Shown here in pieces: positions 1-45,909 of a stretch of DNA of 45,909 bases. Under the pieces are notes generated by a model. That model saw nothing but the letters and a program-made list of their open reading frames with translations, ran no database searches and had not been told where the DNA came from. The DNA comes from Gammaproteobacteria bacterium (GTDB lineage: Bacteria; Pseudomonadota; Gammaproteobacteria; Steroidobacterales; PWYM01): contig PWZL01000037.1 of NCBI GenBank assembly GCA_003567475.1, positions 1 through 45,909 of the forward strand, read 5' to 3'. The position numbers and the translations under genes were made by a program. Within the stretch, counting starts at the first letter, position 1; every line of letters starts with the position of its first letter.

Positions 1-98
1 CTGAAGGGCCCTTGAAGACTACAAGGTTGATAGGCTGGGTGTGGAAGCGCAGTAATGTGTGAAGCTAACCAGTACTAATTGCCCGTGAGGCTTGACCA
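1..98 (+). rRNA. 23S ribosomal RNA, 3' end (partial)
   Basis: The first ~98 bases match the conserved 3' end of bacterial 23S rRNA: the GTGTGGAAGCGCAGTAATGTG stem region is followed by GAAGCTAACCAGTACTAATT and the terminal CCGTGAGGCTTGACC. The gene begins left of the window. The 3' boundary is estimated from the E. coli end (GAGGCTTAACC) and may be off by a few bases. A spacer of about 150 bases with no tRNA separates it from 5S; I see no gene in that spacer. Confidence 0.95.
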
Positions 99-249
99 TA
101 TAACACCCAAGCAGTCTGGCTGGGTCCTTGATGGACCGGCCCGATGCGGATGGTGCGGTCGCAAGTCGATTTGACACAGATCCCATCGCATCAGAACTAC
201 ACCAGATTCAGGGCGCAGGCGCGCACATGAACGTCTGCCCCAACCGGTT

Positions 250-368
250 TGCCTGGCGGCAATAGCGAGCGGGAACCACCCGATCCCATTCCGAACTCGG
301 AAGTGAAAACGCTCAGCGCCGATGGTAGTGTGGGGTCTCCCCATGTGAGAGTAGGACACCGCCAGGCT
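250..368 (+). rRNA. 5S ribosomal RNA
   Basis: Begins TGCCTGGCGGCAATAGCG and ends CACCGCCAGGC, so the two ends pair as the 5S helix I. The internal CCGAACTCGGAAGTGAAA and GCGCCGATGGTAGTGTGGGG blocks are hallmark 5S sequence. It is the last gene of an rRNA operon, 150 bases behind 23S. The 3' base is approximate. Confidence 0.95.
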
Positions 369-379
369 CTTGATTCGAA

Positions 380-417
380 CCCCCGGTCGCGCAAGCGGTC
401 GGGGGTTTTGTTTTTTC
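380..417 (+). terminator. Intrinsic terminator of the rRNA operon
   Basis: CCCCCGGTCGC and GCGGTCGGGGG form an 11-bp stem, with two G-U wobbles and a GCAA-type loop, followed directly by TTTTGTTTTTT. It sits about 12 bases behind the 5S rRNA, where an rRNA operon terminator is expected. Confidence 0.9.
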
Positions 418-477
418 TGGCGCCGCGATACCGTGGGGCAGCGTCCTGTCGACGAGCTTGCAGAAGGTGGACCTCCA

Positions 478-1161
478 GTGGCACTTGAACTCTATTACTG
501 GCCGACTCCGAATGGCTGGAAAATCACCATTTTTCTGGAAGAGGCCGGGCTGGACTATCGTATCGTGCCGGTCAACATTGGTCGCGGCGAGCAGTTTGAA
601 GAAGCCTTTCTTCGGCTCAGTCCCAACAATCGCATGCCGGTCATCGTCGATCCTGAAACCGGTGCCAGCGTGTTTGAGTCCGGCGCCATTCTTGTCTACC
701 TGGCGGAGAAGACCGGGCGGTTCCTGGCGCCGAGCGGTCCGGCGCGGATCGCCGCGCTGGAGTGGCTGTTCTGGCAGGTTGGCGGCCTCGGGCCGATGGG
801 CGGGCAGCTGGGCCATTTCCGGAATTACGCCCAGGTGAAGCTCGACTACGCCATCGAACGCTATGCCAACGAGTACGATCGTCTGCTCTCGGTCCTCGAG
901 CGGCGGTTGTCAACAGTCCCCTTTCTGGCTGGAACTGACTACAGCATCGCCGACATGGCCACCTGGCCCTGGCTGCAGCCGCATGAGCGGCTTGGCCAGT
1001 CGCTTGACCCCTACCCGGCGGTGCGGCGTTGGTTCGATACCCTGGCTGCGCGTCCGGGTGTGCAACGCGGCCTCGAGGCTGGCAGCGAGCTGCGCGAAGC
1101 GGGCGGGCTCGACGATGAGGCGCGCCGGGTGCTGTTCGGCCAGAAGGGCCGGCGTTCCTGA
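478..1161 (+). CDS. Glutathione S-transferase, nu-class/YfcG-like
   Basis: A 227-residue soluble protein with an N-terminal thioredoxin-like GST domain (about residues 1-85) and an all-helical C-terminal domain. The opening YYWPTPNGWKITIFLEE and the LSPNNRMPVIVD segment match the E. coli YfcG/YghU group. The Thr and Asn of the TPN motif replace the usual catalytic Tyr/Ser, and members are glutathione-dependent disulfide-bond oxidoreductases. The GTG start at 478 is chosen because AAGGTGG lies 7 bases upstream and because residues upstream of it overlap the terminator and show no GST homology. Its stop overlaps the next GST gene by one base, so the two are translationally coupled. The family is secure; the substrate is unknown. 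Confidence 0.9.
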   Translation: MALELYYWPTPNGWKITIFLEEAGLDYRIVPVNIGRGEQFEEAFLRLSPNNRMPVIVDPETGASVFESGAILVYLAEKTGRFLAPSGPARIAALEWLFWQVGGLGPMGGQLGHFRNYAQVKLDYAIERYANEYDRLLSVLERRLSTVPFLAGTDYSIADMATWPWLQPHERLGQSLDPYPAVRRWFDTLAARPGVQRGLEAGSELREAGGLDDEARRVLFGQKGRRS

Positions 1162-1787
1162 TGCGTCTGTACGACTGCACCCCGGCGCCCAGCCCCCGCC
1201 GGGTGCGGATCTTCCTGGCCGAGAAAGGACTCGAGCTGCCCCGCGTCGAGGTCGACCTGGCCGCCGGCGAGCAATACGGCACGGCATTCCGTGCCATCAA
1301 TCCGCGCTGCACGGTACCGGTGCTGGTGCTCGATGATGGCACCGCGCTTGGTGAGACCCTGGCGATCTGCCACTATCTCGAGGAGGTCTACCCGACGCCC
1401 GCACTGTTCGGTCAGGATGCGCTCCAGCGCGCGCGGGTCCTCGAGTGGAATGCGCGCATCGAAGTCGAGGGCCTGCTGGCGATCGCCGAGGCCTTCCGCA
1501 ACCGGTCGCGCGGTTTCCGCGACCGTGCGCTGACGGGGCCTGACGCCTACGCGCAGCTCCCCGAGCTCGTCGAACGCGGGCGCCGTCGCGCCGAGGTGTT
1601 TTTCGATCTCCTCGATGCCCACCTGGCCGCGACGCCGTATGTCGTTGGCAGTCACTACACTCTGGCCGACATGACCGCCTTGGTCGCGGTGGATTTCGCG
1701 GGCTGGATCAAGCTGGACATTGGCGAGCGCCGGCATCTCGCGCGCTGGCACCGGGCAGTTTCGGCGCGACCCAGCGCTGCGGCCTGA
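1161..1787 (+). CDS. Glutathione S-transferase family protein
   Basis: A 208-residue GST. The N-terminal domain opens MRLYDCTPAPSPRRVRIFLAE, the usual beta-alpha-beta with a SPRRVR segment at the glutathione-site position. It continues with VPVLVLDDGTALGETLAICHYLEE, which carries the cis-Pro and the E-(T/S) gamma-glutamyl-binding pair. The C-terminal helical domain contains GSHYTLADMTALVAV, the conserved N-capping/hydrophobic-staple region. Its ATG overlaps the stop of the preceding GST by one base (ATGA arrangement), so both are probably made from one mRNA. It is clearly not a recent copy of its neighbour, since the sequences differ throughout. Substrate and class cannot be assigned from sequence alone. 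Confidence 0.88.
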   Translation: MRLYDCTPAPSPRRVRIFLAEKGLELPRVEVDLAAGEQYGTAFRAINPRCTVPVLVLDDGTALGETLAICHYLEEVYPTPALFGQDALQRARVLEWNARIEVEGLLAIAEAFRNRSRGFRDRALTGPDAYAQLPELVERGRRRAEVFFDLLDAHLAATPYVVGSHYTLADMTALVAVDFAGWIKLDIGERRHLARWHRAVSARPSAAA

Positions 1788-1835
1788 CTCACCGCCTTCG
1801 CGCGCGTCGCGCGCCGGCGCCCCGCTGGCCGCGGC

Positions 1836-2612
1836 TCACCCGATCCGAGTTCCTGGCACCAGCCAGCGGTCGGGATCCTCGCCGCCCCTGAGCACCGTGA
1901 TCCTGAAAGCCTCCGCGAGTGTCGCGTCGGCGAACACGTCGGCTGGCGTCCCGTGCGCCAGCATCCGGCCCTCCAGTAGCAGCATCACTTCATCGCAGAA
2001 GCGCGCCGCGAGCGAGAGATCATGCAGCACTGCAACGACCAGACGTCCGCCGCGCGCATAGTCGCGCAGTACCTCCATGATGTGCAGCTGGTGGTAGGGG
2101 TCAAGACTCGCGGTGGGTTCGTCGACCAGCAGCACCGGGGCCTCGACAGCCAGTGCGCGGGCAAGCAGAACCCGCGCGCGCTCGCCCCCGGAGAGGCGAT
2201 CCACCCGACGCGCCGCAAAGTCCTGGACATCGGCCATCTTCAAGGCTCGAGTAACCGCCGCCGCGTCGGTCGCCGTCGGTGGGGCACCGAAGCGCCGGTG
2301 CGGCAGTCGCCCCAACATGACCAGTTCGGCTGCGGGCAGCGGCCAGTGCGCGACATGCCCCTGGGGCAGATAGGCCAGCCGGCGCGCCCGCGAGCGCGGC
2401 GGGGTCTTCGCAAGCGCGCGCCCATCGAGACGGACCTCGCCTCGACAGGGCACGAGCCCTGCGAGTGCCCGGAGCAATGTCGTCTTGCCGGCGCCGTTCG
2501 GCCCGACCAGGCCCACCAATCGCCCCCCAGGGCAGGCCAGCGTGGTCTCGTGCAGGACTTCCCGGCCACCGAGGGTGACCGCCACGGCGCGCGCGTCCAG
2601 CAAGCTCACCAT
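1836..2612 (-). CDS. btuD: Vitamin B12 ABC transporter ATP-binding protein (BtuD-type)
   Basis: A 258-residue ABC ATPase of the FecCDE/BtuCDF family. Visible motifs are Walker A GPNGAGKTTLLRAL (about 37-50), Q-loop YLPQG, signature LSGGERARVLLARAL, Walker B VLLVDEPTASLD and the switch histidine in VLHD. It would form the cytoplasmic homodimer that powers the BtuC permease. Its ATG lies inside the last codons of the upstream permease gene (7-base overlap), so translation is coupled. The whole set lies downstream of a cobalamin riboswitch, which is the reason for calling cobalamin or cobinamide rather than an iron chelate as substrate. Known family members for haem, iron-siderophore and B12 are hard to separate on the ATPase alone. 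Confidence 0.9.
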   Translation of the reverse strand: MVSLLDARAVAVTLGGREVLHETTLACPGGRLVGLVGPNGAGKTTLLRALAGLVPCRGEVRLDGRALAKTPPRSRARRLAYLPQGHVAHWPLPAAELVMLGRLPHRRFGAPPTATDAAAVTRALKMADVQDFAARRVDRLSGGERARVLLARALAVEAPVLLVDEPTASLDPYHQLHIMEVLRDYARGGRLVVAVLHDLSLAARFCDEVMLLLEGRMLAHGTPADVFADATLAEAFRITVLRGGEDPDRWLVPGTRIG

Positions 2613-3649
2613 GCCTGCCTCCGACTGCGTACGATGAGAAACAGGAAAAACGGCGCGCCGAGCATGGCCGTGACCACGCCAAGCTTGAGCTCGGGCCCCG
2701 GCGGCAGGCTGCGCACGAGCAGGTCAGCCGCCAGCAGGAGCACGGCACCGGCCAGGGCCGAAGGCAGCAGCAGTCGCGCCGGGCGATACCCGACCAGCGG
2801 ACGCAACAAGTGCGGCACCACCAGCCCCACGAACCCGACCACGCCGGTCACGGCCACCGCCGCCCCGACCGCCAGCGCAGTGCCCGCGATCACCCGGAGC
2901 TGGACCGCACCCGGCGAGAATCCCAGGCTGCGGGCTGCATCCGACCCCAGCGTCAAGGCATCGAGGCCCCGCGCGGCAGTCGCGATCAGCAGCCCACCGG
3001 CCAGCATCAGCGGCAGCGCGAGCTGCACCTGCACCATGCTGCGATCAGCCAGCGAACCGAGCATCCAGAAAATGATCTCCATGATGGCGTAAGGGCTGGG
3101 CGCGAAATTCAGCGCCAGTGAGGTCATCGCGCCGGCGAAGGCGTTTATCGCCACGCCGGCGAGGATGATGGTGAGCAGCTCGGGGCTCCGCCCGGCCAGC
3201 AGATACAGCACCCCGAGGGCCAGAGCACTGCCGATCACCCCGCCCACCGGCACCAGCCAGGCCCCGGCGCTCGCCAGTCCGAAATAAAACACCACCACCG
3301 CACCGAGCGCCGCACCACTGGACGCGCCGAGGATGCCCGGTTCGGCAAGCGGGTTGCGCAGCAGCCCCTGCAGCGCCGCGCCGCATAGCCCCAGGGTGGC
3401 GCCGACCAGCAGGCCCAGCAGCGTTCGCGGCAGCCGCACTTCCTCGAGGATCAGTCGGGCCGTGTCGGGGTCACGCTGCCAGAGTGCGGGCAGATCCCAG
3501 AGCGCACCGCCTGCGCCACGTCCGAGCACTAACGAAAGCCCGGTCGCCACGATGAGCAGGGCCACGAGCAAGGTGCATACCACGCCCAGCGACAGCCTGC
3601 CGGTCGGGCCGCTCACGCCGTCACCGCCGCTGCGCTCTGTCGTTGGCAC
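2606..3649 (-). CDS. btuC: Vitamin B12 ABC transporter permease (FecCD/BtuC family)
   Basis: A 347-residue inner-membrane permease with about ten hydrophobic segments. Family markers are RLPRTLLGLLVGATL followed by GAALQGLLRNPLAEPGILG (the QGLLRNPLA signature) and the late GVVGFVGLVVPHLLRPLVG, which is the cytoplasmic coupling region contacting the ATPase. The GTG at 3649 is preferred because GAGGGG lies just upstream and it falls 8 bases after the BtuF stop. A GTG at 3673, overlapping BtuF, is the alternative. It lies between the binding-protein and ATPase genes with overlap to the latter. The substrate call rests on the riboswitch. Confidence 0.9.
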   Translation of the reverse strand: MPTTERSGGDGVSGPTGRLSLGVVCTLLVALLIVATGLSLVLGRGAGGALWDLPALWQRDPDTARLILEEVRLPRTLLGLLVGATLGLCGAALQGLLRNPLAEPGILGASSGAALGAVVVFYFGLASAGAWLVPVGGVIGSALALGVLYLLAGRSPELLTIILAGVAINAFAGAMTSLALNFAPSPYAIMEIIFWMLGSLADRSMVQVQLALPLMLAGGLLIATAARGLDALTLGSDAARSLGFSPGAVQLRVIAGTALAVGAAVAVTGVVGFVGLVVPHLLRPLVGYRPARLLLPSALAGAVLLLAADLLVRSLPPGPELKLGVVTAMLGAPFFLFLIVRSRRQAW

Positions 3650-3656
3650 CCGCCCC

Positions 3657-4532
3657 TCACGGTCGATGCTCACGCTGGGCGGCCCGCGCCGCCTCGCCGA
3701 AGGCCTCCGCCACCTCCAACAGTGCCGGCGTCTCGCAGCCGAGCTGTGCCGAACGCGGTTCGACCACAGTGCGCGTGTCGGCGAAACCGGCCAGCGCCGG
3801 ATGCGCCAGCAGGCTGTTCGCAAGCGAGGGGGCGTCGCGTCGGTACTGCGGAATAATCAACACGTCCGGGCGGGTCCGCAGCAACGTCTCGACCGACAGA
3901 CTGCCCCAGCGATCGAGTCCGAGGCGGGTGGCGATGTTGTCGAGGCCGGCGAGCGTCATCAGCTCATGGGTGAGCCCCTCCCCGGAAGTGAATCCGCCCG
4001 CACGCAGGACCAGGGCCGGCGCCGGCGTTACTGGGGCCGCCGCAGCGATGGCGGCACGCCGGACCTGCAGCTCGGCCACCAGAGCGTCCCCTCGCGGGCC
4101 CTGATCCAAGGCCGCGGCCACCGTCATGATGTGCGCCTCGAGCATGTCGAGGCTGGTTGCAGGGGGGAGCCTGAGCACGCGCAGGCCCAGCCGTTCCAGC
4201 AGCGCCACGGTGAACGGCGCGGTGTAGCTGCCGGCGAGTACGAGATCTGGCGCCAGCGGCAGGATCTGCTCGACCTGACCGTAATTCACCGCCAGGCCCT
4301 CGGCGAGATGGGCGTAGGCCGACTCTTCCGGGTCCGCGCCGAGCCAGCTGATGGAGAGAATCTGCTCGCGGTCGGCAAGCAGCAACAGCAACTGATCGGT
4401 ACACAGATTCAGTGACACGACCCGCTCGGCTGCGATCGCCTGTGGCAGGCCCGCCAGCAGTGCCGAGAGCGCAACCGCCATGGCTGTGCGCCGCCACCGC
4501 CCCGTTGTGCACGGGCGTCGATGCCACGCCAT
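3657..4532 (-). CDS. btuF: Periplasmic cobalamin-binding protein (BtuF-like)
   Basis: A 291-residue type III solute-binding protein (COG0614 group). The N-terminus has a basic n-region, the hydrophobic stretch AVALSALLAGLPQAIA and a likely AIAAE signal cleavage, so the product is exported. The mature start RVVSLNLCTDQLLLLLADRE, together with ISWLGADPEESAY and QVEQILPLAPDLVLAG, is typical of the BtuF lobe. The start at 4532 is chosen to include the full signal peptide, but its GGGAG lies unusually close to the ATG. A Met at 4481 would lose the basic n-region. It is the first gene of the btuFCD operon, 147 bases behind the riboswitch. No outer-membrane BtuB receptor is visible in the window. 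Confidence 0.88.
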   Translation of the reverse strand: MAWHRRPCTTGRWRRTAMAVALSALLAGLPQAIAAERVVSLNLCTDQLLLLLADREQILSISWLGADPEESAYAHLAEGLAVNYGQVEQILPLAPDLVLAGSYTAPFTVALLERLGLRVLRLPPATSLDMLEAHIMTVAAALDQGPRGDALVAELQVRRAAIAAAAPVTPAPALVLRAGGFTSGEGLTHELMTLAGLDNIATRLGLDRWGSLSVETLLRTRPDVLIIPQYRRDAPSLANSLLAHPALAGFADTRTVVEPRSAQLGCETPALLEVAEAFGEAARAAQREHRP

Positions 4533-4679
4533 ACTCCCAGCCTGCCGCCAGGCCGCTGCCACTCCGTACGCTCTGCCTGCAGGCACGCCACATCCCCCGT
4601 TCCAGGTGGTCGGAAGCTGTCGCCGCAACGGATTTCCGCCTGCCCGTGCTGCCCCGGCACCGGCAAGTGACGACCTTGA

Positions 4680-4853
4680 TGGCAGGTTTCCTGGCTCGCA
4701 GCCCCAATGGGATCACGCTGGCCTTCCCGGAAGACTCCAGTGGCCGCTCACGCGCGCGTGCACCCAGGCTGCTCACAGTTGCGGGGACAGCCACAGCGTC
4801 CGGGAGGGTTTGCCTCCCGCTGTGTTCCCTTTTAACCCTCTGCGGGCACCATC
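4680..4853 (-). promoter_or_regulatory. Cobalamin riboswitch (AdoCbl aptamer)
   Basis: Read on the minus strand, the leader carries, in order, GGTTAAAAGGGAACAC, GGCTGTCCCCGCAACTGTGA, GGCCACTGG, CTTCCGGGAAGGCCAGC and the B12 box GCGAGCCAGGAAACCTGCC. These are the conserved blocks of the cobalamin riboswitch in their canonical order and spacing. It precedes btuFCD, so high adenosylcobalamin should shut the importer down. I do not see a clear terminator between the aptamer and btuF, so control is more likely at translation initiation. The 5' edge of helix P1 is approximate. Confidence 0.95.
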
Positions 4854-4860
4854 CCGGGGG

Positions 4861-4889
4861 AACATAGGCTGCGGCTCCCGGCATTGCAA
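4861..4889 (-). promoter_or_regulatory. Sigma70-type promoter for the btu operon
   Basis: On the minus strand TTGCAA (4889-4884) and TATGTT (4866-4861) are separated by 17 bases, placing a start site about 7 bases later, just ahead of the riboswitch. The position is exactly where the riboswitch transcript should begin. It matches 4 of 6 bases at each hexamer. Confidence 0.6.
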
Positions 4890-4920
4890 GGCCGGCGCAT
4901 CGGGGTCGCTGTGGCAAGGA

Positions 4921-4936
4921 TGTGAAATCTGTCACG
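4921..4936. promoter_or_regulatory. CRP/Vfr-like binding site
   Basis: TGTGA-AATCTG-TCACG matches 9 of the 10 palindromic positions of the CRP consensus (TGTGA-N6-TCACA). It lies between the divergent btu promoter and the sigma-factor promoter, centred near -48 of the proposed sigma-gene start site. No crp gene is in view, so the regulator is inferred. Confidence 0.45.
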
Positions 4937-4943
4937 CCCGTGC

Positions 4944-4970
4944 TGAATCCGGCTGGGTCCAGGGAACGAA
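4944..4970 (+). promoter_or_regulatory. Putative ECF-type promoter of the sigma gene
   Basis: TGAATCC (4944-4950), a 16-base spacer, then CGAA (4967-4970). The same hexamer-spacer-CGWA arrangement is found upstream of the DUF4397 lipoprotein gene at 6648, which suggests both are read by the encoded ECF sigma factor. It would leave a leader of roughly 180 bases before the sigma ATG. I see no gene in that leader. Confidence 0.45.
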
Positions 4971-5154
4971 ACAGCCTGTTATGAAATTCATGGCTGACAT
5001 TTTTGGGCCCGTCCAGCAACGGTTTGACTGGGCGACCGCAGGCGGGGGTGGTACCCTTGTGGCCCGATTGCCTCAGGTGGGGTCGCGTGCGCGCGAGCGG
5101 CATGCACCGCGTACCCCCGCCATGGCCCGCGTTCACGGAAAAGATTCCCCGGAC

Positions 5155-5721
5155 ATGACAGCTAGCGTCTTGGAACGGATCGCCGCGGGTGAGGCCGCAG
5201 CGGTTAACGAATGCATGCGTACCTACGGTGGCCTGGTCTGGTCGCTCGCCCTGCGCATGTCGCCCGGGCGTGCCGATGCCGAAGATGCCGTTCAGGAGGT
5301 CTTCATGGACCTCTGGCGCAACGCCGGTGCCTACGACCCCGCCAAGAGTCCGGAAAAAGTCTACATCGCGATGATTGCCCGTCGCCGGTTGATCGATCGT
5401 TGGAGAAGCCGTTCCCGCAGGCTCGAAACCGAGCCGTTGGAGGACAACGAAGCGACGCTGGAGCAGGTTGCCGAGGCCTCGCCGGGCATCAATGCCGAGC
5501 TGGCCGAGGCGATGGCCGTCATCGACGAGCTCGACCCGGAACAGCGCGAGGTCATCCACATGGGTGTGGTCCAGGGGATGACCCACAGCGAGATTGCGCG
5601 CGAGACCGGCAAACCGCTGGGTACGGTGAAAACCCAGATCCGTCGGGGGTTGATGAAGATCCGCGCGCGGCTCGCGCCGGACGGTGAGGGCGGGGAACAC
5701 GCCCGGGGAGCGGAGTGGTGA
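5155..5721 (+). CDS. ECF (sigma70 family group 4) RNA polymerase sigma factor
   Basis: A 188-residue sigma factor with only regions 2 and 4. Region 2 includes ADAEDAVQEVFMDLWRNA, the -10 recognition and core-binding helix, followed by MIARRRLIDRWRSRSRR. Region 4 contains LDPEQREVIHMGVVQGMTHSEIARETGKPL-type helix-turn-helix sequence ending GTVKTQIRRGLMKIRARL. The ATG at 5155 fits the family N-terminus, but GGAAAAG lies rather far upstream. An in-frame ATG at 5122 would add 11 residues. The stop overlaps the anti-sigma gene by four bases. An upstream motif shared with the downstream lipoprotein gene argues for autoregulation. Confidence 0.93.
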   Translation: MTASVLERIAAGEAAAVNECMRTYGGLVWSLALRMSPGRADAEDAVQEVFMDLWRNAGAYDPAKSPEKVYIAMIARRRLIDRWRSRSRRLETEPLEDNEATLEQVAEASPGINAELAEAMAVIDELDPEQREVIHMGVVQGMTHSEIARETGKPLGTVKTQIRRGLMKIRARLAPDGEGGEHARGAEW

Positions 5722-6584
5722 ATCCTCATTGGCGCAGCGAAGAACGGCTGCTCGAGTTGCTTTCGCAGCGAGCGGTCGAGGGCTTGAGTCCGGGCGAAAC
5801 CGCTGAGCTGCGCGAGCAGCTTGCGGCACACCCCAAGGTCGATGCCGACATGTTCGACGAGGCCGCAGCGTGGGTGGCCCTGGCGACACTCGAGCAGGTC
5901 GAGCCGATGCCGGAGGCGCTCTGCCAGAAGATTACGGCAACTTTTGCCGCGCGCACGCCCAGCCTGTCCGTCGTGCCAGGTGGTCATGCACAGGCCAGCG
6001 AGGACCGGCGGCCAGCGACAACAATGCCGGCGCAACCCGCGACCACGCCGCTCTGGCGACGCCCCGCGCCCGCCTGGTTGGCGGCCGCGGCGAGCGTTCT
6101 CATTGCCATCGGGATGTGGCTGCAGGGTCCGGAGCTCGTCGAGCGGGAAGTGGAACGCGTGGTCGAGGTCACGCCGGCGGTGCCAACGCCGGAATTCCGC
6201 CGGGCCGATCTCCTCTCCGCCGATGATCAGCTGATTCGCCGGTCCTGGCAGCTCACCGAGGGGTATGCACACCTCGATGTGCATGGAGATGTCGTGTGGA
6301 GCCCCAGCCGTCAGGAAGGCTACATGCGCTTTGCCGGCCTGCCTGCCAACGATCCGCGCGAGGCGCAGTATCAGCTGTGGATTTTCGACGCGACGCGGGA
6401 TGACAGTTTTCCCGTCGATGGCGGGCTGTTCGACATGCCGGCCAGCGCCGATGAAGTGATCGTGCCGATCCGCACGAACCTCCCGGTACGCGAAGCGGCC
6501 CTGTTCGCACTGACGCGCGAACCTGCCGGCGGCGTAATGGTCTCCAGTCGCGAAGAGTTGCTGCTCATCGCCCAGCCCGACTGA
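5718..6584 (+). CDS. RskA-like membrane anti-sigma factor
   Basis: A 288-residue single-pass protein. A cytoplasmic N-terminal part begins WRSEERLLELLSQRAVEGLS and resembles the short helical anti-sigma domain (RLLELLSxRxxxxLSPxExxEL). A membrane segment PAWLAAAASVLIAIGMW follows at about residues 118-134. The C-terminal part is periplasmic and resembles the RskA domain, with YMRFAGLPANDPREAQYQLWIFD and FALTREPAGGVMVSSREELLLI. The GTG at 5718 gives a GTGA overlap with the sigma stop and a GGGGAG seven bases upstream; GTG 5715 is possible. Known RskA-type factors hold the sigma factor at the membrane until proteolysis releases it. Its pairing with the upstream sigma gene is clear from the overlap. 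Confidence 0.88.
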   Translation: MNPHWRSEERLLELLSQRAVEGLSPGETAELREQLAAHPKVDADMFDEAAAWVALATLEQVEPMPEALCQKITATFAARTPSLSVVPGGHAQASEDRRPATTMPAQPATTPLWRRPAPAWLAAAASVLIAIGMWLQGPELVEREVERVVEVTPAVPTPEFRRADLLSADDQLIRRSWQLTEGYAHLDVHGDVVWSPSRQEGYMRFAGLPANDPREAQYQLWIFDATRDDSFPVDGGLFDMPASADEVIVPIRTNLPVREAALFALTREPAGGVMVSSREELLLIAQPD

Positions 6585-6647
6585 ATGCGCGGGCGGCGCT
6601 TGTCGCTGCGTCGAGCGTCTGTCTCTCACCGCCTTGTCAAGGCTCCA

Positions 6648-6674
6648 TGAATCCATTTTGGCGCTGTCACCGTA
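6648..6674 (+). promoter_or_regulatory. Putative ECF-type promoter of the DUF4397 lipoprotein gene
   Basis: TGAATCC (6648-6654), 16 bases, CGTA (6671-6674). It is the same motif and spacing as in front of the sigma gene at 4944. It ends 35 bases before the lipoprotein ATG and lies in the short gap behind the anti-sigma gene. Confidence 0.45.
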
Positions 6675-6709
6675 GTGTGGTCGTGTCGTTCATTCATGGA
6701 GGATTCAAC

Positions 6710-8146
6710 ATGCAGACGCGCCTGATGGCCACCCTGCTCGCGACAGCCGCGCTTGCGGTTGCGGGCTGTAACAGTGGTTCGCCGTCCAGTTCCGGGACTT
6801 TTCCCCCGGCACCGCCACCCCCCCCGCCGCCGCCGCCGGAGACTTCGACGGTGCGCATCGTGCATGCCTCGGCCGATGCGCCGAACGTCGACATCGTGGT
6901 CGAGGGCGATGTCGCATTTGGTGATGTGCCGTTTCTGGCGGCCACGCCGATCACCGAACTCGATAGTGGCGACTATGAAATCCAGGTCGACGCGCGTCTG
7001 CCTGGCGATGGGCGCCTTGCCGTCATCGGACCGGTGACACTCTCGCTGGAGGCGGATGTCCAGTACAACGTGCTGGCGATCGGTAACGTTGGCGCGGAGG
7101 CTGACAGCCCGGCCGCTTTCGGACCGCTGATCCTTGAACAGTCGCAGGAAGAGATTGCTGCCGATGAAGTGCGGGTGCGCGTGGTGCACGGGGCGCCGAA
7201 TGCGCCTGCAGTCAACGTGTTCGTGACCGAGCCGGGTGACCTGGCACCGGGCGAGACACCCCTGGGTAGCTTTGAATTCGGCGAGGCGCTCGCTCCGGTC
7301 ACCGTGCCGGAAGGGGAGTATCAGATCCGCGTTGCCGTCGAGGACAGCGGCGCGCAGGTCGCGGTGTTCGACTCCGGTACGGTGACGCTGCCGGGCGGCG
7401 CCGATCTGCTGGTGACAGCTGTACCGAACACCGGCGCCGGCGACGCACCGGTCAAGCTGGTGGTCGCGGACGGTCAGTCGGCATTTACGCTGCGGGATGT
7501 GAACACGCCGTCGAATGTGCGCGTGGTGCACGCCTCACCGGACGCCCCGGCGGTCGACGTCATCGTGAACGATAACTTCGAAGTGCCGTTCCTGGCTGAC
7601 GTGCCCTTCCCGGCCGCCTCCGGGTTCGTCGGGGTCGAGGCGGGCGAGTACAACGTCAAAGTGACGGCCGCGGGCAACGCCGGGGCGATTGTCATCGATG
7701 CCGACGTCGAGCTGCCTGCCGGGGCCGAGACGACCGTGGTTGCGGTGGGCCTGCTGGCCGACATCGAGCCGCTGCTGCTGGCAGACGAGCGTCGCGGCAT
7801 TGCCACCGAGTCGCGTGTGCGGATCGTCCATGGTGCACCCACCGCGGGCGAGGTCGACATCTACGTGACCGCGGTCGGTGCCGGGATCGAGGGTGTCGAC
7901 CCTGCAATTCCCGGTTTTGAGTTCCTCGCAGATACGGGCTATCTCAGCCTGGAGCCAGGCAGCTATGACGTGACGGTCACGCTGGCGGGTACCGACACCG
8001 TGGCGATCGGACCGCTGCCGATCGAGATTTCGGCCGGTGGTGTGTACAGCGCGATCGCACGGGATCCGTTGCCGGGCACGGACGCCTTCGGGCTGATCCT
8101 GCTCGACGACTTTGTTGTCGAGGATGAGGTCGTCGAGGAGCTCTGA
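6710..8146 (+). CDS. DUF4397 repeat lipoprotein
   Basis: A 478-residue exported lipoprotein. A signal peptide ends in the lipobox LAVAGC, followed by a Ser-rich tether and a run of nine prolines. Four DUF4397 beta-sandwich repeats follow. They start near residues 47 (VRIVHASADAPNVDIVV), 154 (VRVVHGAPNAPAVNVFV), 268 ([17 protein letters not shown]) and 369 (VRIVHGAPTAGEVDIYV). The ATG at 6710 has GGAGG eight bases upstream. The protein is acidic, with many Asp and Glu residues. It lies directly downstream of a sigma/anti-sigma pair and behind a promoter motif shared with the sigma gene, so it is the likely main target of that sigma factor. The function of DUF4397 domains is not established; a surface or adhesive role is a guess. 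Confidence 0.88.
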   Translation: MQTRLMATLLATAALAVAGCNSGSPSSSGTFPPAPPPPPPPPPETSTVRIVHASADAPNVDIVVEGDVAFGDVPFLAATPITELDSGDYEIQVDARLPGDGRLAVIGPVTLSLEADVQYNVLAIGNVGAEADSPAAFGPLILEQSQEEIAADEVRVRVVHGAPNAPAVNVFVTEPGDLAPGETPLGSFEFGEALAPVTVPEGEYQIRVAVEDSGAQVAVFDSGTVTLPGGADLLVTAVPNTGAGDAPVKLVVADGQSAFTLRDVNTPSNVRVVHASPDAPAVDVIVNDNFEVPFLADVPFPAASGFVGVEAGEYNVKVTAAGNAGAIVIDADVELPAGAETTVVAVGLLADIEPLLLADERRGIATESRVRIVHGAPTAGEVDIYVTAVGAGIEGVDPAIPGFEFLADTGYLSLEPGSYDVTVTLAGTDTVAIGPLPIEISAGGVYSAIARDPLPGTDAFGLILLDDFVVEDEVVEEL

Positions 8147-8192
8147 GACTGGGCGCTTAGAGGCTCAACGACGACGCCAGTCGTTGCAGACC

Positions 8193-8226
8193 GACAAGGC
8201 CCCGCCCGGCGGGGCCTTGTCTTTTT
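8193..8226 (+). terminator. Intrinsic terminator after the DUF4397 gene
   Basis: GACAAGGCCCCGCC and GGCGGGGCCTTGTC form a perfect 14-bp inverted repeat around a single C, followed by CTTTTT. It closes the sigma/anti-sigma/lipoprotein unit 47 bases after the lipoprotein stop. Confidence 0.93.
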
Positions 8227-8303
8227 CGTCATCGCGCCTGATTGCCCATCGGGTGTTGCCAGCCGCTACACTGGTCCTCTCTCAACCCTACAAGGCCTGC
8301 CGC

Positions 8304-9143
8304 GTGCCCGCTTCCCATCGCATCCTGATGTGCCCGCCGGATCATTTCCGGGTGGACTACGTCATCAATCCCTGGATGGCCGGCCACGCAGGTGGCCTGG
8401 ATCTGGAGCTGGCCCGGGAACAATGGGAAGGCCTGCGCGCACTGATCGCACAGTTCGCCGAGGTCGTGACGCTCGAGGCGCGGCCGAATCTCCCGGACAT
8501 GGTGTTCACCGCCAACGCCGGCGTGGTGTATGGCGATATCGCTGTGCCCAGTCATTTCATGCCCATGGAGCGCCGTCCGGAGGAGAGTCACTACCGCGAG
8601 TGGTTCCGCGCCGAGGGTTTCGATGTGCGCCGCCTGCCCGACAGCATTGGCTTCGAGGGTGCGGGCGACTGCCTGCTGGACCGCGGCGGAGCGTGGCTGT
8701 GGACGGGTTACGGCTTCCGCACCGAGATCGAGGCGCATCCGTATCTTGCCGAGTGGTTTCCCGATCGGGAACTGGTCTCCGTGCGTCTTACCGATGCGCG
8801 CTTCTACCACATCGATACCTGCATGTGTCCGCTGACCGGCGGCTATCTGCTCTACCACCCGCCGGCCTTCGATTACGACTCACGCGTCGCCATCGAACGC
8901 CGCGTCCCGCCCGAGCGCCGTATTGTGGTCGATACCCTGGATGCCGGGAGTTTTGCCTGCAATGCGGTGAATATCGACGAGCACGTGATCCTGAACCGCG
9001 CCTCACCCGCCTTGCAGCAGGCCTTGGGCGACGCCGGTTTCGTCGTGCACGAAGTGGCGCTTTCCGAGTTCCTCAAGGCCGGCGGATCGGCCAAGTGCCT
9101 GACGCTCAAGCTCACCGAGCCGCGCGAAGCGACCCTGTTGTGA
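8304..9143 (+). CDS. Amidino-hydrolase of the DDAH/arginine dihydrolase superfamily (COG1834)
   Basis: A 279-residue pentein-fold enzyme. The N-terminal MCPPDHFRVDYVINPWM, the FTANAG motif (about residue 70), FEGAGDCL (substrate-carboxylate and acid side), FYHIDTCMCPL (catalytic His) and the C-terminal GSAKCLTL (nucleophilic Cys) are all present, so the Cys-His-acid machinery is complete. FTANAG replaces the Asp/Glu-containing motif of arginine deiminase and dimethylarginine hydrolases. In cyanobacterial ArgZ/AgrE an Asn here is associated with arginine dihydrolase activity, giving ornithine. That function is an inference. The GTG at 8304 is chosen from family start positions; an in-frame ATG at 8328 would begin at MCPPDHF. 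It is monocistronic and converges with the next gene 7 bases away. Confidence 0.85.
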   Translation: MPASHRILMCPPDHFRVDYVINPWMAGHAGGLDLELAREQWEGLRALIAQFAEVVTLEARPNLPDMVFTANAGVVYGDIAVPSHFMPMERRPEESHYREWFRAEGFDVRRLPDSIGFEGAGDCLLDRGGAWLWTGYGFRTEIEAHPYLAEWFPDRELVSVRLTDARFYHIDTCMCPLTGGYLLYHPPAFDYDSRVAIERRVPPERRIVVDTLDAGSFACNAVNIDEHVILNRASPALQQALGDAGFVVHEVALSEFLKAGGSAKCLTLKLTEPREATLL

Positions 9144-9150
9144 CCCCGCG

Positions 9151-9969
9151 TCAGGCAGCCCTATCCGTTGCCACGGCAATGGTCAGGTCGCGACGCGCGT
9201 GCCGCCTGGCCACGTGTTCAGCCCAGCGCAGGATTTCCAGACGGCCATCACCATGTTCGACCAGTGCGCTGCAGGTTTCTACCCAGTCGCCATCGTTGCA
9301 GTACGTGACCCCCTCGATGGTCGAGATTTCAGCATGGTGGATGTGGCCGCAGACCAGGCCGTCCACGCCCCGCTGACGAGCGGCGGTCGCCACGGCACGC
9401 TCGAACTCGCCAATATACTGAACCGCGTTCTTGACCCGGTGCTTGAGGTATTTGGCCAGTGACCAGTGCGGTGCACCGAACCAGCGTCGGCAACGATTGA
9501 CCCAGGCGTTGAGGCGGATCAGCCGCTCATAGGCGTGTGCGCCGAGTCTGGCCAGCCACGGGCTGAATTGCACCACCTGGTCGAACTCATCGCCATGCAG
9601 GACGAGCAGTCGCCTCCCGTCGGCAGTCTCATGGATGCTGTCGCGTCGAATCTCGACGCCGCCGACGTTCAGGCCGACATGCTCCCGGAACATCTCATCG
9701 TGATTACCGGGAATATAGATCACGCGGGTACCGTTGCGCGCCGCTTTCAGAATACGGCGCACCACCTCGTTGTGTGACGGTGGCCAGTAGAACTGTTTCT
9801 TGAGACTCCACACATCGATGATGTCGCCGACGAGATAAAGCGTCTCGCAGTGGACGGTCCCGAGAAAGTCCAGCAGCAGCTCGGCGGAGCACGCGCTGGA
9901 GCCAAGATGGATGTCGGAGACAAAAACGGCACGATATCGCAGCGATTCCTCAAGGCCCGCAGAACGCAT
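9151..9969 (-). CDS. Metallophosphoesterase of the PlcP/LpxH2 type
   Basis: A 272-residue calcineurin-like phosphoesterase with the full metal-site set: SDIHLG, GDIIDVW, GNHDE, HGDEFD and CGHIHHAE. The GNHDE form (rather than GNRDF of classical LpxH) and the blocks YWPPSHNEVVRRI, KNAVQYIGEFE and NDGDWVETCSALVEH place it with the LpxH2/PlcP branch. In Sinorhizobium PlcP degrades phospholipids to diacylglycerol during phosphate starvation. A UDP-2,3-diacylglucosamine hydrolase role cannot be excluded. The ATG at 9969 has GGAGG 7 bases upstream. A CTGTCAT PHO half-site on the coding strand lies about 82 bases upstream. No glycolipid synthase gene is adjacent. Confidence 0.87.
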   Translation of the reverse strand: MRSAGLEESLRYRAVFVSDIHLGSSACSAELLLDFLGTVHCETLYLVGDIIDVWSLKKQFYWPPSHNEVVRRILKAARNGTRVIYIPGNHDEMFREHVGLNVGGVEIRRDSIHETADGRRLLVLHGDEFDQVVQFSPWLARLGAHAYERLIRLNAWVNRCRRWFGAPHWSLAKYLKHRVKNAVQYIGEFERAVATAARQRGVDGLVCGHIHHAEISTIEGVTYCNDGDWVETCSALVEHGDGRLEILRWAEHVARRHARRDLTIAVATDRAA

Positions 9970-10050
9970 TCGGCTTCCTCCGGCTGTCCATGATGGCGTC
10001 AAGGGTGCCGGTAAAACATCAACCCGACGTTGCAGCCCGGTGAAGTCTCG

Positions 10051-10108
10051 ATGACAGAACACGCGCCAATGTCACAAAACCACAACATTGCTGTAAGCGC
10101 GCTGTAAA
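10051..10108. promoter_or_regulatory. PHO-box-like repeats in a divergent intergenic region
   Basis: CTGTAAG (10091-10097) and CTGTAAA (10102-10108) are direct repeats exactly 11 bases apart on the plus strand, the spacing of PhoB half-sites (consensus CTGTCAT). On the minus strand an exact CTGTCAT lies at 10057-10051, followed 22 bases later by CTGCAAC. The region separates the phosphoesterase and response-regulator genes. Binding by PhoB is inferred only. Confidence 0.45.
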
Positions 10109-10181
10109 GCCGCCGCGGTTGACTGTGGCGCAGTGCCGCAGGCTCAGGTGTGCCATGCCGGTGTGCCTCGGGAAAGACACC

Positions 10182-10889
10182 ATGCCCACCATTCTCATTG
10201 TCGACAGCGAACATGCTTCACGCGAGCCGGTCGTCCGCCAGTTGCGCGGCGAAGGCTATCGTGTGCGCGAAGCTACGGACTGCCGGGCGGCGGACCGCTT
10301 GCTCGGTGAGCATTGCCCGGACCTGTTGATGCTCGATTGGAGCTTGCCGGAGATGACGGGACTCGACTACGTCGAGCGTCTGCGGCGACGTCAGGGGCTG
10401 CGTCCCCCGCGGGTGATCATGGTGTCGCGAAGCAATGATGTGGCCGATGTCGTGCGCGCGCTGGACAGTGGCGTCGATGATTTCATCGCGCGGCCCTATC
10501 GGGCGGCCGAACTGCTGGCGCGTGTGCGAGCCGCTCTGCGCCGGCCGCCAACCTTGCCGGCTGCGGGCCTGCTGCAGGTCGGCGCGGTGGCGATGGATCG
10601 GGTCGCTCATCGGGTGCGGATCAATGGGCAGCAGACCAGCCTGGCACCGGCGGAATACCGTCTCCTGGAATTCCTGCTGGCGCATCCCGGCCGCGTGCAC
10701 AGCCGCACACAACTCCTGGCCAGGGTCTGGGGTCGCGAGCAGGGTGTGAGTCCGCGCACTGTGGATGTTCATGTCCGTCGGCTCCGGCAGGTGCTCGAGC
10801 CGCACGCTCTGGAAGGCATGATCGAGACCATTCGTGGTTTCGGCTACCGGCTTCAGGCCAGCGGGGAGACCGTCGCCGACGCTGGCTGA
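10182..10889 (+). CDS. Atypical OmpR/PhoB-family response regulator
   Basis: A 235-residue protein with a receiver domain (about 1-118) and a winged-helix DNA-binding domain (about 130-230). The latter ends in SPRTVDVHVRRLRQVLE and ETIRGFGYRL, which are typical OmpR signatures. The phospho-acceptor Asp is present in LLMLDWSLPEMTG. Two of the conserved receiver residues deviate: the acidic pair reads VDSE, so the second Asp is Ser, and the switch Lys is Arg in FIARPYR. The ATG at 10182 has GGGAAAG nine bases upstream and gives the normal MPTILIVD start. No histidine kinase is adjacent, so it is an orphan in this window. It is divergent from the phosphoesterase gene across PHO-box-like repeats. 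Confidence 0.9.
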   Translation: MPTILIVDSEHASREPVVRQLRGEGYRVREATDCRAADRLLGEHCPDLLMLDWSLPEMTGLDYVERLRRRQGLRPPRVIMVSRSNDVADVVRALDSGVDDFIARPYRAAELLARVRAALRRPPTLPAAGLLQVGAVAMDRVAHRVRINGQQTSLAPAEYRLLEFLLAHPGRVHSRTQLLARVWGREQGVSPRTVDVHVRRLRQVLEPHALEGMIETIRGFGYRLQASGETVADAG

Positions 10890-10914
10890 TCTCCGCGCCC
10901 CGCGCTGCGCTACC

Positions 10915-11901
10915 ATGCGCGGACATGAACGTCCGGTCACCCGTCTTGAGCCTTTCCGTCCGCTGATGTTCGGACCACGCTACGCTGTGCTGCGGCTGGT
11001 GGCGGGCGCTGTCATGATCAGCTTCTCGCCGGTCTGGGTATCGTTCACCGCTGCAGACCCCACGACCAGTGCCTTTTATCGTCTCGCCATCGGGGGTGCC
11101 CTGTTGCTGGCCTTTGTGCGCTGGCGTGGCGAGCGGATCTGGATCCGCCCGGCGCTGGTCGGGGCCGTGGTCATCGCCGGGACCTGCTTCGCGTTCGATC
11201 TGTTTTTCTGGCATCGCAGCATTCTGTTCGTCGGCGCGGGCATCTCGACGCTGCTTGCAAACTTTCAGGTGTTCATCCTGACGGCGGTCGCGTTTCTCCT
11301 CTACCGACAGCGGCCCGGGGTCACCCAACTGATCGCCATCCCCTTGGCGCTGCTGGGGCTGATGCTCATCGTCGGAATCGACTGGTCGGTGTTGACACCG
11401 GAGTATCGGCTCGGTGTCGTGTTCGGAGTGCTGACAGCCGTCAGCTATGCCGGCTACATTCTCGGACTCCAGCTGGCGCGGGTGCGTGCTGGCGGTGCCG
11501 GCTCGCCAATGCGCGACGTGGCGCTGGCCTCACTGGCCGGCGCCGTCGTGCTCGCCATGCTCACCCTGTTCACCGGCGAGTCGTTGCGTATTCCCAGCCT
11601 GCGCGATGCTGTCCTCTTGACCGGTTACTCGATCTCCGCGACGGTGCTGGGCTGGGTGCTGATTTCCAGCAGCCTGGCGCATGTCAGCACCACACGTGTC
11701 GGCCTGATCCTGCTGTTGCAGCCGACACTGGCGTTCGCCTGGGACGTCCTGCTGCTGGGGCGGGGATTCACCGCCGTTGAGGGCCTGGGCGCCGCGATCG
11801 CGGTGATTGCCATCTATCTGGGCTCGCGCAGGGATTCCCGCGCCGCGAGCCAGCCGGGCAGCCTTCCCGGACCAGGGGCACCGGAACGACCGCCGCGCTG
11901 A
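10915..11901 (+). CDS. DMT-superfamily (EamA) transporter
   Basis: A 328-residue inner-membrane protein with about ten hydrophobic helices arranged as two EamA repeats. The first repeat contains SFSPVWVSFTAADPTTSAFYRLAIG-type sequence (helices 1-2, typical of metabolite exporters) and FDLFFWHRSILFVGAGISTLL. The second ends SISATVLGWVLISSSLAHVSTTRVGLILLLQPTLAF, the usual EamA C-terminal signature. The C-terminal tail is Pro/Arg rich. An ATG at 10966 (MFGPRYAVL) is an alternative start, since neither has a clear Shine-Dalgarno sequence. The gap to the regulator gene is only 25 bases, so they may share a transcript. The substrate is unknown. Confidence 0.87.
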   Translation: MRGHERPVTRLEPFRPLMFGPRYAVLRLVAGAVMISFSPVWVSFTAADPTTSAFYRLAIGGALLLAFVRWRGERIWIRPALVGAVVIAGTCFAFDLFFWHRSILFVGAGISTLLANFQVFILTAVAFLLYRQRPGVTQLIAIPLALLGLMLIVGIDWSVLTPEYRLGVVFGVLTAVSYAGYILGLQLARVRAGGAGSPMRDVALASLAGAVVLAMLTLFTGESLRIPSLRDAVLLTGYSISATVLGWVLISSSLAHVSTTRVGLILLLQPTLAFAWDVLLLGRGFTAVEGLGAAIAVIAIYLGSRRDSRAASQPGSLPGPGAPERPPR

Positions 11902-11934
11902 GGGCCTCGTGTTCCGGCAGGCTGCGCCGGGGCG

Positions 11935-11964
11935 CTGACCGCGCGTCCGGGGCGCGGGTACAAT
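11935..11964 (+). promoter_or_regulatory. Putative sigma70 promoter of plsY
   Basis: CTGACC (11935-11940) and TACAAT (11959-11964) with an 18-base spacer, ending 27 bases before the plsY ATG. The -10 is the same TACAAT used by the tRNA-Thr promoter at 14905. Confidence 0.5.
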
Positions 11965-11991
11965 CACAGGCCGTTAGCGCAGAGTGCCGCC

Positions 11992-12639
11992 ATGCTGGAA
12001 CTCGGTCTGAAGGTGTTGCTCGCCTATCTCCTCGGCTCGGTGATGGGCAGCCTGGTGCTCGGCCAGTGGCGTGGCGGGGTCGACATCCGCAGCCTCGGCA
12101 GCGGGAATGCGGGTGGCACGAACGCGCTGCGCACCCAGGGCGGCGGCTTTGCGGCGGGGGTGCTGCTGATCGACATTGGCAAGGGCGTGCTGGCGGCGCT
12201 GCTGCTGCCCGGCCTGCCGTTGCCCGGGGTGGCGCTCGACCCGGAAATCCCGCGGGTGCTGGTGATCTACGGCTGCGCCCTGGCTGCGGTGAGCGGGCAT
12301 GTCTGGCCACTCTGGCACGAATTTCGGGGCGGCAAGGGCGCGGCCACTGCCGTGGGCCTGATGGCCGTGCTCGCGCCCGCGCTGGTGATGCCCATGCTGC
12401 TTGTGTGGCTGGGCATCGTGACCACGACCGGCATCGTCGGGCTCGCGACGGTCACGGTTGCCGCGCTGGCTCCGCTGCTGGTCGCGCTGGGCTGGCCAGT
12501 CGGCCATGAGGGGTTTTTCTGGTTTGCGCTGGCGGTGGCCACACTGATCCTCTACACCCACCGCAGCAACCTCGCACGGCTGCGGGCAGGCACCGAGAAT
12601 CGCGTCGAGCGGCTGATGCTGTTCCGGCGCCGGCGCTGA
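11992..12639 (+). CDS. plsY: Acyl-phosphate:glycerol-3-phosphate acyltransferase PlsY
   Basis: A 215-residue inner-membrane enzyme that acylates glycerol-3-phosphate from acyl-phosphate, the first step of phospholipid synthesis. All three PlsY cytoplasmic motifs are visible: SLGSGNAGGTNALRTQG, HEFRGGKGAAT and THRSNLARLRAGTENR. Five hydrophobic helices separate them. It has its own promoter-like sequence and is the first gene of a tightly packed set. Its stop overlaps the start of birA by one base. The C-terminal RRRR is normal for the family. Confidence 0.95.
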   Translation: MLELGLKVLLAYLLGSVMGSLVLGQWRGGVDIRSLGSGNAGGTNALRTQGGGFAAGVLLIDIGKGVLAALLLPGLPLPGVALDPEIPRVLVIYGCALAAVSGHVWPLWHEFRGGKGAATAVGLMAVLAPALVMPMLLVWLGIVTTTGIVGLATVTVAALAPLLVALGWPVGHEGFFWFALAVATLILYTHRSNLARLRAGTENRVERLMLFRRRR

Positions 12640-13448
12640 TGACCCTGTCCTCCAGGGCTGCCGCCGCGGCCATCCGTGAGGCGGCGGGCGAGATCCCGCT
12701 TGGTGCGCTCGAGGTCTTCGCCCAGATCGATTCCACCAACAGCTGGCTGATGGCCCGGCCGGCGCCACCGCCCGGTCAGCTGGATGCCTGCATGGCGTAT
12801 GGCCAGACAGCGGGCCGCGGTCGCCATGGGCGTGCCTGGAGCGCGCCAGCCGGTGCCGGTCTCTATCTCTCCATGGCCTGGACCTTCCCCCGGCGCCCGG
12901 CCACGCTGCCGGCGCTGGCACTGGCCGCTGGTGTGGCCGTTCGCCGGGCACTGGCGGACCTCGATATCACCGGGGTGAGCCTGAAGTGGCCGAATGACCT
13001 GGTGGCGGCGGACGGTAAACTCGGGGGAATTCTCGCCGAACTTCGCGGGGAGCGCGGGGGTCAACCGAGTGTGGTGATCGGTGTGGGGATCAACGTCGCC
13101 CTGCCGGAGGAGGCCCGGGCGGCGATCGTGCCAAGCTGGGGGCGTGGGCCGGTTGATCTGCTGACGCTCACCGGCGACACCCCCGCGCTGGAGCGCCTGG
13201 CCGGTCGGGTGCTGGCGCAGGCTGCGGCGATGTTGGCGGTCTTCGGCGCACAGGGATTCATGGCGTTTCGTGACGAATTCGCCGCGGCCGATTACCTGTT
13301 CGGTCGCTCACTGCGATGCCCGGGGCCGGCGACCACGCTGTCCGGTGAAGGCGCCGGCATCGACTCCGACGGCGCGCTCAGGGTCTTGCATGCCGGTGAG
13401 GTGCAGCGGGTGGTCTCGGGTGATGTGAGCGTGAGGCTTGCGCCATGA
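12639..13448 (+). CDS. birA: Biotin--[acetyl-CoA-carboxylase] ligase, no DNA-binding domain
   Basis: A 269-residue BirA that activates biotin to biotinyl-AMP and attaches it to the biotin carboxyl carrier protein. The catalytic domain shows STNSWLM, the ATP/biotin loop GQTAGRGRHGRAW, KWPNDLV (with the catalytic Lys), GKLGGILAE and GVGINV. The C-terminal SH3-like domain follows. The N-terminus begins only about 25 residues before the catalytic core, so the winged-helix repressor domain of E. coli BirA (321 residues) is absent. It should not repress biotin genes. Its stop overlaps coaX by four bases, and it overlaps plsY by one. Confidence 0.95.
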   Translation: MTLSSRAAAAAIREAAGEIPLGALEVFAQIDSTNSWLMARPAPPPGQLDACMAYGQTAGRGRHGRAWSAPAGAGLYLSMAWTFPRRPATLPALALAAGVAVRRALADLDITGVSLKWPNDLVAADGKLGGILAELRGERGGQPSVVIGVGINVALPEEARAAIVPSWGRGPVDLLTLTGDTPALERLAGRVLAQAAAMLAVFGAQGFMAFRDEFAAADYLFGRSLRCPGPATTLSGEGAGIDSDGALRVLHAGEVQRVVSGDVSVRLAP

Positions 13449-14203
13449 AGCTTCTGGTGGACGCGGGCAACAGCCGCCTGAAATGGGCCCTGTGGGATGG
13501 CCGTCGTCTGTCGTCGCCCGGCCGCTGCCCCTCGCGCAGTGACCCCGCGGGCGCGGTCCGTGCACTGGTGTCAGCCGCCCCTGAGCAGCTCGAAGGTGTC
13601 GTGGTGGCGAACGTCGCCGGCGCCTGGATGGCCGATGCGCTGCGCCGCGGCTTGGCCCGGACCTGTGCGCATCCGCCGGTCTTCCTTGCGCCGACAGGCA
13701 CGGCTTTGGGGGTGCGTTGTGCCTACGCCAACCCCGGCCGGCTCGGTGTGGATCGCTGGGTGGCCGTCATCGCGGCCTTCCATCATGTCTCCGGCGCCGC
13801 CCTGGTGGTCGACGCCGGCACTGCGGTCACGATCGATGCGGTCGCCGCCGACGGTCGGCACCTGGGCGGGCTGATCCTCGCCGGCCGAGAGCTGATGGCG
13901 CGTGCCTTGCATCGCGACACCACGGGTATCGGCCGAACGCACCTGCACGCCCTGCCCGGGGAAGCTGAGGCGGCGTTCGGTCAGTCGACGGATGACGCGG
14001 TGAGTTTCGGTGCCGCCTGGGCGCTGGTCGGCGCCGTGGAGCGCGCGTGGGCTGCGGCGGCGCAGGCCTTCGGTGAACGCCCGCCGCTGCTCTTGACGGG
14101 TGGCGGCGCCCCGGAGTTGCTGCCCTATCTGGGTGGCACGGTGGAGCATCGTCCGCAGCTGCTGCTCGAAGGGCTGGCCCTGTTCGCCGGCGAGCACGCC
14201 TGA
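13445..14203 (+). CDS. coaX: Type III pantothenate kinase
   Basis: A 252-residue kinase for the first step of coenzyme A synthesis. The sequence shows the ASKHA phosphate-1 motif LLVDAGNSRLKWAL, the pantothenate-site segment RLGVDRWVAVIAA, the phosphate-2 region VVDAGTAVTIDAV, GGLILAGRELMARAL and the adenosine motif LLLTGGGAPELLP. It overlaps birA by four bases and the SPOR gene by one, so plsY-birA-coaX-SPOR behaves as one coupled operon. In E. coli the corresponding position next to birA holds coaA, a non-homologous enzyme for the same reaction. Confidence 0.95.
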   Translation: MKLLVDAGNSRLKWALWDGRRLSSPGRCPSRSDPAGAVRALVSAAPEQLEGVVVANVAGAWMADALRRGLARTCAHPPVFLAPTGTALGVRCAYANPGRLGVDRWVAVIAAFHHVSGAALVVDAGTAVTIDAVAADGRHLGGLILAGRELMARALHRDTTGIGRTHLHALPGEAEAAFGQSTDDAVSFGAAWALVGAVERAWAAAAQAFGERPPLLLTGGGAPELLPYLGGTVEHRPQLLLEGLALFAGEHA

Positions 14204-14874
14204 TGCGCCGGCTCCTGCTGGTGTTGCTGCTCGCCAATCTCGCCATGCTGGCGTGGCGCTATTGGGTGCTGGTGCCTGAGCCCGGGGAACCGCCGCCCTC
14301 CGCGCAGGACAGTGGGCTTGCCCTGGTCGACGCGCCGACCCTTGACGAGGTGCCGGTGGAGCGTCTCCCGCAGCTGCCCTCGCCGGCGCGTGAGGCCGTC
14401 ATACCGTCGGCGGCGGCTGCCCGGTGTGTGTCGATCGGGCCGTTTGCGACCCCGGAGGTGTCGGCGATGTTTGCGCAGCAGCTCCGGGAGGAGGGCATGT
14501 CACCGGTTCAGCAGGCCGAAGAGGGGCAGCTCTGGGCCGGCTACTGGCTGGTGGCCCTCTTCGACAGTCGGGACGATGCACGCGCCGCAGCCGAGCGGCT
14601 GCGCGAGGGCGGGGTGCCGGACGCCTATGTGATCCCCGGTGAGGAGACGTTCACGGTATCGCTGGGCCTGTTCACCCAGCGCCAGCGGGCCGAGCGTCTG
14701 CGCGAACAGGCGGAGGCCTTCGCCGTGCAGGCGGAGCTGCGTGACCGCTATCGCAGCGCCACGGTCTATCGCCTGCAACTCGAGGTGCCCGATGGTGTCG
14801 AGCTGCCGCCGCTGCCCGAGGGCGCGGCGGCCCGGGATGCGCAGATCCAGCCGGTGAGCTGTCCGCCGCGCTGA
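14203..14874 (+). CDS. SPOR-domain-like inner-membrane protein
   Basis: A 223-residue protein. The N-terminal LLLVLLLANLAMLAWRYW is a signal-anchor or membrane helix, followed by a Pro-rich linker (about 25-70). The C-terminal region CVSIGPFATPEVSAMFAQQL ... YWLVALFDSRDDARAAAERL ... VSLGLFTQRQRAERL has the two-fold repeated pattern of SPOR-type peptidoglycan-binding domains. SPOR proteins usually bind denuded septal glycan, so a cell-wall role is likely but unproven. The gene is coupled to coaX through a TGATG junction and ends just before the tRNA-Thr promoter. Confidence 0.75.
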   Translation: MRRLLLVLLLANLAMLAWRYWVLVPEPGEPPPSAQDSGLALVDAPTLDEVPVERLPQLPSPAREAVIPSAAAARCVSIGPFATPEVSAMFAQQLREEGMSPVQQAEEGQLWAGYWLVALFDSRDDARAAAERLREGGVPDAYVIPGEETFTVSLGLFTQRQRAERLREQAEAFAVQAELRDRYRSATVYRLQLEVPDGVELPPLPEGAAARDAQIQPVSCPPR

Positions 14875-14880
14875 CGCGCG

Positions 14881-14910
14881 TTGCCGGCGACTTCCCTGCG
14901 CGCCTACAAT
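14881..14910 (+). promoter_or_regulatory. Promoter of tRNA-Thr(UGU)
   Basis: TTGCCG (14881-14886), 18 bases, TACAAT (14905-14910). The predicted start is about 7 bases later, near 14917, and the tRNA begins at 14925. The spacing is right for a tRNA promoter. Confidence 0.65.
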
Positions 14911-14924
14911 CGTCGCTGGTTCAT

Positions 14925-15000
14925 GCCGCCGTAGCTCAGTTGGTAGAGCGTCCGCCTTGTAAGCGGAGGGTCGGGAGTTCGAGTCTCTCCGGCGGCACCA
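14925..15000 (+). tRNA. tRNA-Thr (anticodon UGU)
   Basis: 76 bases, a 7-bp GCCGCCG/CGGCGGC acceptor stem and encoded CCA. The anticodon loop CTTGTAA sits in a TCCGC/GCGGA stem, giving anticodon TGT. The sequence is close to E. coli thrU. In E. coli this tRNA leads the thrU-tyrU-glyT-thrT-tufB cluster; here the rest lies 30 kb away. Confidence 0.96.
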
Positions 15001-15172
15001 TTCCGGCGCCCTGGCCGAGCGTGCCGCGCCCGGCGCCCCCGCAGGTGGGAATGTCATTCTGATTCAGTGCGCCGGACGGGCAACTGTCCGTCGACTACCG
15101 TCCAGGGGGGATTTCTATCGGCCGCGGGGTATGGTTCACGGCGGGCCACAGTCCGGCAGTCGGGAGCCGGTC

Positions 15173-15238
15173 ATGGCGCTGCTGCGCACGCCCTCGGCGC
15201 TCACCGTAGCGTTCTTGGCAGGCTGCCCCGCGGATTGA
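15173..15238 (+). CDS. Candidate 21-residue mini-lipoprotein ORF
   Basis: In the otherwise gene-free 275-base gap behind tRNA-Thr lies an ATG with GGGAG 6 bases upstream. It encodes a short signal-like peptide ending LAGCPAD before a stop. The LAGC is a good lipobox, so after processing only a four-residue lipidated peptide would remain. It could be a tiny lipoprotein, the broken 5' end of a former lipoprotein gene, or chance. The next gene starts 37 bases downstream. Nothing else supports expression. Confidence 0.25.
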   Translation: MALLRTPSALTVAFLAGCPAD

Positions 15239-15275
15239 TCGATCCGACCCGGGCCGGAAGACACGGGAGTCACCC

Positions 15276-16955
15276 ATGCATTACTGGTTCATCGGCGTCG
15301 GCGCGGCCGTCCTGCTGCTGATCGGCGCCATCGCGAGCGCCTGGCCGCCGGTGTTGTGGTCGCTGCTGCTGATCGGGCCGCTGCTGCTGTTGGGTGTGCA
15401 TGACATGCTGCAGCGCGAGCACTCGGTGCGGCGGAACTACCCGCTGGTGGGCCGGGGTCGCTGGGTCATGGAGGGGTTGCGGCCCTATGTCCGCCAGTAC
15501 CTGCTGGAATCCGATACCGACGGGGCACCGATCAACCGGATGTTCCGCGCGGTGGTCTACCAGCGCGCCAAGCTGGCACTGGATACCGTGCCCTTCGGCA
15601 CCCGGGTGGATACCTACCGTCCCGGCTACGAGTGGATCGGTCACTCGATTTCGGCCATCCCGGTCACCGAAGTCGAGGAGGATGCGCTGCGGGTCCGGAT
15701 CGGTGGACCGGACTGCACGCAGCCCTACTCGGCCAGCGTACTCAACATTTCCGCGATGAGCTTCGGGTCTCTCAGCGCCAATGCCTTGCGTGCGCTCAAC
15801 CGCGGCGCTGCCCGCGGCGGTTTCTGCCACAACACCGGCGAGGGTGGGCTGAGCCCGTATCACCTCGAGGGCGGCGATCTGGTGTGGCAGATCGGCACGG
15901 GGTATTTTGGCTGTCGCGATGCCGACGGCCGGTTTCACCCGGAGGCTTTCCGCGAGAAGGCGGGCCTGGCGGCGGTGAAGCTCATCGAACTCAAGCTCTC
16001 GCAGGGCGCCAAGCCGGGCCACGGCGGGATTCTGCCGGCGGCCAAGAACACACCCGAAATCGCCCGCATCCGCGGAGTGTCGCCCTGGACCCAGGTGGAC
16101 TCACCCGCGGCGCACTCCGCGTTCGATTCACCGCTCGGCCTGATGCATTTCATCGCGACGCTCCGCGAGCTCTCGGGCGGCAAGCCGGTCGGGTTCAAAC
16201 TGGCCATCGGTCGTCGCAGCGAATTCATCGGGATCTGCAAGGCCATGCTCGAGACCGGCATCACGCCGGACTTCATTACCGTCGATGGCGGCGAGGGCGG
16301 CACCGGCGCCGCCCCGCTGGAATATGCCAACTCCATCGGCATGCCGTTGCGCGAGGCGCTGGCGTTCGTCGACGACTGCCTGATCGGCTACGGGCTGCGC
16401 GCGCGGGTGCGGGTGATCGCGGCGGGCAAGATCCTCAGTGGCTTTCACATGGTGAAGAACCTCGCGCTTGGCGCGGACCTCTGTAACAGCGCCCGCGGCA
16501 TGATGCTGGCACTGGGCTGCGTGCAGTCGCTGACCTGCAACACCAACCGCTGCCCCACCGGCGTGGCGACCCAGGATCCGCGGCTGGTGCGGGGGCTGGT
16601 GGTCGCCGACAAGGCCGAGCGGGTAGCCAATTACCACGCGAGGACGGTCCATGCCGTCGCCGAAATCATCGCTTCGGCCGGCCTGCGCCACACCGATGAA
16701 CTGGATCGCACGCACGTGTTCCGGCGTGTCAGCCCGGCCGAGATCAGGCGCTACGACCAGCTTTTCCCGGTGATGCCTCCCGGGGCGCTGCTGGGGGACG
16801 AGCTGCCCGAGTCCTACGCCCTCGATGTGGAGGAGGCGGCGGTCGACAGTTTTCTGCCGCGCCGCCACCTTGCCGAACGGGAGCAGCGTGAGTCCGCGTC
16901 ACGTGCACGCACGCGCAGCGAGGACGTCAAGGAGACGGCGGTTGAGCCCCGCTGA
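15276..16955 (+). CDS. FMN-binding glutamate-synthase-domain protein, membrane-anchored
   Basis: A 559-residue protein. Two N-terminal hydrophobic segments (about 5-45) anchor it. From about residue 75 it matches the GltB central/FMN domain (Glu_synthase): NISAMSFGSLSANALRALN, GEGGLSPYHL, GAKPGHGGILP, TVDGGEGGTGAAP and the Cys-rich CVQSLTCNTNRCPTGVATQ. The glutaminase domain of glutamate synthase is absent, so it is the stand-alone family whose reaction is unclear. FMN binding and an iron-sulfur-like cysteine cluster are inferred from the motifs. The SLC13 transporter follows 60 bases later on the same strand and could be cotranscribed. A long Arg/Glu tail follows the domain. Confidence 0.88.
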   Translation: MHYWFIGVGAAVLLLIGAIASAWPPVLWSLLLIGPLLLLGVHDMLQREHSVRRNYPLVGRGRWVMEGLRPYVRQYLLESDTDGAPINRMFRAVVYQRAKLALDTVPFGTRVDTYRPGYEWIGHSISAIPVTEVEEDALRVRIGGPDCTQPYSASVLNISAMSFGSLSANALRALNRGAARGGFCHNTGEGGLSPYHLEGGDLVWQIGTGYFGCRDADGRFHPEAFREKAGLAAVKLIELKLSQGAKPGHGGILPAAKNTPEIARIRGVSPWTQVDSPAAHSAFDSPLGLMHFIATLRELSGGKPVGFKLAIGRRSEFIGICKAMLETGITPDFITVDGGEGGTGAAPLEYANSIGMPLREALAFVDDCLIGYGLRARVRVIAAGKILSGFHMVKNLALGADLCNSARGMMLALGCVQSLTCNTNRCPTGVATQDPRLVRGLVVADKAERVANYHARTVHAVAEIIASAGLRHTDELDRTHVFRRVSPAEIRRYDQLFPVMPPGALLGDELPESYALDVEEAAVDSFLPRRHLAEREQRESASRARTRSEDVKETAVEPR

Positions 16956-17015
16956 GGCGGCCGGCCGGGGCGCGGTCGATCGTGTCTCGAGCAGCGCTGT
17001 CATCGAGGCACCGAG

Positions 17016-18464
17016 ATGCTGAGACGGGTGGGCTTCTGGCTCGGTGTGGGCGCCTTCCTGGTGCTGCAGGCCCTGCCGGTGCCGCCTGGGCTCTCGGTCG
17101 CCGCGTGGCAGACGGCCGCTGTGGCGGTCCTGATGGGGACCTGGTGGTTTACCGAGGCGGTGCCGATCCCGATCACCGGATCGCTGCCGTTCGTGCTGCT
17201 GCCACTGCTCGGCGTGCAGGAGGCCGCGACCGTCAGCAGCAACTATATGGCGCCTGTGCTGTTCCTGGTGCTGGGCGGCGCCATCCTGGGGCTTGCGACC
17301 GAAAAGTGGGGGCTGCATCGACGCCTCGCGCTGCTGCTGGTCAAGCGCAGCCGTCCCGAGCCCCATCACCTGGTGCTGGCGCTGATGCTGGCGACGGCCG
17401 TGATGTCGATGATCGTCAACAACACCGCCACCACGGTGATGATGTTGCCCATCGCCGCCGCCATTGCCACCGCCGTGACTGCCCCGGCCGGCGGTATCGA
17501 CGAGTCGGCACGGCGACAGTTTTTCTGCGCGATTTTCCTGTCCATCGCCCTGGCCTCGAACATGGGCGGGTTCATCACGCCCGTCGGGACACCGGTCAAC
17601 CCGGTGGTGATGGAACTGCTGAACCGGCAGTTTGGCGTGGAGCTGAGCTTTCTCCAGTGGATGGGCTTCGGCCTGCCGCTGGTGGCTCTGGCCCTCCCGA
17701 CGGCATGGTGGTTCATCACCCGCGAGCTGCGTCGCGCCCATTATCCGACGCTCTCGCGTGCCGACATCGCCGCAGCGGTCGGCGAACAGGGGCCGCTGAC
17801 CGGGCCCGAGTGGCGCGTGATCGGCGTGCTGGCGCTGACCAGCATCACGTGGATCGCGCTGCCTTGGCTGCGCTCCCTGGCGCCGGCGCTGGCGGCCTTG
17901 TCGGCGCCGACGGTCGCGATGCTCGCGGCGCTGGCGCTGTGCCTGCTGCCGAGCGGCGCGCCGCAAAGCGCTACCGGGGCGCGTGACGAGCGTCTGCTCG
18001 AATGGCGGGATTGCCAGAAAGCGCCGTGGTTTCTCGTGTTCCTGCTGGGCGGTGGCCTGGCCCTGGCCGACGCCATCGTCAGCACCGGACTCAGCGACTG
18101 GATCGGCGCGGCACTGGGTGGGGTGTCGGCCCTGCCCTATCTGCTGCTGCTGGTCGTGGTGGCGCTGATCTGCATCGCGGTGACCGAGTGCTCCTCGCAG
18201 GTGGGCACTGCGGTGACCTTCATGCCGATCGTGGCTGCCCTGGCGATTGCCGGCGGGCATGACCCGGTGCCGGTGGCGCTGGCCGCCGGCCTGGCGGCCA
18301 GCTGGGGCGTGGCCAACCCGGCCGGGACATCCTCCAACGCCATGGTGATCGCCACCGGGCATGTGCCGGTGGCGCGCTTCATCCGCACGGGTCTGTTCGT
18401 CGATCTGCTGGGTGCACTGCTGATCGCGCTGGTCTGCGCGACGGTGGTCCGCGTCATTCTGTAA
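17016..18464 (+). CDS. SLC13/DASS-family anion:sodium symporter
   Basis: A 482-residue inner-membrane transporter with about eleven helices. The two family SNT-type ion/substrate motifs are visible as MSMIVNNTATTVMMLPIA (about residue 130) and NPAGTSSNAMVIATGHVP (about 435). The N-terminal WWFTEAVPIPITGSLPFVLLPLLGV is also diagnostic. Members carry dicarboxylates, citrate or sulfate with sodium. The substrate here is not determined, though association with a glutamate-synthase-like enzyme makes a carboxylate plausible. The 3' end overlaps the convergent Lrp gene by 11 bases. Confidence 0.9.
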   Translation: MLRRVGFWLGVGAFLVLQALPVPPGLSVAAWQTAAVAVLMGTWWFTEAVPIPITGSLPFVLLPLLGVQEAATVSSNYMAPVLFLVLGGAILGLATEKWGLHRRLALLLVKRSRPEPHHLVLALMLATAVMSMIVNNTATTVMMLPIAAAIATAVTAPAGGIDESARRQFFCAIFLSIALASNMGGFITPVGTPVNPVVMELLNRQFGVELSFLQWMGFGLPLVALALPTAWWFITRELRRAHYPTLSRADIAAAVGEQGPLTGPEWRVIGVLALTSITWIALPWLRSLAPALAALSAPTVAMLAALALCLLPSGAPQSATGARDERLLEWRDCQKAPWFLVFLLGGGLALADAIVSTGLSDWIGAALGGVSALPYLLLLVVVALICIAVTECSSQVGTAVTFMPIVAALAIAGGHDPVPVALAAGLAASWGVANPAGTSSNAMVIATGHVPVARFIRTGLFVDLLGALLIALVCATVVRVIL

Positions 18465-18963
18465 GCGGCGCCGTCGCGCCGCGCGGGCCATGGGGGTCCA
18501 GCGGCAGTTCCGTGCGGTAGACCACCTGCTTCAGCGCCAGTCCCGACTGGATGTTGGCCACCCCTGGAATGCGCGTCAGCGTGTCGGCGAGAAAGCGCTC
18601 GTAGCTTTCGAGGTCCGGCACCACGATGCGCAGCAGGTAATCGCTGCTGCCGGTCATCAGGTAGCACTCCATGACCTCCGGGCAGCACTCGATCTGGCGC
18701 TCGAATTCGACGAGAGCCGCGCGTTCCTGCGAGCGCAGCGACACGTTCACCACCACGCTGATGGGCAGACCGACCGCGCGCGGGTCCACCAGGGCCACGT
18801 AGCGCTTGAGAATACCGGCGCGCTCCAGGGCCCGCACCCGTCGCAGGCACGGCGAGGCGGACAGGCCGACGCGCTCGGCCAGCTCGGCATTGCTGATGCG
18901 GGCGTCGTTCTGCAGGTGTTGCAGGATGCGGTAGTCGATACGGTCCAGGGCAGAGATTGGCAT
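18454..18963 (-). CDS. Lrp/AsnC-family transcriptional regulator
   Basis: A 169-residue regulator. The N-terminal helix-turn-helix reads LDRIDYRILQHLQNDARIS ... AELAERVGLSASPCLRRV. The C-terminal RAM (ligand-binding) domain includes PEVMECYLMTGSSDYLLRIVV and LTRIPGVANIQSGLALKQV. It would form dimers and octamers and respond to an amino acid. The ATG at 18963 is chosen for the usual start near ALDRIDYRIL; no strong Shine-Dalgarno sequence is visible. It is divergent from aceE with 143 bases between them, so aceEF is a natural candidate target. That link is inference. Confidence 0.92.
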   Translation of the reverse strand: MPISALDRIDYRILQHLQNDARISNAELAERVGLSASPCLRRVRALERAGILKRYVALVDPRAVGLPISVVVNVSLRSQERAALVEFERQIECCPEVMECYLMTGSSDYLLRIVVPDLESYERFLADTLTRIPGVANIQSGLALKQVVYRTELPLDPHGPRGATAPLTE

Positions 18964-19106
18964 ATCATTGCGCAAATCGTTAAACAAGCAGCAGATAATG
19001 CCATCAAAGGAGGTTCAGGAGCCATAGTTTGCAATCGGTGATCGTCTCCGCCGGGTAAAATGAGGGGCTGGCCCTGGCGCGCTGCGCGCCTGCAGCGGAG
19101 AGTTCC

Positions 19107-21770
19107 ATGGCGGCACAACTGATCGATGCGCTGGCGGAAGACCGCCAGGAATGGCTGGACTCCATCGACTATATCCGGCGCGAATATGGTGAGGAGGGCG
19201 TGCGCGCCATTCTGCGTGCGGTGCAGGATCACGCGGTGGCGCGCGGTGTGGTGCTGAGCGAGGCCACCCTCAATACCCCCTACATCAACACCATCCCGTC
19301 GAGCGATCAGCCCGCCTACCCGGGGGATCTCGAACTCGAGAAGCGCATCGAGAACTGGCTGCGCTGGAATGCCATGGCCATGGTGCTGCAGGCGCAGGAC
19401 TCAGGGGCCGGCGTCGGCGGCCACATCGCCACCTACGCCTCGGCAGCCACCCAGCTGGAAGTGGGCTTCAACCATTGTTTCCGGGCACGCAGCGAGGACT
19501 ATGGCGGAGATCTCGTGATGCCGCAGCCGCATGCCTCGCCGGGCATCTACGCGCGCGCGTTCCTGGAGGGCCGCCTGAGTGCCGAACAGCTGGCCAACTT
19601 CCGCCGCGAACTCGGTGAGGGCGGTGGCCTGCCGTCGTACCCGCACCCGCGCTCGCTGCCGGCCTTCTGGCAGGTGCCGAATGCCTCGATGGGCCTGTCC
19701 ACGCCGGCGGCCATCTACCAGGCCCGCTTTGCCAAGTATCTCGAGAACCGCGGCCTCAAGCCCACCAACGGTGGGCGGGTGTGGTGTTTCATCGGCGATG
19801 GCGAGGCCGACGAACCCGAGGTGCTCGGCACCATCAACATCGCCGCGCGCGAGAAGCTCGACAATCTGGTGCTGGTCATCAACTGCAACCTGCAGCGTCT
19901 CGACGGCCCGGTGCGCGGCAACGGCAAGATCATCCAGGAACTCGAGCGCAGTTTCCGCGGCGCCGACTGGAATGTCATCAAGGTGATCTGGGGCAGCGGC
20001 TGGGACGCGCTGCTCGCACAGGACCATGAGGGCGTGCTGCGCCGGCGCATGGAAGAGGCGGTCGATGGCGATTACCAGTACTACTCGGTGCTGCCCGGCA
20101 ACGTGCAGCGCGAGCACTGGGTTGAAGGCAATCCCGTACTCGAGCGCATGATGAACACGCTCACCGATGAGGAGATCAGGCGCATCCGTCGTGGCGGGCA
20201 GGACCCGAAGAAAGTGTTCGCCGCCTACCAGCGGGCCATGGTCGCCAGCGGCCGCCCGACGGTCATTCTTGTGAAGACCGTGAAAGGCGACGGGTTGGGG
20301 GCCTCGGCGCAGGGCCGCAACACCGCTCACCAGAAAAAGAACTTCAGCGCAGAGGAGCGTCTGGCCGTGGCCCGGGACCTCGGCATTCCGCTGTCGGACG
20401 AGGCGGTGATGCGTGCCGAGTTCTATCGGCCCGACGAAGACAGTATCGAGCTTCGCTATCTGCGTGAACATCGCGAGGCACTGGGCGGCTACCTGCCTGA
20501 GCGGCGGGTCGAGTGTCCCGCGCTGTCGGCACCGACACTCGAGGAATTCGCCGAGTTCCTGCAGGGCAGCGGTGACCGTGAGGCCTCGACCACCGCAGTC
20601 ATCGTGCGCATGCTTGCGCGGCTGCTGCGCCATGAGCGTCTCGGGCGCTATGTGGTGCCGATCGTGCCCGACGAGGCGCGGACGTTCGGCATGGATGGCT
20701 TGTTCAAGGTGGCCGGCATCTACTCGCCGGAGGGCCAGTGCTACACGCCCGTGGATGCCGACACGCTGTTGCCCTACCGCGAGGCCAGTGACGGACAGAT
20801 CCTCCAGGAAGGCATCTGCGAGACCGGCGCGATGGCCTCGTTTCTCGCGGCCGGTACCGCCTACGCAGTGCACGGCGTGCCGACCATCCCGTTCTACATC
20901 TTCTATTCGATCTTCGGGTTCCAGCGGGTCGGCGACATGATCTGGTCGGCGGCCGACATGCTCTGCCGCGGCTTTCTGCTGGGGGGTACCGCCGGGCGGA
21001 CCACGCTGAACGGCGAGGGTCTGCAGCATCAGGACGGTCACTCGCACGTGCTGGCGAGCACGGTACCGAACCTGCGGAGCTACGACCCCGCGTTTGCCTA
21101 CGAACTGGCCATCATCGTGCGCGAGGGCATCGAGGCGATGTATGCCCGCCAGGAAAAGGTCTTCTATTACCTGACGGTGTACAACGAGACCTACGCCATG
21201 CCGCCCATGCCCGTCCACGTCAGCCCCGAGGACGTGCTCTCCGGTGGCTACCTGTTCCGCGAAGGCGAGGGCGAGGGTCTGCCGGTGGCGCTGCTGGCCA
21301 GTGGCAGCATCATGCAACAGGCGCTGGCCGCAGTGCCGCTGCTCGAGGCGCGTGGGTGTCGCGTGAGCGTCTACAGCATCACCAGCTTCGTCGAACTGGC
21401 CCGCGAGGCCGAGGCCTGTGAGCGTGAGCACCGGCTTGCGCCCTCCGCGTCCCGTCGAACCTCACGAGTGGCCGCGCTGTTCGGCGAGCACCCAGGTGCC
21501 GTGGTTGCGGTGAGCGATTACATGAAGGCGCTGCCGAACGGCATCGCCCGCTGGATGCCCGCGGGCTTCACGGCGCTCGGCACCGATGGCTTCGGGCTGA
21601 GCGAGAGCCGCGCGCGGCTGCGCGATCACTTCGAGATCGATGCGACCCACATTGCCCGGGCCGCGCTGGTGAGCCTGGCTGATCGCGGACTGTTGACAAG
21701 CGATGCGCTCGAGGCCTCGCTGACGGGTCTCGAGGTCTCGTCCGACCGTCTCGATCCCACCGCCCGCTGA
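19107..21770 (+). CDS. aceE: Pyruvate dehydrogenase E1 component, homodimeric type
   Basis: An 887-residue thiamine-diphosphate enzyme that decarboxylates pyruvate and reductively acetylates the E2 lipoyl group. The length matches E. coli AceE (887). The ThDP/Mg motif is at about 230: GDGEADEPEVLGTINIA running to LVINCNLQRLDGPVRG. The N-terminal EWLDSIDYIRREYG, KTVKGDGLGASAQGRN and GFQRVGDMIWSAADMLCRGF are also characteristic. The start at 19107 has GGAGAG five bases upstream. It lies 12 bases before aceF, and no lpd gene follows aceF. Confidence 0.97.
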   Translation: MAAQLIDALAEDRQEWLDSIDYIRREYGEEGVRAILRAVQDHAVARGVVLSEATLNTPYINTIPSSDQPAYPGDLELEKRIENWLRWNAMAMVLQAQDSGAGVGGHIATYASAATQLEVGFNHCFRARSEDYGGDLVMPQPHASPGIYARAFLEGRLSAEQLANFRRELGEGGGLPSYPHPRSLPAFWQVPNASMGLSTPAAIYQARFAKYLENRGLKPTNGGRVWCFIGDGEADEPEVLGTINIAAREKLDNLVLVINCNLQRLDGPVRGNGKIIQELERSFRGADWNVIKVIWGSGWDALLAQDHEGVLRRRMEEAVDGDYQYYSVLPGNVQREHWVEGNPVLERMMNTLTDEEIRRIRRGGQDPKKVFAAYQRAMVASGRPTVILVKTVKGDGLGASAQGRNTAHQKKNFSAEERLAVARDLGIPLSDEAVMRAEFYRPDEDSIELRYLREHREALGGYLPERRVECPALSAPTLEEFAEFLQGSGDREASTTAVIVRMLARLLRHERLGRYVVPIVPDEARTFGMDGLFKVAGIYSPEGQCYTPVDADTLLPYREASDGQILQEGICETGAMASFLAAGTAYAVHGVPTIPFYIFYSIFGFQRVGDMIWSAADMLCRGFLLGGTAGRTTLNGEGLQHQDGHSHVLASTVPNLRSYDPAFAYELAIIVREGIEAMYARQEKVFYYLTVYNETYAMPPMPVHVSPEDVLSGGYLFREGEGEGLPVALLASGSIMQQALAAVPLLEARGCRVSVYSITSFVELAREAEACEREHRLAPSASRRTSRVAALFGEHPGAVVAVSDYMKALPNGIARWMPAGFTALGTDGFGLSESRARLRDHFEIDATHIARAALVSLADRGLLTSDALEASLTGLEVSSDRLDPTAR

Positions 21771-21782
21771 GGAGACTGAACA

Positions 21783-23120
21783 ATGGCCGAGACCTGGCAG
21801 GTGCCTGCGCTGGGCGATGGAGTGAGCGAAGGCGTGGTGGCACGTCTGGTGGTGACCGCGGGCACACGGGTGTCCGAGGGTGATCCGCTGCTCGAGATCG
21901 AGACCGACAAGGTCGTCATGGAAGTGCCCGCGCCAGCCGACGGCGTGGTCGAGGCGTGGCTGGTCGCGGAAGGCGACACGCTGACCGAAGGCGCGGCCTA
22001 CGTACAGGTTGTCGCAGGAGACGCGGGTAGAGCGCCCGTGGACACCGAGGTCGAGACCAAGGCCGAGACCGGCGCGATGCCAGACGCGGCGGATCCGGCC
22101 GAGCAGGCCGCAGAGGCCGAGGCTCCGGTCGTCGAGCCTGCGCCGCAGGTGATGCCGGTCGAGCCGTCGCCCGAGCCCGCGCCACCGCCGAAGATGACCG
22201 TCACCAGCGACGCAGAGCCCGCACCGGCCGGCCCGGCTGCCCGGCGCCTGGCCCGGGAGCTGGGTGTGGACATTGCGCAGGTGACAGGCACCGGCCGGCG
22301 CGGCCGGATCAGCAAGCAGGACGTCAAACGTCATGTGCGCGAGCACCAGGCGGCGGACGCCAGCGGCGCCGGCGTGACCGGCACGCCCGCGCCGGGCATG
22401 GCGGCGGTCCTGCCGGATCTGTCCGCTTTTGGTCCGGTTACCGTGCACCCGCTGGACGGGATCGGACGGGCGGTGGCTGGCAACATGCAGCGCGCCTGGC
22501 GGGAGGTGCCGCACGCCTGGGTTACGCGCGAGGTGGGAATCGATGCGCTGGCCGAGGCGCGGGCGCGGCTGCGCGCGCGCCATCCGGACCTGCCACTGAC
22601 CATGACCGCGCTGCTGGCCGTCGCACTGGCGCGCGTGCTGCGGGAGTTCCCCTGGATCAACGCCGCCTATGACGCGCAGGCCCAGGCCCGCGTGCTGCGC
22701 GAGAACGTGCATCTCGGCGTCGCCGTCGACACGCCGCGCGGGCTGGTCGTGCCGGTGCTGCGCGATGCCGATCGGCTTGGAATCGCCGAGCTCGCGACCC
22801 GTCTCGCGGCCCTGGCGGAGGCGGCCCGCGAGGGCCGTCTGTCCGCGGCCGACCTCCGCGGCGGCAGCCTCACGCTCTCCAATCTCGGTGGCCTGGGCGC
22901 GACGTCGCTCCTGCCGATGGTGAACTGGCCGGAGGTGGCCATTCTCGGCGTCGGCGCCAGCGAGCAGCGCCTGCGTCTGGTGGATGGCGAAGTGGTTGCC
23001 GAAACGCGTCTGTCGCTGACACTCGGCTTCGATCATCGGGTGATCAATGGTGCGGATGCCGCGCGGCTGCTGGCGCGGCTGGCGGAACGTCTGGAGGAGC
23101 CATTGGCGTTGGCGTTGTAG
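21783..23120 (+). CDS. aceF: Dihydrolipoyllysine acetyltransferase (PDH E2)
   Basis: A 445-residue E2 core subunit. One lipoyl domain (1-78) carries its lipoylated Lys in ETDKVVMEV at residue 43. An Ala/Pro/Glu linker (about 85-140) follows, then the E1/E3-binding domain RRLARELGVDIAQVTGTGRRGRISKQDV (about 152-185) split across the motif, and the catalytic domain ending SLTLGFDHRVINGADAARLL. The catalytic Asp is Asn (HRVINGA), which is also seen in Azotobacter E2p and does not imply loss of activity. It has a single lipoyl domain where E. coli has three. It is cotranscribed with aceE (12-base gap). Confidence 0.96.
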   Translation: MAETWQVPALGDGVSEGVVARLVVTAGTRVSEGDPLLEIETDKVVMEVPAPADGVVEAWLVAEGDTLTEGAAYVQVVAGDAGRAPVDTEVETKAETGAMPDAADPAEQAAEAEAPVVEPAPQVMPVEPSPEPAPPPKMTVTSDAEPAPAGPAARRLARELGVDIAQVTGTGRRGRISKQDVKRHVREHQAADASGAGVTGTPAPGMAAVLPDLSAFGPVTVHPLDGIGRAVAGNMQRAWREVPHAWVTREVGIDALAEARARLRARHPDLPLTMTALLAVALARVLREFPWINAAYDAQAQARVLRENVHLGVAVDTPRGLVVPVLRDADRLGIAELATRLAALAEAAREGRLSAADLRGGSLTLSNLGGLGATSLLPMVNWPEVAILGVGASEQRLRLVDGEVVAETRLSLTLGFDHRVINGADAARLLARLAERLEEPLALAL

Positions 23121-23170
23121 TGCGCAGGTCCCCGATACGCCTTCCTTAACTGTGCGAAAGCCTTTTTGCG

Positions 23171-23770
23171 TTATCGCGCCCGGCTGCGCAGCATGAAGTA
23201 ATACACGATCCCGGTCAGCGCCCCGCCGAGGTGCGCCCCATGACCGATCGGCAGCCCACCCCCCTCGAACTGGGCGAACAGCCCCCACAGGTCGATGCCG
23301 ATGAAGGCGAGCGCGGCCACCATGGCCGGGGCCGGCAGTACGCCGAAGATCAGGATGCGATGGCGCGGGAACATCAGCGAGAACAGCAGCAGCAGGCCGG
23401 CCACCGCACCGGAGGCACCGAGGGCGGCCGAGTCCGGCGGCCGGCCGAGCAGCCAGGTCGAGGTGACCACGTGGGACACGCTGGCCACGATACCGGCGGT
23501 CAGGTAGAAGCCGAGGAAGCGCTTTCCGCCCAGCAGGTTCTCCAGCACACCACCGAAGCTCCACAGCACGAACATGTTGATGGCGATGTGCAGCAGCATG
23601 TTGTGCGAGAACACCGAGGTGATCAGCACCCAGTAGTGTCCGGCCTGGAGGTGGGCCAGGCTCACCAGGAAATGCTCGAACATGGTCCGCATTGGCAGCG
23701 TGTACCAGGCAATGAACACGACGATATTGATGGCGATGATCGCCAGGGTAATGTTGGGCGTACGGGGCAT
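23171..23770 (-). CDS. Rhomboid-family intramembrane serine protease
   Basis: A 199-residue protein with six membrane segments. The catalytic Ser is in ALGASGAVAGLL and the catalytic His in IGHGAHLGGALTG, so the dyad is complete. HNMLLHIAINMFVLW matches the rhomboid HxxxN segment. AGGA lies upstream of the ATG. It is the third gene of a minus-strand group (channel, ligase fusion, rhomboid) with 17 bases between ligase stop and this start. It converges with aceF; no clear terminator separates the two. The substrate is unknown. Confidence 0.92.
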   Translation of the reverse strand: MPRTPNITLAIIAINIVVFIAWYTLPMRTMFEHFLVSLAHLQAGHYWVLITSVFSHNMLLHIAINMFVLWSFGGVLENLLGGKRFLGFYLTAGIVASVSHVVTSTWLLGRPPDSAALGASGAVAGLLLLFSLMFPRHRILIFGVLPAPAMVAALAFIGIDLWGLFAQFEGGGLPIGHGAHLGGALTGIVYYFMLRSRAR

Positions 23771-23787
23771 GACGCTATCCTGTCGAC

Positions 23788-26403
23788 TCAGGTTTCATTG
23801 TCGCACGAGCCGAGGCGCTTCAGCGCCTCGCCCAGCGCCGTGGCGATGCGCTCGGCTTCCGTGTCTCCCTCGTCACACTCGGCGAGTGTCGTCGGGTCCA
23901 GCGGTTCACCGAAACGTACTTTGACCGGTCCTCGCCGTGGCCACAGCCGCCCGGCCGGCAGCACCTCGCGCGTGCCCTCGATCCACACCGGGATCACCGG
24001 GACGGGCTGCGCGGCCAGCAGCAGTCCCACGCCGGAGCGCAGCGGCTGCAGGCGGCCATCCGGTGAGCGCCGACCTTCGGGGAACCACACCAGCGGAGAC
24101 TTGCGCGCCAGCGTGGCCGCGCCCAGCGCCAGGCTGGTGCGCGGTGCGGTGGCAGGATCGATCGGCAGTACGCCCGCCAGCCGGCTGGCCGCGCGGCGGA
24201 GCCGGCCGCGGAACAGGATGCCTGTCCAGCCGGCCCAGCGTAGTGCCAGGGCGTCCTTCCGGGACAGCGCTGCGGCCACCACCAGTGGGTCGAGCGCACT
24301 GAGGTGGCGCGGTGCGAGCAGGCACGGGCCGGGGCTCGGAAGACGCGCAGGTCCCTCGACATAAAGCGGGAAACGCCAGCGGCAGAAGGCCTGGAGCAGC
24401 CAATGTGCGAAGCCCAGCAGGACCCGGCGGACGCCGCCCGAGGGCGCCAGCCAGCGCAGGCTGTCCTCATCGAGCAGGCAGTCCGGTTGGCGCAGCAGGG
24501 TCACCAGGTCACCGCCCGCCTCGACGGGCGAGGCGTCGGCAGCGTCGCGCAGCAGATCCCGGACGCTCTCCCAGCCACTGGCGGAGGTCTCTGGCAGGTC
24601 GATCCCGGCCTCCTCGCGCAACGCGAGCGTCAGGCTCACCCAGCCGAGCGAGTCCAGACCGAGGTCGAGCTGCGGGCTGCTGTCCGGCGTCAGGCGCCGA
24701 TCGGCGAAGCGCTGGCACAGGCTGTCCCACACCGCGCGTGCGGTGGGAATCTGCAGCAGCTGCTGGTCTTCCGGGCTCATGCGCTCGATCGGGATGGGTT
24801 CGGCGGCCACTTCCGGATCGTCGCGATCGATCTCCGCGTACGCCGCCTCAGCCTCGTGGCGCCGCAGTTTCCCGAGTCGTGTGCGCGGCAGCGGATCCGG
24901 GGTGATCCGGAAATCGTCCAGCCGGTGGTGACTGGGCAGTCCCCGACCCGTCGCGGTGACCGTGCGTCGCAGCTGCTCGCGCAGTGCGTCGGTGTCCTCA
25001 TGCTCGCGCAGCGTTGCCATGGCGGGCTGCAGGAGGGCGAGCAGGCGGCCCTTGGCCTCGAACACGCAGGCATCGTCGATATCTGCTTGAGCCTTGAGCG
25101 CGTCTTCGATTTTCTCGGGGTCGATGTTCTCGCCGCCGGGCATCACGATCATGTCCGAGGCCCGCCCGGCGAGGTGCAGATAGCCCCGCGCATCCAACCA
25201 GCCGATGTCGCCGGTGCGGAACCAGCCGTCGTCGCTGAAGGCCTCACGGCTGCGTTCCGGCAGGTTCAGGTAGCCGTCGAATACGTTCGGTCCGGTGGCT
25301 TCGACCTCGGCGGGATGCTCCGGGTCGGCGGGCTCGCGGGTGCGCAACGAGACCCCGGGCAGCGCCCGACCGGCGGAGGCGAGATCACCCTCGCCGGGGG
25401 CATTGAAGGTCAGGATGGGTGCAGTTTCGGTCAGGCCGTAGCCACTGGCGACCTCCCAGCCGAGGTCCAGCAGGCGCGTGGCCAGCGCTGCAGGCAGGGC
25501 GGCGCCGCCGGAGACCACCAGGCGCAGGGCCGGCGCCATGCGCCGGTGCAGGCTGGCGAGCAGCCAGCGACCGGGCCGCCGCAGGCCCAGCCGGCGAAGC
25601 AGTCGTGAGGCGCCGAGCAGCCCGTGGAACAGCCCGGCGGCCAGTGTCCCTCGGCCGGCGGCTCGCTGTTCGATCGCCTGGACCAGCGAGTCGTACAGCC
25701 GCGGCACACCGAGCAGGACGCTGGCCTCACCCTCTTTCAGGGCGCGGACCAGTTGCGGGCCGACCAGCGAGTAGGGCAGGACGAGGGCGGCGCCCTGCTG
25801 CAGGGTGGCCAGCAGGCCGGCGGTGAACGGGTAGACATGGTGGAAGGGTAGCGGCACGAGCACCCGATCCCGTGCATCGATGATGCCCTGGGCGAGGATC
25901 GCATTGACGTTGGCGGTCAGGTTGCGATGGGTGAGGGGGACGCCTTTCGGCATGCCCGTGGTGCCCGAGGTGTAGAAGATCACCGCGCGCGTGTCTCCGT
26001 CGATATCGCCGGGCTGGGCCGATGCGCGATCGGTCGCGGCGGACGCTGCAGGGTCATCGCGGCGGGTCAGTGCCTCCAGGTCGAGCACGTTCACCGGCGG
26101 GTCCGGCGCGAGCGTTGCCAGCGTCTCGGCGCGCGGGGCATCCGCGAGCACCTGGCGTGCCCCGCAGTCGCCCAGCACGTGGGCCAGCGGCTCCCCGGAG
26201 AGCTGCGCATCCAGCGGCACGAGAATGGCCCCCTTGCGCATCACCGCGAGTGCGGCAATCACCCAGGCTGCGCTGTTCGCGGCGAACAGGGCAACCGGCT
26301 CCCCCGGGGAGACCCCGCGCGCCGTCAGGACAGCGGCGGTCTTCGCGACCCGCGCTCCAAGCCCGGCGGCGTCCAGCCTCTCGGCGTCGTGCGCGCCGAA
26401 CAC
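23788..26403 (-). CDS. Acyl-AMP ligase / acyl carrier / PlsC acyltransferase fusion
   Basis: An 871-residue three-domain protein. The N-terminal half is an AMP-binding ligase, with FYTSGTTGMPKGVPLTHRN, GYGLTETAPIL, WFRTGDIGWLDARGYLHLAGR and the late Lys in RTRLGKLRRHE. A carrier domain follows with the phosphopantetheine Ser in LGLDSLGWVSL (about 583). The C-terminus is a PlsC-type acyltransferase: HLSALD (the HX4D site, about 700), FPEGRRSPDG and PVIPVWIEGT. The protein could activate a fatty acid and transfer it to a lysophospholipid, as Aas does. GTG at 26403 is the first canonical start, but the frame stays open and coding-like back to the channel stop at 26488. An ATC at 26481 has GGGAG nine bases upstream. 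Confidence 0.9.
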   Translation of the reverse strand: MFGAHDAERLDAAGLGARVAKTAAVLTARGVSPGEPVALFAANSAAWVIAALAVMRKGAILVPLDAQLSGEPLAHVLGDCGARQVLADAPRAETLATLAPDPPVNVLDLEALTRRDDPAASAATDRASAQPGDIDGDTRAVIFYTSGTTGMPKGVPLTHRNLTANVNAILAQGIIDARDRVLVPLPFHHVYPFTAGLLATLQQGAALVLPYSLVGPQLVRALKEGEASVLLGVPRLYDSLVQAIEQRAAGRGTLAAGLFHGLLGASRLLRRLGLRRPGRWLLASLHRRMAPALRLVVSGGAALPAALATRLLDLGWEVASGYGLTETAPILTFNAPGEGDLASAGRALPGVSLRTREPADPEHPAEVEATGPNVFDGYLNLPERSREAFSDDGWFRTGDIGWLDARGYLHLAGRASDMIVMPGGENIDPEKIEDALKAQADIDDACVFEAKGRLLALLQPAMATLREHEDTDALREQLRRTVTATGRGLPSHHRLDDFRITPDPLPRTRLGKLRRHEAEAAYAEIDRDDPEVAAEPIPIERMSPEDQQLLQIPTARAVWDSLCQRFADRRLTPDSSPQLDLGLDSLGWVSLTLALREEAGIDLPETSASGWESVRDLLRDAADASPVEAGGDLVTLLRQPDCLLDEDSLRWLAPSGGVRRVLLGFAHWLLQAFCRWRFPLYVEGPARLPSPGPCLLAPRHLSALDPLVVAAALSRKDALALRWAGWTGILFRGRLRRAASRLAGVLPIDPATAPRTSLALGAATLARKSPLVWFPEGRRSPDGRLQPLRSGVGLLLAAQPVPVIPVWIEGTREVLPAGRLWPRRGPVKVRFGEPLDPTTLAECDEGDTEAERIATALGEALKRLGSCDNET

Positions 26404-26487
26404 CGTCAGGGCCGCAGCGCGACCGCCTTCATGCAGGGCTGTCGCGAGTGCTTGCAGGGTGGCGAATTCACGTGTGGCGATGGCTGA

Positions 26488-27276
26488 TCACTCCCGGTGG
26501 TGTCGTTTGCTCTCCCCCGTGTCCCGGCCGATCACCTCGGTGAGTGCTGAGGCCAGGATACCCGCAGGCATGGCGATGATCCCGACCCCGGACAGGGCGG
26601 TCATGGCGGCAAACAGCTTGCCGATGCCGGTGGTCGGCACGGCATCGCCGTAGCCGACCGTCGTGAGCGTGGCGACACTCCACCACAGCGCTCGTGGGAT
26701 GCTGCCAAAGGCCTCTGGCTGGTTTCGCCCCTCGGCGAGATACAGCAATGTGGAGGACAGCAGCATGAGGCTGAGTGCGATCACCAGGCTGAGCATCAGC
26801 TCGAAGCGGCGGGCTGCCAGCGCGGCGGAGAGGTTATGGAGAGCGATGGAGAACCGTCCCAGTCGGGCCAGCCGCAAGATTCGCGCCAGCCTGAGCAGGC
26901 GCAGGAGCACGCCCGAGATGGGCAGGAAGGGGGCATAGAAACTTGCCAGTGCGAGCAGGTCGAAGATCGAGGCCGGGCGGCTGAGATAATGCCAGCGGCC
27001 GCGGGGGTGTTCACCTGCGGACCAGGCCCGGCCGAGGTACTCGACGGTGAAGGCGATCGCGAAGACGATCTCCGCCAGCATGAAGACCCGCGGTGCCCGC
27101 ATGACGACGGTCTCTTCGGTTTCCAGCACGACCAGCACGCAACTGACCAGGATCAACCAGAGAATCAACCGGTTGGCGGTCGACAGCCGGGCACTCCCGG
27201 CCGGGCCGGATTCGAGCTGTTGCCAGAGGCGCAGCCGCAGGCGGGCGCCGCCGGCCTGTTTGGGCGCGGCGTCCAT
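26488..27276 (-). CDS. Voltage-gated-like potassium channel
   Basis: A 262-residue inner-membrane channel subunit with six hydrophobic segments and a pore loop. The selectivity filter TTVGYGD lies at about 204-210. The S4-like helix LLRLLRLARILRLARLGRF carries regularly spaced Arg residues, which points to voltage sensing (Kv/KvAP-like). The Thr-Thr-Val-Gly-Tyr-Gly-Asp filter is canonical for potassium. It is the first gene of the minus-strand group that continues with the ligase fusion and rhomboid. The ligase frame is the same as the channel frame and begins right after its TGA. Confidence 0.92.
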   Translation of the reverse strand: MDAAPKQAGGARLRLRLWQQLESGPAGSARLSTANRLILWLILVSCVLVVLETEETVVMRAPRVFMLAEIVFAIAFTVEYLGRAWSAGEHPRGRWHYLSRPASIFDLLALASFYAPFLPISGVLLRLLRLARILRLARLGRFSIALHNLSAALAARRFELMLSLVIALSLMLLSSTLLYLAEGRNQPEAFGSIPRALWWSVATLTTVGYGDAVPTTGIGKLFAAMTALSGVGIIAMPAGILASALTEVIGRDTGESKRHHRE

Positions 27277-27316
27277 GGGCTGATTGTGCCATGGTCGATC
27301 CGGTGGGGTGCCGGTG

Positions 27317-27345
27317 TTTCGAAGCTGGCATGGAATGTGTATAAT
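27317..27345 (+). promoter_or_regulatory. Strong sigma70 promoter of the 92-residue protein gene
   Basis: A perfect -10 TATAAT (27340-27345) and TTTCGA (27317-27322) at 17-base spacing. The start site should fall near 27352, giving a leader of about 105 bases before the ATG. A perfect TATAAT is rare in this GC-rich window. Confidence 0.7.
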
Positions 27346-27373
27346 AAGCGGTTATATCGACAGGAAGTCTTGC

Positions 27374-27415
27374 CCCGCCAACCCTCGCAGTCGCGAGCGT
27401 TCTTGCCCTGGCGGG
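27374..27415 (+). ncRNA. Folded 5' leader of the 92-residue protein gene
   Basis: CCCGCCA (27374-27380) pairs with TGGCGGG (27409-27415), and inside it CTCGC (27384-27388) pairs with GCGAG (27393-27397) around an AGTC loop. The result is a nested hairpin in the middle of the transcript leader. It has no U-run, so it is not an intrinsic terminator. It may be a translational control element or a stability hairpin. The family is unknown to me. Confidence 0.4.
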
Positions 27416-27456
27416 TGGAAGCGCCGGTATTTCACAGCCACCGAGGATGCTACCGC

Positions 27457-27735
27457 ATGAGTGCAGCACAGGACGCCGTACGCAAATCTTCTTCGGCCGC
27501 CAGCGCCGACTACCGCCTGACCTCAGTCACCAAGAGCGAGCCCCCGGAGGGCGCAGAGGGCGCGAATTGGCACCGCTACGAGCTGGCACGCGGCGGCGCG
27601 GTGATTACCGGGTACCGGCAGGGCACCATGAAAGAAGTGACGCGCGTGGCCGAAGAGATCGTGCGCGGTCTCAATGAGCGCAGGTTTCCACGCAAGGGTC
27701 GCGTGCAGTTGACCCGCAGCCGTCGCAGCAACTGA
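27457..27735 (+). CDS. Small protein of unknown function (92 residues)
   Basis: I do not recognise this family. The product is soluble, with no signal peptide or membrane helix. It has a Ser/Ala-rich start, a central TSVTKSEPPEGAEGANWHRY block, ITGYRQGTMKEVTRVAEEIV (a likely amphipathic helix) and a basic tail ending KGRVQLTRSRRSN. The basic end suggests nucleic-acid or ribosome contact, but that is inference. GAGG lies 11 bases before the ATG. It has its own strong promoter and a folded leader, and stands alone between two genes on the other strand. Confidence 0.75.
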   Translation: MSAAQDAVRKSSSAASADYRLTSVTKSEPPEGAEGANWHRYELARGGAVITGYRQGTMKEVTRVAEEIVRGLNERRFPRKGRVQLTRSRRSN

Positions 27736-27786
27736 CCTCGCGGCCGCGGAATGTCGCGGCGTCAGTGACCCCAAGGCCCTGCAGGC

Positions 27787-28581
27787 TCACTTCGGCTGTT
27801 CTCTCCGGACAATGATCCGGAACAGCGCTGGCCAGTGTCTGCCCAGCCAGCGGCCGAAGCGCTCATAAGGCCGCGAGACAATCACCTCGGCGCGCCCGCT
27901 CGCGATGGCGTCAGCGATGCGTGCTGCACAATATTCGGCCGGCAGTCCCCTGGCCTGGTTGCGATCCATGTGGCCGTGACGTTGTCCATCCGGTCCCAAT
28001 GCATTGAGCGAAATAGCGGTGTTGATGTAGCCGGGCAGCACCAGCGTCACCCTGATGCCCTGGTCATGCACCTCGGCCCGTAAGGCATCGAACCACCCAT
28101 GCAGGGCATGCTTGGAGGCCGCATAGGCCGAGCGCATGGGTGTGCTGATATGGCCGACAATGCTGCTGATCACCACCACCTGACCGCAGCGGCGCGCCAG
28201 CATGCCGGGCAGCAGTGCCTTGGTCAGCCCGATACTGCCGAAATAGTTGACCTCCATGATGCGGCGGTCCACGGCAATGTCGGTCTCTTCAATTCGCCCG
28301 CGCAGGCTGATTCCGGCATTGTTGACCAGGATATCGATCGGCCCCGCCAGTCGTTCGGCCTCGGCAGCCTTTGTCGGCAGTGCCTCGGGGTTCTCGAGAT
28401 CGAGCGCCAACAGGTGATGCCGGGCTGGATCGCGGCAGGCCGCACGCACCGCTGCCAGTGCCTCGAGCCTGCGCGCGGCAAGCACCAGCTGCGCGCCGCG
28501 GCGATCGAGTTCCAGCGCGAGTGCCCGCCCGATGCCCGAGGACGCGCCGGTGATCAGTACCGTCTGCCGTGACCAGTCCAT
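27787..28581 (-). CDS. Short-chain dehydrogenase/reductase (SDR)
   Basis: A 264-residue classical SDR. It has the nucleotide-binding TGASSGIGRALA (about 11-22), NNAGIS, the catalytic Ser in VVISSIVGHIS and the catalytic Tyr-Lys pair in SAYAASKHALHGWF. The lack of an acidic residue after strand 2 (RRLEAL region) leaves NADP preference open, though Arg residues suggest NADPH. The C-terminal RPYERFGRWLGRHWPALFR is a membrane-associating basic/hydrophobic tail of the kind seen in DHRS7-like members. A -10 TATACT lies only 8 bases upstream of the ATG with no Shine-Dalgarno sequence, so the mRNA may be leaderless. The substrate is unknown. Confidence 0.9.
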   Translation of the reverse strand: MDWSRQTVLITGASSGIGRALALELDRRGAQLVLAARRLEALAAVRAACRDPARHHLLALDLENPEALPTKAAEAERLAGPIDILVNNAGISLRGRIEETDIAVDRRIMEVNYFGSIGLTKALLPGMLARRCGQVVVISSIVGHISTPMRSAYAASKHALHGWFDALRAEVHDQGIRVTLVLPGYINTAISLNALGPDGQRHGHMDRNQARGLPAEYCAARIADAIASGRAEVIVSRPYERFGRWLGRHWPALFRIIVRREQPK

Positions 28582-28589
28582 AGTGACGC

Positions 28590-28595
28590 AGTATA
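28590..28595 (-). promoter_or_regulatory. -10 element with possible leaderless start for the SDR gene
   Basis: TATACT on the minus strand (28595-28590) ends 8 bases before the SDR ATG, so transcription would start at or within a base or two of the A of ATG. No good -35 is visible 17 bases upstream. No Shine-Dalgarno sequence precedes the ATG. Confidence 0.4.
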
Positions 28596-28689
28596 GCCCC
28601 GCGCTGTGCGCTGCACGCGCGGGCGCGACGCGGTAGAGTGAAGTTCGGAAGATGACGGCGGCTGCACGATTCGCTGCGGAGGCGGAGAG

Positions 28690-29619
28690 ATGTCCACGAT
28701 GAAGCTCAAGCGCATCCTCGTGCACCTGGACGGACGAGGCCGGACGGCCGCGGCCGCACTGGCGCAGGCAGCGGCGCTGGCCCAGGTCTGCGGCGCCCGG
28801 CTGAAGATCATCGATGTGGTGCGCGAGCCGCCGCGCCGTCTCGCGAAGCTCGGCGGACGCAGCTACCGGAAACTGTTGATCGACGGCAGGCGCGAGCAGC
28901 TCGAGGGGTTGTGCGCCGATATTCAGTCGCGTGGCCAGGGCTACTCGATTGAGGTTCGCAGTGGTGTGCCGTTCGTCGAGGTGGTCCGGGTGGTGCAGGC
29001 GGAGGGCGTCGACCTGCTGGTGAAAGCCAGCGAGCGGCGGGGCAGCCCGGGCATTTTCGGCAGCACGGACATGAGTCTGCTGCGCAAGTGTCCCTGCCCG
29101 GTACTGCTGCTCAAGGGCGGTGGCGGGCGGCTGCGTCGCCTGCTCGCTGCGGTGGATCCCGATCCTGAAGACCCGGTTCGCGACTCGCTGAACCCGCGGA
29201 TCATGGCCTTTGCGGGGCTGATGCGCGAGCTGACCGATGCGTCGCTGGATGTCGCCCATGCCTGGACGCTGGTGGGCGAGGATCTGCTGGGCGGCGGGAC
29301 GCTGAAGCTGAGCCACGAAGAATTCCGGGCGCTCGCCAGGCGTGAACGCCAGGCGCGTATGGAGGCGCTCGCGCAGATGCTCGAACCCTACGGACTGGCG
29401 GTTCGCAGCCCGCACGTGCACTTGCTGAAAGGTCACCCCGAGGAGGTGCTGCCGGAGGTCGCCCGCAAGCTCTCGGCCGACCTGCTCATCATGGGGACGG
29501 TGGGGCGAGTGGGGCTGGCCGGGGGGTTCATGGGCAATACCGCCGAGGCCATTCTCTCCCGGGTCGACTGCTCAGTGCTGGCGCTGAAGCCCGAGGGATT
29601 CAGCTCACCGGTGGCATGA
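28690..29619 (+). CDS. Tandem universal stress protein (UspE-like)
   Basis: A 309-residue protein built of two Usp domains (about 1-140 and 150-303). The first ends SLLRKCPCPVLLLKGG. The second ends in ADLLIMGTVGRVGLAGGFMGNTAEAILSRVDCSVLALKP, which contains the Usp G-x2-G-x9-G-N nucleotide-loop pattern. The length matches E. coli UspE (316). The first domain has a less typical loop. GGAGAG directly upstream of the ATG at 28690 supports the start. It is divergent from the SDR gene. A stress role is assigned from the family only. Confidence 0.9.
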   Translation: MSTMKLKRILVHLDGRGRTAAAALAQAAALAQVCGARLKIIDVVREPPRRLAKLGGRSYRKLLIDGRREQLEGLCADIQSRGQGYSIEVRSGVPFVEVVRVVQAEGVDLLVKASERRGSPGIFGSTDMSLLRKCPCPVLLLKGGGGRLRRLLAAVDPDPEDPVRDSLNPRIMAFAGLMRELTDASLDVAHAWTLVGEDLLGGGTLKLSHEEFRALARRERQARMEALAQMLEPYGLAVRSPHVHLLKGHPEEVLPEVARKLSADLLIMGTVGRVGLAGGFMGNTAEAILSRVDCSVLALKPEGFSSPVA

Positions 29620-29645
29620 TGCTCAGGGTCTCCGCGCCGAGGACT

Positions 29646-31493
29646 TCAGTTCTCGATCGTTGTCTCGACCATGCCACGTTCCGAAAAAATCAGCAGACTG
29701 TCCGTAGGCCGACGCTCCCAGGTGCCCAGCCAGATGGCGTAGTCGCCGCTGGGTGGCTGGCTGATCTCGAGCCCGGGATTGAGTCCGCGTCCGGGCACAT
29801 CATCGTTGCAATGCCAATAGCCATCCGGGTCTCGCACGGTCAGCGTGGTGTCGCCGATGGAGCGGGCGAAGATGTACAGTGGGCCCGCACCGGCCGCGAA
29901 GTTCAGCACCAGATCAGGTCTGCTGAAATCGATCAGACCGGCACATGGTTCGCCAAGCGCGATGGCGACATCCCGGTCTCCGCCGGCCACGATGTCCATC
30001 TGATAAGGATCGGGGAATGCCCCGCTGGCCAGTGTCAGCGTGCCGTAGAGGGGCCGGCTGGTGTGATCTGGCATCACCACGGAGTACACCTGCCCGCGCA
30101 GACGATCGAACACCGGTTCGAACAGGGCGGTCAGCGGAACCGACGCCATGCCCTCGACTGCCGCCACGCCATCCCCGAGGCGCGCCGCAGTGGCGATCCC
30201 CGTCTCCGATACCTGCACAGCGGGTAACAGCTGCGCCTCACGCAGCCAGACGTCAGCCAGCGCGTTGGCCATCCTCTCCGGGTCTTCACTGAGAATCGCC
30301 CCCGCGGCCTGGTACTCCACGAACACGTGCGCGGCCTGCCGGATCATCGCCTCGCTGACGGACAACGTGGCCTCGCCCTCGAGGGACTCGAGCAGCGCGG
30401 CGATGGGCGTGTTTGCCGGTGCCGGTGGACTGGCCAGCCGCAGCTCAAGCGCCAGGTCCTCGGCGGAATCGGCGATCGAGATGTGAAATCGCTGGGTGAG
30501 AACCGGTCCACCAGCCAGCAGTTGCGACAGCGCGTCCAGTGCCAGGTCTGGCGGATCACCGGGTGTCACGGTGTGCATGCGCGACAGGGCTTCAGGGTCG
30601 AGATTGCGCAGAGCCTGCCGCACGGTAACGCGATCGAAGCGCGTCCGGCCCAGATACAGGGGACCGAACACGCCTGTGCTGCTGACCTCCATGCGTCCGT
30701 TCTGCAACTGGCTGCGGCTGGTGGCGGACTGGTCACGCCACTCGATGCGTCGATTGCGCGTGGCGATGTTCAGGCGCGCCAGCGAAAACTCGGCGTCGCG
30801 CGTCCAGACGCCGGGCAGGACGCGCCGTTGCCGGCTGGACAGGCCCAGGCCTTCGAGCGAGACATCCAGGGCCAGCGAGGCGGTGCTGAGGTTCAGGTCC
30901 AGCGCCTGTGCAGTAATCGCAAAAGCGCCGCGCGAGAGTGCCCGGTCAGTGCGCCAGGTGCCCTTGAGATCGGTGACCCGCAGCGAGAAGGGCAGGGCAG
31001 GCCCGACGAACGCAGTGGACTCGCCAGGCGAGGCCATCGGGCTCATGTCTGGAATGCGCACGTCGAGTTGCCACTCACCGCGCAGGGTCAGTCGACCATC
31101 CGCCGTGATCGACTCAGCCAGCCACGGCCGCAACGCCGCAGGCGCCTGCAGTGTGCGGTGCAGGCGGGCGAGGGCCAGTCCGCGCCTGCCGCCGACCCAC
31201 GGACCCTGACGCACTTCCACGGCACCGCGGTATCGCCAGGCATTCGCTGGTCGGGCCCCGGCGGCTTCGCCTTCGGTCATCGCGCCGCCTCGCCAGTCGA
31301 TGTCGTAGCTCAGCTCGCCCCGGAAATAGCCTGGCGTATACCGAAGCATGAAGACCGTGACGTCGCGGTGCGCCGCCAGGGTGTCCGAGAGGGCAGCGAT
31401 TTCGGCTGCGATGCGCTGGCCCACATACCAGGGCGTCAGGGCCAGCAGACCAAGCCCGGCGAGGATCCCGGCGACGACGCCACGCCCACCCAT
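29646..31493 (-). CDS. DUF945 (YdgA-like) protein with C-terminal PPC-like domain
   Basis: A 615-residue protein, probably periplasmic and anchored by a single N-terminal helix (GVVAGILAGLGLLALTPWYVG). The first ~470 residues follow the E. coli YdgA/DUF945 pattern, including RYTPGYFRGELSYDIDW and FVGPALPFSLRVTDLKGTW-type blocks. The last ~110 residues change character. LIDFSRPDLVLNFAAGAGPL ... DTTLTVRDPDGYWHCNDD ... PSGDYAIWLGTW resembles the PPC-like beta-sandwich found at the C-terminus of secreted proteases. The start at 31493 is chosen from GGGGGA upstream and the signal helix. It lies 58 bases behind uvrA and may be read through from it. Function unknown. Confidence 0.8.
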   Translation of the reverse strand: MGGRGVVAGILAGLGLLALTPWYVGQRIAAEIAALSDTLAAHRDVTVFMLRYTPGYFRGELSYDIDWRGGAMTEGEAAGARPANAWRYRGAVEVRQGPWVGGRRGLALARLHRTLQAPAALRPWLAESITADGRLTLRGEWQLDVRIPDMSPMASPGESTAFVGPALPFSLRVTDLKGTWRTDRALSRGAFAITAQALDLNLSTASLALDVSLEGLGLSSRQRRVLPGVWTRDAEFSLARLNIATRNRRIEWRDQSATSRSQLQNGRMEVSSTGVFGPLYLGRTRFDRVTVRQALRNLDPEALSRMHTVTPGDPPDLALDALSQLLAGGPVLTQRFHISIADSAEDLALELRLASPPAPANTPIAALLESLEGEATLSVSEAMIRQAAHVFVEYQAAGAILSEDPERMANALADVWLREAQLLPAVQVSETGIATAARLGDGVAAVEGMASVPLTALFEPVFDRLRGQVYSVVMPDHTSRPLYGTLTLASGAFPDPYQMDIVAGGDRDVAIALGEPCAGLIDFSRPDLVLNFAAGAGPLYIFARSIGDTTLTVRDPDGYWHCNDDVPGRGLNPGLEISQPPSGDYAIWLGTWERRPTDSLLIFSERGMVETTIEN

Positions 31494-31551
31494 GTGTCTT
31501 CCCCCAGAAGACCCCAGGAGCCAGGAAGATACCACGCGTTGCGCTGTCGGC

Positions 31552-34500
31552 TCACTCGCGCTGCAGCAGCGCCTGCAGCGCCCGTGCCGTGTGCGACCTG
31601 CGTCGGATCAGCTGCTCCGGTGTCCCCCGGGCGACCACCCGCCCGCCGCCATCGCCGCCTTCCGGGCCCATGTCGAGAATCCAGTCGGCTTCCGCGATCA
31701 CGTCGAGGTTGTGCTCGATGACAATCACGCTGTTGCCCGCATCCACCAGCCGATGCAGCACCCCGATCAGTTTCTCGACATCGGCCATATGCAGTCCGAT
31801 GGTCGGCTCGTCGAGCACGTACAGGGTATGCGCGGGTTGCTGGCTGCGCCGTGCCGCCTGGGGCTCGCCACGCGCAAGTTCTGTCACCAGCTTGATCCGC
31901 TGCGCCTCGCCTCCCGAAAGGGTCGGGCTCTGCTGGCCGAGTGTCAGGTAGCCCAGCCCCACGGCTTGCAGCAGCGTCAGCGCGTGGTGGATACGGCGGT
32001 GCGCGGTGAAGAACTCCACCGCCTCGTCGACGCTCATGGCCAGCACATCGGCGATCGAGTGATCCCGGTAGTGTACGCTGCGGGTCTCGGCGTTGAAGCG
32101 CGCACCGCCGCAGACGTCGCAGAGCACCCGGACGTCCGGCAGAAAGCTCATTTCGATGCGCTGCATGCCCTGGCCCTCACAGGCCTCGCAGCGTCCTCCC
32201 GGCGTGTTGAAGGAAAATCGCGATGCGCTCCAGCCACGCAGCCGCGCCTCCGGCGTCTGCGCGAACAGCTTGCGAATGTCGTCCCAGAAGCCGACGTAAG
32301 TGGCCGGGCAGGAGCGCGGCGTCTTGCCGATCGGCGTCTGATCGACTTCGAGTACCCGATCGATGCTCTGCCAGCCCTCGAAGGCTTCGCAGGCCCAGGG
32401 CGCCGGCCGCGGGGCGCCACGCTTCCGGCCAAGCTGGCGCGTGAGGTTCTCGCGCAGGACATCGCGTACCAGCGTGCTCTTGCCGCTGCCGGACACGCCG
32501 GTCACGCACACCAGGCGCTTGAGCGGCAGGCTCACGTCGAGTCCGGAGAGGTTGTGCAGCCGGGCGCCACGCAACTGGATCGCGGGCGTATCGCGTCCGC
32601 TGCTGCGGCGGTGCTCGCGCAGGGGGTGCGCCAGGGGTGTGGCCAGCATCCGCCCGGTCAGGGACCCGTCTGCGGCGAGCAACTGCTTGAGAGTGCCTTG
32701 AACGACGACGTGTCCGCCGCGGCTGCCCGCCCCGGGCCCGAGGTCGATCACGTGCTCTGCGCGGCGGATGGTGTCCTCGTCATGCTCGACCACCACCACC
32801 GTGTTGCCCTTGTCTTTCAGGGCGGTGAGCGTATCCAGCAGCATGCGGTTATCGCGGGCGTGCAGCCCGATGGTCGGCTCGTCGAGGATGTAGCAGACGC
32901 CGCGTAGATTGGAGCCGAGCTGGGCGGCCAGGCGGATGCGCTGGGCTTCACCGCCGGAGAGCGTCGGCGCTGCGCGGTCGAGGCTGAGATACGACAGGCC
33001 GACCTCGTCGAGAAACTTCAACCGCGCCTGGATCTCGCCGAGCACGTCCCGGCTGACCTCGGCGTCGCGGCCCTTGAAGCGGGTGCGCTCGAACCAGCGT
33101 CGCGCCTGGGCCACCGGCATGGCGGCGAACTCGGCGATCGAACGTCCGGCAAAGCGCACGGCAAGGGCCTCGGGCCGCAGCCGACGTCCATCGCAACTGC
33201 GGCAGGTCGGTTCGGCCTCGGCGTTCTGCCAGCGCATCTCCTCGCCACTGTGCTCCGGGTCGAACTCGGTGTTCTCCAGGCCCGTGCCATGACAGCTCGG
33301 GCACCAGCCCTGGCGCGAGTTGTAGGAGAACAGCCGCGGATCGAGTTCCGGGAAGCTCGCGCCACAACCGGGACACGCCCGACGGCTGGAATACAGTGTT
33401 CCTCGCGCCTTGTTGGCGTCCACCTCCGCCACCAGGAGGCTGCCCTGGCCGAGCGCGAGCGCCTGCTCGATGCCCTCGCGCAGCGCCGCGCGTGACGCCG
33501 GGGAGATTTTCAGCCGTGCGACAGGCAGCTCGATATCGTGCTCGCGGAAGCGGTCCAGCCGCGGCCACGGCTCGGTCGGGGTCATCTCGCCGTCGACCCG
33601 CAGATGGGTGTAGCCGCGCGCGGCGGCCCACTTCGCCAGGTCCGTGTAGTAGCCCTTGCGGGCCACCACCTGCGGTGCCAGCAGCTGGATTTCGCGGCCA
33701 CGGAAGGCTGTCATCACCCGCGCCTCGATCGCCTCCGGGCGCTGCGCCTCGATCGGGATCTCACAGGCCGGACAGTACTGGGTGCCAAGACGGACGAACA
33801 GCAGCCGCAGGAAGTGCCAGAGCTCGGTGAGCGTGGCCACCGTGCTGCGCCGGCCGCCGCGGCTGGTGCGCTGCTCGATGGCGACGGTGGGCGGGATGCC
33901 GGCCACGGCATCCACGTCCGGCCGTGAGGCGGGCTGCACGAATTGGCGCGCGTAGGCGTTCAGAGATTCCAGGTAGCGCCGTTGCCCCTCGGCGAACAGG
34001 ATATCGAAAGCCACCGTGCTCTTGCCGCTGCCGGACACGCCGGTGATGACCGTGAAGGCATCGCGCGGCAGGCTGATGTCGACATTCTGCAGGTTGTGCT
34101 CGCGGGCGTGGCGGATCTCGATGCGGCCCGGATCGCTGCGCCTTGCCGCATAGTCGGCTGGCGTCTCGGCGATGGCCGTTGCCGTGGCGCCGCTGCGCGC
34201 GGCGGCGAGCTGGGCACGGTACTCGGCCAGCGCCTGGCCGGTGTGGCTGTCCGGGCAGTCGATCAGGCTCGCTGGTGGTCCGGCCGCGATCAGGGCCCCA
34301 CCGCCTTCGCCGCCCTCGGGCCCGAGGTCGATGACCCAGTCACTCGCCTCGATAACGTCGAGGTTGTGCTCGATGATCACCAGCGAATGGCCGGCGGCGA
34401 GCAGCTGGCGGAAGGCATCCAGCAGGACAGCGATGTCCTGGAAGTGCAGACCGGTGGTCGGTTCGTCGAACAGGAACAGCGTCCCCCCGGGGGCCTTGGG

Positions 34501-37038
34501 TTTGCCCTGGGAGCCGGCGAGAAAACCCGCGAGCTTCAGTCGCTGGGCCTCGCCGCCGGAGAGCGTGGGGACCGGCTGGCCGAGGCGCAGGTAGCCCAGG
34601 CCGACAGCCACCAGCGGCTGAAGACTCGCGCGGATCGCCGGGTCATCGTGGAAGAAGGCCAGGGCCTCAGGCACGGTCATCGCCAGCACGTCGGCGATCG
34701 AGGCGGCGGTGCCGCCGCCGGCCGGCTGCAGCCGCACCTCGAGGATTTCCGGGCGGTAGCGGGTACCGTCGCAGTCCGGGCAACGCAGGTAGACGTCGCT
34801 CAGGAACTGCATCTCCACATGCTCGAAGCCGGTGCCGCCGCAGGCGGGGCAGCGCCCGTCCCCGGAGTTGAAGCTGAAGGTGCCGGGGGTGTAGCCGCGC
34901 ACCCGCGACTGCGGTGCGGTGGCGAAGGCCTTGCGGATGGCAGTGAAGGCCCCGACGAAGCTCGCCGGGTTGGAGCGCGCGGTCTTGCCGATCGGGCTCT
35001 GGTCGACCAGCACCACGTCGTCGATCAACGCCGCGCCCAGCAGCGCCCGGTGCGCGCCCGGCGCTTCCGTAGGCCGCCCCATGTGCTTGAGCAGGCCGCG
35101 CCAGAGCACCTCTTCCACCAGCGTGGACTTGCCCGAGCCGCTGACCCCGGTGATGCACACCATCTGGCGAAGCGGCAGGCGCAGGTCGATCGCCTTGAGG
35201 TTCTGCGCAGACGCCCCGAGCACCTCGATCGCGTCGGTGCCGGTGACAGCATCATCGGCCGTTCGCGCGACCCTGGCCATGGCCAGCCCCTCCGCCCCCG
35301 GCGGCGCCGCGACCGTCTGCTCGCCGCGCAGGTAGCGGCCTGTCAGCGAGCGGCGTGAGCGCAGCAGCTGCCTGGCCGTGCCCATGAAGACGATCTCACC
35401 GCCACGCTCGCCCGGGCCCGGCCCCATATCGATGATCCGGTCGGCTGCGAGCATCACCTGCGGGTCGTGCTCCACCACCAGCAGTGAATTGCCGGCGTCA
35501 CGCAGGCGCTGGAGTACGCTCACCAGCCGGCCGATATCGCGCGGATGCAGGCCGATGCTGGGTTCGTCGAGCACGAACAGGGTGTTGACCAGCGAGGTGC
35601 CCAGTGCGGTGGTGAGGTTGATCCGCTGCACCTCGCCGCCGGAGAGTGTGCGGGACTGGCGGTCGAGCGTGAGATACCCCAGGCCGACCTCGTCGAGGAA
35701 GGCCAGGCGGCCGCGGATCTCGCCGAGCAGCTGGGTGGTCGCCTCGTCCAGCGCACCGGTGAACTCCAGCGTCTCGAAGAAGGCCCGGCAGCGTGAGATC
35801 GGCAGGCGGGTGAGGGCATGGAGGTTGTGTTCTCGCAGGCGCCACAGCAGCGACTCGGGTTTCAGCCGCGCGCCGTGGCAGTCCGGACACTCGCGGTAGG
35901 TGCGGTACTTCGACAGCAGCACCCGGATGTGCATGCGGTAGCTTTTCGTTTCCAGCCAGTCGAAAAAGCGCGAGACGCCGTACCAGCACCCCTCGTCAAA
36001 GTCCCCTTCGCCCTCCAGTACCCAGCGCCGCTGTGCGTCGGTCAGCGTCTCCCAGGGCGTGTCCATCGGCACGCCCGCCCGCCGCGCGAAGGTCTTCAGG
36101 TCGCGCTGGCACTCGCCGAAACTCTTCGACTGGAACGGGCGGATCGCCCCCTCGGCCAGCGTCAGCCGTGGATCGGGCACGACCAGGTCGTCGTCGATGC
36201 CCATGGTCCGGCCGAAGCCGCGGCAGGTCTCGCAGGCCCCCAGCGGCGAGTTGAACGAGAAATGATTCGGGACGGGATCGCGGTAGTCGATATCGCAGGC
36301 TGCGCAGTGCAACCCGGTAGAGAAATAGCGCCGCTGCGCGGGGTTGTCGTCGTCGGCCACGAAGGCCCGGCCGCCGCCCTGGGCCAGGGCCGTCTCCAGC
36401 GCCTCGGTCAGGCGGCTGTCGTTGTCGCGGGTCAGGCGCAGGCGGTCCTGGATCACCTCGACCCGCCGGCCATCGCGCCCAAGCAGACGCACATAGCCGC
36501 GTGCCGCCAGCAGCCGCTCGAGTTCTTCTGGCGAGACGCTGTCGGGCACTTCGATGGCGAAGGCGACGATCTGCCGGGGCGCGGTGTCCGGGTCGGCCGC
36601 TCCGGCCGTCGCGAACAGTTCGGTGACGATGCTCTCGGCGGTGTCGCGCCTGACCGGCTCGCCGCAGCCGCGGCAGTGCAGGGTCGCGGCCCGGGCATAC
36701 AGCAGTTTCAGGTGGTCGTTCAGCTCGGTCATGGTGCCGACGGTCGAGCGTGAGGTCCGCACCGGGTTGGTCTGGTCGATGGCGATCGAGGGCAGCACGC
36801 CACTGATCTCGTCCACCGCCGGCTTGTCCATGCGGTCGAGAAACTGCCGCGCGTAGGGCGAGAAAGTCTCGACGTAACGGCGCTGGCCCTCGGCGTACAG
36901 TGTGTCGAAGGCGAGCGAAGACTTGCCGGACCCGCTGACGCCGGTGATGACCGTAAATTCCCCGAGCGGCAGGTCGAGGTCGAGATTCTTGAGATTGTTC
37001 TGGCGGGCCCCGCGGACCCGGATCACGTCACGTGCCAT
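31552..37038 (-). CDS. uvrA: Double-length tandem UvrA (fused UvrA-UvrA)
   Basis: A 1828-residue protein comprising two full UvrA copies joined head to tail, about twice the ordinary ~940. The first copy (about 1-960) has Walker [10 protein letters not shown] near 33 and GVSGSGKST near 630, with LSGGE at about 463 and 823. The second copy (about 966-1828) has them near 998 and 1513, with LSGGE at about 1356 and 1704, so all four ATPase sites look intact. Cys-x2-Cys zinc modules occur in both, including [17 protein letters not shown] and [17 protein letters not shown]. The first copy keeps a UvrB-interaction-sized insertion. Such fused forms are known in other proteobacteria. No SOS box was found upstream. 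Confidence 0.95.
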
Positions 37039-37162
37039 CGACTTTCCCTGTCTGCCGGCCCTGTCGTCCGATCCTGATAATACGCCTCTGGCCTGCGGCC
37101 ACGGGCTCTGTCAGCATGGGCGACAACCCTCGGTGCCCGGCCTGCTGCCGGATGGGAGACTG

Positions 37163-38347
37163 ATGAGCCGCACCCCCATGGACAGCGAGACCCTGCTGGC
37201 ACGCTTGGTGGCGTTCGATACCACCTCGCGGAATTCCAACCTGGCGCTGATCGATTTCGTCGCCGATTACCTCGATGGATTCGGCGCCGTGGTCGAGGTG
37301 CTGCATGACGCCGAGGGGCGGAAGGCCAACCTGCTGGCGTCGATCGGCCCCGGTCGCGAGGGCGGCGTCGTGCTCTCGGGACATACGGACGTGGTGCCGG
37401 TCGACGGTCAGGCCTGGCACAGCGAGCCGTTCCGTCTCGCGGTTCACGACGAGGTGCTGGTCGGGCGTGGCAGCAGCGACATGAAGGGTTTCATGGCCTG
37501 CGCGCTGGCCGCCGTGCCGGACATGGCGGCGGCGAAGCTGCGCTCGCCACTGCACTTCGCTTTCTCCTACGACGAGGAGGTGGGCTGTCTGGGCGCGCCG
37601 CACATGATCCACCATATGCTGGAGCAGCACTTTGCGCCGCGGGCAGTGCTGATCGGCGAGCCGACCGACATGCGCGTGATGAACGCCCACAAGGGCATGC
37701 AGACCCGGCGGGTGGAGATCTGCGGGCACGAGGCGCATTCCAGTCAGACGCAGCAGGGCGTGAGCGCGGTCGGCCTGGCCGGCCGCCTGGTCCACTGGCT
37801 GGTGACGGCCGCCGAGGCACGGAGACTGCACGGGTTGCGCGACGAACGGTTCACCCCGGCCTGGAGCAGCCTGGCGGTCAACGAGATCCAGGGTGGGACG
37901 GCGGTCAATATCCTCGCCGGTCACTGCAGCTTCACCTGGGAACTCCGCCACCTCCCCGAGGATGACCCCGCGGCCCTGCTGGCCGATTTTCGGCGCTTCT
38001 GCGCACAGGTCGAGGCCGAGGCCCGCGACATCTCGCCACGGGTGTCGGTGCGCGAGACCCTGCTCGCCGAGATCCCCGCGCTGGTGCCCGAGGCAGGTGG
38101 CGCGGCGGAAGCCCTGGCGCGCCTGTTGACGGACGGCGACGAGCCGCCGGGTGCGGTGGCCTTCTGCACCGAGGGCGGGCAGTTCCAGCAGGCGGGTTAC
38201 TCGGCGGTGGTCTGTGGGCCGGGGTCGGTGGCACAGGCGCACCAGCCGGACGAGCATGTCAGCCGTGAGGACCTCGCGCGCTGCGACCGGATGCTGGCGC
38301 AGCTGGTTGGCCACCAGGGCCAGGCGCCGGATCAGCGTCCGACCTGA
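37163..38347 (+). CDS. argE: Acetylornithine deacetylase
   Basis: A 394-residue M20 metallo-hydrolase that removes the acetyl group of N-acetylornithine in arginine synthesis. The metal ligands appear as SGHTDVVPVDG, GRGSSDMKG (bridging Asp), FSYDEEVGCLGA (catalytic Glu pair), LIGEPTDM and the C-terminal QAHQPDEHV. The middle of the protein contains the dimerisation domain (GHEAHSSQTQQGVSA). The ATG at 37163 has GGGAG six bases upstream. It is divergent from uvrA with 124 bases between. The stop overlaps the convergent hydrolase by 16 bases. Confidence 0.94.
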   Translation: MSRTPMDSETLLARLVAFDTTSRNSNLALIDFVADYLDGFGAVVEVLHDAEGRKANLLASIGPGREGGVVLSGHTDVVPVDGQAWHSEPFRLAVHDEVLVGRGSSDMKGFMACALAAVPDMAAAKLRSPLHFAFSYDEEVGCLGAPHMIHHMLEQHFAPRAVLIGEPTDMRVMNAHKGMQTRRVEICGHEAHSSQTQQGVSAVGLAGRLVHWLVTAAEARRLHGLRDERFTPAWSSLAVNEIQGGTAVNILAGHCSFTWELRHLPEDDPAALLADFRRFCAQVEAEARDISPRVSVRETLLAEIPALVPEAGGAAEALARLLTDGDEPPGAVAFCTEGGQFQQAGYSAVVCGPGSVAQAHQPDEHVSREDLARCDRMLAQLVGHQGQAPDQRPT

Positions 38348-39312
38348 GCCGCAGCAGGACTCTCGTCCTCGATACCGGCCGGCGGTCGCGCATCCATCCG
38401 CTGTTTCACGATCGCCAGCAGTGCCTGCACGATATCGGGCCGGCGCGGGTCGACATGCGCGCCCTGGGTCCAGATCAGCTCCCGTGGTTCACCGGCTGCG
38501 GCGTGCAGCTGCTCGACCTTGTGCCGCGGCAGGCGCTCGTCGTCGGTCGCGCCGATCACGATCACCGGACGTGGGGCGATCTGTCTTACCCAGTTTTTGG
38601 TATCGAAGCTCGGACCGTAGGCCAGCAGGTGCAGCAGCCGCGCCATGTGCGGACGCCAGAATGTCGAGGGCACGCGTGAGCCGAGGTTGTATTCGATCCA
38701 GCCCTTGTTTCCGGCGCCGCCATGGATGATCCACACCCTGGCGAAGCGCTTATCCAGTGCCCCGGCCACGGCCACGAAGGGCGTGCCGAGGCTGACCCCG
38801 ACCAGCTCCACCTGCGATGACTCGACGAAGGGCTGGACCATCAGCCAGTCCAGCGCCAGTGACACCGCCGGTGGGGTGTCGAGCAGTCCCTGCTGCATCA
38901 GCCGGAGCGCTGGCAGGAACTGGCGGAGGTTACGGATCCGGGTGGGGCCGTCATAGGGGTAGTCGAGTGCTGCGACCACCACGTTGCCCGGATCGCCGAC
39001 GAGATCGACGGCGTCCTGGCCGGTGCGGTGGCCCCCCAGGACCACCATCAGGGGGAGCGGGCCGTTGTCGGCAGCCGGCCGCAGCACGCGCAGGTCCACC
39101 GCCAGTCCGGTGTCGGCGACCAGCCGCACGCCCTGGCTGGTGTACTCGTCGCTCTCGCGCACCGCAGGCGCGGCTCGGACATCGACCAGTGTGCCCTTGC
39201 GCTCGACGAAATGGTCATGCCGCGGACGGGCATGATCGAGCAGCCACCAGACCGCCAGCAGCGCGAGCAGGCTCAGCATCCCCGCGGCCGCAAGGAGCAG
39301 GTAACGCAGCAT
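38332..39312 (-). CDS. Membrane-anchored alpha/beta hydrolase
   Basis: A 326-residue protein with an N-terminal anchor (LLLAAAGMLSLLALLAVWWLL) and a periplasmic alpha/beta-hydrolase fold. The nucleophile elbow is GVSLGTPF (Ser), the acid is likely the Asp of ATDDERLP, and the His is in TQGAHVDP, so the triad looks complete. VVLGGHRTG resembles the oxyanion loop. The ATG at 39312 starts one base after the stop of the upstream lipoprotein gene, so the two are translationally coupled. The substrate is unknown. An esterase or peptidase of the envelope is plausible. Confidence 0.82.
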   Translation of the reverse strand: MLRYLLLAAAGMLSLLALLAVWWLLDHARPRHDHFVERKGTLVDVRAAPAVRESDEYTSQGVRLVADTGLAVDLRVLRPAADNGPLPLMVVLGGHRTGQDAVDLVGDPGNVVVAALDYPYDGPTRIRNLRQFLPALRLMQQGLLDTPPAVSLALDWLMVQPFVESSQVELVGVSLGTPFVAVAGALDKRFARVWIIHGGAGNKGWIEYNLGSRVPSTFWRPHMARLLHLLAYGPSFDTKNWVRQIAPRPVIVIGATDDERLPRHKVEQLHAAAGEPRELIWTQGAHVDPRRPDIVQALLAIVKQRMDARPPAGIEDESPAAAQVGR

Positions 39313-39313
39313 G

Positions 39314-40144
39314 TCAGCGCGGCTCCAGGATCCGTGGCGGCTCACGCGGCGCGGCCGCCGTCCCGACGCGGGCGATGTTCTCGATGTCCCGGAAGCCCAG
39401 CGCCAGCTCCACCGGGCCGAGTGCGTAGGGCGCGATCTCGTAGGGGTCGTAGTGCAGCAACCAGCCGTCTGCGGTGACGGCGAAGTTGTCCGTTGGCGGA
39501 ACCTGGTCGTCGTCAAGGAAGAAGCCGGCATCCGCCAGGCTGACGTCGCTCGCGATGCCGCGCTCGCGCCGCAGCGCGCGGGTGAGGAGATCGCTGAACA
39601 GGGTCATGGCTTCCGGGCGGACCACCGCGGCGATGTCGAGCCGCTCGCCGGTCGCGCGGTCGAAGCTTGCCAGCTTGCGGCTGGACAGGGGGTGGGCGCC
39701 GCCGGCGTAGACACTGCTGTCGACAGCGAGGCTCAGGACCTGCGAGTCCTGATGGATGATCCGGGCATCGCGGCGCAGGGTCCATTCAGTCACACGCGCA
39801 CGGGCGGTTGCCACCTCGAAGGCGGCGACGAACTCACGCGCCGCGGCCTCCGGGGACTCGGCAGGGGTCTCACCAAGCGGGTCGCGGGTCATCTCCGAAT
39901 GCAGCCACGCCTGCATGGCAGCCACGGCCGCGGGCGCCTCGACCGCTGCGAAGCGCGGCCAGCGTAGCAGCACCTCGGCGCAGGGCTCGCCGGGGCGGCC
40001 GCAGCCCCGGCTCTCGTGGCGATGCTCGTGCAGGGTGTAGCTGATCGGCGGGAGCGTATCGGCACGCGTGTCGACGCTGCCCGCAGGACACCCTGCGAGC
40101 AGTGCGCCCGTGGCGAACAGGGGCAAGGCCCTCGATATCCGCAT
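39314..40144 (-). CDS. Lipoprotein with DUF3298 (RsiV-like) domain
   Basis: A 276-residue lipoprotein with the lipobox LLAGC (Cys near 19). The C-terminal half, YAGGAHPLSSRKLASFDRATGERLDIAAV through FAVTADGWLLHYDPYEIAPYALGPVELAL (given in part), is typical of DUF3298/DUF4163 proteins such as the extracellular part of RsiV. Those domains bind lysozyme or similar ligands in Bacillus RsiV. That role here is an inference. GAGGGAGA lies just upstream of the ATG at 40144. It is cotranscribed with the downstream alpha/beta hydrolase. Confidence 0.8.
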   Translation of the reverse strand: MRISRALPLFATGALLAGCPAGSVDTRADTLPPISYTLHEHRHESRGCGRPGEPCAEVLLRWPRFAAVEAPAAVAAMQAWLHSEMTRDPLGETPAESPEAAAREFVAAFEVATARARVTEWTLRRDARIIHQDSQVLSLAVDSSVYAGGAHPLSSRKLASFDRATGERLDIAAVVRPEAMTLFSDLLTRALRRERGIASDVSLADAGFFLDDDQVPPTDNFAVTADGWLLHYDPYEIAPYALGPVELALGFRDIENIARVGTAAAPREPPRILEPR

Positions 40145-40210
40145 GGTGGTCTCCCTCGGCGGTGCCCGGCACTATACCATCGCGCCCACACGCCTCAGTC
40201 GGGGAGCACG

Positions 40211-41893
40211 ATGGTCACGCGTCATTTCATTACTCTCGGTGGACAGTGGGGTCCACGGCAGGTTCACTACCGCCGCGCAGGACAGGGCCCCGCCCTGCTG
40301 ATGCTCCACCAGTCGCCCAAATCCTCGGCAGATCTGCTGCCGCTGATCCACGCCTGGGCGTCGCAGTTTACGGTGATCGCGCCGGATACCCCGGGATTCG
40401 GACTGAGCGATGCGCTGGGCCTCGACCAGGCGCCGATGGAGACCTTTGCCGCGGCGGCGCTGGAGCTGGCCGACGCCCTGGGCCTCGAGCGCTTCGGCGT
40501 GTTCGGCTTCCACACCGGTGCGAGCATGGCGGTGGCCCTGGCCAGGCTTGCCCCCGAGCGGGTCACGGCCTGCACCGCCAACGGGCTGGTCGCGCTCACT
40601 GCCGAAGAACGTGGGGATATTCTCACCCACTACCTGCCGCCGCTGGAGATTCTCGGCGACGGCAGTCACCTGGCATCGCTGTGGAACCGCATGCGCGACC
40701 AGTCGGTGTTCTTCCCGTGGTATGACCGGACGCTCAAGGCGCGTCTGGATCTCGATCCGGCGCCGACCGAGGCCGTGCAGGACAGTCTGGTGGAATTGCT
40801 GCGCTCCGGAGATCACTATCGGGTGGGCTATGGTGCGGCGTTTACGTTCGAGCCGGTACCCGCGTTGCAGGCGATGACCGTGCCCACACTGGTCACGGCC
40901 GCGCCGCCCGATCCGCTGGTCGGGCACCTCCAGCGCCTGCCCGGTGCTGCCGCCTGTGTGCAGATCCGGGCTGCGGCAGAGGCCAATGCCGCAAACGACG
41001 CCTGCCTGGCGCACCTGCAGCGGCATCCCGGCGGGCCGGTCCCGCCACCACCGGACACGGCGCCACTGGCCGCCCGGCCCTGGCAGAGCATGGTCACTGT
41101 CCCCGGGGGTCAACTGCGGGTCTACCGGGTCGACGCGCCTTCCGGGCGACCGCTGCTGCTGCAGCACGATGCCACGGGTTCGGCTGGACTGCTTGCGCCG
41201 CTGGCCGCGCCCCTGGCCGGCCGGCGGCCGGTGCTGGCCGTGGACTTGCCCGGTCACAGCGAGTCTGACCCGCTGCTCGCGCCTGGGGAGGTCACGATCG
41301 AGCGGCATCGCGAAGTCCTGGCCGCCGCCCTGGCTGCCCTCGGTGTTGAAGAGCTCGATGCCAGCGGTTTCGGCGCCGGCGCGCTGGTGGCCCTTGAGCT
41401 CGCCCGTGTGGCCCCGCGGCAGGTGCACCGGCTGGTGCTGGCCGAGCCTCCGGCCAGCGATCCAGCCGGGGTGACAGAGCTGCGCGAGCACGGTTTGCCC
41501 GCCTGGACGCCGCAGTGGCATGGCGGTCATCTGCTGCTGTGCTGGCATATGGTGCGCGACCAGGCGCTGTTCCATCCCTGGTACCGCCGCCGCCGCGCCG
41601 GGATTGTCTGGCAGCCGCCGCAGATCGATCCGGTGGCGATTCATGCCCGTGTGCTGGAGCTGCAGAAGGCCCCGCAGATGAGCCGGCTGACCTGGCAGGC
41701 CCAGTGCGACTATCCGCTGCTCGACCGGCTGGCTGAAGTCGCGGCGCCCGTGCTGCTGTGCGCGCCGCGGTGGTCGCCCACCGCCGCGCATGCCGAGGCG
41801 TTGCAGCTGGCGCATCCGCGGTGCGCCTTTCAGGTCCTGCCGGATGCGCCGGCGGACTGGGGACCCGCGTTCGCCGAGTTCTGCGACCGTTAG
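40211..41893 (+). CDS. Duplicated alpha/beta-hydrolase-fold protein lacking Ser nucleophiles
   Basis: A 560-residue soluble protein made of two alpha/beta-hydrolase-like copies (about 1-285 and 290-560). The strand-helix elbows are GFHTGA (His at residue 101) and GFGAGA (Gly at 388), so the GxSxG nucleophile Ser is missing in both. The copies share a MRDQ-x4-PWY segment at 161 ([11 protein letters not shown]) and 448 ([11 protein letters not shown]), with an offset of about 286 residues that equals the elbow offset. That shows internal duplication. The His form may still act with a different nucleophile; the Gly copy should be inactive. The start at 40211 follows GGGGAGCACG. The 3' end overlaps thrS by four bases on the opposite strand. 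Confidence 0.85.
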
Positions 41894-43860
41894 GTGCCGA
41901 CCCGCTGCGTGCGGGTCGTCGCCGCAGGCTCTGTCGGGGCTGCCGCCTGTCCGCGGGTGGCCGCCTCCGCCAGCAGTGCGGCGAGGGCCTCGTCAAGCGG
42001 CAGCACCCGCTGCCCCTTGGCGCCCAGGCGTCGGATGGAGACCGTCCGCTCCTCGACCTCGCGCTTGCCCAGCGCGATGATCACCGGGATTTTCTGCAGA
42101 CTGTGTTCGCGCACCTTGTAGTTGATCTTCTCGTTACGCAGGTCGAGTTCGGCGCGCAGTCCCGCGCTCCGGAACCGCCGCGCGACCTCCCGGGCGTAGT
42201 CGTCGGCATCGGAAGTGATGGTGGTCACCATCACCTGCACCGGCGCCAGCCACAGGGGCAGCGCGCCGGCGTAATGCTCGATCAGGATACCGGTGAAGCG
42301 TTCCAGTGAGCCGAACAGTGCCCGGTGCAGCATCACCGGCACATGCTTCTGACCGTCCTCGGCGATGTAACTCGCGCCCAGGCGGCCGGGCAGATTGAAA
42401 TCCACCTGCAGGGTGCCGCACTGCCAGTCGCGGCCGATCGCGTCGCGTAGCACGAATTCCAGCTTCGGGCCGTAGAAGGCGCCTTCGCCGGGGTTGTAGG
42501 TGTACTCCAGTCCGGTGGACTCGATGGCCGCTTTCAGCGCGCTTTCGGCCTTGTCCCAGATCCCGTTCTCGCCGATACGGTTCTCGGGGCGGTCGGCGAA
42601 CTTGATCCGTACGTCCTCGAAGCCGAAGTCCCGGTAGATGGACAATACCAGGCGGCAGACCTCGATGGCCTCTTCGGTGAGCTGGTCCTCGGTGCAGAAG
42701 ATGTGGGCATCGTCCTGGGTGAAATGGCGCACCCTGAGCAGTCCGTGCAGCGCCCCGGAGGGCTCGTAGCGGTGTACCTTGCCGAATTCCGCCGTGCGGA
42801 AGGGCAGGTCGCGGTAGCTCTTCAACCCATGCCGGAACACCGCCACGTGGCCCGGGCAGTTCATGGGTTTGAGCGCCCAGACCCGGTCGTCGGCAGTCTC
42901 GGTGACGTACATATGATCACCGTAGCTCTGCCAGTGACCGGAGGTCTCCCAGAGGCTGCGGTCCATGATGTCAGGCGTGTTGATCTCGACGTAGTCGGCC
43001 TCCTGCTGACGATGGCGCATGTAGTCGATCAGCGCCTGGAACAGGGCCCAGCCCCGCGGATGCCAGAATACCGAGCCGACGGCGTCGTCCTGAAAATGGA
43101 ACAGATCCATTTGCCGGCCGAGCTTGCGGTGGTCACGGCGCTCGGCCTCCTCGATCTGGGTGAGATAGGCCTTGAGCTGCTTGTCATGCGCCCAGGCTGT
43201 GCCATAGACGCGCTGCAGCATCTCGTTGGCGGCGTCGCCCCGCCAGTAGGCGCCGGCGAGCTTGGTCAGCTTGAAGGCATGGCCGAGGCGCCCGGTCGAG
43301 GGCAGGTGCGGGCCGCGACACAGATCGATGAACCCGCCTTGGCGGTACAGCGAGACGGGTTCATCGCCCGGGATTGAAGCGATGATCTCCGCTTTATAGG
43401 CCTCACCCTGGTCGCGGAAAAAGGCCACGGCGGCCTCGCGGTCCCACTCCTCGCGCACGATGACCTCGTCGCGGTCGACAATCTCATGCATGCGCGCCTC
43501 GATCTTCTCGAGGTCCTCGGGGGTGAAGGGCTCATCGCGGGCGAAGTCGTAGTAGAAGCCATTCTCGATGGCCGGGCCGATGGTGACCTGGGTTTCCGGG
43601 TAGAGCTCCTTCACGGCCTCGGCCATGATGTGGGCGGCATCGTGGCGCAGCAGTTCGAGGCCGGCCTCGGAATCGCGGGTGATGATCTCGACCCGGGTAT
43701 CTTCCGCCAGCTGGGCGGAGAGATCGCGGTCGCGGCCGTCGACGCGCATCGCCACGGCCGCCTTGGCCAAGCCGGTGCCAATGCTGGCGGCGAGCTCACT
43801 GCCGCTGACGGGCGTGTCGAAGTGCCGGACCGAGCCGTCCGGCAGGGTGATCCTGGGCAT
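41890..43860 (-). CDS. thrS: Threonyl-tRNA synthetase
   Basis: A 656-residue class II synthetase that charges tRNA-Thr. The TGS domain is at the N-terminus ([12 protein letters not shown]). The editing domain shows [11 protein letters not shown] and [11 protein letters not shown]. The catalytic core has zinc ligands in [10 protein letters not shown] and the motif 2 region [15 protein letters not shown], and the [13 protein letters not shown] motif 3. The anticodon-binding domain follows. A 20-residue Ala/Thr-rich tail ends the protein. The ATG at 43860 has GAGG five bases upstream. Unlike in E. coli, infC and rpmI-rplT do not follow it. It converges with the duplicated hydrolase gene. Confidence 0.97.
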
Positions 43861-44018
43861 GGTTGTCCTCATGGCGTTGGGGTGCCGCTTGACACCCTCG
43901 CGACCCTCGATTGTACGGCGTCGCGGGGGCGTCTGGCGAGGCGTGACGCGGTGCCGGCCGCTGGGGCCTGCGGCCACGACGCGCTACCATGGGGTCTCAT
44001 GCTGCCACTGGAGGAGAC

Positions 44019-44795
44019 ATGGCCGCGCTCGAAGTCCACCAGTTTGCCTGCCTGTCCGATAATTACGGGTTTCTCGTCCATGATCCAGCCTCCGGGGCCA
44101 CGGCCTGCATCGACACGCCCGATGCTGCAGCCGTGCTGGCGGCGCTGGCAGAGCGCGGCTGGCGCCTGACGGCGATCTGGAATACCCATCATCACCCGGA
44201 CCACGCCGGGGGCAATCTCGCGGTCAAGGCCGCGACCCATTGTGAGGTTGTCGCTCCGGCGGCCGAGGCCGCGCGCATTCCAGGGGTCGACCGGACCGTG
44301 GTCGAGGGCGATGAGCTCAGGCTGGGAGAGCATCGCTTTACCGTGCTTGAAACCCCGGGCCATACGGCCGGCCATGTCGTCTACGTCTGTGAGTGCCAGC
44401 GGCTGGCGTTCGTCGGCGATACCTTGTTCGCGCTCGGCTGCGGTCGGCTGTTCGAGGGCACGGCGGCGCAGATGTGGCAGAGTCTTGGCAAACTGCGCGG
44501 CTTGCCGCCGGAGACGCGGCTGTACTGCGCCCATGAGTACACCGAGGCCAACGCGCGCTATGCGCTGTCCGTCGATCGGCACAATCCGCTGCTTGCAGCC
44601 CGCGCCGATGTCATCGCCGTCACGCGCGCACGGGGCCTGCCGACGGTGCCCAGTCGCCTGGCCGAAGAACTTGCCACCAACCCGTTCCTGCGGGCCGACG
44701 AACCGACCCTCAAGGCGGTGCTGGGCATGCAGGATGCCGAGCCGGAGGCCGTCTTCGCCCGCCTCCGTGCAGGCAAGGACGCCTTCCAGGCCTGA
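44019..44795 (+). CDS. gloB: Hydroxyacylglutathione hydrolase (glyoxalase II)
   Basis: A 258-residue metallo-beta-lactamase-fold enzyme that hydrolyses S-D-lactoylglutathione, the second step of methylglyoxal detoxification. The binuclear metal site is in NTHHHPDHAGG, followed by ETPGHTAGHV, FVGDTLFALGCGRLFEG and YCAHEYTEANARYAL. The C-terminal helical domain holds RADEPTLKAVLG, characteristic of GloB. GGAGGAG lies 2-8 bases before the ATG. It is divergent from thrS, with a 158-base gap in which TACCAT at 43985 may be a -10 element. The two GST genes are consistent with an active glutathione system. Confidence 0.95.
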   Translation: MAALEVHQFACLSDNYGFLVHDPASGATACIDTPDAAAVLAALAERGWRLTAIWNTHHHPDHAGGNLAVKAATHCEVVAPAAEAARIPGVDRTVVEGDELRLGEHRFTVLETPGHTAGHVVYVCECQRLAFVGDTLFALGCGRLFEGTAAQMWQSLGKLRGLPPETRLYCAHEYTEANARYALSVDRHNPLLAARADVIAVTRARGLPTVPSRLAEELATNPFLRADEPTLKAVLGMQDAEPEAVFARLRAGKDAFQA

Positions 44796-44834
44796 GCCCC
44801 CGCCCGGCGCGTCGGCTCAGATCCGGGGGTCGGC

Positions 44835-45155
44835 TCAGCCCTGGCGAGGGCGGCGCAGCCGTCCCTGCATCATGAGGCCGGCGCCGCGCGCCGAGACGTG
44901 GGCCACCACGGCCTTCTTCCGGTGCAGCCGCACGACCCCCTCGACCGGTACCGGAAAGACCAGGGTGACGACCTGGCCGGTTTCCAGGCCTGTGTCGGCG
45001 CCCTCTACGAACACGCCCAGCGCGGACAGATTGCTCGCCTTGAAGCGCCGGGGTCGCTGGCCGCGGCCGCTGACGTAGACATCCGTGGCCACGGCATTGC
45101 GCTGCAACAGCCGCCGCTCGCCTGCCGGCCTGAAGTGATCCCTGCCTGCGCTCAT
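44835..45155 (-). CDS. PilZ-domain protein
   Basis: A 106-residue single-domain protein. The cyclic-di-GMP motifs are RRLLQR (RxxxR) near residue 14 and NLSALG near residue 43, where the usual D/NxSxxG motif begins with Asn. The rest (GVFVEGADTGLETGQVV, VVAHVSARGAGLMM) follows the PilZ barrel. It probably binds cyclic-di-GMP and acts through a partner. GAGAGGTGAGG precedes the ATG. It is convergent with gloB and stands alone. The partner and output are unknown. Confidence 0.82.
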   Translation of the reverse strand: MSAGRDHFRPAGERRLLQRNAVATDVYVSGRGQRPRRFKASNLSALGVFVEGADTGLETGQVVTLVFPVPVEGVVRLHRKKAVVAHVSARGAGLMMQGRLRRPRQG

Positions 45156-45278
45156 GCCTCACCTCTCCTGAACGTCACCCGGTGGATCATAGCCGCAAGG
45201 CGCCGGATCGTGGAAACTCCGGGCGTTATGTCGCGCGGCTGCCGGTGGTCGGATTTGTGCCGCGCGGCATCACGGCGG

Positions 45279-45307
45279 TTGACATGCCCGGCTGCGCGGC
45301 AGAAAAT
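45279..45307 (+). promoter_or_regulatory. Promoter of the tRNA-Tyr/Gly/Thr-tuf operon
   Basis: A perfect -35 TTGACA (45279-45284), 17 bases, then GAAAAT (45302-45307). The predicted start is about 10 bases before the tRNA-Tyr 5' end at 45325. The 169-base region between the PilZ start and tRNA-Tyr holds nothing else that I recognise. Confidence 0.65.
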
Positions 45308-45324
45308 ACTCGGCTTGTGTCCGC

Positions 45325-45409
45325 GGAGGGGTACCCAAGCGGTCAACGGGGGCAGACTGTAAATCTGCTGGCTTTGCCTTCGTAGGTTCGAATCCTACCC
45401 CCTCCACCA
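45325..45409 (+). tRNA. tRNA-Tyr (anticodon GUA)
   Basis: 85 bases with a long variable arm, as expected for bacterial tRNA-Tyr. The acceptor GGAGGGG pairs with CCCCTCC, and ACCA is encoded. The anticodon loop CTGTAAA gives GTA. It is the first of three tRNAs ahead of tuf. The 138 bases to the next tRNA hold GC-rich sequence with no gene. Confidence 0.96.
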
Positions 45410-45547
45410 GAAAGCGTGCGTCCGGGGCGAATGGGCTGCGGACGGTTTTGTCATCTCCGGAGCAAACGCCGGCGGTGCCCGGGTAGCCGGGCGGCGGGAG
45501 CAGCCAGGGGATGGGTCGGCGGCAGATGCCGGCGGGTCTTCAGTCGG

Positions 45548-45621
<74 letters not shown>

Positions 45622-45663
45622 GTCCCGTTTGCCCGACGCAGGGGATGAGCGGCCAGGAAACGC

Positions 45664-45739
<76 letters not shown>

Positions 45740-45793
45740 TCTGAAAATTCGTGGAAACAGGCGATTACGCACACTCGGGAGAGGCCTAAACCG

Positions 45794-45909
45794 ATGTCCA
45801 AGGAAAAGTTTGAGCGCAATAAGCCGCATGTGAACGTTGGGACGATTGGTCATGTTGACCATGGGAAGACGACGCTGACGGCTGCGTTGACGAAGGTGAT
45901 GGCTGAGAA
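45794..45909 (+). CDS. tuf: Elongation factor Tu, N-terminal part (partial, runs off the window)
   Basis: The first 38 codons encode the EF-Tu N-terminus: [20 protein letters not shown] and the P-loop [19 protein letters not shown] lies upstream of the ATG. Position directly behind three tRNAs matches tufB of E. coli. Translation continues beyond the right end of the window. Confidence 0.97.

Follow-up and report, generated by a model that had tools for sequence, protein, structure and literature searches.

A predicted ECF sigma promoter shared by an RskA-type sigma operon, a DUF4397 lipoprotein gene and a dispersed regulon in Steroidobacterales

The window (the whole stretch of DNA analysed, 45,909 bases of contig PWZL01000037.1 from a gammaproteobacterium of the order Steroidobacterales) carries the gene of an ECF sigma factor followed by the genes of an RskA-type anti-sigma factor and a secreted lipoprotein. 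The features of the locus are listed below.

4944..4970, + strand: predicted autoregulatory promoter of the sigma operon (-35 TGAATCC at 4944-4950, 16-base spacer, -10 CGAA at 4967-4970)
5155..5721, + strand: ECF sigma factor, 188 amino acids from ATG 5155 (Sigma70_r2 and Sigma70_r4_2)
5715..6584, + strand: anti-sigma factor of the RskA type (C-terminal RskA_C, PF10099, E = 1.6e-11)
6648..6674, + strand: predicted promoter of the DUF4397 gene (-35 TGAATCC at 6648-6654, 16-base spacer, -10 CGTA at 6671-6674)
6698..6703, + strand: Shine-Dalgarno sequence GGAGGA of the lipoprotein gene, read from the sequence
6710..8146, + strand: secreted lipoprotein with four DUF4397 stretches (lipobox LAVAGC)
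8193..8221, + strand: strong intrinsic terminator 3' of the DUF4397 gene (13-pair stem and T tail)

The sigma and anti-sigma genes overlap by 7 bases. One apparent membrane-spanning segment was read by eye in the anti-sigma factor; the HxxxCxxC zinc motif was absent from it in an alignment of 14 homologues, and its profile had no match in PDB. The Shine-Dalgarno sequence favours ATG 6710 as the start of the lipoprotein gene; the alternative, the first codon of the ORF at 6647, overlaps the -35 element of the second motif. With a terminator behind it, the DUF4397 gene is probably a one-gene unit. A literature search for ECF sigma factors together with DUF4397 found no joint report. The first motif is flanked on one side by the sigma gene and on the other by a divergent, btuFCD-like operon for B12 uptake, headed by a cobalamin riboswitch (Rfam RF00174, 92.8 bits; 4664-4868, - strand) that adjoins the sigma promoter. 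The second motif is located 63 bases past the anti-sigma stop codon and 35 bases 5' of the lipoprotein ATG, a position that suits a predicted promoter with a leader bearing the Shine-Dalgarno sequence.

The original prediction was that the same heptamer with the same 16-base spacing precedes the sigma and lipoprotein genes, and both sites were confirmed. The search for TGAATCC-N15-17-CGWA returned these two matches and no others in the window (0.10 expected), and two or more matches occurred in 0 of 100 shuffles of the window sequence. The bare heptamer, which had been anticipated to turn up several times by chance, was seen eight times (3.6 expected), so the weight rests on the combination of heptamer and spacing. 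The -10 element had been described as CG-rich; its position stands, and the wording is better given as a CGWA -10. Such a -10 is typical of several ECF sigma factors.

Conservation was followed in five genomes (G000-G004), i.e., the window's own and four of the same genus (GenBank MAG contigs L039-L042), in which the sigma orthologues were 97, 91, 80, and 70% identical. Sites were located by gene position, which keeps the test unbiased by motif searching. TGAATCC-N16-CGWA was found 204–211 bases 5' of the start of the sigma domain in all five genomes, the window included, and a second copy preceded the DUF4397 gene in 4/4 loci having that gene (the window and three same-genus loci). A lack of conservation before orthologous sigma and DUF4397 genes had been named as evidence that would count against the original prediction; the genus showed the opposite. 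The remaining locus, that of G002, has neither a DUF4397 gene after the anti-sigma gene nor a second motif copy and is a natural negative control for the latter. Between species the motif elements were 94–96% identical and the spacers 42%.

The spacing itself was enriched. Across the five genomes, TGAATCC-N-CGWA gave 37 matches at N16, whereas the ten neighbouring spacings averaged 9.4 (13, 9, 6, 14, and 9 at N11–N15; 12, 5, 3, 11, and 12 at N17–N21), a fourfold excess. For the CGTA version only, the count was 20 at N16 vs. a mean of 2.3 elsewhere. The corresponding Poisson probabilities are approximately 1e-11 (CGWA) and 1e-12 (CGTA), with kinship among the five genomes ignored. Since N13 and N19, which share the codon phase of N16, were not raised (6 and 3), a coding artefact is excluded. 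The enrichment that the original prediction called for was thus seen with respect to spacing. A comparison of upstream placement based on an ORF caller did not separate the spacings (12/30 at N16, 3/12 at N17, 4/8 at N15) and was dropped as evidence because the crude caller runs ORFs past their true starts. Genome-wide motif counts in other families were too noisy and were set aside.

An in-frame ATG at 4981, upstream of ATG 5155, would add 58 residues to the sigma factor (4981-5154). This ATG lies 13–14 bases 3' of the CG of the -10 element, and its position and frame are kept in 5/5 genus genomes; in all five, the frame from the upstream ATG to the sigma domain is free of stops over 168 or 174 bases. 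The other two frames of the 4981-5154 region hold about two stops each. The sequence is fast-evolving and its dN/dS among the five genomes is not clearly below 1, so the coding status of 4981-5154 is only probable. From these features, ATG 4981 is probably the true start of the sigma gene, on an almost leaderless mRNA. If so, the distance from promoter to gene becomes normal.

Beyond the window, the motif recurred 5' of the same genes across genomes with unrelated spacers, and 31 pooled promoters gave the consensus TG[A/C]ATCC-N16-CG[T/A]A. An operon encoding an FAD amine oxidase, a DUF1365 protein and a CMAS (domains identified by Pfam in G000) had the motif in five genomes, with N16 in G000, G001, G003, and G004 and N17 in G002. 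At L075:9193 and L076:5706, the TGA of the -35 TGAATCC is the stop codon of a CBS-domain gene 5' of this operon. Exactly one fasciclin gene is present per genus genome, and the motif was upstream of it in 5/5; the -35 variants were TGAATCC, TGCATCC (three genomes), and CGAATCT, always with N16-CGWA. In the window's genome, the fasciclin gene lies on another contig, and it is DUF4397 that adjoins the sigma gene instead. The motif also preceded a TonB-dependent receptor gene in four genomes and a gene for an HlyD-type RND adaptor in three. RlmE and NAD-epimerase/SDR genes, named by eye from sequence, had it in three genomes each, with -35 elements TGCATCC and CGCATCC, and probably belong to the predicted regulon. 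The RlmE/FtsJ site reads TGCATCC-N16-CGTA in three genomes (L096, L109, L113), hinting at ECF control of this rRNA methyltransferase. RlmE/FtsJ is usually a heat-shock gene. TGAATCC with N17 was found upstream of a secreted protein of the IEAGELRFRVLLD type in three genomes (L117, L127, L133), so the N17 spacing is probably functional too. Lipocalin, DUF2878, a second CMAS, and FolE had one hit each.

The sigma, DUF4397, fasciclin, and G002 FAD sites were found by position; several of the other targets were found via the pattern itself, so the identity of their elements is ascertained. A candidate target before an ABC-transporter gene (LolD-like, three genomes) was rejected as a likely coding match with a spacer 88% identical. 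Likewise, hits L062, L064, and L065, inside one conserved long ORF, and other hits within ORFs were attributed to chance or coding sequence.

Outside the genus, two genomes of another family of the same order (f11) had CGAATCC-N16-CGAA 49 bases 5' of the sigma start, and in the same family TGAATCT-N17-CGAA stood before three DUF4397 genes. The fasciclin motif was present at 14/18 genes where the genome has an unambiguous sigma orthologue vs. 1/12 distinct genes where it has none. The p-value of this comparison, which ignores kinship, was 0.0005; it rose to 0.002 once the TGAAACC variant, a post-hoc admission, was dropped, and to 0.03 when post-hoc variants and the genus were left out. In two genomes of the order (G042 and G046), the fasciclin gene adjoins the sigma gene. 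A clear motif was absent from the promoter of the FAD gene in 12 of the 14 out-of-genus genomes with that gene, which weighs against the sigma-promoter reading.

Two known systems resemble the one described here, SigK-RskA (ECF19) and RpoE-ChrR (ECF11). The SigK motif is approximately CCATCC-N16-17-CGAAT, and Rv0449c-Rv0447c are an amine oxidase, a DUF1365 protein, and a cyclopropane synthase. In PDB searches, the profile of the sigma family scored 102.8 bits with M. tuberculosis SigK and 99.6 bits with R. sphaeroides RpoE; the single sigma sequence (P0001) scored 60.9 bits with RpoE and 55.4 bits with SigK. The SigK NCBIfam model gave the window sigma 98.9 bits, below its cut-off of 226 bits. 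ChrR, as decided by TIGR02451 (Cupin_7 being too broad), had no match in the five genus genomes; the Caulobacter control genome was positive.

As in SigK-RskA of Mycobacterium and Yersinia, the ECF sigma gene is followed by that of a membrane anti-sigma factor with an RskA_C domain and no zinc motif, the system appears to be autoregulated, and a fasciclin gene (MPT83/MPT70-type) carries the motif in 5/5 genus genomes. The cassette mpt83-sigK-rskA has been described in mycobacteria and Yersinia, and M. tuberculosis SigK is autoregulated via the Rv0449c promoter (PMC7509140); fasciclin targets of SigK are light-induced in M. kansasii (PMC9861118). E. coli has neither SigK nor RskA (PMC7509140). 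The fasciclin arrangement in G042 and G046 is like that cassette, whereas the window differs in having DUF4397 beside the sigma gene. Also unlike SigK-RskA are the -35 element TG[A/C]ATCC and the additional predicted targets, the TonB receptor and the RND adaptor. In P. syringae, RpoE-ChrR (ECF11) has the consensus TGATCC-N16-CGTA; an FAD oxidase, a DUF1365 homologue, Cfa, and an SDR belong to the core regulon, and sites at a TonB receptor gene and an RND adaptor gene are among the further candidates (PMC5507510). The core ATCC-N16-CGTA is common to both promoters, the -35 being one base longer here. In Rhodobacter, the FAD protein (UfaD), the DUF1365 protein (UfaO), and the methylase UfaM serve furan fatty acid synthesis (PMC7380195), and the FAD/DUF1365 (ufa) genes are required for full singlet-oxygen activation (PMC6852236). 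Here, too, the FAD oxidase (UfaD), DUF1365 (UfaO), and CMAS (UfaM) genes, and probably an SDR gene, lie under the predicted promoter. In contrast to ChrR, which joins a zinc anti-sigma domain to a cupin, the anti-sigma factor here belongs to the RskA type and has an apparent membrane segment; fasciclin and DUF4397, as predicted targets, are further differences. The predicted promoter and much of the predicted regulon are ECF11-like; given that no ChrR match was found in the genus, the RskA-type anti-sigma factor and the marginally top score of SigK with the family profile, we describe the system as working in the manner of SigK-RskA on an ECF11-like gene set. It most likely works like SigK-RskA and controls the core gene set of RpoE-ChrR, associated with photo-oxidative or lipid-peroxidation stress of the membrane.

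The reading we favour, with a probability of roughly 85%, is that the motif is a -35/-10 promoter read by the window's ECF sigma factor, which would provide autoregulation and expression of DUF4397 and of a dispersed regulon under control of the RskA-type anti-sigma factor. Another ECF sigma factor, of the RpoE-ChrR (ECF11) type, could instead read the promoter, the window sigma being at most a co-user. The near-match of promoter and targets (FAD oxidase, DUF1365, Cfa) to ECF11 (PMC5507510, PMC6852236) is in line with this, as are the slightly higher score of P0001 alone with R. sphaeroides RpoE, the resemblance of the -35 element to that of another ECF group, so that a second ECF factor could share the promoters. 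We nevertheless regard it as unlikely: TIGR02451 detected ChrR in the Caulobacter control but in none of the five genomes, P0001 had no second close relative among the G000 matches listed (three matches in all, the other two too weak to appear there), in each of the five genomes the window-type sigma gene carries the motif, and the fasciclin motif tracks the presence of a window-type sigma factor.

Conserved two-block sites may also be operators, and the element might then bind a DNA-binding regulator with the true promoters elsewhere. This is very improbable considering that the blocks are asymmetric, without dyad, 16–17 bases apart and oriented with the gene, that the sites are mostly within about 110 bases of the start codon with CGWA at the -10 position, that a sigma-70-like promoter was sought at 4600-8400 and none was found, and that the element hardly differs from an ECF consensus with experimental support (PMC5507510). 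Least credible is that both motifs are functionless chance matches. The heptamer alone does exceed expectation in the window, but the full combination is expected only 0.10 times, and its conservation in five genomes with diverged spacers refutes a chance origin.

The reading with the most support is an ECF promoter under autoregulation, of the form TG[A/C]ATCC-N16(17)-CGWA. The claim that the neighbouring sigma factor recognises the motif is supported by conservation and by the N16 enrichment. From sequence comparison we infer direct recognition by the sigma factor, the transcription starts, the inducing signal, the physiological role, and furan fatty acid production. The RskA-type membrane anti-sigma factor would keep the sigma factor inactive until an envelope or oxidative signal frees it. 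The free sigma factor would then transcribe its own operon, a positive autoregulation in which the inhibitor is made too, and would also drive the DUF4397 lipoprotein gene and the dispersed regulon sharing the promoter. Its members would be FAD-amine-oxidase/DUF1365/CMAS (homologues of UfaD, UfaO, and UfaM), a secreted fasciclin protein, the TonB receptor, and the RND adaptor, with RlmE and NAD-epimerase as probable additional members. The FAD-DUF1365-CMAS genes are a membrane-lipid operon, probably of the furan fatty acid type. Of the self-regulating envelope circuit originally proposed, autoregulation is supported by the motif before the sigma genes of all five genomes; its limitation to three genes is too narrow, as the predicted regulon reaches past the window. 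The predicted set would be a stress regulon spread over the genome, for the most part of a familiar sort, and not a circuit confined to these three genes.

We tentatively suggest, at somewhat below even odds, that an RskA-controlled SigK-like sigma factor took over the core singlet-oxygen/furan-fatty-acid regulon of RpoE-ChrR, with the promoter code nearly unchanged, the sensor replaced, and DUF4397 replacing fasciclin beside the sigma gene. If this is true, the predicted signal of SigK-RskA is membrane photo-oxidation or lipid peroxidation. What began as a guess based on two sites is now a predicted regulon that can be tested and has its own promoter consensus, and the DUF4397 family gains a regulatory context. 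SigK-RskA and the singlet-oxygen system RpoE-ChrR, which have been studied apart, would be linked via a nearly shared promoter and lipid-modification targets.
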